From contig JAMCWG010000125.1 of assembly GCA_023475235.1 (NCBI GenBank), positions 1 through 48,648 of the forward strand: DNA of 48,648 nucleotides, read 5' to 3'. Made by a program: the position numbers and the translations under genes. Source of the DNA: Chloroflexota bacterium. GTDB taxonomy: Bacteria; Chloroflexota; UBA6077; FW602-bin22; JAMCWG01. This document shows, one piece after another, positions 1 to 48,648 of the stretch. Numbering within the stretch: position 1 is the stretch's first letter; each line of letters opens with the position of its first letter. Under the pieces are notes generated by a model. The model had not been told where the DNA came from, made no database searches, and saw only the letters and a program-made list of their open reading frames with translations.

Positions 1-54
1 CTTGCAGGGACCCACTTTGTTGTATTGATAGCAATTCAGGACACAAGATGCAAA

Positions 55-120
55 CAGACGGCCTTTCGGAGATAATGGCACTGCTTTGCGAAGCTAATAC
101 CATCATCCGGAGGCCGTCTG
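55..120 (+). promoter_or_regulatory. Long imperfect hairpin just upstream of the transposase start, enclosing its SD
   Basis: CAGACGGCCTTTCGGAGATAATGG pairs imperfectly with CCATCATCCGGAGGCCGTCTG. GGAGG (109-113) lies in the right arm, before GTG at 127. Confidence 0.6.
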
Positions 121-126
121 ATACCA

Positions 127-1293
127 GTGTACCTTCTACTAGAGTCCTTTCTCAAGCAAGTAGCACCTACCTGGCGCAAGAGCCAACTCACCAATCTAAC
201 CCTGCTCAGTCACGCTTTGCTTCGTCGCCGTAGTCTCTGTTTGGCCGAACTGGCCCGAGCCTATCCTACTTCAGACAAGCATCGCGTCTATCGCCCCAAG
301 CATATCCTCTATCACCAACTTAAGCGTCTGCGCCGCTTTCTGGGCAATCCCCGCCTCGATTTCGCCCCTGTCTTCCGCCACTTGATCAAACTGGGCAATA
401 TCGTCTGTCGAAGCCCCGGCCTTGTCCTGCCCGTACTCCTGGATCCCACTCATTTCGGCGATTACACGACAATAGCAGCTTCAGTGCCTTATGCTGGGCG
501 AGCCTTGCCTGTCGCCATACGGGTGTTTCGTCATAATCTGGAGGGGGAAGCGGATCTCAGTCAGAACGGGATCGTACAGAAGGTGGTACAAGGCATAAGG
601 CAAGAACTGGCTGGGTGCATTCGAGTAGCCATCATAGCTGACCGAGAGTTTGCTAGTGCCGAGTTCTTCCGGTTCCTGAAGTCGACTAACGCTGAGTTCG
701 TCATCCGAGTGGACGCCCAGACCCATATGGAGCACCCGGACTATCAGGGGCCAATAGGTGAATTGCCCATAAAGCCCGGCAAGCGGCTGTGGTTCAGGGC
801 AGCCCTGTATGGCAAGGAAGCCAGGGAGGTAGTGAATATCCTCGCAGTCTGGCAGACCGGCCAGGAGGAGCCCTGGTTCATTGCCACCAGCTTGGATGAG
901 GCACGGATGACCGAGAGGTTGTACCGCAAACGGATGAAGATCGAGCACGGCTTCCGGGATTGGAAGCATCACTTGAAACTGAAGGGCACATTGAAGGTGA
1001 AATCGCCGCAGCGGGCGCAGGTGTTGCTGCGAACACTGGCTCTGTTGTACTGGTTCCTGTGTCTGGTGGGGACCAGGCTGAACCGACTGGAGTATCAGGC
1101 CAGGGTGAGCTATTGGGGCAGGGCCAGCCTCTTCTTCCTGGCCTTGCAGATGTTCAAGATGGACCTGGAAGCGGCACAACGGGCGGGGGAACGGGTGGTG
1201 GCATGGGTAAAGGACAAGCTATGGATCTACCACCCGTTGCCACCCCCTTACAAACTGCGCTACCGCCGCTTCCGCAGCAGTTGCCTACACTAA
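127..1293 (+). CDS. IS4-family DDE transposase
   Basis: 388 aa, GTG start. LLDPTHFGDY (D), IIADREFAS (D), and YRKRMKIEHGFRDWK, which fits the IS4 signature Y(2)R(3)E(6)K. Confidence 0.93.
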   Translation: MYLLLESFLKQVAPTWRKSQLTNLTLLSHALLRRRSLCLAELARAYPTSDKHRVYRPKHILYHQLKRLRRFLGNPRLDFAPVFRHLIKLGNIVCRSPGLVLPVLLDPTHFGDYTTIAASVPYAGRALPVAIRVFRHNLEGEADLSQNGIVQKVVQGIRQELAGCIRVAIIADREFASAEFFRFLKSTNAEFVIRVDAQTHMEHPDYQGPIGELPIKPGKRLWFRAALYGKEAREVVNILAVWQTGQEEPWFIATSLDEARMTERLYRKRMKIEHGFRDWKHHLKLKGTLKVKSPQRAQVLLRTLALLYWFLCLVGTRLNRLEYQARVSYWGRASLFFLALQMFKMDLEAAQRAGERVVAWVKDKLWIYHPLPPPYKLRYRRFRSSCLH

Positions 1294-1322
1294 AGTGGGT
1301 CCCTGCAAGGGTCCAGGGGGTA

Positions 1323-1361
1323 TTGACTTAAGTACAAGCACGTGGTAAATGGTAATATAAT
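1323..1361 (+). promoter_or_regulatory. Possible promoter between the IS and the histidine kinase
   Basis: TTGACT (1323-1328), then TAAATG at 17-nt spacing and a nearby TATAAT (1356-1361). Confidence 0.35.
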
Positions 1362-1465
1362 ATAGTGAGCGCACGCGGTGCGCCGGCGCTCATTCGGACT
1401 GGAGTGTTGGGAGGGGCGGCGCCATCCGGATAGACCTTGGACCTCTTTCCCTAAGCCGTCGTATC

Positions 1466-3784
1466 GTGGCCAGCGTGGCCATCGGCCTCGGCCTGATCCT
1501 CTTGCTCTTCGGCTTCGTCGTGGCCTGGACCGTCCAGGAGAGCATCGAGGCCGCCTACCGCGAGCGGGCTGCCCTTGCGCAGGTGGTGGCCGGCCGCGTC
1601 GACGACGAAATCCGCTACGCGCTGGTGACGCTCGAGCGCGAGGCGGCCGATCTAGCTATTCAGCCGGGCCATCCCCTCACCGGGGACCAGCGCCGCCACC
1701 TGGTCGACCTGCGGCCCCAGGTGGGCACTCTCAGCGTCGTGTCGGTCGTCGACATCGAGGGAAACAACGTATGGATTGACGCGGGCCGACACGAAGATAT
1801 CGTCGGCAACCCCTACTATCACTCCAGCGTTCGGCTCGTCCTCCAGACGGGCGAGCCGCAGGTCGCAGAGCTCTCGTCTGCCTCCAACGCCGGAAAGGTG
1901 GTCGCCTGCCTGGCCGTCCCCCTCCACGATGAGGCTGGCAACCTCGCCGGGGCGTTGATGGCCGAGCTCGACCCCAGTCACTCCACCCTCGGACTGCTCC
2001 CCACCGAGGACGTAGGGAATGGGGTGCAGGTCCAGATGGTGAGTGCGGGCGGCCAGTTGCTGGCGGGCAGCGAGGGCCCCAACCCCGAAAGCCTGTCCGA
2101 GCACGAGGCGCTACTGTCCGACCTGATAGCTGCCAGGACACCAGGCTATCGTATCCACCAGCCTTCATCCGGTGGTGGAGGCTCCAGCCACCTCGTAACC
2201 TACGCACCGGTGCCGCTGTTGCCCTCCTGGGGCATCATCATCGAGCAGCCTAGGGATGTGGTCCTGGCCACCCCGCGCTGGCTTGAGCAGCGATTGGCCG
2301 TTCTCGGGTTCGTGGCGCTGCTGATCGCCGCCGCCGTGGCCTGGTTTGACATCCGAAGCGTGGTGTACCCCCTACAGCACTTGACCGCCACGGCAGAAAG
2401 GTTCGCCGCCGGCCAGCTTGACGAGCCCGTTCATCTGGACCGTGCCGATGAGATGGGAATTCTAGCTTCCGCCTTCGAGACGATGCGCCAGCGATTGCGG
2501 GCATCTCTGGCCGAGGTGGCCGAGTGGAATCGAGAGCTGGAGCGGCGGGTCGCAGCCCGCACGGCCGAGGTCGAGGCCCGCAATCGCGAGCTGGCGCACT
2601 TGAACGAGGTCGCAGAGCTGGTCAGCAGATCCCTCGATATAAGACCCACCCTGGATCGCACCCTGGAGCGCATAATCGAGATCACCGGCGCGGACGCCGG
2701 CTGGTTTCGGACTGTGGAAGGTGATGGGACACAAATGGCGCTGGCCGCGAGCTGCGATGTGTGGGCAGCCTTGCAGACCGATGAGAATTGCGCCCAGCAT
2801 TGTGCATGCGGCCAGGCAATATCCCTCAACAAGGTGGTCTTTGCAGGCAGGGAAGCCCTGGGTCCCGAAGCCGCCCCTTGCCGGGCGATGGACCTACAGT
2901 CCATGGTGGCCGTCCCGCTGTCGGCCGGCGAGCGGGTGCAGGGAGTGCTGTTTCTGGGCTCGCGCCGGCCGGGGCACTTCCAGCAGGAGCAGTTCAACAC
3001 GTTCTCGGCCATCGGCCGACAGGTGGGGATGGCGCTGGCGAACGCCAGCCTGTACCAGAGCCTTCAGGTGCGCGAGCGTGAGCGGGCCGAGCTGCTCCAG
3101 CAGTTGATGGCCGGCCAGGAAGAGGAGAGGCGGCGGGTGGCGCGGGAGCTCCACGACGACACGAGCCAGGCGCTGGCCTCGCTTCAGCTCGGCCTCGAGC
3201 GGCTGGTGACCGGAAACGAGAGGCCGGAACAGTCGAGGCAGTTGGCCCGCCAGCTTCAGGGGGTGGCCGCCCAGGCCCTCGCCGAAGTGCACCGCCTGGC
3301 CGTCGAGCTGCGGCCCAGCGTCCTCGACGATATCGGGCTGGTCGCCGCCATTCAGCGCCACCTCCAGGAATGCGCGCAGCACAGCGGGATCGTCGTTGAT
3401 TTCGCCTGCGTGGGTGTCGAGCATCTTCGCCTGATACCCGCTGCCGAGACGTCGATATACCGGGTTGTCCAGGCAGCTCTAACCAACGTTGTTCAGCACG
3501 CCGAGGCCCAACGGGTGAGCGTTTTGCTTCAGCGGCGAGAAGAGAAACTGGTGGTCGTCATCGAGGACGACGGACAGGGCTTCGATCTGAGTGCCGCTCA
3601 CGGCGCCCCGCTGGAGAGGCGCCTGGGGCTGGCCGGGATGGAAGAGCGCGCACACTTGATCGGCGCCGCCTTCACCATAGAGACGACACCGGGTGCGGGC
3701 ACGACAGTGTTTCTCGAGGTCCCGCTGGACCAAAACTGCCGGCAGGAAGAAGGCGAGGTTGAAATTGCGGATCGTATTGGCTGA
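1466..3784 (+). CDS. Sensor histidine kinase (TM/extracytoplasmic sensor, HAMP, GAF, HisKA_3/HATPase; NarX/LiaS type)
   Basis: N-terminal TM and second TM around a periplasmic domain; HAMP-like region; GAF; EEERRRVARELHDDTSQALASLQLGLE (HisKA_3) and VVIEDDGQGFD (HATPase). True start may be upstream at 1424 (see findings). Confidence 0.92.
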   Translation: MASVAIGLGLILLLFGFVVAWTVQESIEAAYRERAALAQVVAGRVDDEIRYALVTLEREAADLAIQPGHPLTGDQRRHLVDLRPQVGTLSVVSVVDIEGNNVWIDAGRHEDIVGNPYYHSSVRLVLQTGEPQVAELSSASNAGKVVACLAVPLHDEAGNLAGALMAELDPSHSTLGLLPTEDVGNGVQVQMVSAGGQLLAGSEGPNPESLSEHEALLSDLIAARTPGYRIHQPSSGGGGSSHLVTYAPVPLLPSWGIIIEQPRDVVLATPRWLEQRLAVLGFVALLIAAAVAWFDIRSVVYPLQHLTATAERFAAGQLDEPVHLDRADEMGILASAFETMRQRLRASLAEVAEWNRELERRVAARTAEVEARNRELAHLNEVAELVSRSLDIRPTLDRTLERIIEITGADAGWFRTVEGDGTQMALAASCDVWAALQTDENCAQHCACGQAISLNKVVFAGREALGPEAAPCRAMDLQSMVAVPLSAGERVQGVLFLGSRRPGHFQQEQFNTFSAIGRQVGMALANASLYQSLQVRERERAELLQQLMAGQEEERRRVARELHDDTSQALASLQLGLERLVTGNERPEQSRQLARQLQGVAAQALAEVHRLAVELRPSVLDDIGLVAAIQRHLQECAQHSGIVVDFACVGVEHLRLIPAAETSIYRVVQAALTNVVQHAEAQRVSVLLQRREEKLVVVIEDDGQGFDLSAAHGAPLERRLGLAGMEERAHLIGAAFTIETTPGAGTTVFLEVPLDQNCRQEEGEVEIADRIG

Positions 3785-4415
3785 TGATCATGGGGTGCTT
3801 CGGGCCGGGCTGCGGGCGCTGCTGGACGACCAGCCCGATCTAGAGGTGGTTGGCGAGGCTGAGACGGCGGAGGCAGCGGTCCGGCTGACCCAGGAGCTGC
3901 AGCCGGACCTGGCCATCGTCGACGTTCGAATGCCGGGCGGTGGACTGGCAGCCACGCGGCAGATGAAGCAGGAGCTGCCTAAGCTGGCCGTTCTCATCCT
4001 GAGCCAGTACGATGACCCGGCCTATGTACAGCAGGCCCTGGCTGCCGGCGCCGCCGGCTATGCCCTGAAGCGGGCTTCCGGCCAGGAGCTGCTGCAGGGA
4101 ATTCGGGCCATCGCGCGCGGCGAGGTCTACCTTCATCCGGCGGTCGCGCGGGTGCTCGTCGAGCAGTCATGGGGCCCGCGCCAGCCAGCAGCGTCTGCCA
4201 CATCGCAGTCCCTCAGCGAGCGGGAGGCTCAGGTATTGCGCATGGTCGCCCTCGGCCACACCACACAGCAGATCGCCGAACAGCTCTTCCTGAGCGTGCG
4301 AACGGTGGAAACATACAAGCTGCGCGGGATGGAGAAGCTCGGCCTGAAGGGGCGCGCCTCCCTCGTCCGCTACGTCCTGGAGCATGGCCTTCTGGAGGCC
4401 GAGCCACAGCGGTAG
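3759..4415 (+). CDS. NarL/FixJ-family response regulator
   Basis: LKLRIVLADDHGVLRAGLRALL receiver and LSEREAQVLRMVALGHTTQQIAEQLFLSVRTVETYKLRGMEKLGLKGR LuxR HTH. TTG start at 3759 overlaps the kinase end. Confidence 0.93.
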   Translation: MKLRIVLADDHGVLRAGLRALLDDQPDLEVVGEAETAEAAVRLTQELQPDLAIVDVRMPGGGLAATRQMKQELPKLAVLILSQYDDPAYVQQALAAGAAGYALKRASGQELLQGIRAIARGEVYLHPAVARVLVEQSWGPRQPAASATSQSLSEREAQVLRMVALGHTTQQIAEQLFLSVRTVETYKLRGMEKLGLKGRASLVRYVLEHGLLEAEPQR

Positions 4416-4511
4416 CTGGCAGCACTCGCCATATCCCGGCTGCACATTCTGTGCCGGGAGTCATCGAATGTCCTCACCTTTCCTACAACCGCGGCCATAA
4501 ATCGGTGCATG

Positions 4512-4548
4512 TTTTCCCGCTCGCCCACCGTGGGACACCGTGGGAAAA
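4512..4548. promoter_or_regulatory. Candidate operator upstream of the diheme cytochrome
   Basis: Tandem 10-bp repeat CACCGTGGGA x2 (4526-4545), bracketed by TTTTCCC (4512-4518) / GGGAAAA (4542-4548). Confidence 0.35.
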
Positions 4549-4652
4549 TGAAAAACGTATTGGCGGGGAGGCGCGGGAATTCCAGGATAGACGAACTGTG
4601 ACAGACACCGAAGGCTATCCGGAGACATAGGGGACAAACGGGAGAGAACACC

Positions 4653-6074
4653 ATGAATGTCAAGCAACTAGTACTGATTCTTAGCATCATCATCGTGGGC
4701 GCTGCCTCGTTCGTGGCGCTCGGGCTGGCCAGCCCTCACGATGCGGCCGCGACACCGCTTAGCGCGGGCGATCCGGTCCACGGCAAGTACATCTTTGCCG
4801 CCGCAGGTGGCTGCGGCTGCCACGGCGCTAACCTCGCCGGCTTCAAGGCGAGCGGACCGCCTTTCGGGGAGGTCTTCAATGGCCCCTTCGGCTCCGTACC
4901 GGCGCCGAACATCACTTCCGACAAGGACGCAGGCGTTGGTAGCTGGACAGACGACCAACTGATCAATGCCATCCGCAACGGCATCGACAACGAAGGCAAG
5001 CAGCTCTTCCCAATAATGCCGTACAATAATTACCACTTTATGTCTGATGCCGACGTGGCCGACCTCGTTGCCTTCCTCCGGACGGTGCCCGCGGTCTCGA
5101 ACAACGTGCCCGATCGCAAGCTGAACGGCCCTGTACCGCCCGCACCGCCGCTCCCGCCGTCCCCGGCGGTTGCGCCCACGAGTGGGGCAGACCGGGGCTG
5201 GTATCTGGTGACGGCGATCGCCGGCTGCGGCGACTGCCATACTCCTAAGACGCCAGATGGCGCTCCCGACATGAGCAAGCAGCTAGCTGGAGGCGCGATC
5301 GCGCGTGAGGGCGGCAAGTTCGACATTGCCCCGAACATTACGCCGGACCTGGCCACCGGCATTGGCGACTGGACCGAGCAGCAAATTGCGACGTACCTTC
5401 AGCGCGGAATCGGACCAAACGGCCGCACGCCTGACGGGCTGATGGGAGAAGTCGTCTTCGGGGGCTTCGGCAGGCTCGGCTTCAATCAGCTCATCGATGC
5501 GGATGCCGCGGCGATTGCATCGTTCCTGAAGAGCATTCCGGCGGTGGCCAACGTGCCGATGGCGCCTCCGCTGCCGCCGCCATCGGCAGCACCGGCACCA
5601 GCACCAGCAGCACCGCCTGCCGGTGAGGCGGATGGCTCCAGCATCTCCAGTGCCATCCCATTCTCGCCCGACCAGCCCGTATCGGGCACGATCGCTGACC
5701 AGCCTAAGTGGTACCAGTTCTTCTACGCCGGTGGAAACGATGCGGCCGGAGTCACGATGGACTTTCAGCCGTCCAGCATCGAAGACCAGTCCAACACCGA
5801 GCTAGTGTCGTTCAGGGCCTACACGCATGTCTGCTCGGGGCGTATCGGCTCCAACGACATTGTCGACCCGGACAATCCTTCCTGCAGCTTTGCCGATATC
5901 GGCGGGGGCACGCCGTCCGGGCTCCCGGCTGGCACGAAGTACTGGCGGCACACCGCCCCCTCGGGCGCCATCTACATCAAGGTCTACAACACGTCGGGCC
6001 AACCCGCTGGCTTCGCCCTCGCCTTGACCGGCAGCACATTTCCTCCAGGAGGGCTGGCGGTCCCGTCGCCGTAG
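4653..6074 (+). CDS. Secreted two-domain cytochrome c with a C-terminal PPC-like beta domain
   Basis: Signal peptide; two cytochrome c domains with CGCH (non-canonical) and CGDCH; Pro/Ala linker; C-terminal domain beginning DQPVSGTIADQPKWYQFFYAGG. Confidence 0.85.
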   Translation: MNVKQLVLILSIIIVGAASFVALGLASPHDAAATPLSAGDPVHGKYIFAAAGGCGCHGANLAGFKASGPPFGEVFNGPFGSVPAPNITSDKDAGVGSWTDDQLINAIRNGIDNEGKQLFPIMPYNNYHFMSDADVADLVAFLRTVPAVSNNVPDRKLNGPVPPAPPLPPSPAVAPTSGADRGWYLVTAIAGCGDCHTPKTPDGAPDMSKQLAGGAIAREGGKFDIAPNITPDLATGIGDWTEQQIATYLQRGIGPNGRTPDGLMGEVVFGGFGRLGFNQLIDADAAAIASFLKSIPAVANVPMAPPLPPPSAAPAPAPAAPPAGEADGSSISSAIPFSPDQPVSGTIADQPKWYQFFYAGGNDAAGVTMDFQPSSIEDQSNTELVSFRAYTHVCSGRIGSNDIVDPDNPSCSFADIGGGTPSGLPAGTKYWRHTAPSGAIYIKVYNTSGQPAGFALALTGSTFPPGGLAVPSP

Positions 6075-6123
6075 CCTTGAGCTGAGCTCCGCCAAGTAGG
6101 TCCGCCACCGGGCAACGAGCCCA

Positions 6124-6153
6124 GCCTGGGCTGCCTTCGAAGGCAGCCCAGGC
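6124..6153 (+). terminator. Probable terminator hairpin after the diheme cytochrome
   Basis: Perfect palindrome GCCTGGGCTGCCTTCGAAGGCAGCCCAGGC followed by GTCTTTG. Confidence 0.7.
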
Positions 6154-6544
6154 GTCTTTGTCCCCGCCGCACGTCGCGCACCGGCTAGCCGGGGAGGTCT
6201 TCCCCCAGCGGCGGGATGGCCCGGCCCGGGCAGATTGTTCCCTTTGCATATTCTTTGTATTGGCAAACCCCATTGCCTGCACGGTCTTGACGACTCTGCA
6301 TTATTTCCACGACAAGACATGCAAATGATTGCACGTTTTTCCGCTCATATACGTTGGCTTCCCGTGGCAAACTCTTGCCGGTATGAATTGGGTGGAGGTG
6401 ACGAGGGCGCCGCCCGAAACGGAGGTGGGGTGGCCAGGCGTCTTTGGTGGGCGAGGAAGGTCTCGGCGATGAAGCGTCTGCCGACGGAGGCACACCGGCG
6501 AGCGCTCTTTCTGTGCAGGCCATGCTTGTTTCATTGCTGTACAT

Positions 6545-6569
6545 ATCGACTTATGCAAGATGAGTCGAT
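6545..6569 (+). promoter_or_regulatory. Leader hairpin upstream of the triheme cytochrome
   Basis: ATCGACTTAT-GCAAG-ATGAGTCGAT: 10-bp stem with one U.G wobble, shortly before GGAGG and ATG 6600. Confidence 0.35.
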
Positions 6570-6599
6570 CTCGGGCTAAATCAATGTTTGGAGGATCTG

Positions 6600-7190
6600 A
6601 TGCTAAGTGGAAGGCGAAAGTTCATCGTTATCGGGGTAGCTCTGGGGCTGGTGGCAGCGCTGGCTGTGACATTCAGCGTGGCATCCGGCAAGGAGGCGAC
6701 CCCGACCACAGGCGCGAAGCTCGCGCAGGCTGCCGATCAGCCCGAAGCGCCACGACGGGGCTGTACCGCGTGCCATCCTCAGGGCGGCATCGATGCCAAC
6801 GGCAAGTACTCGCTGCTTAACGAGGCCCAGGAGCGCGTTAAGGCCCGTGACGAGACGGCCGAGCACCCGACGGTCGCCCCCGACGGGACGGCCCTGACCT
6901 TTCAGACTACGGCCGATACCTGTCTCCAGTGCCACAAGCCGGGCACCGGCGACCGGGCCGGCAAGGGCGCCTTCGCCCCGCTGGCCCTACGAGACATCGT
7001 CCACCCGGCACACATGTTTAGCACCGCATTTAAGGAGCATTACGGCGGCAACTGCTTTACCTGCCACAATGTAGCAGGCGACGGCACGTGGCAGCTCCTG
7101 CCCCTGAAGGTAGACGTCAACGAGAAGGGCGTCCCCGATGATGAGAAACTACCCATTCCGGGAGCCCTGCCAGCCAGCGAGACCTGGTAG
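6600..7190 (+). CDS. Triheme c-type cytochrome
   Basis: N-terminal TM/signal; three CxxCH motifs (CTACH, CLQCH, CFTCH). GGAGG upstream of ATG 6600. Confidence 0.85.
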   Translation: MLSGRRKFIVIGVALGLVAALAVTFSVASGKEATPTTGAKLAQAADQPEAPRRGCTACHPQGGIDANGKYSLLNEAQERVKARDETAEHPTVAPDGTALTFQTTADTCLQCHKPGTGDRAGKGAFAPLALRDIVHPAHMFSTAFKEHYGGNCFTCHNVAGDGTWQLLPLKVDVNEKGVPDDEKLPIPGALPASETW

Positions 7191-7217
7191 CCAGACCAGG
7201 GCCAGTACAACCACTCT

Positions 7218-7252
7218 GAAGGCGGACCTGCGCAAGCCGCGGGTCCGCCTTC
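7218..7252 (+). terminator. Terminator-like hairpin after the triheme cytochrome
   Basis: GAAGGCGGACC ... GGTCCGCCTTC (11-bp perfect stem). Confidence 0.6.
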
Positions 7253-7312
7253 CTCTACCGGCTCTTCGTCCTCAAGGGGGAACAAGCTGCGGGAGCCGGC
7301 CCATCTGCACCC

Positions 7313-7361
7313 GTAGTGGCGACTTCAGTCGCTCCGATCGCCACGACTAAAGTCGTCACTA
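7313..7361. repeat. Dispersed palindromic repeat (GTAGTGGCGACTTTAGTCGC-type)
   Basis: GTAGTGGCGACTTCAGTCGC ... CGACTAAAGTCGTCACTAC; related copies at 35912-36014. Confidence 0.7.
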
Positions 7362-7725
7362 CCGTTTCCTGCTTTACACGGCTGCCCGACTAGGCCTGGG
7401 CAAGCATGCGAACCTGCTCCAGGGGCTTGTTGCCCCCAAGGGCGAGTTCTTCCCCCTGAAGCACGATGATCTCCTCTACCTCCACGCTAAGCTGGCATTC
7501 CCTTAGAGTGGTACAATGGGTATGTAAGTGTACGAGTCCTTCAGCGCCACCCGTGCCAGCGGGACCTCCGAGGTCAATCAATAAGAGCAAGTCCATCCAA
7601 AGAAAGCATCTCCGCGAGCAGTAGCATCTCCACAGGTTGGCCCAGCATTCCCAGCCATAGCCCATTCTTCGTCAATGGCGAATGCTTGCCTTGACCTGTT
7701 CTCGAACCGTCGGGAGGTAGAGGAA

Positions 7726-8250
7726 GTGTTTGGAAGCATCACCACGAAAGCAAGGTCGCGGACCGTCCCCCTTCTGATCTGTGCCACTCTGCTCGGCATC
7801 GCTATGGCCGCCCTGGCCTGCGCAGCGCCCACCCCTAGCCCAGCCACACCGACGACGGCCCCTGCCGCCACCAAACCTGCGGCCACATCTCCGCCAGCCG
7901 CCACACAACCGGCCGGCGCAGGTACGCCGTCCTCCGGCCTGAGCGCTATTCCTATTCCACCGGCCTCGGCCGGCAATGCCGCTACGGGCAAGGACCTCTT
8001 CACCAGCAAGGGCTGCGTGGCCTGCCACACCATAGGCGGCGGCAGGCTGGTCGGGCCCGACCTCAAGGGCGTGACTACTACGCGGGACCACGCCTGGCTC
8101 ATTCGCTTCATCGTGGCCCCGAACCAGGTTATCGCCTCGGGAGATCCTATCGCCACGCAACTTGTCCAGCAGTACGGGACACAGATGCCGAACCTGGGCA
8201 TCACGCCCGAGCAAGCCAACGACATTCTGGCGTACATCGCATCCCAATAA
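7726..8250 (+). CDS. Monoheme cytochrome c, probable lipoprotein
   Basis: LLGIAMAALACAAPTPSPATP lipobox-like signal, Pro/Ala/Thr linker, GCVACHTIGGG heme motif, distal MPNLG. GTG 7726 preceded by purine-rich SD. Confidence 0.85.
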   Translation: MFGSITTKARSRTVPLLICATLLGIAMAALACAAPTPSPATPTTAPAATKPAATSPPAATQPAGAGTPSSGLSAIPIPPASAGNAATGKDLFTSKGCVACHTIGGGRLVGPDLKGVTTTRDHAWLIRFIVAPNQVIASGDPIATQLVQQYGTQMPNLGITPEQANDILAYIASQ

Positions 8251-8373
8251 TTCGAGAGCGGATGCACGATGTGGACGTGATCGGTGGATAGCGATATGGG
8301 GATGCTTGCATAATGGGCTAGCAGAGTTCAGTCTGACGGCCAGAGTGAGGTTCAACTGTACTGATGAGGCTAC

Positions 8374-8410
8374 GGACCGGTCCTTCACCCTTCGGGTGAA
8401 GGACCGGTCC
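8374..8410. repeat. Perfect 17-bp-stem hairpin in a long intergenic region
   Basis: GGACCGGTCCTTCACCC-TTC-GGGTGAAGGACCGGTCC. Confidence 0.75.
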
Positions 8411-8700
8411 AGTTCCTGGGATAAATGTCGCCGCCTGCAGGCGCAACTGGCTGAACTGTAAGTTCCTCCTTATATGTCCACCCCTTTTGTCCCCCACCAA
8501 CTCTGCAACAGGCTCCGGCTGAGCCAAATTGACAGGCCAGCAAATGGATGTTATTATGCCACGACGTCCAGGCATAGCCACCGCAGCGTGGATAACCGGG
8601 GTCATACGGATAGCAGTGTGCTTCTTCGACTTCGCTTTGTGCTGCTTGGGCCTGCATCTGATACATATGGCTGCACGATTGCCTTAGGAGGCTGGGGTAG

Positions 8701-10371
8701 ATGGAGTTACGGCGGTACTTAGAGGCATGCTACAAATGGCTGTGGCTGATGGCGCTCGGTACCATACTGGCGGGCGGCGTGGCGTACCTGGTGAGCGAGG
8801 CCATGCCTCCCGTTTATCGAGCGAGCACCACCCTTCTGGTGAACCAGCCGATGAGCCCTCTCGCCGCAGACCCCTACAACGCAATCTTGAGCAGCGAGCG
8901 CCTCACCAAGACCTACGCCGAGCTGGTCCGAAAACGGCCTGTTCTGGACGAGGTGAACTCGAGCCTGGGCTTGCCCTACACGGCCGAGAGACTCTCGAAG
9001 ATGATCGATGTCCAATTGATACGCGATACTCAGTTGTTCGTGCTGGCGGTGGAGCATACCGACCCGCAGTTGGCCCGCGACATCGCCAACAAGCTGGCGG
9101 AAGTCTTCGTCCAACAGGCAAGCACGCTCTATGCCGACCACACCGGCGACGTGCGCGAGCGCATGGACCAGCAGATCGTCGATGTCGAACGCAACATCCA
9201 GTCTACCTCACAGGCCGTGGAAGCCCTCCGAGGCCGCGCATCGCTGAACGCCGAACAGCAGAGCGAGCTGGCGCGCCTGCAGGCGACGCTGTCACAGTAC
9301 CAGACCACTTATTCCATCCTGCTGAAAGACCGGGAGGAAACGCGGCTCAACGAGATCCGCACCAAGGCCAGCGTGTTGGTCGCCGAGCCTGCCGACGTGC
9401 CGCTCCAGCCCGTCAAGCCCCGGGTCTTGATGAACGTACTGCTGGCCGCCCTCGTCGGCCTGATCCTGGCCGGCGGCATGGCCTATCTTCTCGAGTATCT
9501 GGACGATACAGTGAAAACATCGGAGGACATCGAGCGGGTTGCTTCCCTCAGCACCCTCGGCGCCATTCGCCGCTTCGAGCCGGACGACTTCCACGAAGGT
9601 CGGGTCATCCTCAGCGGCAGCTCGCGTTCTCCCCTGAGCGAGGCGTACCGGGTCCTGCGCACCAACATCCAGTTCTCCAGCCTGGACAAGCCTCTTCACT
9701 CTTTGCTGATAACCAGTTCCAACCCCAGCGAAGGCAAGACCACCACCTCGGTCAATCTCGGCGTCGTGCTGGCCCAGACCGGCAAGAAGGTGATCCTGAT
9801 TGACGCCGACCTGCGGCGGCCCTCTATGCACCGGTTCTTTGGACTGACCAACAGCTTCGGCCTGACCAATATGCTGCTGGCTACCGAGCCTGACGGAGCG
9901 AAGCTGCTGCAGTCCACAAATGTGGAAGGACTGTCCCTACTGAGCAGCGGCCCCCTGCCACCCAATCCGTCCGAGCTGCTGGGCTCACCCCGAATGTCAA
10001 AAGCACTCGAATCCCTGAAAGGCCAGGCCGATATCCTGGTCATCGACAGCCCGCCGGTGCTCTCGGTCACCGACCCAGCGGTCCTCGCCACACACGCGGA
10101 CGGCGTTGTGCTGGTGGTCGACACCGGGCGGACGCGTGCGGAAATGCTGCAACGGACCGTCGGCTTGCTGGCGCGAGCTCGCGCCAATGTTATGGGGGCT
10201 GTGTTGAACAAGCTGGTTGCGTCGGGGAGTGGCTACTACCATCATTACTATTACTACTACTACGGCCAGACCGGCCAGAGGCAACACGGACAGCGCCGGC
10301 CCGGGCTGGTGCAGCAGGGCCGCCTCGCTTTGAGCGGCCTCTTCAATGGTGGCCGGAAGCGGTCCTCCTGA
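8701..10371 (+). CDS. Polysaccharide chain-length determinant / tyrosine autokinase (Wzz domain + BY-kinase)
   Basis: Wzz-type N-terminus; SSNPSEGKTTTSVNL (Walker A), VILIDADLRRP (A'), ILVIDSPPV (B); C-terminal Tyr cluster YYHHYYYYYYG. Confidence 0.93.
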   Translation: MELRRYLEACYKWLWLMALGTILAGGVAYLVSEAMPPVYRASTTLLVNQPMSPLAADPYNAILSSERLTKTYAELVRKRPVLDEVNSSLGLPYTAERLSKMIDVQLIRDTQLFVLAVEHTDPQLARDIANKLAEVFVQQASTLYADHTGDVRERMDQQIVDVERNIQSTSQAVEALRGRASLNAEQQSELARLQATLSQYQTTYSILLKDREETRLNEIRTKASVLVAEPADVPLQPVKPRVLMNVLLAALVGLILAGGMAYLLEYLDDTVKTSEDIERVASLSTLGAIRRFEPDDFHEGRVILSGSSRSPLSEAYRVLRTNIQFSSLDKPLHSLLITSSNPSEGKTTTSVNLGVVLAQTGKKVILIDADLRRPSMHRFFGLTNSFGLTNMLLATEPDGAKLLQSTNVEGLSLLSSGPLPPNPSELLGSPRMSKALESLKGQADILVIDSPPVLSVTDPAVLATHADGVVLVVDTGRTRAEMLQRTVGLLARARANVMGAVLNKLVASGSGYYHHYYYYYYGQTGQRQHGQRRPGLVQQGRLALSGLFNGGRKRSS

Positions 10372-10381
10372 GGAGGCAGGC

Positions 10382-11116
10382 TTGACCGAAGGGAAGGAGC
10401 CCGAAGCAGTCAGCATGGTGTCAATCGTGGTGCCCACCTATAAGGAAGCAGAGGGACTCCAATCCCTGGTGGAGCAGACCTTCACCGCCCTGTCCGGGCT
10501 CCCGATTGCCGGCGAGCTGATAATAGTGGACGACAATTCGCCCGACGGCACCGGTGAAGTAGCAGACGAGCTGGCCCGGCGCTATCCTGTGAAGGTGGTG
10601 CATCGCCCCGGCAAGCTGGGCCTGGCGTCGGCGGTGATGGACGGGTTCGCCGTGGCCGAGGGCGACATTCTGGGCGTAATGGACGCCGACCTGAGCCATC
10701 CTCCTTCCCTGCTGCCGGCGATGATCGCCGCTATCGTCGAGCGGGGCGCCGACCTGGCCGTGGCCAGCCGCCACGTGAGGGGTGGCGGCGTGAAGAACTG
10801 GCCCCGGCGGCGACAGGCTATCTCCTCCTTCGCCAATCTACTGGCCCGCCCCGTCACTGCTATCCACGATGCGACCTCCGGCTACTTCTTGATTCGCCGC
10901 CGGGCCATCGACGGGGTGAAGCTTGAGCCTATCGGCTTCAAGATTGGCCTGGAGGTCATGGTCAAGGCGAACTACCGCACGTGGGAGGAGGTGCCCTACA
11001 TCTTCACTGACCGCCGCTACGGCCAGAGCAAGTTCAACAAGCGAGAGGTTTTGAACTACCTGCTGCACCTCGGTGCGCTGATGGTCTTTCGAGCGAGACG
11101 ATGGCTGAGAAGGTGA
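10382..11116 (+). CDS. GT2 glycosyltransferase, polyprenol-phosphate mannosyltransferase-like
   Basis: VSIVVPTYKEAEGLQSLVEQ, LIIVDDNSPDGTGEVADEL, GVMDADLSHPPSLLPAM (DPM1-like). TTG 10382 preceded by GAGGAGG. Confidence 0.9.
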   Translation: MTEGKEPEAVSMVSIVVPTYKEAEGLQSLVEQTFTALSGLPIAGELIIVDDNSPDGTGEVADELARRYPVKVVHRPGKLGLASAVMDGFAVAEGDILGVMDADLSHPPSLLPAMIAAIVERGADLAVASRHVRGGGVKNWPRRRQAISSFANLLARPVTAIHDATSGYFLIRRRAIDGVKLEPIGFKIGLEVMVKANYRTWEEVPYIFTDRRYGQSKFNKREVLNYLLHLGALMVFRARRWLRR

Positions 11117-12405
11117 AGGCGCGCCGGGCCCGTTTCTTAGTCGCTCTGATCGTTTCGGTCGCGCTTCTGGCCTTCTGGCCGCAACCCCTCGCCTGGGCCT
11201 ACCTTAACCTGGGAGCCGTAGAAGCCAACCGGTTCCTGGTGGGCCAGGAGAATCGTGTGGCGCTGCGCTCTGCGGAAGAGAACTTGAGCCTGGCCTCTTC
11301 CCTGGGAATCATCCGCGCCTACCGGCAGTTGGCACGATTGCGATTTCGGCAAGGCGATTATGCTGGGGCAGAGCAATTGCTTAACCACTGGATCGTGCAG
11401 CATCCGGAGGACCCCCTGGGCCACTGGCAGATGGGCCGCATCTATGAGGCAGAGGGCAACCGGCAGGCGGCCATCGGCGAATGGCGGCAAGCCGAGGCGT
11501 TCAATCACCTGCTGCGGCTGGGGGACGAAGAAACGGACCGGGGCCGCTGGAATGAGGCGATCTCCCTGTACCAGGCGGCGGTGGAGGTCTCGGCGGCCCG
11601 GGCGAGCCGCGGGCTGGGCCAGCATTGGGACTACGTGGCCGAGCGGGGCTGGGAAGCCCACCAGCGGCTGGGAAGGGCCATTTGGCGGGGCGTCGGAGAC
11701 ATCGAGGGCGCCCTTCAGCAATACAAGTGGGCATCTATCCTGGCGCCCTGGAACCTGAACCTCTACCTGGAAGTGGGCAGCCAGTACGAATGGAGCGGGC
11801 GCTGGGACGATGCGATGCCGTGGTACCAGCAGGCGCTGGCGGCCGATCCGGCGAACAGCGAGACGCTCACGCGAATGAGCCAGAACCGGCTGCTGGCCGG
11901 CCAGCCGCAGGAGGCCCAGCACTGGGCGCGCGCGGCGATCGACGCCGCCCCGGAGCGGGCAACGGCCTGGATCATCCTGGCAAGAGCGCTGTTCGAGGAG
12001 AGGGCTTACGCCGAAGCGGCGACGGAGCTCCAGCGCGCGGTGAGCAAAGGCGTCACCACTCCCGACATATACAGCTACCTGGGGAGCGCATTACTCTCGA
12101 GCAAGCAGTTCAGCCAGGCGGAAGAAGCCTACACGGCCGGGCTGGCCCTGCAGCCGCGCGATCCATATATGCAGTACGGGCTTGGGTCAACCCTTGTTGC
12201 GCTGGGGCAGGCATCGGAAGCCATTGGACACTTCGAGGCGGCGGTACAGGTGCGGCCGGAGATGCCCGATTTCTGGCTCGGGCTGGCGGACGCCTACCGG
12301 CAGACGGGCTGGGCAGAAGACGCCCGCGCCAAGTACCGGAAGGTGCTGGAGCTGGCCCCAGACAATGACCAGGCCAAGCGGGCCCTGCAGGAGCTGGGTG
12401 ATTAG
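11101..12405 (+). CDS. Membrane-anchored TPR protein
   Basis: N-terminal TM, then repeated TPR-like units (AEEAYTAGLALQPRDPYMQYGLGSTL, AIGHFEAAVQVRPEMPDFWLGLADAY). Confidence 0.87.
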   Translation: MAEKVKARRARFLVALIVSVALLAFWPQPLAWAYLNLGAVEANRFLVGQENRVALRSAEENLSLASSLGIIRAYRQLARLRFRQGDYAGAEQLLNHWIVQHPEDPLGHWQMGRIYEAEGNRQAAIGEWRQAEAFNHLLRLGDEETDRGRWNEAISLYQAAVEVSAARASRGLGQHWDYVAERGWEAHQRLGRAIWRGVGDIEGALQQYKWASILAPWNLNLYLEVGSQYEWSGRWDDAMPWYQQALAADPANSETLTRMSQNRLLAGQPQEAQHWARAAIDAAPERATAWIILARALFEERAYAEAATELQRAVSKGVTTPDIYSYLGSALLSSKQFSQAEEAYTAGLALQPRDPYMQYGLGSTLVALGQASEAIGHFEAAVQVRPEMPDFWLGLADAYRQTGWAEDARAKYRKVLELAPDNDQAKRALQELGD

Positions 12406-12490
12406 GAGCAAGGGCCGGCTGGGAGCGCCCATGGCCTCCATCGCGACGAACTGAACGGATGGCATACAAACACGAAGGAGACTAGCGAAG

Positions 12491-13624
12491 ATGATTCCCG
12501 TTTTCCGACCCAGCATCACCGAGGCCGAGATCGAAGCCGTGGCCGAGGTGCTACGCTCCGGCTGGTGGGGACTGGGTCCCAAGACCCACCAGTTCGAGCA
12601 GGAGTTCGCCAGCTTCATCGGCGCCAGGTATGCGGTCGGGCTGAATTCGGCCACGGCGGCCCTTCATCTGGGGCTGCACGTGCTGGATGTTGAAGGGGGT
12701 GAAGTCATCACCACCCCTATGACTTTCATCTCCACAAACCATGCCATTCTGTACAATCGGGCTATCCCCGTCTTCGCCGATATCCGCCCCGATACCCTCA
12801 ACATCGACGTGGCCGATATCGAGCGGAAGATCACGCCGCGCACGAAGGCCATCATGACGATGCATTACGGCGGCCATCCCTGCGAGATCGATGAGATACT
12901 GGCCCTGGCCCGGCCGCGCGGCATCAAGGTCATCGAGGACGCTGCCCACGCCTGCGGGGCCGAGTACAAGGGACGCCGCATCGGCAGCCACACGGATGCC
13001 GCCTGCTTCTCCTTCCACGCCGTGAAGAACCTCGCTACAGGCGAGGGCGGCGCCCTGTCCGTGCAAGACCCGGAGCTGGAGGGCCGCCTGCGACGCTTGC
13101 GCTGGATGGGTATCACGAAAGACACGTGGGAGCGTTCCGAGGACCTCACGAAGTACTCATGGTACTACAACGTGGAAGAGGTCGGCTTCAAGTGCCATAT
13201 GAACGACATTCCTGCCGCCATCGGGTTGGTGCAGCTACGGCGACTGCCCGAGACCAACGCCCGGCGGCGGTCTATCGCCGAGAGATACAATGCCGGCTTT
13301 GCCGGCCTGGAGTGGCTGGAGCGGCCGGTGGAGCGGCCATACGTGAAGAGCTCGTTTCACAATTATGTGGTCAAGGTGCCCGACCGGGACCGCTTCACCG
13401 CCTACCTCCAGCAGAATGGCATCGCCACCAGCGTGCACTATATACCGAACCACCTTTACTCTATGTACAAGCCTTACTACACGCCCTTGCCCGTTGCCGA
13501 GGACATCTGGCATCGGATCGTCACGCTGCCGCTCTTCCCTGACCTGACCGACGAGCAAGTGGATCATGTTATTGGGGTGGTGCAGGCCTTCGGGCGAGAA
13601 GTGGCACCGGTGAGGCGAGCATAA
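12491..13624 (+). CDS. DegT/DnrJ/EryC1/StrS aminotransferase
   Basis: PVFRPSITEAEIEAVAEVLRSGWWGLGPKTHQFE; VIEDAAHACGAEYKGRRIGSHTDAACFSFHAVKNLATGEGGAL. Confidence 0.95.
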   Translation: MIPVFRPSITEAEIEAVAEVLRSGWWGLGPKTHQFEQEFASFIGARYAVGLNSATAALHLGLHVLDVEGGEVITTPMTFISTNHAILYNRAIPVFADIRPDTLNIDVADIERKITPRTKAIMTMHYGGHPCEIDEILALARPRGIKVIEDAAHACGAEYKGRRIGSHTDAACFSFHAVKNLATGEGGALSVQDPELEGRLRRLRWMGITKDTWERSEDLTKYSWYYNVEEVGFKCHMNDIPAAIGLVQLRRLPETNARRRSIAERYNAGFAGLEWLERPVERPYVKSSFHNYVVKVPDRDRFTAYLQQNGIATSVHYIPNHLYSMYKPYYTPLPVAEDIWHRIVTLPLFPDLTDEQVDHVIGVVQAFGREVAPVRRA

Positions 13625-13663
13625 TGGACATCGGAAGGTATCACTTGAAGAAAAGGGGCGCCC

Positions 13664-14272
13664 GTGCCCAGTAGGAACCCGTTGGCCCGAGGCGTCAGGC
13701 TGCTCCTCCGTCTGGTGGGTGACCCGTGGCTGCTCCTCCGGGCGCGCCTGGTCTACTGGGTGTACGGCGTCGAGGCGGTGTGCCATCTCCTGCGCTTCTG
13801 CTCCAAGCGGCAGACGTCACTCCTGCTGCGCGCCTTCGGAGCGCAGGTGGGTGAGGGCTGCGACCTCGAAGCGCCGATCATCATCCACAATGCTGCCCGC
13901 GACTTCTCCCATCTGCGCATTGGCAGCGACTGCCACGTGGGCAAAGAAGTGCTCTTCGACCTGATGGAGCGCGTGGAAATCGAAGACCGGGTCACCCTAT
14001 CAATGCGGGTTACCATCGTAACGCATATCGATGTAGGGAAAAGCCCCCTCCGGGAGGGGCCGCTGCCCACTCAATACGGCGCGGTACGCATCGGACGGGG
14101 GGCTTACATTGGTGCGGGGGCCATTATCTTGCACGGCGTCACGGTGGGCGAGGGCAGCGCGATAGGTGCCGGCAGCCTGGTGCTGAAAGATGTGGCCCCC
14201 GGCACACTGGTGGCCGGTAATCCAGCCCGGCCGATCCGCTCCCTCATCGAGCAGGAGCAGGTCCCGCTGTGA
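13664..14272 (+). CDS. Left-handed beta-helix (hexapeptide) acyltransferase
   Basis: IGRGAYIGAGAIILHGVTVGEGSAIGAGSLVLKDVAPGTLVAGNPARPIR. Confidence 0.9.
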   Translation: MPSRNPLARGVRLLLRLVGDPWLLLRARLVYWVYGVEAVCHLLRFCSKRQTSLLLRAFGAQVGEGCDLEAPIIIHNAARDFSHLRIGSDCHVGKEVLFDLMERVEIEDRVTLSMRVTIVTHIDVGKSPLREGPLPTQYGAVRIGRGAYIGAGAIILHGVTVGEGSAIGAGSLVLKDVAPGTLVAGNPARPIRSLIEQEQVPL

Positions 14273-15576
14273 CTCTTTCGCATCGCGCCGCCTTCACCTT
14301 CGCTACCCAGATCGTCTCCTACGTCGTCATATTCCTCGGGAGTGTGATCGTGGCGCGTACTCTGGGTGTTGAAGGTAAGGGTACATACTCGTTGGTCGTT
14401 CTGGTGTACAATCTGGCAGTGCCCATCGCCGGCCTGGGAATACCGGTGTTCACTGCCTGCTTCGTGGGCCAGCGACGCCACACCCCTTCCCAGTTATTCG
14501 CCAATTCGCTGGTATGGGCCGCGCTGTCCGTCATCTGGCTGGGTGGGCTAATCTCGGCCTTGATGCTGGGCAGCTTCGATACCATTATCGGTGTGCAGCG
14601 CGAATATGTGGTCGCCGGACTGGCCATAGCGCCACTTGGCATGGTGATTGAGGGATTGGCGAGTATCGCACAGGGATCGAACCGTATCAAGGAGTACAAC
14701 CTCTTGCGCCTCGCGAATCCAGTGGCCAGCACATCGCTCCTGTCACTGCTTGTGCTGGTCCTGCGGTGGGGCCCGCCGGGAGCGGTCCTCTCGCTGGTGT
14801 TGAGCCAGTTGCTGCTGATCACCTTCGCCACAATCCTGGTGTCGCCTGGGATGGGCCGCGTCGAGTGGCCGCTGATGCGAAACTCGGCTGCCTTTGGTAT
14901 GCAGGCGTGGGCGACCCAGTTAGTAGGCCTGCTCAACCTGCGCCTGGCCATCCTGCTAGTCGGCTACTTTCTGGGCGCGGCCGGGCTGGGCTACTTCTCC
15001 GTTGCCCAGGGCCTCCTGGACCTGCTACACTTCATCCCGATAGCCATCAGCACGGTATCCCTGCCGGTTTTCTCTGCAACCGGCAGGGCCCAGGCATCAG
15101 AAGTGGCGTGTATCGGCATACGTCACACACTTATGCTGTCTGCCCTGGCTGGAATCGGACTGATAGCCGTTGGCCGATGGGTGATCGAATGGTTCTACAC
15201 GCCGGCGTTTCTGCCGGCCCTGACCGCTTTATGGATAATGATCCCAGGTGTGGTCGCCTACAGCGTAGCCCACATTACCACTAGTTACTTCAATGGGCAG
15301 TTACACCGGCCGTTGCTCAATACTGCCATCGCTGCCATCTCACTGGTGCTTAACGGCGCGCTGGGCCTGTGGCTGATACCTATTTGGGGGCTGGCGGGAG
15401 CAGCGGCGGCTACGACCTTCGCTTACTTGATCGCCATCGCCATCAACTTGGCTATGTTCCTGCAAATCGCCGGATGCCCGCTCTCGGACATGTTGATTCC
15501 CAAAGCAAGCGACTTCAAAGCGTATTGGATGCTGCTCCCTTTGACCAAAGCTGGGGCAATATCCACGCATCAATAG
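14269..15576 (+). CDS. Polysaccharide flippase (Wzx/MATE-like)
   Basis: Polytopic; N-terminal SHRAAFTFATQIVSYVVIFLGSVIVARTLGVEGKGTYSLVVL typical of the family. Confidence 0.88.
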   Translation: MTLSHRAAFTFATQIVSYVVIFLGSVIVARTLGVEGKGTYSLVVLVYNLAVPIAGLGIPVFTACFVGQRRHTPSQLFANSLVWAALSVIWLGGLISALMLGSFDTIIGVQREYVVAGLAIAPLGMVIEGLASIAQGSNRIKEYNLLRLANPVASTSLLSLLVLVLRWGPPGAVLSLVLSQLLLITFATILVSPGMGRVEWPLMRNSAAFGMQAWATQLVGLLNLRLAILLVGYFLGAAGLGYFSVAQGLLDLLHFIPIAISTVSLPVFSATGRAQASEVACIGIRHTLMLSALAGIGLIAVGRWVIEWFYTPAFLPALTALWIMIPGVVAYSVAHITTSYFNGQLHRPLLNTAIAAISLVLNGALGLWLIPIWGLAGAAAATTFAYLIAIAINLAMFLQIAGCPLSDMLIPKASDFKAYWMLLPLTKAGAISTHQ

Positions 15577-15589
15577 GAAGAGGGCGCCT

Positions 15590-16999
15590 TTGTCAGTGAA
15601 AATCCTTTTAGTAAACGCTATAGAGCCACGCAGGCACTTCCAACACGAGCCTGGCCTAGGTCTAGCCTACCTGGCGGCGTTCATACGCCAGCGTCGGCCG
15701 AATGCTCAGGTACGCATTGCCATCCGACAGGTGGCTGCAGAGATTGCGGATTTCGCCCCCGACTTCATTGGGATCTCTTCCGTATCCGAGAACTTTGATC
15801 GTGCCAAGGCCATAGCGAGCCTGGCGAAAAGGCACGGCCTGCCGGTGGTGATCGGCGGTGCCCACATTACGGCTCTGCCGCAGACCCTGCCACCTGAAAT
15901 GGACATTGGTGTTATCGGTGAGGGTGAGGAGACTCTACTTGAATTGACGGACACCCTGGACGGACACGGATGGACGCCAGCAGTGCTATCCCAAGTGGCT
16001 GGCATCGTGTTCCACACCGATGGTGGGCCGTGCGTGACCACGCCTCGCCCGGTCATCGAGGCGCTGGAGACCATTCCACCACCGGCACGGGATTTGTTGC
16101 CCATCGAAAAAGGTGGAACTGTGACTATGCTTTCGTCGCGGGGGTGTCCGTATAAGTGCGTTTTTTGCTCCTCGACGCGCTTCTGGAACAAGATGAGGAT
16201 GTTCTCCGCCGAGTATGTGGTGCGCGAGATGGGGCAGGTGCTGTCCGACTACCGGCCCAGCCATATCTCGTTCGTGGACGATCTGTTCGTCGCTTCTCGC
16301 CCGCGACTGCGCCGGCTGGCGGACTTGATCGAGCAGCGAGGCATCCACCGCCGGGTGGAGCTGAGTGTCAGTTGCCGGGCCAATCTGGTGGACGAAGAGC
16401 TCGCACGGCTGCTGCGCCGTATGAACGTGGTCCTGGCGTGGATTGGCCTCGAGTCGGGCAGCGAAGCGGTCCTGGAGTACCTCAAGGGTGGGAACGTCAG
16501 CGTGGCGGACAACGAGCGGGCGGTCGAGACACTCTCCCGGGCCGGATTGGAGGTGCACGGCACCTTCGTCATCGGCGCGCCGCGAGAGGCATCCGCCGAT
16601 ATCGAGGCCACCTACGACTTCATCAAGCGCAGCGCCCTGGCCGATTTCTGCGTCTATCCCCTGAGCCCTCTGCCCGGCACACCCCTTTGGGACTACGCGC
16701 TCCAGCGGGGACTGGTCAGCGAGGATATGGAGTGGGGCCGGCTGAACTATGAGACTGTTGGGCAAGCGAACATCAGTCTTTCCGAGCTCGTGTCGCGGGA
16801 TGAGATGGCCCACTTCTTCTCCATGTTTAGCGGGGAACGAAAGCGCCGGCGCCGGCGCCGCTTCTGGCGCAGGTGCCTTCCCCATCTCTTCGCTCAACTG
16901 TACCGCCGGCCCCATCGAATTGTCCCGTGGCTACGGAAGCGCCTGGCGGGCCGATGGGGCCACGGGCAGTCAAGCACAACGAGGATGACCCGTGGCTGA
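15590..16999 (+). CDS. B12-binding-domain radical SAM protein
   Basis: N-terminal cobalamin-binding-like domain (IGVIGEGEETLLEL), SSRGCPYKCVFCSS (CxxxCxxC). TTG start. Confidence 0.92.
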   Translation: MSVKILLVNAIEPRRHFQHEPGLGLAYLAAFIRQRRPNAQVRIAIRQVAAEIADFAPDFIGISSVSENFDRAKAIASLAKRHGLPVVIGGAHITALPQTLPPEMDIGVIGEGEETLLELTDTLDGHGWTPAVLSQVAGIVFHTDGGPCVTTPRPVIEALETIPPPARDLLPIEKGGTVTMLSSRGCPYKCVFCSSTRFWNKMRMFSAEYVVREMGQVLSDYRPSHISFVDDLFVASRPRLRRLADLIEQRGIHRRVELSVSCRANLVDEELARLLRRMNVVLAWIGLESGSEAVLEYLKGGNVSVADNERAVETLSRAGLEVHGTFVIGAPREASADIEATYDFIKRSALADFCVYPLSPLPGTPLWDYALQRGLVSEDMEWGRLNYETVGQANISLSELVSRDEMAHFFSMFSGERKRRRRRRFWRRCLPHLFAQLYRRPHRIVPWLRKRLAGRWGHGQSSTTRMTRG

Positions 17000-17906
17000 G
17001 CAGGCAAGCGCTCCAACTGTGGATTTGACGGTATCCATCATCAGCTTCAACACGAAGGACCTCCTGGTCAATTGCCTGGAGTCGATCTACGCCAATACCG
17101 AAGGAATCTCTTTCGAGGTCATAGTGGTGGACAATGCTTCCACCGACGGCAGCGCGGAGGCGGTGCGGACCCGGTTCCCCCAGGTCAGGCTCATCGCCAA
17201 CGACCGCAACCTGTACTTCACCAAGGCCCACAATCAGGCTATCGGAGTGAGCGCCGGACGCTATGTGCTCATACTCAACTCGGATACTATTCTCCTTCCA
17301 GGCACCCTGGAGAAAATGGTCCAGTTTATGGACGCTCATCCCCAGGCCGGGGCGGCGAGTTGTGTTTTCCTCAATCCGGACGGCACTATCTGGCCCAGTT
17401 GCTGGAAGTTCAAGACCCTGTCGGCCGTCTTGTGGGGGCTGAACATCCCGCTGAATCTTTTCCCCAACGCCCGGGCGCGCACCGAGCCCCGCATGCTCGA
17501 TTGGGACCGCACCACTCTACGGGAAGTAGACGTGGTGGTAGATGCCTTCATGATGGTGAGGAGAGGGGCCATCGAGGAAGTCGGCACGTACGACGAAACC
17601 CTGCTACTTTACGCCACCGAAGACGATTTCTGCTTGCGTTTGAAGTCGGCCGGTTGGAAGATATATCATGTGCCTGAAGCCAAAATCATTCACATCAATA
17701 GGGGATCGGTGGATCAGGTACGACTGCTGACAATTCAGTCAATATATCGTCGCGACACAGTGCGTTTTCTCCGTAAACATCACGGCTTCGGGATTGCCCT
17801 CATTGGGAACGTGATCATCTCTTTGGATCTAGTCATTGCAGGGGCCTACCTTTTCATAAAGGAGATGTTCCAACGGGACCGTGGGAAGCGTCCGGAGCGC
17901 CGGTAG
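16992..17906 (+). CDS. GT2 glycosyltransferase, rhamnosyltransferase/WbbL-like
   Basis: VSIISFNTKDLLVNCLESIYANTEGISFEVIVVDNASTDGSAEAVRTRFP; DAFMMVRRGAIEEVGTYDETLLLYATEDDFCLRLKSAGW. Confidence 0.93.
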   Translation: MAEQASAPTVDLTVSIISFNTKDLLVNCLESIYANTEGISFEVIVVDNASTDGSAEAVRTRFPQVRLIANDRNLYFTKAHNQAIGVSAGRYVLILNSDTILLPGTLEKMVQFMDAHPQAGAASCVFLNPDGTIWPSCWKFKTLSAVLWGLNIPLNLFPNARARTEPRMLDWDRTTLREVDVVVDAFMMVRRGAIEEVGTYDETLLLYATEDDFCLRLKSAGWKIYHVPEAKIIHINRGSVDQVRLLTIQSIYRRDTVRFLRKHHGFGIALIGNVIISLDLVIAGAYLFIKEMFQRDRGKRPERR

Positions 17907-17951
17907 CATTCGCATGCTGAACTATTTTGCCAAGAACGAGAAGCGGTGACC

Positions 17952-18125
17952 TAGGGCCTTTTCAAAGTCCACCGATCCGGCTGCTCCCGGGGTTTACCTC
18001 ACCCCCTGGCCCCCTCTCCGCGCGCGGAGAGGGGGTGGCCGAAGGCCGGAGGTGAGGTTAACTGCCGTTGGTAAGGCAACCGAAGTGCCGTCTGCTTCCT
18101 GGCTGACGACTTTGAAAAGGCCCTG
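17952..18125. mobile_element. MITE-like non-autonomous element with flanking direct repeats
   Basis: 17-bp perfect TIR AGGGCCTTTTCAAAGTC (17953-17969) / GACTTTGAAAAGGCCCT (18108-18124); 9-bp direct repeats GCGGTGACC at 17943-17951 and 18126-18134. Confidence 0.85.
17997..18057. repeat. Structured palindromic core nested in the MITE
   Basis: CCTCACCCCCTGGCCCCCTCTCCGCGCGCGGAGAGGGGGTGGCCGAAGGCCGGAGGTGAGG; second copy at 48524-48583. Confidence 0.85.
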
Positions 18126-18176
18126 GCGGTGACCACAATTGTGTTGACAGGCGCGGCTGTTTAGAAAGAACTGTGC

Positions 18177-19004
18177 ATGAATCATAGAGCTCAAGTTCAG
18201 GAAGGTTCGTCGATCTACCGACTCTCACGTAACTGGCCTGTGTGGCTGAGAACCCTAAAAGGCTATTACGTGGCAGCAGAACGGTGGTACGGACGAAAAC
18301 TCCGGCGCACGATACTGCATCCTGAGTACATAGGGGCTCGCGAGCTTCACAGGGCTATGAAGATTGCCAGTCATTGGGTACACGGGGTACTCTTAGATGC
18401 GGGGTGCGGTGCCAAGCCTTATTATAGCTTACTAAGACCGAAACTGGAACGCTACATCGGTCTAGACTATCCACCATACCTGGAAAGCGGTGCCCAGCCA
18501 ACACAAACGGAGGTTTTTGGTGATGTATGTCGGTTGCCTTTTCCAGACAGCTACTTTGACTGCGCCTTGTGCACCCAGGTCTTAGAGCACGTGTCCGAAC
18601 CAGGTATGGCAATAGCAGAGTTGCATCGAGTGCTGGCACCAGGAGGTGTTCTGATCCTTACAGCCCCGCGATCGGAGGCCGTTCACGGAGCCCCATACGA
18701 CTTTTTCAGATATACGAAATATGGCCTTTGGAATCTGCTGCAGAAGGATGGCAAATTCGAGGTGGAGAGAACGGAGTACCTCGGTTTCTTCTGGGCAGAT
18801 GTGTCTCGCCAATGGGATGTATATGCATTCGAACACTTGGGAGGCCCAACGTTAGTCGGTTTCGTTCTGCGACGCATTCTGCTGTTTCCTGCTCTATGGA
18901 TTTCCATAGTCCTGGTTAACATCGTGGGCGGCATTATTCTAGACAGAATCGACAAGATTGAGGCAAGCTCGCCGAACTACCTGGTAGTTGCCAGGAAAAA
19001 ATGA
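18177..19004 (+). CDS. SAM-dependent methyltransferase
   Basis: VLLDAGCGAKPYYSLLRPKLERYIGLDY; DVCRLPFPDSYFDCALCTQVLEHV (Methyltransf_11). Confidence 0.88.
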   Translation: MNHRAQVQEGSSIYRLSRNWPVWLRTLKGYYVAAERWYGRKLRRTILHPEYIGARELHRAMKIASHWVHGVLLDAGCGAKPYYSLLRPKLERYIGLDYPPYLESGAQPTQTEVFGDVCRLPFPDSYFDCALCTQVLEHVSEPGMAIAELHRVLAPGGVLILTAPRSEAVHGAPYDFFRYTKYGLWNLLQKDGKFEVERTEYLGFFWADVSRQWDVYAFEHLGGPTLVGFVLRRILLFPALWISIVLVNIVGGIILDRIDKIEASSPNYLVVARKK

Positions 19005-19087
19005 TGCATCGCTTTCGCGGATGGTTTCGACTTCAACGTCATGGGGAAACCATCGTCTGCTGAAGGCATAACAGGAGTGCCAAGCTG

Positions 19088-20614
19088 GTGGTTGTGCTGA
19101 GAAGGGAAAGGAATCTGGGCGCCGGGCCCATTGCCATTGTGATGGGCTTCGCCCTTCTGGTGATGGTGATGGCCGGCGTTCTGTCGCTGACCAACGCGCC
19201 GGAAAGGGAAATGGTGCTGGGCCTTCTGGCCATCCTCTGTCTGGTCGCCGTCTTGGTCAAGCCGATGCTCGGGTTCTATGTCCTCACCGCAGTCCTTATC
19301 GCCGTGTCGGAGCTGGACTTCGGATTGTTCATCCTCTTCGGCGTGCACGTCTATATCACCGACCTGCTCTTCGCGGCAATACTCCTGGCCTGGCTCGTCA
19401 GGTTGCTTGCCGGCAAGTCTCAGCTCCCCAGGGCCACGATGAACATGCCGATGGCAATCTTTCTCGGCTATTTGATGGTCGTGATGACTGTATCTATCAT
19501 CCGGTCCGCGGGGGCGCAAGGGGTATTCAACGACGCCAGGGCCACCATCTACTACGCGTTGTACTTCCCTACGCTGGCGCTGTTTCGAGATATGCGCCAG
19601 GTCAGCAGGTTGATGGTGTGGATGCTCCTCATCCTGGGTGCCACCGCCCTGTTCGGCATCTGGGCTACCTTCGCCGGAGTAGACATTGCCCACACTGCCG
19701 AGCTGAACACCGGCGAGATCCGCCGGGTGTACCAGAGCACAGGGGCAGGGATCTTTGTGTCGGCTATGCCGTTCCTTGCCGTGGGCTTGATGCATTTGTC
19801 CCCACCCTGGCAGCGTAGACTGATAATGGTGTCGGTGTTCGCTTCGGTGATACTGCTCACCATTCAAATGGCGCGAGGCGTATGGCTCGGGTTCCTCGGC
19901 GGGCTGCTGTTCCTCGTCGTGTCTCTGGCCAGAATCGACCGGAACCGTGTGCTGGTCAGCGTGGCCGCGGGGGTGCTCCTGCTGGCCTCTGCGGCGCTGG
20001 CCAGCCAGTTCTCCACCTTACCCGGCACGCGTATGCTCGATATGCTTTCGGAGGTGGCTGTGTCCATCGTCGACCCGGAGCGTTCGAGCGACGTCGTGGC
20101 TTTGTCCGCAGCCGGGCGCGTCTCTGAATGGGAGATGGCGTTCCAGCTCACCGAGGACCGACCATTCACGGGCTATGGCTTGGGGAGATGGATGCCAGCG
20201 TTTGGCCGCGGGCTTGAATGGCTGGGGGGCGAGGTATTCCAGCTCCACTCTGCATACGCCAACCAGTTGATGAAGACGGGATACCCCGGACTACTACTGT
20301 TCTTGGGCGTCGCATTCTACTTCTTGTCAAGAGTGATTAAGATCGCGCTGCGCGCTCCGGACCCGAAACTGAGCAGTCTGGCATTCGGCATCGCGGCAGC
20401 CTATCTCTCTATTATGATTTCCTCGATGACGGGGGGATTCATCCTGATTTCTAAGGTTGTCGTTCCGTGGATAGCTATAATGATGGGCATGACTATGGTC
20501 CTGGAACGGTCGATCAGCGGTCCGGACACGGTCGGCAGCGCACCCGAGGTCCCGAACGCGTCCATGCCTGTCACGCCCAACTCGGAAGAGGGAGGTAATG
20601 CCAAACATGGCTAG
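19088..20614 (+). CDS. O-antigen ligase/polymerase-like membrane protein
   Basis: Polytopic; RPFTGYGLGRWMPAFGRGLEWLGGEVFQLHSAYANQLMKTGYPGLLLFLG. Confidence 0.85.
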   Translation: MVVLRRERNLGAGPIAIVMGFALLVMVMAGVLSLTNAPEREMVLGLLAILCLVAVLVKPMLGFYVLTAVLIAVSELDFGLFILFGVHVYITDLLFAAILLAWLVRLLAGKSQLPRATMNMPMAIFLGYLMVVMTVSIIRSAGAQGVFNDARATIYYALYFPTLALFRDMRQVSRLMVWMLLILGATALFGIWATFAGVDIAHTAELNTGEIRRVYQSTGAGIFVSAMPFLAVGLMHLSPPWQRRLIMVSVFASVILLTIQMARGVWLGFLGGLLFLVVSLARIDRNRVLVSVAAGVLLLASAALASQFSTLPGTRMLDMLSEVAVSIVDPERSSDVVALSAAGRVSEWEMAFQLTEDRPFTGYGLGRWMPAFGRGLEWLGGEVFQLHSAYANQLMKTGYPGLLLFLGVAFYFLSRVIKIALRAPDPKLSSLAFGIAAAYLSIMISSMTGGFILISKVVVPWIAIMMGMTMVLERSISGPDTVGSAPEVPNASMPVTPNSEEGGNAKHG

Positions 20615-21719
20615 CGCACTGCCGGTGGCCCTCGGCCACGCAAAGGAGAGCCTGCTGCAGAATGTCGCCCTGCGCAGTGGATGGGAGATTGCGAAGCCGA
20701 CCACCGTCGGGCTGCTGATCACATATCGCTGCCAGATGCGCTGCAAACAGTGCGACATCTGGACGTGGTCCGACCGAAGAGACGAGCTGTCCACGGAGCA
20801 GTGGAAGGCCATCCTGCGCGACCTTCGCCGGTGGCTGGGGCCCTGCCATGTTCAGTTCGGCGGCGGCGAGCCCTTCCTGCGTCAGGACCTGGTGGAGCTG
20901 TTCTCGTATGCCAGCAGCCTGGGCATCGTGCCCGGCACGACCACCAACGCCATAGCCATCAGCAGCGCTAAAACCAGGGAGCTGATGGACTGCGGTCTCT
21001 TCAACATGAATGTCTCTATGGATGCCATTCAGCCGGACAAGTATGAGTATCTCAGGGGCGTGCCGGGCGCCTTCGGCAAGCTGATGAGCACGATTGAGGA
21101 GCTGAAGGCCCGCCAGCGAGAGTCCAATTCGAGGCTGCGCATCATCGTCAAGACAACCATAATGGGCTATAACCTGGACCAGATAGTGCCATTACTCGAC
21201 TGGGTGGAGCAGCAGGGGCTGCTGGGGATACGCCTTCAGTTGCTGGACCAGAACTTGGGTGAGGAGCGAGACCCGCACTGGTACCAGAAAAGCGATCTGT
21301 GGGTGAAGGAGCCGGCGGCCCTTGACGCAGTGATCGATGCGATCCTGGAACGCAAGGGTCGCGGCGCGCCGGTGCTGAACACCGAAGCCTATCTCCATCT
21401 GGCCAGGCAGTATTACCGGGACCCCAGCTCCATCGGCATCGTGGGGGGCAGATGTGCCGTCGGATGGTCCGCCTTCAACGTCAACGCCAACGGCGATGTC
21501 CAGCTCTGCTACGATATGCCGTCCATCGGCAACCTGACCCGGTCCACGGCGGCCGAGATCTGGCACTCCCCGCAGGCCAGAGAGCGGCGGGCGCAGATCG
21601 CCCGCTGCCGGCAAAGCTGCATCCAGCTCTGCCGCGTCCAGCGAAGCCTGGCGGAGAATGTCGAGCTGTTCTGCAGGCTGGTGGGCATCAAGGGCAAGGG
21701 CGGCAAGGGGGCAGCTTGA
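20598..21719 (+). CDS. Radical SAM protein
   Basis: LLITYRCQMRCKQCDIW (CxxxCxxC), FGGGEPFLR; Cys-rich C-terminal region. Confidence 0.92.
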   Translation: MPNMASALPVALGHAKESLLQNVALRSGWEIAKPTTVGLLITYRCQMRCKQCDIWTWSDRRDELSTEQWKAILRDLRRWLGPCHVQFGGGEPFLRQDLVELFSYASSLGIVPGTTTNAIAISSAKTRELMDCGLFNMNVSMDAIQPDKYEYLRGVPGAFGKLMSTIEELKARQRESNSRLRIIVKTTIMGYNLDQIVPLLDWVEQQGLLGIRLQLLDQNLGEERDPHWYQKSDLWVKEPAALDAVIDAILERKGRGAPVLNTEAYLHLARQYYRDPSSIGIVGGRCAVGWSAFNVNANGDVQLCYDMPSIGNLTRSTAAEIWHSPQARERRAQIARCRQSCIQLCRVQRSLAENVELFCRLVGIKGKGGKGAA

Positions 21720-22798
21720 TGTCAGATAGGCAGGTAAGCGGCGATCAAGAACGTGTCGTGGCAGGCGCGAGCCGGGAAGCTGAGCGGCGTGGCAGGCGGC
21801 CGGTGCTGCAGCCCACGGACTGTGGGCTGGCCGTTACGTACCGCTGCAATTCGAGGTGCCAGATGTGCAACATCTGGCGGAAGCCTCCCACCCGCGAGCA
21901 CCCGCCTGAGGCATACTACCGGTTGCCGGAGAGCCTCCGGTATGTGAATCTGAGCGGCGGCGAGCCCTTCTTGCGGGATGACCTGGTGGAGATCGTGCGG
22001 GTGGTGACCGAGCGCTGCCATCGCCCTCGCATCCAGATCTCCAGCAATGGCCTGTTGCCCGAGCGGATAGAGCGGCAAGTGCGGGCTATTCTAACCGAGA
22101 CGCGAGCCGACCTGAATGTAGGCGTCTCCATCGACGGCATCGGCGATACCCACGACCAGATCCGCGGCGTGCCCGGCGGCTTCGAGCGGGCCGTGGAGAC
22201 CTTGCGCCGGGTCTGGGCGGCCGGGCTTCGAGATGGCGGCATCAACTTCACCATATCGGACAGAAATGCTCACGAGCTGCAGGCCGTGTACTCGCTGGCT
22301 AAAGAGATGGGCGTCGAGTTCTCGATGACGATCGTCCACAACTCGGAACACTACTTCGATACGCAGGACAACCACTTCACTGCCAGGGACATGCTGCGAC
22401 GCCAGATGGACTGCGTGTTGAGCAGCGAGCTTCGATCTGCCAACCCCAAGCGCTGGTACCGCGCCTACTATGCCTCCGGCCTGCTGAACTACGCTTGTGG
22501 CCGCAGCGCCCGGTACCCGTGTGATGCGGCCAACGGCTTCTTCTTCCTCAGCCCCAGCCTGGATGTGTATCCCTGCGTGGTGCTCGACGGCCCGATGGGG
22601 AACCTGGGCGAGAGCACTTTCGACCATATCTGGTCGTCGAAGCAGGCCGAGGCAGCACGGCGGAAAGTGGCAAGCTGCGACGAGCGCTGCTGGATGGGCT
22701 GCACGGCGTTCTCGGTGATGCGCCGGAATCTGCCGAAGGTAGGGGCGTGGGCAATCAGCCGCAAGCTACTGGCGCACCTGGGCCACCGCGTGGTGTAA
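21719..22798 (+). CDS. Radical SAM protein, second of a tandem pair
   Basis: LAVTYRCNSRCQMCNIW, NLSGGEPFLRDD; CDERCWMGC C-terminal cysteines. ATG 21719 overlaps the upstream TGA. Confidence 0.92.
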   Translation: MSDRQVSGDQERVVAGASREAERRGRRPVLQPTDCGLAVTYRCNSRCQMCNIWRKPPTREHPPEAYYRLPESLRYVNLSGGEPFLRDDLVEIVRVVTERCHRPRIQISSNGLLPERIERQVRAILTETRADLNVGVSIDGIGDTHDQIRGVPGGFERAVETLRRVWAAGLRDGGINFTISDRNAHELQAVYSLAKEMGVEFSMTIVHNSEHYFDTQDNHFTARDMLRRQMDCVLSSELRSANPKRWYRAYYASGLLNYACGRSARYPCDAANGFFFLSPSLDVYPCVVLDGPMGNLGESTFDHIWSSKQAEAARRKVASCDERCWMGCTAFSVMRRNLPKVGAWAISRKLLAHLGHRVV

Positions 22799-22936
22799 TG
22801 CACAGCGGAGTGCCAACTCTCAGATCGTTCCGCGTGGCGCAAGCAGACCTCTTCGCTGTTTGAGCTCGAAAGAAAAGGGTATGGATGGAAGGAAGCGAGG
22901 AACCGGCGTTGAAAACGCGTGGATAGGGAAACGGGG

Positions 22937-23578
22937 ATGATCAGCCGCCTATCGAAATCGTCCAGAATCCGTCGTTACGAAATGTTCATAGATGTAATGC
23001 GCCCAACTCCTGTGGACAAAGTGCTGGATGTCGGCGGAGAAGACGGCCGATACCTGGAGGGTTTGTACCCGTACCGGGCCAACATAACTGTCGTGGACCT
23101 CCGTCTTGAGCCACTGGTCGCGCTCCGACAGCAGTTTCCAGAGATAGCCACAGTACAGTCCAACGGTTGTCATTTGCCGTTCGCCGATGATTCGTTCGAC
23201 ATCGTGTTTGCGAACTCTCTGCTGGAGCATGTAGTTGGAATCGTAGACCGAAGGCAATTGGCGAACGAGATCATGCGTGTGGGCCGCCGCTTCTTTGTGG
23301 CCACCCCGAATTACTATTTCCCGTTCGAGCCGCACTACCACGTGCCGCTCTTCCAATTCTTACCACGACGCTTGCAGCAAGCAATAAAACACCGAATCGG
23401 CCTGGGGTGGTACCCCAAAGGGGTCTGGGAGGAGATAGCTCTGCTGACGCCTGGGAAGATGCGACGCCTTTTCCCAGGAGCCAGGCTCTTTGTCCATGGG
23501 GTATTGGGGCTGCCGCAAACGCTAATAGCCTGCACTCTACCACCTTCCGCAGGCATCATGTCTAACGAGCAGGAGTAA
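22937..23578 (+). CDS. SAM-dependent methyltransferase
   Basis: VDKVLDVGGEDGRYLEGLYPYRANITVVDLR; CHLPFADDSFDIVFANSLLEHV. Confidence 0.87.
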   Translation: MISRLSKSSRIRRYEMFIDVMRPTPVDKVLDVGGEDGRYLEGLYPYRANITVVDLRLEPLVALRQQFPEIATVQSNGCHLPFADDSFDIVFANSLLEHVVGIVDRRQLANEIMRVGRRFFVATPNYYFPFEPHYHVPLFQFLPRRLQQAIKHRIGLGWYPKGVWEEIALLTPGKMRRLFPGARLFVHGVLGLPQTLIACTLPPSAGIMSNEQE

Positions 23579-23596
23579 AGGATCACGACTGCTGCA

Positions 23597-26242
23597 ATGC
23601 GCATTGCGCTCATCAATTCGCATCTGAATCCCGGGGGGGCCGATGGCGGTGCCCTCGCTCTGGCCGGCGGGCTTACCCGGCGGGGGCACGACGTGACCCT
23701 GTACGTGCCCGGCTACGACCGGGCCGCATGGGACGAGTTCCCGGCCGGCCGGGCTCGCATCGGCGAAATCCCGGTCCTGCGACGCAGCTCGCTGCGCAAC
23801 TGGCTGGCGGGAGCCAGGCTGCTGGCCGGCGAGCTGTCGCGATACGATCTGATTAACGTCCACCTGGAGCCGTCGCCTATCTGGGCGATGCTGGCTCGCT
23901 GGTGGTCTCGCAAACCCCTGCCCCCGGTGGTGTGGTATGTGCACAGCCTGCCGCACTTCAACTGCGACTACTATCACTACTACCAGCACGTCTCCAGCCC
24001 TCATTATCTGCGGGCAGAGCACGGCAACCCCCATCCGATCAACCTGCTCGGCCAGATGGCCGTCAGCTCTTTCCGCAGACAATCCACCGAGTTTCCCGGG
24101 CGCATCAATCTCGTTTCCACCAGGCAGTGGCTGATCACGCCCTTCGATTGGCTGGCCGCCCGGTCGGTGGACGGCATACTGGCCAACAGCGATTTTACGG
24201 CGCGCCAGGTCGCTGCGGTATACGGTCGCCCAGCGACCGGCTGCCTGCTGGGCAACTTCAATGTTCCGCCGGCCGGTGAGGAGGAGTGCCAGTGGGAGGA
24301 CAACTACGCGCTGGTGGTGACCAGGCTGATCCGGCGCAAGAACGTAGCGGCCATTCTGCGTGCGCTGGCGCTGGCAGCGGGGGAGACCGATCTGCGACTG
24401 AAGATCGCCGGCGAGGGCCCGGAAGGACCCGCATTACAGCGGCTTGCAGACAGCCTGGGCATCGGCGACAGGGTTGACTTCGTCGGCTTCGTCTCCGGCC
24501 GGAAGCTGGCCGACTGCTACCGGCGATGCCGGCTGGTAGTGCACGTGCCGTTCGACGAGCCTTTCGGCCTCATATTCGTGGAGGCGGGCGCCAGCCGCAA
24601 GCCGATCATCGGGCCCAATCAAGGCGGCCCCGCCGAGGTGGTGGTGGACGGGGAGACGGGCTATCTGGTGGACCCGTGCGATGTCGAAGCGATTGCGCGG
24701 CGAATGGTCGAGCTGGCCGGCGATGTAGAGCGTTGCCGGGAGATGGGCGAGGCCGCCTACCGGCGGATGGAAGAACACTTTACGCTTGAGCACTGGCTGG
24801 ACCGGTTAGAGGCCGGCTTCGGGACGGTGTTGGGGGCAACGACGGGTGAAGCCTGGGCGCCCGTTGCGCAGTCGAGCACGGCTGCGCCTGTCACCGCGCC
24901 GCCAGCCATCCGGGCGACGACTAGGTTGAGCAAGCTACGAATGGCCGTGCTGAACCCGCATATGAAGCTTGGAGGGGCTGACAGCTCGGTGATGGCGCTG
25001 GTACGAGGACTGGCTGAGCGAGGGCACCGAGTTACTCTCTACACGGCGGCCTACGACAACGCCGTTTGGGGAGACCCACGCGATCATGGATTGACAGTGC
25101 GAGAGATGCCTCAAATGGCTGCCAACACTGTCCAGAACTGGATCAGCGTGGTACGGCAGCTTGCTCGGGAGTTGCCTGAATTTGACCTCGTGGACGCCCA
25201 TCTAGAGCCAGCTTACATCTGGGTCTACCTGGCGAGGTGCCTGGCCCGACACTTTCCGGCCACCACGTGGTACGTCCACAGCTTGCCCTACTTCGACTGC
25301 GAGTATTACCATCCATATCAGCACACCTCTAGCCCCAACTATTTGAAGAGCAAGGTAGGTCGGACGAACCCGGCATTGCTCTTTGGCTGGATGATCACCA
25401 ACACATTTCGAGGCCAGGACGAGAGATACCCCGGCAGGCTGGACAGGCGTTGTTTTCGGCAATGGGCTATCACGCCGCTGGACTGGATGGCCGCTCGCGG
25501 CGTAGACCAGATATTCGCCAACAGCCAGTTTGTGGCGGATCAAATCAAGCGCGTGTACGGACGGGAAGCGGTGGCCTGTCACCCTGGCCGCACCGAGCCG
25601 ATCTTCCAGAGGGCCGCGCCGACTCCTCTGGCCGACCCTGGCTATCTCCTGGCGGTGACCCGATTACTGCACCGCAAGAATGTCGGAAACATCATCCGCG
25701 CTTTTGCGCTGCTGGAACGGCAGGATGGCTTGCGCTTGAAGGTGGCTGGCGATGGACCTGAGGACGAAGTGCTACGGGAGTTGGCGGAAGAGCTGGGAGT
25801 GGCGGGCTCGGTCGACTTCCTGGGGTTCGTTTCCGGCGAAGCGCTGGTGAGCTTATATACCGCGTGCAAGATAGTTGTACATATGCCTTACGATGAGCCG
25901 TTTGGCCTCACTTTCGTGGAGGCGGGTGCCGCCCATAAGCCGGTAATTGCCTCCAACCACGGCGGCCCGGCCGAAAGCGTGTTGGATGGCGTCACCGGCT
26001 TGCTGGTAGACCCGGCCCAGCCGGCAGCCATTGCCGATGCTATGCGAGCATTGCTGGAGGACGAAGGGCGCTGCGTGCAGATGGGAGAGGCGGCGTATAC
26101 CCACATTTTGCAGGAATACGGCGCCGATCGGTGGGTAGAACGCATGGAAGCCCATTTGCTGGAACTGGTAAGCTCGGCTGGCAAAACCCCTTCACTCGCG
26201 TCCGTTGCGAAGGATGCTCATTCGAAGCACAGGATTGGCTAA
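23597..26242 (+). CDS. Tandem two-domain GT4 glycosyltransferase
   Basis: 881 aa with an internal duplication: MRIALINSHLNPGGADGGALALAGGLTRRGHDVTLY vs LRMAVLNPHMKLGGADSSVMALVRGLAERGHRVTLY; each half carries a GT4 EPFGL.FVEAGA.(R/H)KP(I/V)I motif. Confidence 0.93.
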   Translation: MRIALINSHLNPGGADGGALALAGGLTRRGHDVTLYVPGYDRAAWDEFPAGRARIGEIPVLRRSSLRNWLAGARLLAGELSRYDLINVHLEPSPIWAMLARWWSRKPLPPVVWYVHSLPHFNCDYYHYYQHVSSPHYLRAEHGNPHPINLLGQMAVSSFRRQSTEFPGRINLVSTRQWLITPFDWLAARSVDGILANSDFTARQVAAVYGRPATGCLLGNFNVPPAGEEECQWEDNYALVVTRLIRRKNVAAILRALALAAGETDLRLKIAGEGPEGPALQRLADSLGIGDRVDFVGFVSGRKLADCYRRCRLVVHVPFDEPFGLIFVEAGASRKPIIGPNQGGPAEVVVDGETGYLVDPCDVEAIARRMVELAGDVERCREMGEAAYRRMEEHFTLEHWLDRLEAGFGTVLGATTGEAWAPVAQSSTAAPVTAPPAIRATTRLSKLRMAVLNPHMKLGGADSSVMALVRGLAERGHRVTLYTAAYDNAVWGDPRDHGLTVREMPQMAANTVQNWISVVRQLARELPEFDLVDAHLEPAYIWVYLARCLARHFPATTWYVHSLPYFDCEYYHPYQHTSSPNYLKSKVGRTNPALLFGWMITNTFRGQDERYPGRLDRRCFRQWAITPLDWMAARGVDQIFANSQFVADQIKRVYGREAVACHPGRTEPIFQRAAPTPLADPGYLLAVTRLLHRKNVGNIIRAFALLERQDGLRLKVAGDGPEDEVLRELAEELGVAGSVDFLGFVSGEALVSLYTACKIVVHMPYDEPFGLTFVEAGAAHKPVIASNHGGPAESVLDGVTGLLVDPAQPAAIADAMRALLEDEGRCVQMGEAAYTHILQEYGADRWVERMEAHLLELVSSAGKTPSLASVAKDAHSKHRIG

Positions 26243-26300
26243 GTGAAGTGAGCCTGCGATACCCGGCTCCGCTGGCCTATTTCAACTGGACCAGACCGAG

Positions 26301-26326
26301 CGTGCGGTGAGAAAAGCCACCGCACG
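26301..26326. terminator. Terminator-like hairpin at the end of the polysaccharide locus
   Basis: CGTGCGGTG-AGAAAAGC-CACCGCACG between convergent genes. Confidence 0.5.
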
Positions 26327-26366
26327 GATGAGGAGCCTGGAACGGGCTGGCGATGGGGAGACCGCT

Positions 26367-27335
26367 TCATCTCCGCTCTAGCGACGAGCCGCCCGAGACG
26401 CTGGTGCTGCCAATGGTGGGATTTCCGAGGTAGGTAAGCCTGGAGGCGCCGGTCAGGACGACGTTCAGCCGCCCGTTGGCGTTCACCGTCGCCGTGCTCG
26501 CCCCGCTCAGGTTCGCCGTGACATCGTTGGCCGAGAAGCCTCCCAGGTCCAGCCGGCTGGCACCCGATGCGTTGAGCGTCAGGCTATTTGCCGAGCCCTG
26601 CAGCGCACCACTGCTGGCCCCCGACGCAGTGAAGACGGCGTTTCCCGCGTCGATCTGGCCGCCCAGCGTGCTCGCCCCCGACATCTCCAGGCTGAGGTCG
26701 CTCGAGGACTGGAAGCCGGCGATATTCCCCTTCGCCGCCCCCGACAGGCGCAGCCCAACGATGCCCGGCATACCTATCTTCGCCACCAGCGTGGGGCTCG
26801 ACAGGAAGGTCGTCGGCTCGAGGGAGATTCTCAGCGTCTGGCCGTCCTTGGTGACGGCCACGCGGTCGATCACATTGTCGTCCGCGGTTAGGGTGACGCT
26901 GAACGCGCTCGACTGCGTGATATCAACCTGAAAGGGGCCGGCCACCTCGACCTGATTGAAATCGCGGAAGCTTTTCTCCTGCGTGACCAGGTTCCCGGAT
27001 CCGCTCAGCGGGGGCCCGATGGCGAGGCCCGGCAGGGGTAGATTCGCCTCGAGGCCGGACACTCCAGCGAAAATGGCGTAGGCGATGACCGCGAGGATGA
27101 TTACGATGATGACGATAGAGGTGGGCAGGGCGCCCCAACCCAGTTGCCTCGACAGAATGATATCCAGGCCCAGCAGGATCAAGATCACCGGCCACAAGCG
27201 CCCAATAGTTGTCCAGAAGCTTGCGGGAAGAAAGCCGAGGTTGCCCAGCAGGAGCAGGACGCCGGCCACAATCAGGATTATGGGCCAGATGACGTTGGGT
27301 CTCCTCGGGCGCGGCGGTCGCTCGACGGTAGCCAA
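26367..27335 (-). CDS. GIN-domain (DUF2807) protein with LiaF-like N-terminal TM region
   Basis: IWPIILIVAGVLLLLGNLGFLPASFW; repeated LSGASxxx/ASGASS motifs. Confidence 0.87.
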   Translation of the reverse strand: MATVERPPRPRRPNVIWPIILIVAGVLLLLGNLGFLPASFWTTIGRLWPVILILLGLDIILSRQLGWGALPTSIVIIVIILAVIAYAIFAGVSGLEANLPLPGLAIGPPLSGSGNLVTQEKSFRDFNQVEVAGPFQVDITQSSAFSVTLTADDNVIDRVAVTKDGQTLRISLEPTTFLSSPTLVAKIGMPGIVGLRLSGAAKGNIAGFQSSSDLSLEMSGASTLGGQIDAGNAVFTASGASSGALQGSANSLTLNASGASRLDLGGFSANDVTANLSGASTATVNANGRLNVVLTGASRLTYLGNPTIGSTSVSGGSSLERR

Positions 27336-27455
27336 AGCTCACCCCCAATCGTGTCGGGTAGTGAGGCCGGGACGCCGCTCACGGGCCCCGGCCGCCGACT
27401 GCGTGCCGGCTCATCTGCCCCTCGTCAAGGGGACTGACCGGCCTCTGCTGCCTGT

Positions 27456-28604
27456 CTACCAGTTGTCCTGGTATTCGGCCAGCCGTTTCTCGTTAACCGA
27501 CATTCCCAGGCCCGGCCCCGTGGGGACCTTTATATAGCCATCGACGACCTGTATCGGCTCTTCGAGCAGCCAGTCCCACCAGTCCGGCCGGCCCCGGGCC
27601 GGGTGGAACTGGGTCAGCGTCTCCAGAATGATGAAGTTCCGGATGGCCGCGCAGAGCTGCACGCTGGCCGCCGTGTTGACCGGCCCCAGCGGGTTGTGCG
27701 GCGCCAGGGGCACCAGATAGGCCTCCGCCATCGCCGCGATCTTGCGCGTGGCCAGCAGCCCGCCGGTCAGGTCGAGGTCGGGCTGGAGGATTTCGGCCGC
27801 CTGCTTTTCCAGCAGCTCGCGGAAATCGTGGAGCGAGTACAGCTTCTCCCCGGTCGCGATGGGGATCTTCACCGCCTGCGCCACCTTCACCATCGCGTCG
27901 ACGTTCGGCGGCGGCACGGGCTCCTCGTAGAAGAACGGGTTGTACTCCTCCAGCGCCCGGCCCATCCGGATGGCCGAGTTTACATTGAAGGCGCCGTGCG
28001 CCTCGACGCATATATCGATGCCGGGGCCGACCGCCTCGCGCACCGCCCTCACCTGATTGATGGCGTCCTTGGCGCGTGCCGTGTCGATGACCGGGTTGTC
28101 CATCGGGTTGGTGGCATGGCCGAAGGGGTCCCACTTGATGGCCGTATAGCCCCAGTCCACCATCTTCAGGGCATTGACGACCCTGTCCTCGATGTCTTCG
28201 CCCCACAGGTGGCCGTACACCCGGATCCTGTCCCGGCAGGCGCCGCCCCATAGATTGTAGCAGGGGGTATTCAACGCCCAGCCGACGATGTCCCACATCG
28301 CCATCTCCAGGCCGCTCACCGCACAGAGGTACTCGCCGCCTGCCGAGAAGCGGGACCGGTCGAAGAGGTTCTGCCAGTGATACTCTATCCGGAATGGGTC
28401 CTGGCCGAGGAGGTAGTCGGCGAAGGTCTGCACCGCGGCCTGGACGATGGCATGCTCGCCCGGCTGGAAGCCCCCACCCCGGTTTATCTCTGCCCATCCA
28501 GAGATTCCTTCGTCGGTCTCGATCTTTACCAGCTTGCAGGCGGCGTTCGGCCTGCCCATCTCCGGCGCAGGCAACGTGTAGGTCTTGATGGCTGAGATAC
28601 GCAC
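27456..28604 (-). CDS. Mandelate racemase/muconate lactonizing (enolase superfamily) enzyme, sugar-acid dehydratase-like
   Basis: GYTAIKWDPFG, DICVEAHGAFNVNSAIRMGRALEEYNPFFYEEPVPPPN, PHNPLGPVNTAASVQL. Confidence 0.9.
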   Translation of the reverse strand: MRISAIKTYTLPAPEMGRPNAACKLVKIETDEGISGWAEINRGGGFQPGEHAIVQAAVQTFADYLLGQDPFRIEYHWQNLFDRSRFSAGGEYLCAVSGLEMAMWDIVGWALNTPCYNLWGGACRDRIRVYGHLWGEDIEDRVVNALKMVDWGYTAIKWDPFGHATNPMDNPVIDTARAKDAINQVRAVREAVGPGIDICVEAHGAFNVNSAIRMGRALEEYNPFFYEEPVPPPNVDAMVKVAQAVKIPIATGEKLYSLHDFRELLEKQAAEILQPDLDLTGGLLATRKIAAMAEAYLVPLAPHNPLGPVNTAASVQLCAAIRNFIILETLTQFHPARGRPDWWDWLLEEPIQVVDGYIKVPTGPGLGMSVNEKRLAEYQDNW

Positions 28605-28857
28605 TTTCCACCTCTACTGTTTGTGTATAGCTCACATCCGGCGGCTGACAGGTATAACTAAGTGGTCGCCTTCAAGGGACAAGGCAACGGGCGCAGAAAG
28701 GAAAGCTAACTCAAGGGCATACAAGCCTCGCTTCCAGCCAGCGAAGCGTGCCTATATTCAGAGCGTACATCAAATGGCAGGGGATGTCTAGAACTGGAGG
28801 CATTCCCTAGGGTCTTCTCATTCTCGCGGTGCCCTTCCCGCGATTGGTGGCTCGTGC

Positions 28858-29102
28858 ACCCTCACCCGCCCTCGCTTCGCTCGGGCGACCTCTCCCAGAG
28901 GGAGAGGTGAGGATAATACGGGCCCAAGGCCCCCTCTCCTCGCCCAGGCGAGTCGTGCCCGAAGGGTATCTCGCCAAAGGCCCGCCAAAGGCGGGTCCGC
29001 CTTTGGCAGACGAGTCGCCTTCGGAGACCTGCGGTGCGGCGTTGCGCCGCTCCGCTACGGACCTGTGGCGACCTCTGGGAGAGGGTTGGGGTGAGGGCGT
29101 GC
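28858..29102. repeat. Composite palindromic repeat cluster
   Basis: CCCTCACCCGCCCTCGCTTCGCTCGGGCGACCTCTCCCAGAGGGAGAGG ... GACCTCTGGGAGAGGGTTGGGGTGAGGG with nested hairpins. Confidence 0.75.
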
Positions 29103-29154
29103 CTGTCCTCAAGGCGATCCTGGACCGAGAATGGAAAGACCCTAGCGTTCCCGG

Positions 29155-29297
29155 CAGGGTCTTTCGGTTGTCATCCTGAGCGCCAGCGAAGGGTCTCCGT
29201 TGTCATTTCCCAGGCCGTCTCTCCCGACCACATACAGGGGACTGAGATGCTTCGCTGCGCTCAGCATGACAATTCGGCTCATAACCGAAAGATCCTG
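29155..29297. mobile_element. MITE-like repeat, TIR CAGGGTCTTTCGGTT, TGTCATCCTGAGCG cargo
   Basis: CAGGGTCTTTCGGTT (29155-29169) / AACCGAAAGATCCTG (29283-29297), 14/15; inside TTGTCATCCTGAGCG ... GCTCAGCATGACAA. Confidence 0.7.
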
Positions 29298-29352
29298 GGT
29301 GTTCCCGTGGCGACCCTGTCGCGTGGCCACCCTGCCAACAACGGGTGTTGAT

Positions 29353-29382
29353 GTAGGGGCCGACCCGCGTGTGCGGCCCTAC
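29353..29382. repeat. Palindromic repeat GTAGGGGCCGACCCGCGTGTGCGGCCCTAC
   Basis: Related to modules in 41846-42003 and 43792-43916. Confidence 0.65.
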
Positions 29383-29491
29383 AGTGACGGGAGAACACGT
29401 AGAGCAGTCCCGCGATACTCGATGGAACCTCCTGTGGCCGCCGGCTTGACCGGCCGGCCCCCCAAGCGGTATTCTGTCCTCTGGGGAAGAT

Positions 29492-31240
29492 ATGCCGATT
29501 CGGGTGCTGCCGCCGCAGGAGGCGGGAAAAATCGCCGCCGGGGAGGTCGTCGAACGGCCGGCCTCGGTGGTAAAGGAGCTGGTGGAGAATGCCCTGGACG
29601 CGGGAGCCACCAGTATAAGCGTCGAGGTGCGAGAAGGGGGCCTCTCCCTCATCCGGGTGGTGGATGACGGAGCGGGCATCCCTCCCTCCGAGCTACCGCT
29701 GGCCTTCCAGCGCCACGCCACCAGCAAGATCGGCTCGCTGGACGATCTGCAGCGCCTGAGCACCCTCGGCTTCCGCGGCGAGGCCTTGCCCAGCATTGCG
29801 GCCGTGGCCGAAGTGACCCTGGTGAGCCGCACCGCTGGCGACTCTTCGGGCGCCTATGTGGTGCTGCGACGCGGCCAGATAGTGGAGGAGGGGACGCGCG
29901 GCGCCCCGCCGGGGACGGCCGTCGCCGTACGGCGCCTCTTTGCCGAAGTGCCGGCCCGCCTCAAGTTTCTGAAGTCGCCCCGCACGGAATTGGCCCACAT
30001 CCACAACATGCTCGGCCAGCTCGCCATGTCGCGCCCCGGCGTGCGCTTCCGGCTGCTGGTGGATGGCCGCCGGGGCTTCGAGTCGCCCGGCAGCGGCAGG
30101 CTCATCGACGTCCTGGTGGCATGGCACGGGGGGCAGACGGCGGCGCGCCTGCTCGAGGTCGGCGGCGAGACGGGCGGGCTATGGGGCTACGTCAGCCCGC
30201 CCGAGCTGGCCCGCGCGACCCGTGCCGATATCTCGCTTTTCGTGAACGGCCGCTGGGTGCAGGCCCGCAGCCTGGCCTACGCCATCGAGGAAGCGTACCA
30301 GGGGCTGCTGCCGCCCGGCCGCCATCCGCTGGCCGCCCTGCACCTGCGCGTGCCGCCTGCTGACCTGGACGTCAACATACACCCGGCCAAGGCCGAGGTC
30401 CGCTTCCGCCGGGAGCGCGATATCTTCGCCCTGGTACAGAAAGGGGTGCGGGAGACCCTCACCGGCCACCTGACAGTCCCCTCGGTCGTGAGCGGGGCGG
30501 CGATGCCTCACCTGCCGACGGATGGTGGCGATGCCTCCAGGGGGTTCGCTGCACCCGCCGCGCCGGGGCTGTTCCCGGCTGCGGCAATGCCCGCGCCAGG
30601 CCCGGCGGCAGTCGCACAGACCGCCCCGGCCACCGGCGCGCGCCTGCCTGTGATGCGCGTTCTAGGGCAAATGGACGCTACCTTCATCGTGGCCGAGGGG
30701 CCGGATGGCATCTACCTAGTGGACCAGCACCGTGCGCACGAGCGGGTGCTCTACGAGCGGATGGCGGGCGGCGCGCGCCGCGTCGACGGGGACGGCGAGG
30801 GGCACGAGGGCGGGCTGGAGACGCAGCTTCTCCTGGAGCCGCTGGTGCTGGCGCTATCGCCGCGCCAGACGGCGTTCTTGCCGGCTGCTATGGCCACGCT
30901 GGCGGCGCTGGGCTTCGACCTGGAGCCCTTCGGCGAGGGCACTTACCTGTTGCGCGCTGCACCGGCCCTGCTGCCGCAGGACCAGTTGGTGGCCGCCGTC
31001 AGCACGCTGGTGGACGAGCTGCTGGAGTCGGAAGTGGCGGGGGACCTGCGTGAGCGGGCGCGGCGCGGGCTGGCCTGTCGCGGGGCGATCAAGGCTGGGC
31101 AGGCGCTATCCCCGGCCGAGATGCGCGAGCTGCTGGTGCAACTGGAGAGCACCGCCAGCCCGCTCCTCTGCCCCCACGGCGATCCCATCATCGTGCACCT
31201 GAGCAAGGCCCAGTTGGAGCGCCAGTTTGGACGAGGATGA
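29492..31240 (+). CDS. mutL: DNA mismatch repair protein MutL
   Basis: IRVLPPQEAGKIAAGEVVERPASVVKELVENALDAGATSISVEV; GFRGEALPSIAAVAEV; C-terminal CPHGDPIIVHLSKAQLERQFGRG. Confidence 0.97.
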   Translation: MPIRVLPPQEAGKIAAGEVVERPASVVKELVENALDAGATSISVEVREGGLSLIRVVDDGAGIPPSELPLAFQRHATSKIGSLDDLQRLSTLGFRGEALPSIAAVAEVTLVSRTAGDSSGAYVVLRRGQIVEEGTRGAPPGTAVAVRRLFAEVPARLKFLKSPRTELAHIHNMLGQLAMSRPGVRFRLLVDGRRGFESPGSGRLIDVLVAWHGGQTAARLLEVGGETGGLWGYVSPPELARATRADISLFVNGRWVQARSLAYAIEEAYQGLLPPGRHPLAALHLRVPPADLDVNIHPAKAEVRFRRERDIFALVQKGVRETLTGHLTVPSVVSGAAMPHLPTDGGDASRGFAAPAAPGLFPAAAMPAPGPAAVAQTAPATGARLPVMRVLGQMDATFIVAEGPDGIYLVDQHRAHERVLYERMAGGARRVDGDGEGHEGGLETQLLLEPLVLALSPRQTAFLPAAMATLAALGFDLEPFGEGTYLLRAAPALLPQDQLVAAVSTLVDELLESEVAGDLRERARRGLACRGAIKAGQALSPAEMRELLVQLESTASPLLCPHGDPIIVHLSKAQLERQFGRG

Positions 31241-31251
31241 GGGTAGGCGCT

Positions 31252-31340
31252 CCCTCACCCTAACCCTCTCCCAGAGGGAGAGGGAACCCACCGGTACGTT
31301 CCCTTCTCCCTTTCAGGGAGAAGGGACAGGGGTGAGGGTG
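31252..31340 (+). repeat. Palindromic repeat abutting the protease gene
   Basis: CCCTCACCCTAACCCTCTCCCAGAGGGAGAGGGAACCCACCGGTACGTTCCCTTCTCCCTTTCAGGGAGAAGGGACAGGGGTGAGGGTG; inverted near-copy at 44868-44935. Confidence 0.82.
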
Positions 31341-31862
31341 AAAAAGGCACACGCCACAGAGAGCTCTAAAGAGAAGGCACGCGGTTGGCGCACCATCGTA
31401 TTAGGGATGGGCAATCCTATCCTCACCGACGACTGCGTCGGCCTGCGGGTGGCGCAGGAGGTGGCCGCCTGGCTGGCCAGCCCCACGGGAGCGCCCTATG
31501 CCGGGACGGTGACGGTGGAGGAGTCGAGCCTGGCAGGGCTCAGCCTCCTCGACCTGCTGGCCGGCTACGATCGCGCCATCATCGTCGACTCGATCCAGAC
31601 CCGCGGCGGCAAGGTGGGAGCACTGTACCGGCTATCAGCCGACGATTTCGCCTCCACCGTGCGCCTGGCCTCGCCCCACGACGTCAATTTCTTCACGGCC
31701 CTGGAGCTGGGCAGACGGGTCGGCATTGCGATGCCCGCCGATGTGGTGGTCCTGGCCATCGAGGTGCAGGATACCTCCACCTTCGGCGAGGCGTGCACGC
31801 CGCCGGTGGAGGCAGCCATTCCGCGCGCCGTGGAGGCCGTGCTGGCCGAGATAAGGCGCTAG
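31338..31862 (+). CDS. Hydrogenase maturation protease (HycI/HupD family)
   Basis: TIVLGMGNPILTDDCVGLRVAQEV; conserved N-terminal GxGNxxxxDDxxG. Residues upstream of 31338 are translated repeat. Confidence 0.85.
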   Translation: MKKAHATESSKEKARGWRTIVLGMGNPILTDDCVGLRVAQEVAAWLASPTGAPYAGTVTVEESSLAGLSLLDLLAGYDRAIIVDSIQTRGGKVGALYRLSADDFASTVRLASPHDVNFFTALELGRRVGIAMPADVVVLAIEVQDTSTFGEACTPPVEAAIPRAVEAVLAEIRR

Positions 31863-31889
31863 TCGCGTTATGTCATATGTGCCCAGGCA

Positions 31890-31898
31890 TGCTATAAT
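31890..31898 (+). promoter_or_regulatory. Extended -10 promoter element
   Basis: TGCTATAAT, a perfect TATAAT (31893-31898) with TG-N extension. Confidence 0.55.
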
Positions 31899-31931
31899 TT
31901 GTTAAAGGTACAGGAGGATCATGAGAGCGGG

Positions 31932-32303
31932 TTGATTGTAGACGAGAAGATAGTCGATCAACGAACGGGCCAGGCGGATCCTAATTTCGCCAATGACTCC
32001 GAGCGAGAGTTTGCCCGTATACTGGACTTTTATCAGATTCACTGGCAATACGAGCCCCATACCTTCCCCATCGCCTGGGACGAGACCGGGAGGCCCGTGG
32101 AAAGCTTCACCCCCGACTTTTACCTCCCCGATCTGGACCTATACATCGAGCTGACGACGATGAAGCAGAGCCTGGTCACCAAGAAGAACCGCAAGCTGCG
32201 GCTGCTCCGCAAGTACTACCCCAACATCAAGATCAAGCTGCTGTACGGCCGCGACTACCGGAACCTCATGATCAAGTACGGCATGGCCCACAGCCTTTCC
32301 TGA
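31932..32303 (+). CDS. Conserved small protein with PD-(D/E)XK nuclease-like core
   Basis: FAxxSEREFARILDFYQIHWQYEPHTFPIAWDETGRPVESFTPDFYLPDLDLYIELTTMKQSLVTKKNRKLRLLRKYYP. The ORF track begins at 31899, which lies just after the -10. Confidence 0.7.
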   Translation: MIVDEKIVDQRTGQADPNFANDSEREFARILDFYQIHWQYEPHTFPIAWDETGRPVESFTPDFYLPDLDLYIELTTMKQSLVTKKNRKLRLLRKYYPNIKIKLLYGRDYRNLMIKYGMAHSLS

Positions 32304-32400
32304 TCCACATATTGACGCCTCCTGCCATTGACGGTTAAACTGACCCTCGTGTTTTGCAGCGGCAAAATCGCAGCAACGCGATGCAGACAGGAGGTATCGT

Positions 32401-32787
32401 ATGCCCAAGAAGCAAGTTGTCGCTCCGGCAGGAATGGCGGCGTCAAGCGCTCCCCTCTCTCCCGCCATACGTTTCGGTAATCTGATCTTCATCTCCGGCC
32501 AGGTCGGCCGCAACCCGGCCACCGGCAAGATGGAGGGCACCATCCAGGAACAGGCCCGGCACACTATGGACAGCGTCAAGGCCATTGTGGAGGCCGCCGG
32601 ATGCGCCATGGATGATATCCTGAAGACTACCTGCTATCTCAGCGATATCAATAATCGCGAGCCTTTCAATGCCGTGTACGCCACCTACTTCGGCGCTGAG
32701 CGACCGGCCCGCTCGTGCTTTGCGGTGGGAGCGCTGGGCCCAGGCTGCCTGGTGGAGGTCGAGGCCATCGTAGGAGTCCCCGATTAG
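32401..32787 (+). CDS. RidA family (YjgF/YER057c/UK114) protein
   Basis: SPAIRFGNLIFISGQVGRNPATGKMEGTIQEQARHTMDSVKAIVEAAGCAMDDILKTTCYL; ARSCFAVGALGPGCLVEVEAIV. Confidence 0.95.
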   Translation: MPKKQVVAPAGMAASSAPLSPAIRFGNLIFISGQVGRNPATGKMEGTIQEQARHTMDSVKAIVEAAGCAMDDILKTTCYLSDINNREPFNAVYATYFGAERPARSCFAVGALGPGCLVEVEAIVGVPD

Positions 32788-32936
32788 GTCGCGGGCGATA
32801 GCGACGGCTGCCGGCAAGGGCGAACGCAGGGTCGGCCCCTGCCAGCCAACCCCGAGCGAAGGAGCGTCAGCAGAATGAGCCCGTGCTACGCGCGCCCGTC
32901 TCGCCCGACGCGCCGGCGACGGGCCGGAGCGCCCGC

Positions 32937-34094
32937 TTGAAGGACTTGCGGACCCTTAAGTTAGTGACCTACCTGGCGGGCGCGCTCATCATCGCCCTGC
33001 TCATCGCCCGCTTGCCGCTGCGCTCCGTCCTGCCGGGCGCCGACAGCCTGCCCGGGTTGGGTGGCAGTTCGGCCAAGAACGGCATCGGCACGCCCGGTGC
33101 GAAGGCGGCTGGCAAGGCCGCGCCCACTGCGGACCCCAAGGCGGGTGCGGCCATCAAGGAAGGCAAGGTGGTCTGGTGGTTCACCTTCAATGAGGCGGCG
33201 GGCCAGCAGGTGCTGGCTGCTTTCCACTCCCGCTATCCACAGGTCTCGGTGTCCGAGCACCTCGGCCTCCCTCCATCGCAGCTCTATCCTCGCCTGGTCG
33301 CCGACCTGCGGGCCGGCACGGCCGATGTCGACGTGGTGACCCTCACCGATGTCGACCTGGCCTACGACTTACAGCAGCGCAACGCCTGGGCCAGCTACCT
33401 TTCGCCCCAGGCGCAAAGCATCGCCGAGGGGTTCAAGAGCCAGCCCGCCGGCTACTGGACGGTGACCGACTATGACCCCATTGGTGTGGTCTGGAACAGC
33501 AGGGCTATCACGGCGACCGCGTCCATTACCAGCTACTGGGACCTGGTGCAGCCGGACTGGAAAGGCAGGCTGGGGATTGCCGAGAGCCAGGGCGAGAGCC
33601 AGCTCGCGCCCTGGCAGGGACTGAGCGCCACGCTGGGGCCCGGCTACTGGGACCAGATAGGGAAAAACCGGCCGCGGGTCTTCTCTTCGCCGGATGCGCT
33701 GCTGGCGCAGGTCAGCGCGGGCGCGCTTCCTGTCGCCGTGAACGCGCCGTGGAGCACGACCCGCCATTATCTGCACTCGGGCGGCGACCTGCGACTCCTG
33801 CTGCCCGCCGAGGGGGTGCCGGCCCGCTTCAGCGCCAGCGGCTTGCTGGCTACGGCGCCGCGGCCCAACGCCGGCAAGCTGTTCCTCGATTTCCTCCTGT
33901 CGCCAGAGGGGCAGCGTCTGCTGGGTCCGGGTCTGCGCGGCACTTATCCTATGCGCCCTGATGCCCCCAGCCCGGCGGGCCTGCCCCCTTCCAGCAGCTT
34001 CACCCTGATGCGCCCCCAGTCCTGGGAAGAGTACGCCAAGTCCAGCCTGAGCTTCCCCGGCCAGTGGGAGCGTGATATCGGCAAATGGCGATGA
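32937..34094 (+). CDS. Extracellular solute-binding protein (ABC type, Fe3+/polyamine-like)
   Basis: N-terminal TM, KVVWWFTFNEAAGQQVLAAFHSRYPQVSVSEHLG, WTVTDYDPIGVVWNS, GKLFLDFLLSPEGQRLL. TTG 32937 has GGAG 7 nt upstream. Confidence 0.82.
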   Translation: MKDLRTLKLVTYLAGALIIALLIARLPLRSVLPGADSLPGLGGSSAKNGIGTPGAKAAGKAAPTADPKAGAAIKEGKVVWWFTFNEAAGQQVLAAFHSRYPQVSVSEHLGLPPSQLYPRLVADLRAGTADVDVVTLTDVDLAYDLQQRNAWASYLSPQAQSIAEGFKSQPAGYWTVTDYDPIGVVWNSRAITATASITSYWDLVQPDWKGRLGIAESQGESQLAPWQGLSATLGPGYWDQIGKNRPRVFSSPDALLAQVSAGALPVAVNAPWSTTRHYLHSGGDLRLLLPAEGVPARFSASGLLATAPRPNAGKLFLDFLLSPEGQRLLGPGLRGTYPMRPDAPSPAGLPPSSSFTLMRPQSWEEYAKSSLSFPGQWERDIGKWR

Positions 34095-34124
34095 TTGCCG
34101 CTACCATGTTTTCGCTCCTGTGCT

Positions 34125-35306
34125 TCACTCATCGGATTCGATGGGCGCGATGGTCCCGGCCGACACGCGAAGGCGCAGCGCCGAGGCCAGAAACTCCGCC
34201 TCGAACGCGCCCGGGTCGGTGGCGCTGATGATGGCCTGAGGGCTCCGGGCGACGGCCTCCCGGACCTGGTGCCGGCGAGGAGCGTCCAGCTCTGACATGA
34301 CGTCGTCCAGCAGGAGTATCGGCGGCTCGCCCGACCACTCCTGTACCAGCTCGGTCTCGGCCAGCCGAAGGGACAGGACGGCGGTGCGCTGCTGGCCGCG
34401 AGAGCCGAAGGCCGCCAGATCGCGGTCGTTCACCACAAAGGCGAAGTCGTCCCGGTGCGGGCCGAGCAGCGACATACCGCTGCGGACCTCACGCTCCCGG
34501 AGGGCCGACAGCTCGGCGCCGAATTGCTGCCGGATCGTCGCCGCATCCCTGTCGGCCAGGTCGGTCAGCCCGGCCAGGCTGGAGCGGTACTCGAATCGCA
34601 GCTCCTCCTGGCCGTCCGTGAGCCGGCGGTGGACGGGCCCGGCGCGCTCGCGCAGGACGGACAGCACCTCCAGGCGTCGCTGGAGCAGATAGGCGCCAGC
34701 CGCCGTCAGCTCCTCGTCCCAGAAGGTGAGCTGGCTGAGGCGGGCCGCTCCCTCTCGGATCTGGCGCAGCAGGTGGTTGCGCTGGGTCAGCACTCGATTG
34801 TAGTGCGACAGCGAGCGCAGGTAGCGCGCGTCCAGCAGCGACAGGGTCACGTCCAGGTACCGGCGACGGCCCTGGGGCGGTCCCAGCACCAGGTCGATAT
34901 CCTGGGGCGAAAACATCACCACCTGTACCTGGCCCACCAGGTCGATGGCCCGCTTGGGGGCGCCGTTGATGCGGATGCGCTTGCTCACGACGCGGCCCGC
35001 GCCGTTGCCGGACTGCGCCTGCTCCTCCTGCAGGACGACTTCCACCCGGATGGTATCGCGCTGCCTGACGAACTGGCCGGCGATGCGGGCGAATACGGGC
35101 TGCTCCTCCGTCGCCCGCCAGTCGATCAGCTCGCGATCGCTCTGGGCCCGCCACGAGCGGGTGGTGGCCAGATAGTAGATTGCCTCCAGGAGGTTGCTCT
35201 TGCCCTGGCCGTTGTCCCCGATGAGGATGATGGCCTTGGGTGGCAACGGCAGCTCCAGCCGGGCGTAGTTGCGGAAATTCCTGAGGCCGAGGTGTTGCAG
35301 GAAGAT
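34125..35306 (-). CDS. recF: DNA replication and repair protein RecF
   Basis: IILIGDNGQGKSNLLEAIYYLATTRSWR, LLGPHRDDFAF, ILLLDDVMSELDAPRR. In-frame IFLQHLGLRNFRNYARLELPLP extends upstream of Met 35246 to ATC at 35306-35304. Confidence 0.93.
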   Translation of the reverse strand: MFLQHLGLRNFRNYARLELPLPPKAIILIGDNGQGKSNLLEAIYYLATTRSWRAQSDRELIDWRATEEQPVFARIAGQFVRQRDTIRVEVVLQEEQAQSGNGAGRVVSKRIRINGAPKRAIDLVGQVQVVMFSPQDIDLVLGPPQGRRRYLDVTLSLLDARYLRSLSHYNRVLTQRNHLLRQIREGAARLSQLTFWDEELTAAGAYLLQRRLEVLSVLRERAGPVHRRLTDGQEELRFEYRSSLAGLTDLADRDAATIRQQFGAELSALREREVRSGMSLLGPHRDDFAFVVNDRDLAAFGSRGQQRTAVLSLRLAETELVQEWSGEPPILLLDDVMSELDAPRRHQVREAVARSPQAIISATDPGAFEAEFLASALRLRVSAGTIAPIESDE

Positions 35307-35440
35307 GGCTTGCTCTCCTTGGGTTGTCGTTCAAGGCTCATCGTGGTAGCATGTTTTGAGGTTGCGGTCTTGTGGGCCGGTGCCGGCGCAGGCCCCGTCC
35401 CGATCCGATACCCCAGCTAGAAAGCGAACTCAGTCAATCG

Positions 35441-35914
35441 ATGAACGTGATGCGTTATACCATTATCGACCGCTCCGGGGCGGTCAGCTTCGTGGCGGAC
35501 TGCGCGGCGCTCAATCGTATCGTCGCCGCCTGTGCCGCCAACCCTCCCGATCTGCCGCACTTCCTGTCCGAGGTGGCCTACCTCGAGCCCCAACTGGCAG
35601 AGTACGTCGAGAGCGGGCTGGCCGTCTTCGACGAGCACAATCTTCCCGAAAAGCACGATTCCATCCACCAGGCCATCGCCTATTGCCGTCCCCACGAGCT
35701 GCCCGTGTTCCGAGTCGTTGACGACGTCACCCGGCAGGCCAGTCTCCAGCCGGTGAAGGCCGGCGTGGTGATCTTCAACTTACTGGCCCATCGGATCGTC
35801 CAGATTCAGAACACCTACGCCGAGATCCGGCGCCAGGGCCGCTTCCTGGTGCGCGTTCCCGAGCGCCGCGTGCACCGCTACGAGCTGCCGGCCGATTGGG
35901 CGCTGGTCCCCTAG
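35441..35914 (+). CDS. Conserved hypothetical protein
   Basis: 158-aa ORF MNVMRYTIIDRSGAVSFVADCAALNRIVAACAANPPDLPHFL; coding-like, no family recognised. Confidence 0.7.
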   Translation: MNVMRYTIIDRSGAVSFVADCAALNRIVAACAANPPDLPHFLSEVAYLEPQLAEYVESGLAVFDEHNLPEKHDSIHQAIAYCRPHELPVFRVVDDVTRQASLQPVKAGVVIFNLLAHRIVQIQNTYAEIRRQGRFLVRVPERRVHRYELPADWALVP

Positions 35915-36014
35915 CGGGCGACTAAAGTCGCCACTACGTAGTAACGCTAGGGTAGCGGGCGACTACGGTAGCCACTACGTAGTAACGACTATAGTCGTTT
36001 TTAGTCGTTACTTG
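35912..36014. repeat. Tandem palindromic repeats in a convergent intergenic region
   Basis: Two copies of AGCGGGCGACTA..GT.GCCACTACGTAGTAACG plus AGTAACGACTA / TAGTCGTTACT 11-bp stem. Confidence 0.75.
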
Positions 36015-36023
36015 TGCGTCTGC

Positions 36024-36707
36024 CTAGGCCATCGCACTGGCCAGTCTGGCCAGCAGAGCCTGAGGATTGCGCTCGAGCACGTCTCCGAGCTCTTCCTCCT
36101 CCAGGCCGGCGCCGATCGCCACCTTTCGGGCGAAGGCGTCGGTGAGCAGGTCGCCCGGCTCGTGAGAATCCGAGTCCACCAGGAAGCGTGCCCCCGCCTG
36201 CCGGCCCATCTTCAGCACGTGGCCGTTGGTCAGGCAGTGGCCCTTGCGGGCGCTCAGCTCCAGGAACTTGCCGTTGCGTACGGCCAACTGGGCTTCTTCC
36301 AGGGTAATCAGGCCCGGATGGGCCAGGATGTCCACATCCGGGCAGCGCACGGCCGCCAGGTTGGTGCCGGGCTCGACCGGCTCGGCGATGGTCTCGCCGT
36401 GCACCACGACGAAGCGGGCTCCCAGATCCTTCGCGTAACGAGCCGCCTCGGCGATGGCGGCCGCCGGCACGTGGGTCAGCTCGGCGCCCGGCAGGGCCCG
36501 GATATTCCAATGGCTCTCGCAGAGCTGGCAATCGCGAATGACCTGGCGGAGCACCGACTCCAGGTTGCCCAGTCCCACGTGGTCGGCGATGCCGATGACG
36601 CGGTAGCCGTTCACCGCGGCGCGGCGGATTAGCTCCACCGGGCTCAGCACGCCATCGCTGTGAAAAGTATGGGTATGGAAATCGTATACCACCTGTTCTT
36701 TCTCCAA
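36024..36707 (-). CDS. PHP-domain phosphoesterase (histidinol phosphatase-like)
   Basis: YDFHTHTFHSDGVLSPVELIRRAAVNGYRVIGIADH; PDVDILAHPGLI; VDSDSHEPGDL. Confidence 0.92.
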   Translation of the reverse strand: MEKEQVVYDFHTHTFHSDGVLSPVELIRRAAVNGYRVIGIADHVGLGNLESVLRQVIRDCQLCESHWNIRALPGAELTHVPAAAIAEAARYAKDLGARFVVVHGETIAEPVEPGTNLAAVRCPDVDILAHPGLITLEEAQLAVRNGKFLELSARKGHCLTNGHVLKMGRQAGARFLVDSDSHEPGDLLTDAFARKVAIGAGLEEEELGDVLERNPQALLARLASAMA

Positions 36708-36963
36708 ACGGCCTATCAGGCCCCAGCGACATGCTAATGATTGAGGGACCCGGAGTCAAACGCTGAGGGGTGCCAACAATACCTGCGGTCACGATGCCGC
36801 AGCCGTAGGAGGCGGTTGACGGCAGAGGCCCAGTGAGGTAGCTTGAAGGTAGAGGCTGAGGCAGCCGTACTTTTGCCAGCCTGGGAAACACCACAGAGGG
36901 TTACTGGCAGGCGGCGGCTGTCGCCTTTCTGATATAGCGCTGACCCTGGTCGGCGCTGGAGCA

Positions 36964-37662
36964 ATGTGGGCAACGCCCGGCAATAGAGAACGAGCCCCGG
37001 TGAAGCAACCGTTCGACATCGATCTGGCAATGGAGCGCATCCGCGAGGCCGTGCGCCCCTTCCCCAAGGCGGCCCTGTTCGCGCTCGCCGACGAGGGGTT
37101 CGATTCCCCCTTCGAGCTGCTTATCGCCTGCATCATCTCCATCCGGACGCGGGACGAGGTCAGTGCTCCCCTGGCCCGACGGCTATTCGCGCGTGCCCGG
37201 ACGCCGGCCGAGATGGGCCGGCTTACAGGGGTGGAGATCGACGCGCTGATCGACACGGCGACATTCCACGCCCCCAAGGCGCGGCAGATTCACGAGATCG
37301 CCCGGCGGGTCGTAGAGGAGCACGCATGTAAGCTCCCGTGCGATGCTGATGTCCTGCTGTCGTTCCCCGGGGTCGGCCCTAAGTGCGCCAACCTGGTGCT
37401 GGGGATCGCCTGCGACCAGCCGCGCATCGGCGTCGACGTGCACGTCCACCGCGTCACCAACCGGTGGGGCTATGTCCGCGCCCGCACGCCGGAGGGGACC
37501 ACCGCCGCCCTCGAGGCGAAGCTCCCCCTCCGTTACTGGGTGGAGATCAACCGGCTGCTGGTGCCCTTCGGCAAGCACATCTGCACCGGCCGGCTGCCGC
37601 GTTGCTCGACCTGCCCCGTCCTCGAGATGTGCCGGCAGGTCGGGGTAGTGGCCCATCGCTGA
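36964..37662 (+). CDS. nth: Endonuclease III
   Basis: FELLIACIISIRTRDEVSAPLARRLF; LPCDADVLLSFPGVGPKCANLVLG; C-terminal Cys cluster CTGRLPRCSTCPVLEMC. Start may be GTG 37000. Confidence 0.94.
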   Translation: MWATPGNRERAPVKQPFDIDLAMERIREAVRPFPKAALFALADEGFDSPFELLIACIISIRTRDEVSAPLARRLFARARTPAEMGRLTGVEIDALIDTATFHAPKARQIHEIARRVVEEHACKLPCDADVLLSFPGVGPKCANLVLGIACDQPRIGVDVHVHRVTNRWGYVRARTPEGTTAALEAKLPLRYWVEINRLLVPFGKHICTGRLPRCSTCPVLEMCRQVGVVAHR

Positions 37663-37756
37663 GCATGATGCTCTCCCCAAGTTCGGATTGTGATATGATA
37701 CATGTCAGTGCCGTGGTACTCTGCCGACCCGTTCTCATTAACTGTGGAAGAGACCA

Positions 37757-39808
37757 ATGAGTTACCAGGAGATAGGGGCAGACAGCACACAAGCACCCCT
37801 ACCTATCGATAGCCTGACCAAAGTCGTGATCGGCGTAGGCGGTTCTCTCACCTTGCTCACCGTGGCCGGCATTTTTGCCTTCGGTGGACTTGGCTTCAGG
37901 GAGACGGTGCCGCTGGTCCAGTTACCGTGGGTGCAGCCTACGGCCCAAGCTTTCGTGATCCTTTCCGCCCTCGGCATAGCCTTCCTCTGCTTCGGGAAGT
38001 ATCGCGCTCTCGGCGGTGCCTGGGTCTTCTGGGCTGGCACGCTTTTTCTGGCAAACTCCATCCTTGGAATCTTCTATCTTCTATCCTGGCCAGGGTTGCT
38101 CGGCGAGAAGGGTGTAATAGCTCAATTGCCCAACACGGCGGGCTGGTTCTTTATGTTGCTTTACTCAGGCATCGCCATGTTGGTCGCAACTCTGAATACT
38201 CGCCGCCCAGAACGCTTGAAGGTCTCGCACTTGCTCATAGTTTATGTGACGGCGGTGGTTTTGTCGGGCGTCGTTGGGTCGCTGTCTTTGTTGTTCGAGA
38301 GCGCGTTGCCGGTCATGATCGTTGGCACAGTTTTCACTCCGCTGAGCCTGGTTTGGACGGGAGTTCTCGTATGTGTGGTGGCTGTGGCCGCGGCATCAGC
38401 CTACCGGCGGTACCAGGCAGAGAATGATGTTATGCTCGGCTATGTGGCAATCTTCCTTATTGTGATTGCCTTCGGACTGCTGGATTCCATTATTGCGGGA
38501 AAGCGCTACGACCTCTGGTGGTACATCGGCCGCTTGGATTTGGTTGCCGGCTACATGGTTGTGCTTTTCGGTTTTCTCCAAGAGGGATACTCGCTCTTCG
38601 GCAGGGAGAGAGAGCGGGGCGAAGAGCTTGAGCGGCTGGTGGCGAAGGTCGACCGGCAGCGGCGCGAGATGGAGGCCGTAGTGGAGCACACCCCTGCCGA
38701 TCTGGTCTATCTCGACCCGCAGTTCAACTTTATCTGGGTCAACTCCAGCTATGCCAGAGCCTGCCAACGCAGTCAAGAGGACTTCGCCGGTCACAACCAT
38801 TTTGAGTTCTACCCGCACGAGGAAAACGAGGCGATTTTCGCCAGGGCGAGGGACACCGGTGAGCCGGTGGAGTTCCGGGCTAAGCCCTTCGAGTTCCCTG
38901 ACCATCCCGAGTTTGGCGTCACATACTGGGACTGGACCCTGACGCCGGTGAAAAACGATGCTGGCACGGTCGAGGGACTGGTGTTCTCTCTGCACGACGT
39001 GACCGAGGAGATCAGGGCCAAACAGGAGCGGGAGCGGTTGTTGCGGCGGGTCCAGGAGCAGAACGATGAATTGCAGGTGCAGAACGAGAAGATCGCTCAG
39101 GCTAATCGCCAGCTTGAGGACCTGGATCATCAGAAAGACGAGTTCCTTTCCATCGTCGCCCACGAGCTGAAGACACCACTGACCTCGATGAAGGGATACG
39201 CTCAGCTTATGCTGCGCCGGGCGGGGCAACTGCCGGACGGGGAACCATTGGAGAGGCCCCTGCGGACCATCGACTACCAGACTAGCCGCATGGTCGCGCT
39301 GGCGGACCGCCTGCTGGAGGTTTCCCGCGTCCAGATGAATCGCCTACAACTGAATATCGAGACGGTGGACCTGGCGCTGCTTGCACAGGAGGCAGCAGCC
39401 GAAGCCCAAATGACCACCAGCCGGCACCAGATCGAGGTGCAAGTCCCTGAAATGGGACTGCTTGGTAACTGGGACCGAAGCCGCCTCAACGAGGTGTTCT
39501 CCAATCTGCTGTCCAACGCCGTCCAATACAGCCCTGGCGGTGGGCGCATCGACGTCAATGTAATGCAGCAGGGAGAAGAGGCCCTCGTGTCGGTCAGGGA
39601 CGAAGGAATGGGCATCTCACCTGAGGCATTGCCGCATATGCTCGAGCGGCACTTCCGGACCGCGGAGGCCAGTCGGTCTCGAGTAGAGGGCCTCGGACTG
39701 GGGTTGTACGTGGCTCACGGCATCGTTGCTGCTCACGGTGGCCGTATCTGGGCGGAGAGCGAGCTCGGCAAGGGAAGTACCTTCTACTTCACCCTTCCTC
39801 TTGCCTAG
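37757..39808 (+). CDS. PAS-domain sensor histidine kinase with polytopic N-terminal membrane domain
   Basis: About 8 hydrophobic segments, PAS, KDEFLSIVAHELKTPLTSMKGYAQLM (HisKA), DRSRLNEVFSNLLSNAVQYSPGGG (HATPase). Confidence 0.95.
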   Translation: MSYQEIGADSTQAPLPIDSLTKVVIGVGGSLTLLTVAGIFAFGGLGFRETVPLVQLPWVQPTAQAFVILSALGIAFLCFGKYRALGGAWVFWAGTLFLANSILGIFYLLSWPGLLGEKGVIAQLPNTAGWFFMLLYSGIAMLVATLNTRRPERLKVSHLLIVYVTAVVLSGVVGSLSLLFESALPVMIVGTVFTPLSLVWTGVLVCVVAVAAASAYRRYQAENDVMLGYVAIFLIVIAFGLLDSIIAGKRYDLWWYIGRLDLVAGYMVVLFGFLQEGYSLFGRERERGEELERLVAKVDRQRREMEAVVEHTPADLVYLDPQFNFIWVNSSYARACQRSQEDFAGHNHFEFYPHEENEAIFARARDTGEPVEFRAKPFEFPDHPEFGVTYWDWTLTPVKNDAGTVEGLVFSLHDVTEEIRAKQERERLLRRVQEQNDELQVQNEKIAQANRQLEDLDHQKDEFLSIVAHELKTPLTSMKGYAQLMLRRAGQLPDGEPLERPLRTIDYQTSRMVALADRLLEVSRVQMNRLQLNIETVDLALLAQEAAAEAQMTTSRHQIEVQVPEMGLLGNWDRSRLNEVFSNLLSNAVQYSPGGGRIDVNVMQQGEEALVSVRDEGMGISPEALPHMLERHFRTAEASRSRVEGLGLGLYVAHGIVAAHGGRIWAESELGKGSTFYFTLPLA

Positions 39809-39854
39809 CATTGCTTCGTCTGGTCGAGCGCACCAAACGGCATAGCGGCCCTCT

Positions 39855-42524
39855 CTATCGGACGGCGATCTCGCCCAGGACCACTTTATTGTCCACAGCT
39901 TGCCCGCTGGCGTCCAGCACGGATAGCCGCTCTCCCGTCGCCCGATCGTACATCCCGACATAGATGGCGTAGTCGCCCGGCTCCGTCCCGTCCTCGATGG
40001 TGAGCGTGTAATGGTCCACGACGATCTCGCCGGGCGCCCATCCGGTAGTGGGAAGGGTGCCGTCGCCCGGCACGCTGTCCTGCTGGGCCCAGACCGGGTT
40101 GTGCCGCTGGGGATGCTCTTTCTTGCCGACGAGCTGCACGAAGACGGTGTAGCTGCGCTCCATCGCCTGCTGCCCGCGCCAGTACAACGTTATATTGAGA
40201 TGCCCGCCGGGCGAGACGCCGGCCCCCAGCTCGGGCGCAGCATCGTAGCCGAGGAGCTGCACCTCGCCGCCCAGGTTGGCCTGGAGCGGGTGAGGGATGG
40301 CGCTCTCGAGCAGCGGCTGGCGGGTCCGCACGACCTCCACATCCCCCAGCGGCAGGCTGGCCACGATCGCGTCGCCCCGGCGCTCGCGCACCTCCAGCAG
40401 CCAGCGATAGCGGCCGCCGGGCATCTGGCTGGTGATGGTCGCCTCGTATGTCTCGCGCAGAGGCGCATTCGCCGGCCAGTCGGCCGGTGCCTCGCCGGCC
40501 GGCCGCGCCGCCGTGCTATCGCCTTCTCCATCGGCCAGCCGCAGGCCGATCCGGTAGCGCTCTCCGACGCCCGGCTCCGCCTGCCAGTAGAGCCCGACGC
40601 GCGCCACCGCGCCGGTGGCTGCCCGGTGCAGCGGCTGGTCGTACCCGAGGAGCGACAGGCCGGGGACGGGCTGGACCAGCAGCGGGCGGGCCGGCTGCGT
40701 GCGGGGAGCCAGGGGCCAGCCGTAGTCCCGTCCCCCGGCGCGACTGTAGAGGATCAGCGTCTTGTCGCCGAAAGCCTGCTTGCCGACGATCCTGTAGTTG
40801 GCGCGCAGCCAGGCGCCGATCTGTCCCTCCGGGTCCACATCCAGAGCCTTCACGCTCTCCACCACCCACAGGGCGCTCTTGCTGGCGGCGATGGGGCTGA
40901 GCAGGTGGTCGGCCCCCTCCGCCGTCACCTTCGTCGCATACGGCACGCCGTACCACGGCGGGTCAGCCAGCAGGTCCGCCTCTGGACGGTCGCTGTACTG
41001 GTAGAGGGCGCGGCCTCGGTAGTGGTACAAAAAGATGGGCCAGTCCTGGTCGGGGTAGAGCAGCACCGCGTCTTCAGACATGCGGTGGGCGCGCACGGTA
41101 GCAGCTATCGACTGCCAGTCGTCATCGAGATAGCGGCCGGCGTAGTAGTCGGTGACAAGGGCGTAGACGGTGATGCCCACCAGAAGCGCCCCAATCGCTC
41201 CGGCCAGCGGCAGGCCCCATCGCCTGGGAAAGCTTCTGCCCAGCATAGCCAGCGACCACGCCAGCAGCAGCAGGTACAGGGGCAGGAACAGTATGAAGTA
41301 GCGGGCGTGGACGGCGGGCGTGTAGAACATCGTCTTGGGGAGGGACATAACGTAGACCAAAGCCGGCGGCACTACCAGCACGAGCGACAGGAGCCACGCC
41401 ATTGCCCGCCGGCGGGGGTCCCGCCAGACGCCGAACAGCCAGAAGGCCGCCAGCGCCAGGAACGGCAGCACGGCGACGGCGTAACGGTCGATATTGATGT
41501 CCACACCGACGGACAGGATGGTGTAGTAGATGCGCCAGATGAGGGAGAACTCGTATGGCGGAGCGATGGGGCTTCGCGTGCCGGCGTTGGTCTTCATCAA
41601 GTACAGCCAGGGCAGCCAGGCCACGAGGGTGGCCGCCGCCGACGCGCCCCAGCCGAGCAGAAGGCGCAGGCGTCGCCCGGCGAGGGCCACCAGCAGCACC
41701 ATCGCCGCTTCCAGCATCAGTACGATGCCGGTCAGGTACAGTGTGTACAGCGCCAGCGCGTTGACGGCGGCGTAAGCGGCCCAGGCTTTCAGGTGCGGGC
41801 AGTCGAGAGCCCACTGTAGGGGCGCGGCATTCTCCACCTCTGGGAGTAGGGGCGAGGCATGCCTCGCCCCTACTCGTCGGCCACTCCCTCTCCCCCTGGG
41901 AGAGGGTAGGGGTGAGGAAGCAGGTAGGGGCGCACCCGTGTGTGCGCCCTGTTTCACCGCGCCGCCACGTGGACCTGGGCCGACACGCGGGTCGGCCCCT
42001 ACGCTCTCACGGCACACGATCCTCAATAGCAGGTACACCGACAGGGCACCCAGGAAGGTCGCCAGGCTGTACATACGGACCTGCTGCGACCAGGAGATGT
42101 GGAAGGCGGACACGGCGAGCAGCAGGGAGGCGGTCAGTCCCACGCCGGGACCCAGGAATCGGCGTCCGATCTGGTACAACAGCGGAACCGTCATGACGCC
42201 GAAGGCCAGCGACAGGAAGCGCAGCGCGTACTCCGATTCGCCAGCCAGGCCGCCCCAGAGGTGGAGCAGCCAATAGTGTAATGGCGGGTGCACGGCACGG
42301 GCCTGGTAGAGAGCGATGTCTGCCAGAGGCAGCCTGGCGGTCCAGGCCGAGATGGCTTCGTCGTACCAGACGGCTTTATCGGGAAGCAGATAGGCCCGCA
42401 GACCAAAGGCGAGAAGCGTCAAGACGAGGGCAGCCCAGGACCCGCGAGGGGTGTAGCTGCGTGCAGTAGCGAAGCGGCGGGGGAGCGAATCCGATTTCGA
42501 GGCGAGCATGCCTTGACGTTGCAT
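39855..42524 (-). CDS. GT39-type glycosyltransferase (dolichyl-phosphate-mannose mannosyltransferase-like), ORF interrupted by in-frame repeat
   Basis: DKAVWYDEAISAWTARLPLADIALYQARAVHPPLHYWLLHLW and polytopic; C-terminal beta domains; repeat-encoded segment at 41846-42003. Confidence 0.9.
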   Translation of the reverse strand: MQRQGMLASKSDSLPRRFATARSYTPRGSWAALVLTLLAFGLRAYLLPDKAVWYDEAISAWTARLPLADIALYQARAVHPPLHYWLLHLWGGLAGESEYALRFLSLAFGVMTVPLLYQIGRRFLGPGVGLTASLLLAVSAFHISWSQQVRMYSLATFLGALSVYLLLRIVCRESVGADPRVGPGPRGGAVKQGAHTGAPLPASSPLPSPRGRGSGRRVGARHASPLLPEVENAAPLQWALDCPHLKAWAAYAAVNALALYTLYLTGIVLMLEAAMVLLVALAGRRLRLLLGWGASAAATLVAWLPWLYLMKTNAGTRSPIAPPYEFSLIWRIYYTILSVGVDINIDRYAVAVLPFLALAAFWLFGVWRDPRRRAMAWLLSLVLVVPPALVYVMSLPKTMFYTPAVHARYFILFLPLYLLLLAWSLAMLGRSFPRRWGLPLAGAIGALLVGITVYALVTDYYAGRYLDDDWQSIAATVRAHRMSEDAVLLYPDQDWPIFLYHYRGRALYQYSDRPEADLLADPPWYGVPYATKVTAEGADHLLSPIAASKSALWVVESVKALDVDPEGQIGAWLRANYRIVGKQAFGDKTLILYSRAGGRDYGWPLAPRTQPARPLLVQPVPGLSLLGYDQPLHRAATGAVARVGLYWQAEPGVGERYRIGLRLADGEGDSTAARPAGEAPADWPANAPLRETYEATITSQMPGGRYRWLLEVRERRGDAIVASLPLGDVEVVRTRQPLLESAIPHPLQANLGGEVQLLGYDAAPELGAGVSPGGHLNITLYWRGQQAMERSYTVFVQLVGKKEHPQRHNPVWAQQDSVPGDGTLPTTGWAPGEIVVDHYTLTIEDGTEPGDYAIYVGMYDRATGERLSVLDASGQAVDNKVVLGEIAVR
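41846..42003. repeat. Repeat module array inside the GT39 ORF
   Basis: GTAGGGGCGAGGCATGCCTCGCCCCTAC perfect 28-bp palindrome (41846-41873), CCCTCTCCCCCTGGGAGAGGG, GTAGGGGCGCACCCGTGTGTGCGCCC, GGGCCGACACGCGGGTCGGCCCCTAC. Confidence 0.85.
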
Positions 42525-42604
42525 TCCTAACCGTCAGAAATGTATTTCACGGCCGACCTCGTGCCGGCGTGTAGCTTCGCACCCCGGCAGTTTCAGTTTC
42601 CGTA

Positions 42605-42755
42605 GTGGCGAGGCTTGCCTCGCCACCCTCCGGTGTCGCCCTGTCGCCCTCACCCCTGCCCTCTCCCAGGGGGAGAGGGAATGGCCCACGTGTAGGGGCG
42701 AGGCATGCCTCGCCCCTACACGAAGCCTCGCCTCTACACGAAGCCCCTACACGAA
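42605..42755. repeat. Palindromic repeat array upstream of the GT39 gene
   Basis: GTGGCGAGGCTTGCCTCGCCAC (42605-42626), CCCTCTCCCAGGGGGAGAGGG, GTAGGGGCGAGGCATGCCTCGCCCCTAC (42692-42719), then truncated CCTACACGAAG iterations. Confidence 0.85.
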
Positions 42756-42764
42756 GGACTCAAC

Positions 42765-42801
42765 AACCGAGGGCCTGGCGGACCAAGCCGGGCCCTCGGT
42801 T
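42765..42801. terminator. Terminator-like hairpin downstream of the 42847-43545 gene
   Basis: AACCGAGGGCC ... GGCCCTCGGTT (11-bp perfect stem). Confidence 0.6.
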
Positions 42802-42846
42802 ACGGTAATTATTACGATGGAAGGTCTAGGTCTCGTGCCAGATGTG

Positions 42847-43545
42847 TTACTCGTCCTGGCCCGACGGGATCCCAGCGCTGGCTTCGAGGGCCTTGACCCG
42901 CTTCTCCAGGGACTGGAAGGTGGCTTTGGTCGGCACATCGAACTTGTCGTCGTTGCCGATAACCTTGACGAATCCGGTCGAATCGAACGGGAAGTTCACG
43001 GTCACGGCGGAGTCGCTATGGACGCCACCCGAGGCGTCCACCCAGGTAGAAACACCACCGGGGGCCTTGCCGCCGGTGCTGCCGGCCCAGTTCGCGATCC
43101 AGCCAGTAGTTACGGTGGACTTGCCGTCCCATCCGCTAACGGTGAAGCCGCACATCGGTATGCTGGTCTCCGAGCCCGCTTTCTTGGGGAACATCCACTG
43201 GACGTACCCATTGGCATCCGGCCCACTCCCAGGGGTTGTGCCGGGCAGCGTGCACCAGGATTCTTCCAGGGTGAGGCCATCAGGTACCTTCGCCGACAAA
43301 ACGACCTTGGTCCAGTTCACGTTTGCCTGGGTGTTGAACGCTTTGCCCACAAAGGTGATCGTTCCGGCCTTGGCGTCTGCCTTTGCTCCATAGGCTACCT
43401 TAACCCCAGGAGTGCCAGCGACAAAGCTGGTCGTGCCGGTCAACCGCGGGAAATCCCCGCTTGCCACGATAGCCGGGCCGGGCAACAGCAGAGCGACGAT
43501 CACAACTACCGCGATGAGAAGCGGAAGCCGCATTCTCTTTACCAT
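42847..43545 (-). CDS. Secreted hypothetical protein
   Basis: Signal peptide MVKRMRLPLLIAVVVIVALLLPGPAIVASG; C-terminal short coiled-coil LEKRVKALEAS. Confidence 0.75.
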   Translation of the reverse strand: MVKRMRLPLLIAVVVIVALLLPGPAIVASGDFPRLTGTTSFVAGTPGVKVAYGAKADAKAGTITFVGKAFNTQANVNWTKVVLSAKVPDGLTLEESWCTLPGTTPGSGPDANGYVQWMFPKKAGSETSIPMCGFTVSGWDGKSTVTTGWIANWAGSTGGKAPGGVSTWVDASGGVHSDSAVTVNFPFDSTGFVKVIGNDDKFDVPTKATFQSLEKRVKALEASAGIPSGQDE

Positions 43546-43791
43546 GACTTTCTGTGCTCCTTTTCCTAAGTTTTTGGTCCTGCCCCACAGTCTAGATTAC
43601 GAGGTACAGATGCCGAGATGTCTTGATACTACCCTCGGGTCCCTGGTCCGGCTTCGCTGGTCTTTGTTCACCCCCTTTCATTTTTGGCAAACCCTTGCCT
43701 ATTCTTTTCAAGCACAGCCAACAACTGCATATCGCTGGGCTTATTGTAGACATTCCGCCAGCAAAAATCAATGCCCCGCTTCGGCATCCGC

Positions 43792-43916
43792 CAGGGTCTT
43801 TCGGTTATCGAGATCGAGCATGTTTTCGTAGGGGGCGCACCCGCGTGTGCGCCCTGGCTGTCCAGGGCCGACACGCGGGCCGACGCCTGCGCAGAACAAA
43901 CAATCGAAAGACCCCG
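43792..43916. mobile_element. MITE-like repeat sharing the CAGGGTCTTTCGGTT end with 29155-29297
   Basis: CAGGGTCTTTCGGTT (43792-43806) vs AATCGAAAGACCCCG (43902-43916); flanks CGGCATCCGC / CGGCATTCAC (8/10 direct repeat). Confidence 0.6.
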
Positions 43917-43973
43917 CGGCATTCACCTTGTCGCCGGCTTTGCTCCTGGCGGAGGGTCATCTACGGAACGTTC

Positions 43974-44723
43974 CTAGTCCAGCAACTCCCCCACAATGTC
44001 TTTAACACAGTTTTCCAGTGTTAGCCGTGGGGATTTTACCACAATTACACGCGGTGTCAATATCAGCCGGGCGAAGCTCAACAGCCCGATCGCTACGCGC
44101 CCCGGCCCGTACTTGGACCGGCCGTGGAGCCGGGAGCGGTGGGTCACCGCGATCTCGCCGACCCGGTATCCCTGCCACGCCACCAGCAACGGGATGTACC
44201 GGTGCTGATCGCGGGTCAAGCATAGATGGTCAACGACGGAGCGGCGATATGCCTTCAGCCCGCAGTTGATGTCGTGCAGGTCGGCGCCGGCAAAGCGCCG
44301 CAGGGCCCAGTTGAAGAGCACCGACTGCAGCCGCTTGGAGGGGGAGTCCTGCCGCTGCGCCCGCCAGGCACATATCAAATCGTAGCCATCGTCCAGCGCG
44401 GCCACCATTCGCGGGACCTCGGCCGGCACATCCTGCAGGTCGCCGTCCATCGTCACCACTACGCCTCCCCGGCTCAGCCGGAAGCCGGCCATCAGGGCCG
44501 CCGTCTTCCCGTAATGGCGATTGAGGCGCGCCGCCCGCACCCGCCCATCGGCGGCGTGAAGCTCCCGCAGCCGGTCGAAGGTGCCGTCGGTGCTGCCGTC
44601 GTCCACGAACATCACCTCATAGTCCGTGCCCGCCAGGGCACTCCGTAGCTCCGCCACCAGCGGGCCGACATTCTCTGCTTCGTTGAGGACGGGGATGACG
44701 ATGGACAGCGGCAGGTCTACCAA
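43974..44723 (-). CDS. GT2 glycosyltransferase (DPM/ArnC-like)
   Basis: LSIVIPVLNEAENVGPLVAELRSAL, VMFVDDGSTDGTFDRL, VVTMDGDLQDVPAEVPRMV. Confidence 0.92.
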   Translation of the reverse strand: MVDLPLSIVIPVLNEAENVGPLVAELRSALAGTDYEVMFVDDGSTDGTFDRLRELHAADGRVRAARLNRHYGKTAALMAGFRLSRGGVVVTMDGDLQDVPAEVPRMVAALDDGYDLICAWRAQRQDSPSKRLQSVLFNWALRRFAGADLHDINCGLKAYRRSVVDHLCLTRDQHRYIPLLVAWQGYRVGEIAVTHRSRLHGRSKYGPGRVAIGLLSFARLILTPRVIVVKSPRLTLENCVKDIVGELLD

Positions 44724-44724
44724 C

Positions 44725-44935
44725 CCTCACCCCTGTCCCCTCGCCACTTTTCCACTGAGGAAAGGCAGGTGGCGAGAACCAATCCGACCCTCATCCCCGA
44801 CCCTCGCCAGAGGCGAGTCGCTCTCCGAAGGCGAGTCGCCTCTGGCGACCTTCGGAGACTTCTCCCTTCCAGGGAGAAGGGAACGTACCGGCGGGTTCCC
44901 TCTCCCTTTGGGAGAGGGCCAGGGTGAGGGGCGAT
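44725..44935. repeat. Composite palindromic repeat
   Basis: CGCCAGAGGCGA ... TCGCCTCTGGCG hairpin; right part is an inverted near-copy of 31252-31325. Confidence 0.82.
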
Positions 44936-45014
44936 TGCTGCCGAACGCCATTACCTGTCGTTGTCACGCTGATAGCCGGGCGCTCCTTCCTGAGGCCTGC
45001 TGCCGATCCCGCTC

Positions 45015-46178
45015 CTAGAGCACCTTTCTGTAGAGGGCCACGATCTCGTCCTCAGTGGCGGAGCGGGGATTATTGGCCGGGCTGCCGCTGGCGATGGCGT
45101 CCCTGGCCATCTGCGGCGCCGCCTCCATAAACTTGTCCGGGTCGATACCATACTCGCGCACGCCCGGTATCTCGAGGTCGTGGCAGAGCACGGCGATGGC
45201 CCGCACCGCCGCAGGGGCCGTCCGTCCGGCGCCCATCACCTCGGCGACGGCGGCCAGGCGAGCGGCGGCCGCTTCCTGGTTGAACCGGGTCACCGCGGAC
45301 AGCAGCATCGCGTTCGAGAGGCCGTGCGGCACGTGGAAGTACGCCCCGATGGGCCGCGACATGCCGTGGATGAGGGCAACCGAAGCGTTGCTGAAGGCCA
45401 TCCCCGCCTCCAGCGCCCCCAGCGCCATCTGCTCTCGAGCGACGGCGTCGTTCCCGTCGGCCCACGCCCGGCGGATGTTCTTCGCCACGCGCTCCATCGC
45501 TGACAGGGCCAGGGCATCGCTGACGGGATTGGCCCGCTTCGAGATATACGCCTCCAGAGCGTGGATGAAGGCGTCTACGCCGCTGCCGGCCGTCACCTCC
45601 TGGGGGCAGGTCATGGTCAGCGTGTAATCCACCAGCGACACAGTGGGAATGATGAAGGGACTGCCGATGAGCATCTTCACCCTGGTCTGCGGGTCGGTGA
45701 TGATGGTGAACCGGGTCGCTTCGCTGCCCGTTCCGGCCGTGGTGGGGATACAGACTAAGGGCAGCTTGGGTGCGGGCACTTTGTCCTGGCCCATATAATC
45801 GGTCATCGCTCCGGGGTTGGTGGCCATCACGGCGATGGCCTTGCCGGCATCCATCGGCGCGCCGCCGCCCAGCGCCATCACTACGTTACAGCCCTCGCGG
45901 CGGAGGACCGCCAGGCCACGCTCGACGTGCTCGGTGGTAGGCTCGGTGTTCACCTCCGAGAAGAGCGTAACCTCCAGACCCTGCTCCCGCAGGGAGGCGA
46001 CCACCGGCTCGACGTGGCCCAGCCTGACCAGGTTCTGGTCGGTGACCAGCAGGGCGCGGCCGCCACCACCGGGGCCGGCTCCTTCCTGCGCCAGCCGCCT
46101 GGCCTCCACACCGGCCCGCTGGCTGGCCCCCGCGCCGACTACGAGTAACGATGGTATGCGAAAATCAAAGGTGGCCAT
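45015..46178 (-). CDS. Iron-containing alcohol dehydrogenase
   Basis: VVMALGGGAPMDAGKAIAV, CIPTTAGTGSEATRFTIIT, HGMSRPIGAYFHVPHGLSNAMLL. Confidence 0.95.
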   Translation of the reverse strand: MATFDFRIPSLLVVGAGASQRAGVEARRLAQEGAGPGGGGRALLVTDQNLVRLGHVEPVVASLREQGLEVTLFSEVNTEPTTEHVERGLAVLRREGCNVVMALGGGAPMDAGKAIAVMATNPGAMTDYMGQDKVPAPKLPLVCIPTTAGTGSEATRFTIITDPQTRVKMLIGSPFIIPTVSLVDYTLTMTCPQEVTAGSGVDAFIHALEAYISKRANPVSDALALSAMERVAKNIRRAWADGNDAVAREQMALGALEAGMAFSNASVALIHGMSRPIGAYFHVPHGLSNAMLLSAVTRFNQEAAAARLAAVAEVMGAGRTAPAAVRAIAVLCHDLEIPGVREYGIDPDKFMEAAPQMARDAIASGSPANNPRSATEDEIVALYRKVL

Positions 46179-46212
46179 CGAACTGCTCCTCCAGCCGCTT
46201 CCTGGCTTGTCC

Positions 46213-47403
46213 TCAGACAGCTCCCTCGCTATGCATCCGGGTGATTTCCCCCGCAGTGAAGCCCAACTCGCCCAGCACCTCGTCGGTGTGCTCGCCCAGG
46301 GCTGGAGGCGGCCGGTGCACCCCGGCCGGGCTCTCCGAGAAGCGATACGGCACGCCCGGTATCTCGATCTCGCCGGCCCTGCTGTGCCGGACTGTCTGGC
46401 GCAGCCCGAGGTGCTGGACCTGCGCGTCCTCGAAGACCTGCTGAATGTTGCGAATGGGGCCGGCGGGCACCTGCGCCCTGTCCAGCGTAGCGACCACCTC
46501 GTCGGTGGTCATCGTGGCGAAGCGTTCCTCGATCAGGTCGGTCATCGCCTGGACGTTATGTACCCGGTCCGCGTTGTGCAGGAAGCGAGGGTCCTCGATC
46601 AGCGCGTCCAGCCCGACGGCGCGGCAGAAGCGCGCCCAGATGGCATCATTCCCGGCGGCAATGTTCACATAGCCGTCGCCCGTCCGGAATGTGTCGGAGG
46701 GAGCCAGCAGAGGGTGACGGTTCCCGGCAGCCTCCGGCACCTCGTGGGCGATGAGATAGCGGCCCGCCTGGAAGGCGAGCAGGGCCACCTGCCCGTCCAG
46801 CAGCGAGGTGTCCACATACTGTCCCTCTCCGCTCCGCTCGCGGTGGTAGAGGGCGGCCAGGATGGCATAGGCGGCGAACATCCCGGCCACGATATCGGCG
46901 ATGGCCACGCCTACCTTGGTGGGCGGCCCGCCCGGCTGGCCGGTTATGCTCATCAGCCCCCCCATTCCCTGCAGGATGGGGTCATAGGCGAGGCGCTGGA
47001 AGTCGGGGCCGTTCTGGCCGAAGCCGGAGATGGAGCAGAAGACGAGCCGCGGATTCCTGGCGTGCACGGCCGCGTAGCCGAAGCCCAAGCGGTCGATGGC
47101 GCCGGGACGGAAGTTCTGCAACAGCACGTCGCTGCGTTCGACCAGCCGCCACAGCGCCTCGGCCGCCGACGGCTTGCCCAGGTCCAGGGTCATGTCCCGC
47201 TTGTTGCGGTTCGTGCTCAGGAAGTACGCGCTCTCCCCGTCCTTGAACGGCGGGCCCCACCCGCGGGCCTCGTCCCCCTTGCCCGGCATCTCCACCTTGA
47301 CCACGTCCGCGCCCAGGTCGCCCAACATCATCGAGCAGAACGGCCCGGCCAGCGCCCGGGAGAGGTCGACTACTCTGATTCCTTGCAGTGGTCCCGGCAT
47401 CAC
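46213..47403 (-). CDS. CaiB/BaiF (family III) CoA-transferase
   Basis: PLQGIRVVDLSRALAGPFCSMMLGDLGADVVKVEMPGKGDEARGWGPPF; NKRDMTLDLGKPSAAEAL. Confidence 0.95.
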   Translation of the reverse strand: MMPGPLQGIRVVDLSRALAGPFCSMMLGDLGADVVKVEMPGKGDEARGWGPPFKDGESAYFLSTNRNKRDMTLDLGKPSAAEALWRLVERSDVLLQNFRPGAIDRLGFGYAAVHARNPRLVFCSISGFGQNGPDFQRLAYDPILQGMGGLMSITGQPGGPPTKVGVAIADIVAGMFAAYAILAALYHRERSGEGQYVDTSLLDGQVALLAFQAGRYLIAHEVPEAAGNRHPLLAPSDTFRTGDGYVNIAAGNDAIWARFCRAVGLDALIEDPRFLHNADRVHNVQAMTDLIEERFATMTTDEVVATLDRAQVPAGPIRNIQQVFEDAQVQHLGLRQTVRHSRAGEIEIPGVPYRFSESPAGVHRPPPALGEHTDEVLGELGFTAGEITRMHSEGAV

Positions 47404-47476
47404 GCCTCCTTACACAGCTTGAGATGCTCTATTATTGTCATCTATGGTCATCCGAGGCCCTTGCCTCGGGGTGGCA

Positions 47477-48496
47477 TCACTCTCTGCGCCACAGCACCTG
47501 TGGCCCGACCTCCGACAGGCTGTTGCAGCCGGTCAGGACCATAGCCGCCCGCAGCTCCTCGGCCAGCGTCTCCAGCATCAGGCGCACCCCTTCGGCGCCG
47601 CCGCCAACTGCCGCGATAGCAAGCGGCCTTCCCACCAGCACGGCATCGGCCCCCAGGGCGAGAAACTTGAGCACGTCGGTCCCGCTGCGCACGCCTCCGT
47701 CGGCCAGGATGGTGATGCGCCCCTTCACGGCGGCGGCGATGGCCGGCAGCACCTCCGCCGTCCCCGGCGTGTGGTCCAGGGCGCGCCCGCCGTGGTTGGA
47801 GACGACGATGGCGGCCGCACCGGCCCGGCAGGCGGCCTGGGCGTCCTCCACGGTCATCACGCCTTTTAGGATGAGCGGCAGAGGGGTAGCGGCCGCCAGC
47901 TCACGCAACTGGTCCACCGTCTTGGGCTCAACCGGCTGGCCGTTGCGGGTCATGTTGAGCAGGCCGGCCGCGTCGATGTCGATGCCGATGGCGGCCGCGC
48001 CGGCCTCCTCCGCCCGGCGAAAGTGGGCGACGATGGCCTCCTGCCCCCGCGGCTTGGTGACAGGGATGCCGCCGGCCTGCCGGACCGCCGCCAGCGTGGC
48101 GTTGTAGAGGAGGGGGAAGGGACCATCGCCGCCCATGCCGAGGGTCCCGGCCTGGCGGGCGCCCTCCAGCATGGCCAGGCAGAACTCCTCCTCGGACATC
48201 GCGTCGTTCACGTTCATTTTGACGCCGCCGATAGGGGCACCCAGGATGGGCATCGCCAGCCCCTTGCCGAAAAGGCTGAGGGCGATGTCGGGGCTGGCCA
48301 CCGTGTGAATGGTCCGCAGATTGAGGCGGACGGCGGCCAGGGCTTGGAAGTTGTTGATGAAGCCGGCGCCGCTGCCGACGCCGCCCATCCCCGGCATCTC
48401 GCCGGCACAGACCCGGCCATCGCACGCCGGGCAGACCCGGCAGGGCGGCATCAGCCGCTGGCGGGCCAGCTTTCGTATCTCAGCAAGCGTTGACAG
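47477..48496 (-). CDS. Alpha-hydroxy-acid oxidizing (FMN-dependent) enzyme with N-terminal Cys motif
   Basis: ILKGVMTVEDAQAACRAGAAAIVVSNHGGRALD, ITILADGGVRSGTDVLKFLALGADAVLVGRP; N-terminal CRVCPACDGRVC. ORF track begins at 48529, inside a repeat; CTG 48496 is behind AAAAGGAGG. Confidence 0.9.
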   Translation of the reverse strand: MSTLAEIRKLARQRLMPPCRVCPACDGRVCAGEMPGMGGVGSGAGFINNFQALAAVRLNLRTIHTVASPDIALSLFGKGLAMPILGAPIGGVKMNVNDAMSEEEFCLAMLEGARQAGTLGMGGDGPFPLLYNATLAAVRQAGGIPVTKPRGQEAIVAHFRRAEEAGAAAIGIDIDAAGLLNMTRNGQPVEPKTVDQLRELAAATPLPLILKGVMTVEDAQAACRAGAAAIVVSNHGGRALDHTPGTAEVLPAIAAAVKGRITILADGGVRSGTDVLKFLALGADAVLVGRPLAIAAVGGGAEGVRLMLETLAEELRAAMVLTGCNSLSEVGPQVLWRRE

Positions 48497-48523
48497 TTGG
48501 CGCCTCCTTTTGGAGCTGTTATA

Positions 48524-48583
48524 CCTCACCCCCCGCCCCCTCTCCGTAAACGGAGAGGGGGAGACCGAAGGTCGGGGGTGAGG
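48524..48583. repeat. Second copy of the structured palindromic core
   Basis: CCTCACCCCCCGCCCCCTCTCCGTAAACGGAGAGGGGGAGACCGAAGGTCGGGGGTGAGG. Confidence 0.85.
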
Positions 48584-48648
48584 TCAGAACTGTCGATCTG
48601 GACTTGTACTCAATCTTTGTTTATGAACCCGCGGCCTGCTGCGGACCG

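Follow-up and report, generated by a model that had tools for sequence, protein, structure and literature searches.

The element described here lies within a 48,648-nucleotide stretch of DNA from a Chloroflexota bacterium (contig JAMCWG010000125.1), which was analyzed as a whole and is referred to as the window. The insertion lies in a gap of roughly 100 bp that separates two co-directional genes, neither of which it breaks. As the initial annotation had proposed, these neighbors are a glycosyltransferase gene and a methyltransferase gene of lower GC content (51.3%, compared to 63.4% for the window). The features of the locus are as follows:

16992–17906, plus strand: family 2 glycosyltransferase gene (context), which stops 45 bp upstream of the element
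17943–17951, unstranded: left 9-bp target-site duplication GCGGTGACC, identical to 18126–18134
17952–17969, plus strand: 18-bp left terminal inverted repeat, in which the outermost base is unpaired
17970–17996, plus strand: left shell, conserved among own-genome copies
17997–18057, plus strand: 61-bp core hairpin (cargo), with constant arms and a tip that varies from copy to copy
18010–18035, plus strand: 26-bp perfect palindrome, the tip of the core
18058–18107, plus strand: right shell, conserved among own-genome copies
18108–18125, minus strand: 18-bp right terminal inverted repeat, in which the outermost base is unpaired
18126–18134, unstranded: right 9-bp target-site duplication GCGGTGACC, identical to 17943–17951
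18177–19004, plus strand: SAM-dependent methyltransferase gene (context), which begins 51 bp downstream of the element

Perfect 17-bp inverted pairs with a spacing of 40–400 bp occur once in the window and 0 times in 50 base-shuffled windows. The 17-bp perfect terminal inverted repeat (TIR) that had been described from the sequence is present at 17953–17969 and 18108–18124, as are the identical 9-bp direct repeats outside it. A single mismatched base, T 17952 on the left and G 18125 on the right, separates each 9-bp repeat from the TIR. Because this outermost position is C/G in other genomes, where it completes an 18-bp TIR, both bases were assigned to the element, which therefore spans 17952–18125 (174 bp). 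It is gene-less, and all open reading frames longer than 100 amino acids in its vicinity are part of the flanking genes.

The position between two co-directional genes and the strong RNA folding of the element (z of −7.15) could also suit a structured non-coding RNA or an intrinsic terminator of the gene cluster, and the RNA of the element, if transcribed, would give a very stable stem. However, neither a terminator-like site nor an accepted Rfam match was found at the element, and dozens of copies are located at unrelated loci, many with a 9-bp duplication of their own. These locus-specific duplications refute an RNA or terminator as the main explanation, and we regard it as exceedingly improbable that either is present here instead of a mobile element. 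A secondary effect of the element on transcription is possible.

The assembly that contains the window (G000; 2.85 Mb, 75% complete, 196 contigs) yielded 62 BLAST matches to the element. Searching this genome for the 17-bp TIR, as the initial annotation had suggested, returned 40 exact matches, compared to 0 exact control matches, and 63 with at most two mismatches, compared to 1 for the reversed pattern used as a control. Exact (9/9) duplications flank 12 copies, namely 11 paired copies, including that of the window, and a twelfth case (L023) with the duplication TTCTCAAAC. The family thus consists of short units with terminal inverted repeats and without a transposase gene, which recur at unrelated loci together with target-site duplications. 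Contig ends of the assembly are often occupied by copies, so the real copy number is probably higher; the elements probably break assemblies and are under-counted. At one copy (L014), 32–34 bp of the right flank are repeated at C99:55818–55851 and C176:10852–10884, and the match begins near the target repeat.

Within the own-genome copies, the arms of the core are constant, and the tip ranges from the 26-bp palindrome of the window copy to palindromic modules that together exceed 400 bp. The L023 copy has its core in the opposite orientation, in a shell that is otherwise collinear. The initial annotation had stated that the core also occurs elsewhere in the window without the TIRs. Relatives without TIRs do exist, but they are not the same sequence: a diverged 61-bp core copy without ends lies at 48524–48583, with 2–3 mismatches per arm, and an intergenic hairpin mosaic of palindromic modules lies at about 28859–29100, of which some modules, near 28949–29020, are shared with MITE tips. 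Several own-genome core copies (at L018, L020, L045, L070, L334, L336 and L337) end in ...AATGAAAAGTTTCCATGTCCCTTCGGGACGC or similar rather than ...GACTTTGAAAAGGCCCT, and these ends are a second, diverged end type with the same right half of the shell. The idea that all cores outside the listed TIR pairs of this genome are free-standing was rejected, as several sit in this diverged second shell.

The ends of the element connect it to the ISAs1 family of insertion sequences. The proposed look for full-length insertion sequences with the same ends recovered ISAs1-family elements with identical or near-identical ends and 8–9-bp duplications. The own genome holds one intact ISAs1 element (L003:1684–2956), which encodes a 405-amino-acid transposase (NF033564, E 2e-51) and is bounded by AGGGTCATGTCAAAGTC, a sequence that agrees with the MITE ends in 14 of 17 bases and differs in 3. 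This element directly adjoins a MITE copy; the two are separated by the 9-bp repeat GCGGCCGGT, to which the outer repeat of the L003 element corresponds at 7 of 9 positions. Five own-genome MITE copies have one end exactly of the L003 type, which fits an exchange between the MITE and the L003 element. No full-length insertion sequence with exact AGGGCCTTTTCAAAGTC ends was found in the incomplete own-genome assembly. In another genome, a Dehalococcoidia MAG, a 1197-bp ISAs1 element (L232) has ends identical to those of the MITE and a target duplication of 8/9, with its coding sequence in two overlapping frames. The ends of a further ISAs1 element (L191) have 1 and 0 mismatches to the MITE, and L192 and L199, which matched in the ISAs1-transposase search and have related ends, are flanked by exact (9/9) 9-bp duplications. 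ISAs1-family target duplications are 8–10 bp long, and the 9 bp of the MITEs, as well as the duplications of L192, L199 and L232, agree with this length. L003, L191 and each of the two frame pieces of L232 scored above the NF033564 cut-off. The L003 and L232 transposases share only 29% identity over 224 positions, and therefore the end sequence is common to a broad part of the ISAs1 family. Outside the ends, no likeness between the ISAs1 insertion sequences and the element was noticed.

Because the element is multi-copy and gene-less, has 9-bp duplications and carries ends shared with autonomous ISAs1 transposons, we classify it as a MITE, in support of the original proposal of a MITE with a target-site duplication. 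Judged from the sequences, it is most likely moved in trans by an ISAs1 transposase. Several other ISAs1-related sites were noted. A pair of ends 2.8 kb apart on contig C122 was considered as an insertion sequence and rejected; the ends point outward, each being part of a cut MITE copy, and a gene lies between the two copies. The ISAs1 frame of L232 is split at about 1340–1365, and that of L112 at the matching place, in the same A run (7 in L232, 6 in L112), which may mark either a hot spot of decay or a site of programmed frameshifting. Fragments of another, distant ISAs1 transposase gene lie at C54:14017–14404 of the own genome (L047, L048).

Public genomes were then scanned for the exact 17-bp TIR. 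Among the matches listed are several Chloroflexota MAGs, in which end pairs with 9-bp duplications were found. The exact TIR is rare: of 400 genomes sampled from the own phylum, only 3 have it, the own genome counted. In six TIR-bearing genomes, the 18-bp end (at most two mismatches) occurs 13 to 106 times, compared to 0 for the control. We scored 98 sampled elements from these six genomes, the own genome and one further record (8 genomes). Their duplications match at 9/9 in 46 elements and at 8/9 in 15 (61 in total), whereas a shuffled-partner control gave 0.5% and 0.3%, respectively. Of the named genomes in which paired ends and duplications occur, all are Chloroflexota except for one Armatimonadetes record (L106).

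The interiors of these 98 elements are almost all one of about six hairpin-repeat families. Genomes G400–G405 had been picked for carrying the TIR and not for their cargo, while 40 stretches were picked by cargo. The families and the genomes in which they are enclosed are:

CGTC-type REP dimers: G400, G402, G403, G405
TCATTCTGAGC: G401
ATTGCGAG: G403, G404
GAGCCTGTCGAAC: G400, G405
ATCAGGATT: G402
CTCACC core: G000

One kind of end therefore encloses different hairpins, and in one genome a single hairpin is enclosed by two types of end. This bears out the earlier impression, drawn from the window alone, that shell and cargo are separable. In G401, 16 of 20 cargo-chosen copies are bounded by ISAs1-like ends; some have ends of a second type, CAGGACGATTGCAAAGTC, and 10–11-bp repeats. 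In G400, where cargo copies were chosen for having no listed end, 18 of 20 were endless even under relaxed criteria. Bound and free hairpin copies therefore both exist. Element lengths are near-constant within a genome (mostly 143–146 bp in G400 and 123–125 bp in G401), and the position of the hairpin within the element is fixed.

The presence of a hairpin repeat in nearly all of the elements, drawn from about six unrelated sequences, raises the question of whether the hairpin is a working part of the MITE. A strong hairpin might favor transposition, for instance because it draws the ends together or insulates the unit from nearby transcription, so that shells keep or regain one. The folding of 20 interiors is in line with this (median z of −4.1, compared to −0.2 for random window segments). 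However, the Armatimonadetes element, L106, has the same end type and an exact 9-bp duplication around an unstructured interior (z of +0.6), and the hairpin thus seems non-essential. Since hairpin families are also found without ends, as in the G400 sample, we consider such a role unlikely. The free hairpin copies, together with the inverted core of L023, could also indicate that the hairpin is mobile by another route and inserted into the MITEs after these had spread, in which case the nesting would reflect a preferred landing place. Against this, the fixed hairpin place and the near-constant lengths in G400 and G401 fit one founder event followed by amplification, and the L023 inversion could also come from recombination between the palindromic arms of the core. 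Later insertion therefore appears quite improbable to us.

Taken together, the element is very probably a non-autonomous ISAs1-type MITE; it is most likely moved in trans by ISAs1 transposase and would carry a captured hairpin repeat as a passenger. The ISAs1 DDE transposase, supplied in trans, would bind the ends and move the unit to loosely chosen 9-bp targets. An end pair would capture a resident, dispersed, REP-like hairpin repeat, and the unit would then amplify, an order of events suggested by the near-constant element lengths within a genome. The interior hairpin would travel along as a passenger, so that one kind of end could disperse several hairpin families, and its tip may diversify afterwards as palindromic modules are exchanged or inserted. 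The data suggest that one transposon shell repeatedly adopts and spreads resident hairpin repeats.

Taken alone, the element is of a known kind, a MITE; what is new is the exchangeable REP-like cargo within common ISAs1 ends. It resembles members of the ISAs1 family (NF033564) and bacterial MITEs in its identical or near-identical ISAs1 ends, its 9-bp duplications and its short, gene-less, multi-copy form, but unlike the former it has no transposase, and its interior is a dispersed hairpin repeat. It also resembles the REPINs moved by RAYT tyrosine transposases in being a small, non-coding palindromic repeat dispersed in the genome. In contrast to REPINs, which have neither DDE-type TIRs nor a target duplication, its TIRs are long and of the DDE type, and its target duplications measure 9 bp. 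Cargo from G400, G402, G403 and G405, in many elements of all but G402, corresponds to the CGTC-tagged REPs as set out in a broad survey, with a CGTC head, an 8–9-bp stem starting AT, a 4–5-nt loop, a CCA tail and an arrangement as inverted dimers (PMC3733652). The dimers here sit within ISAs1 ends and target duplications, and the window's own core (CCTCACC...GGTGAGG) belongs to another hairpin family. REP dimers within longer palindromes have been reported in a few species, such as A. variabilis and H. neapolitanus (PMC3733652). These share with our elements the nesting of a REP dimer in a larger inverted repeat, but the accessible text gives no transposase family or target duplication for them. 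According to the same text, CGTC REPs are apparently without a dedicated transposase (PMC3733652). No account of the element's family was found in the accessible portion of the open-access literature on ISAs1 with MITE.

Units that join palindromic repeats to ISAs1 ends and duplications provide a concrete and testable spreading route for CGTC REPs, and would account for hairpin cargo that varies between genomes while the ends stay constant. We tentatively extend this, with some doubt, to the view that ISAs1 end pairs are general carriers of palindromic repeats in this Chloroflexota group and in the own genome, and that a substantial share of mover-less repeats, CGTC REPs included, might be spread by ISAs1 transposase in trans, with the same ends adopting unrelated hairpins and the same hairpin entering different ends.

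The shell was absent from 60 relatives, the closest of which belong only to the same order, and the core alone matched in 20 of them. The initial annotation had also called for comparison with an empty site; the joined flanks of 12 copies gave no junction-spanning match, and hence no empty site, in 30 relatives. The closest case to such a comparison is a nested MITE in L164, where one MITE lies within the end of another and has on both sides the repeat CTTTCCAAAG, which belongs to the end that it interrupts. The inner MITE (L164:1360–1646) has ends CAGGGCCTTTCGATTATT and bears other hairpin repeats.
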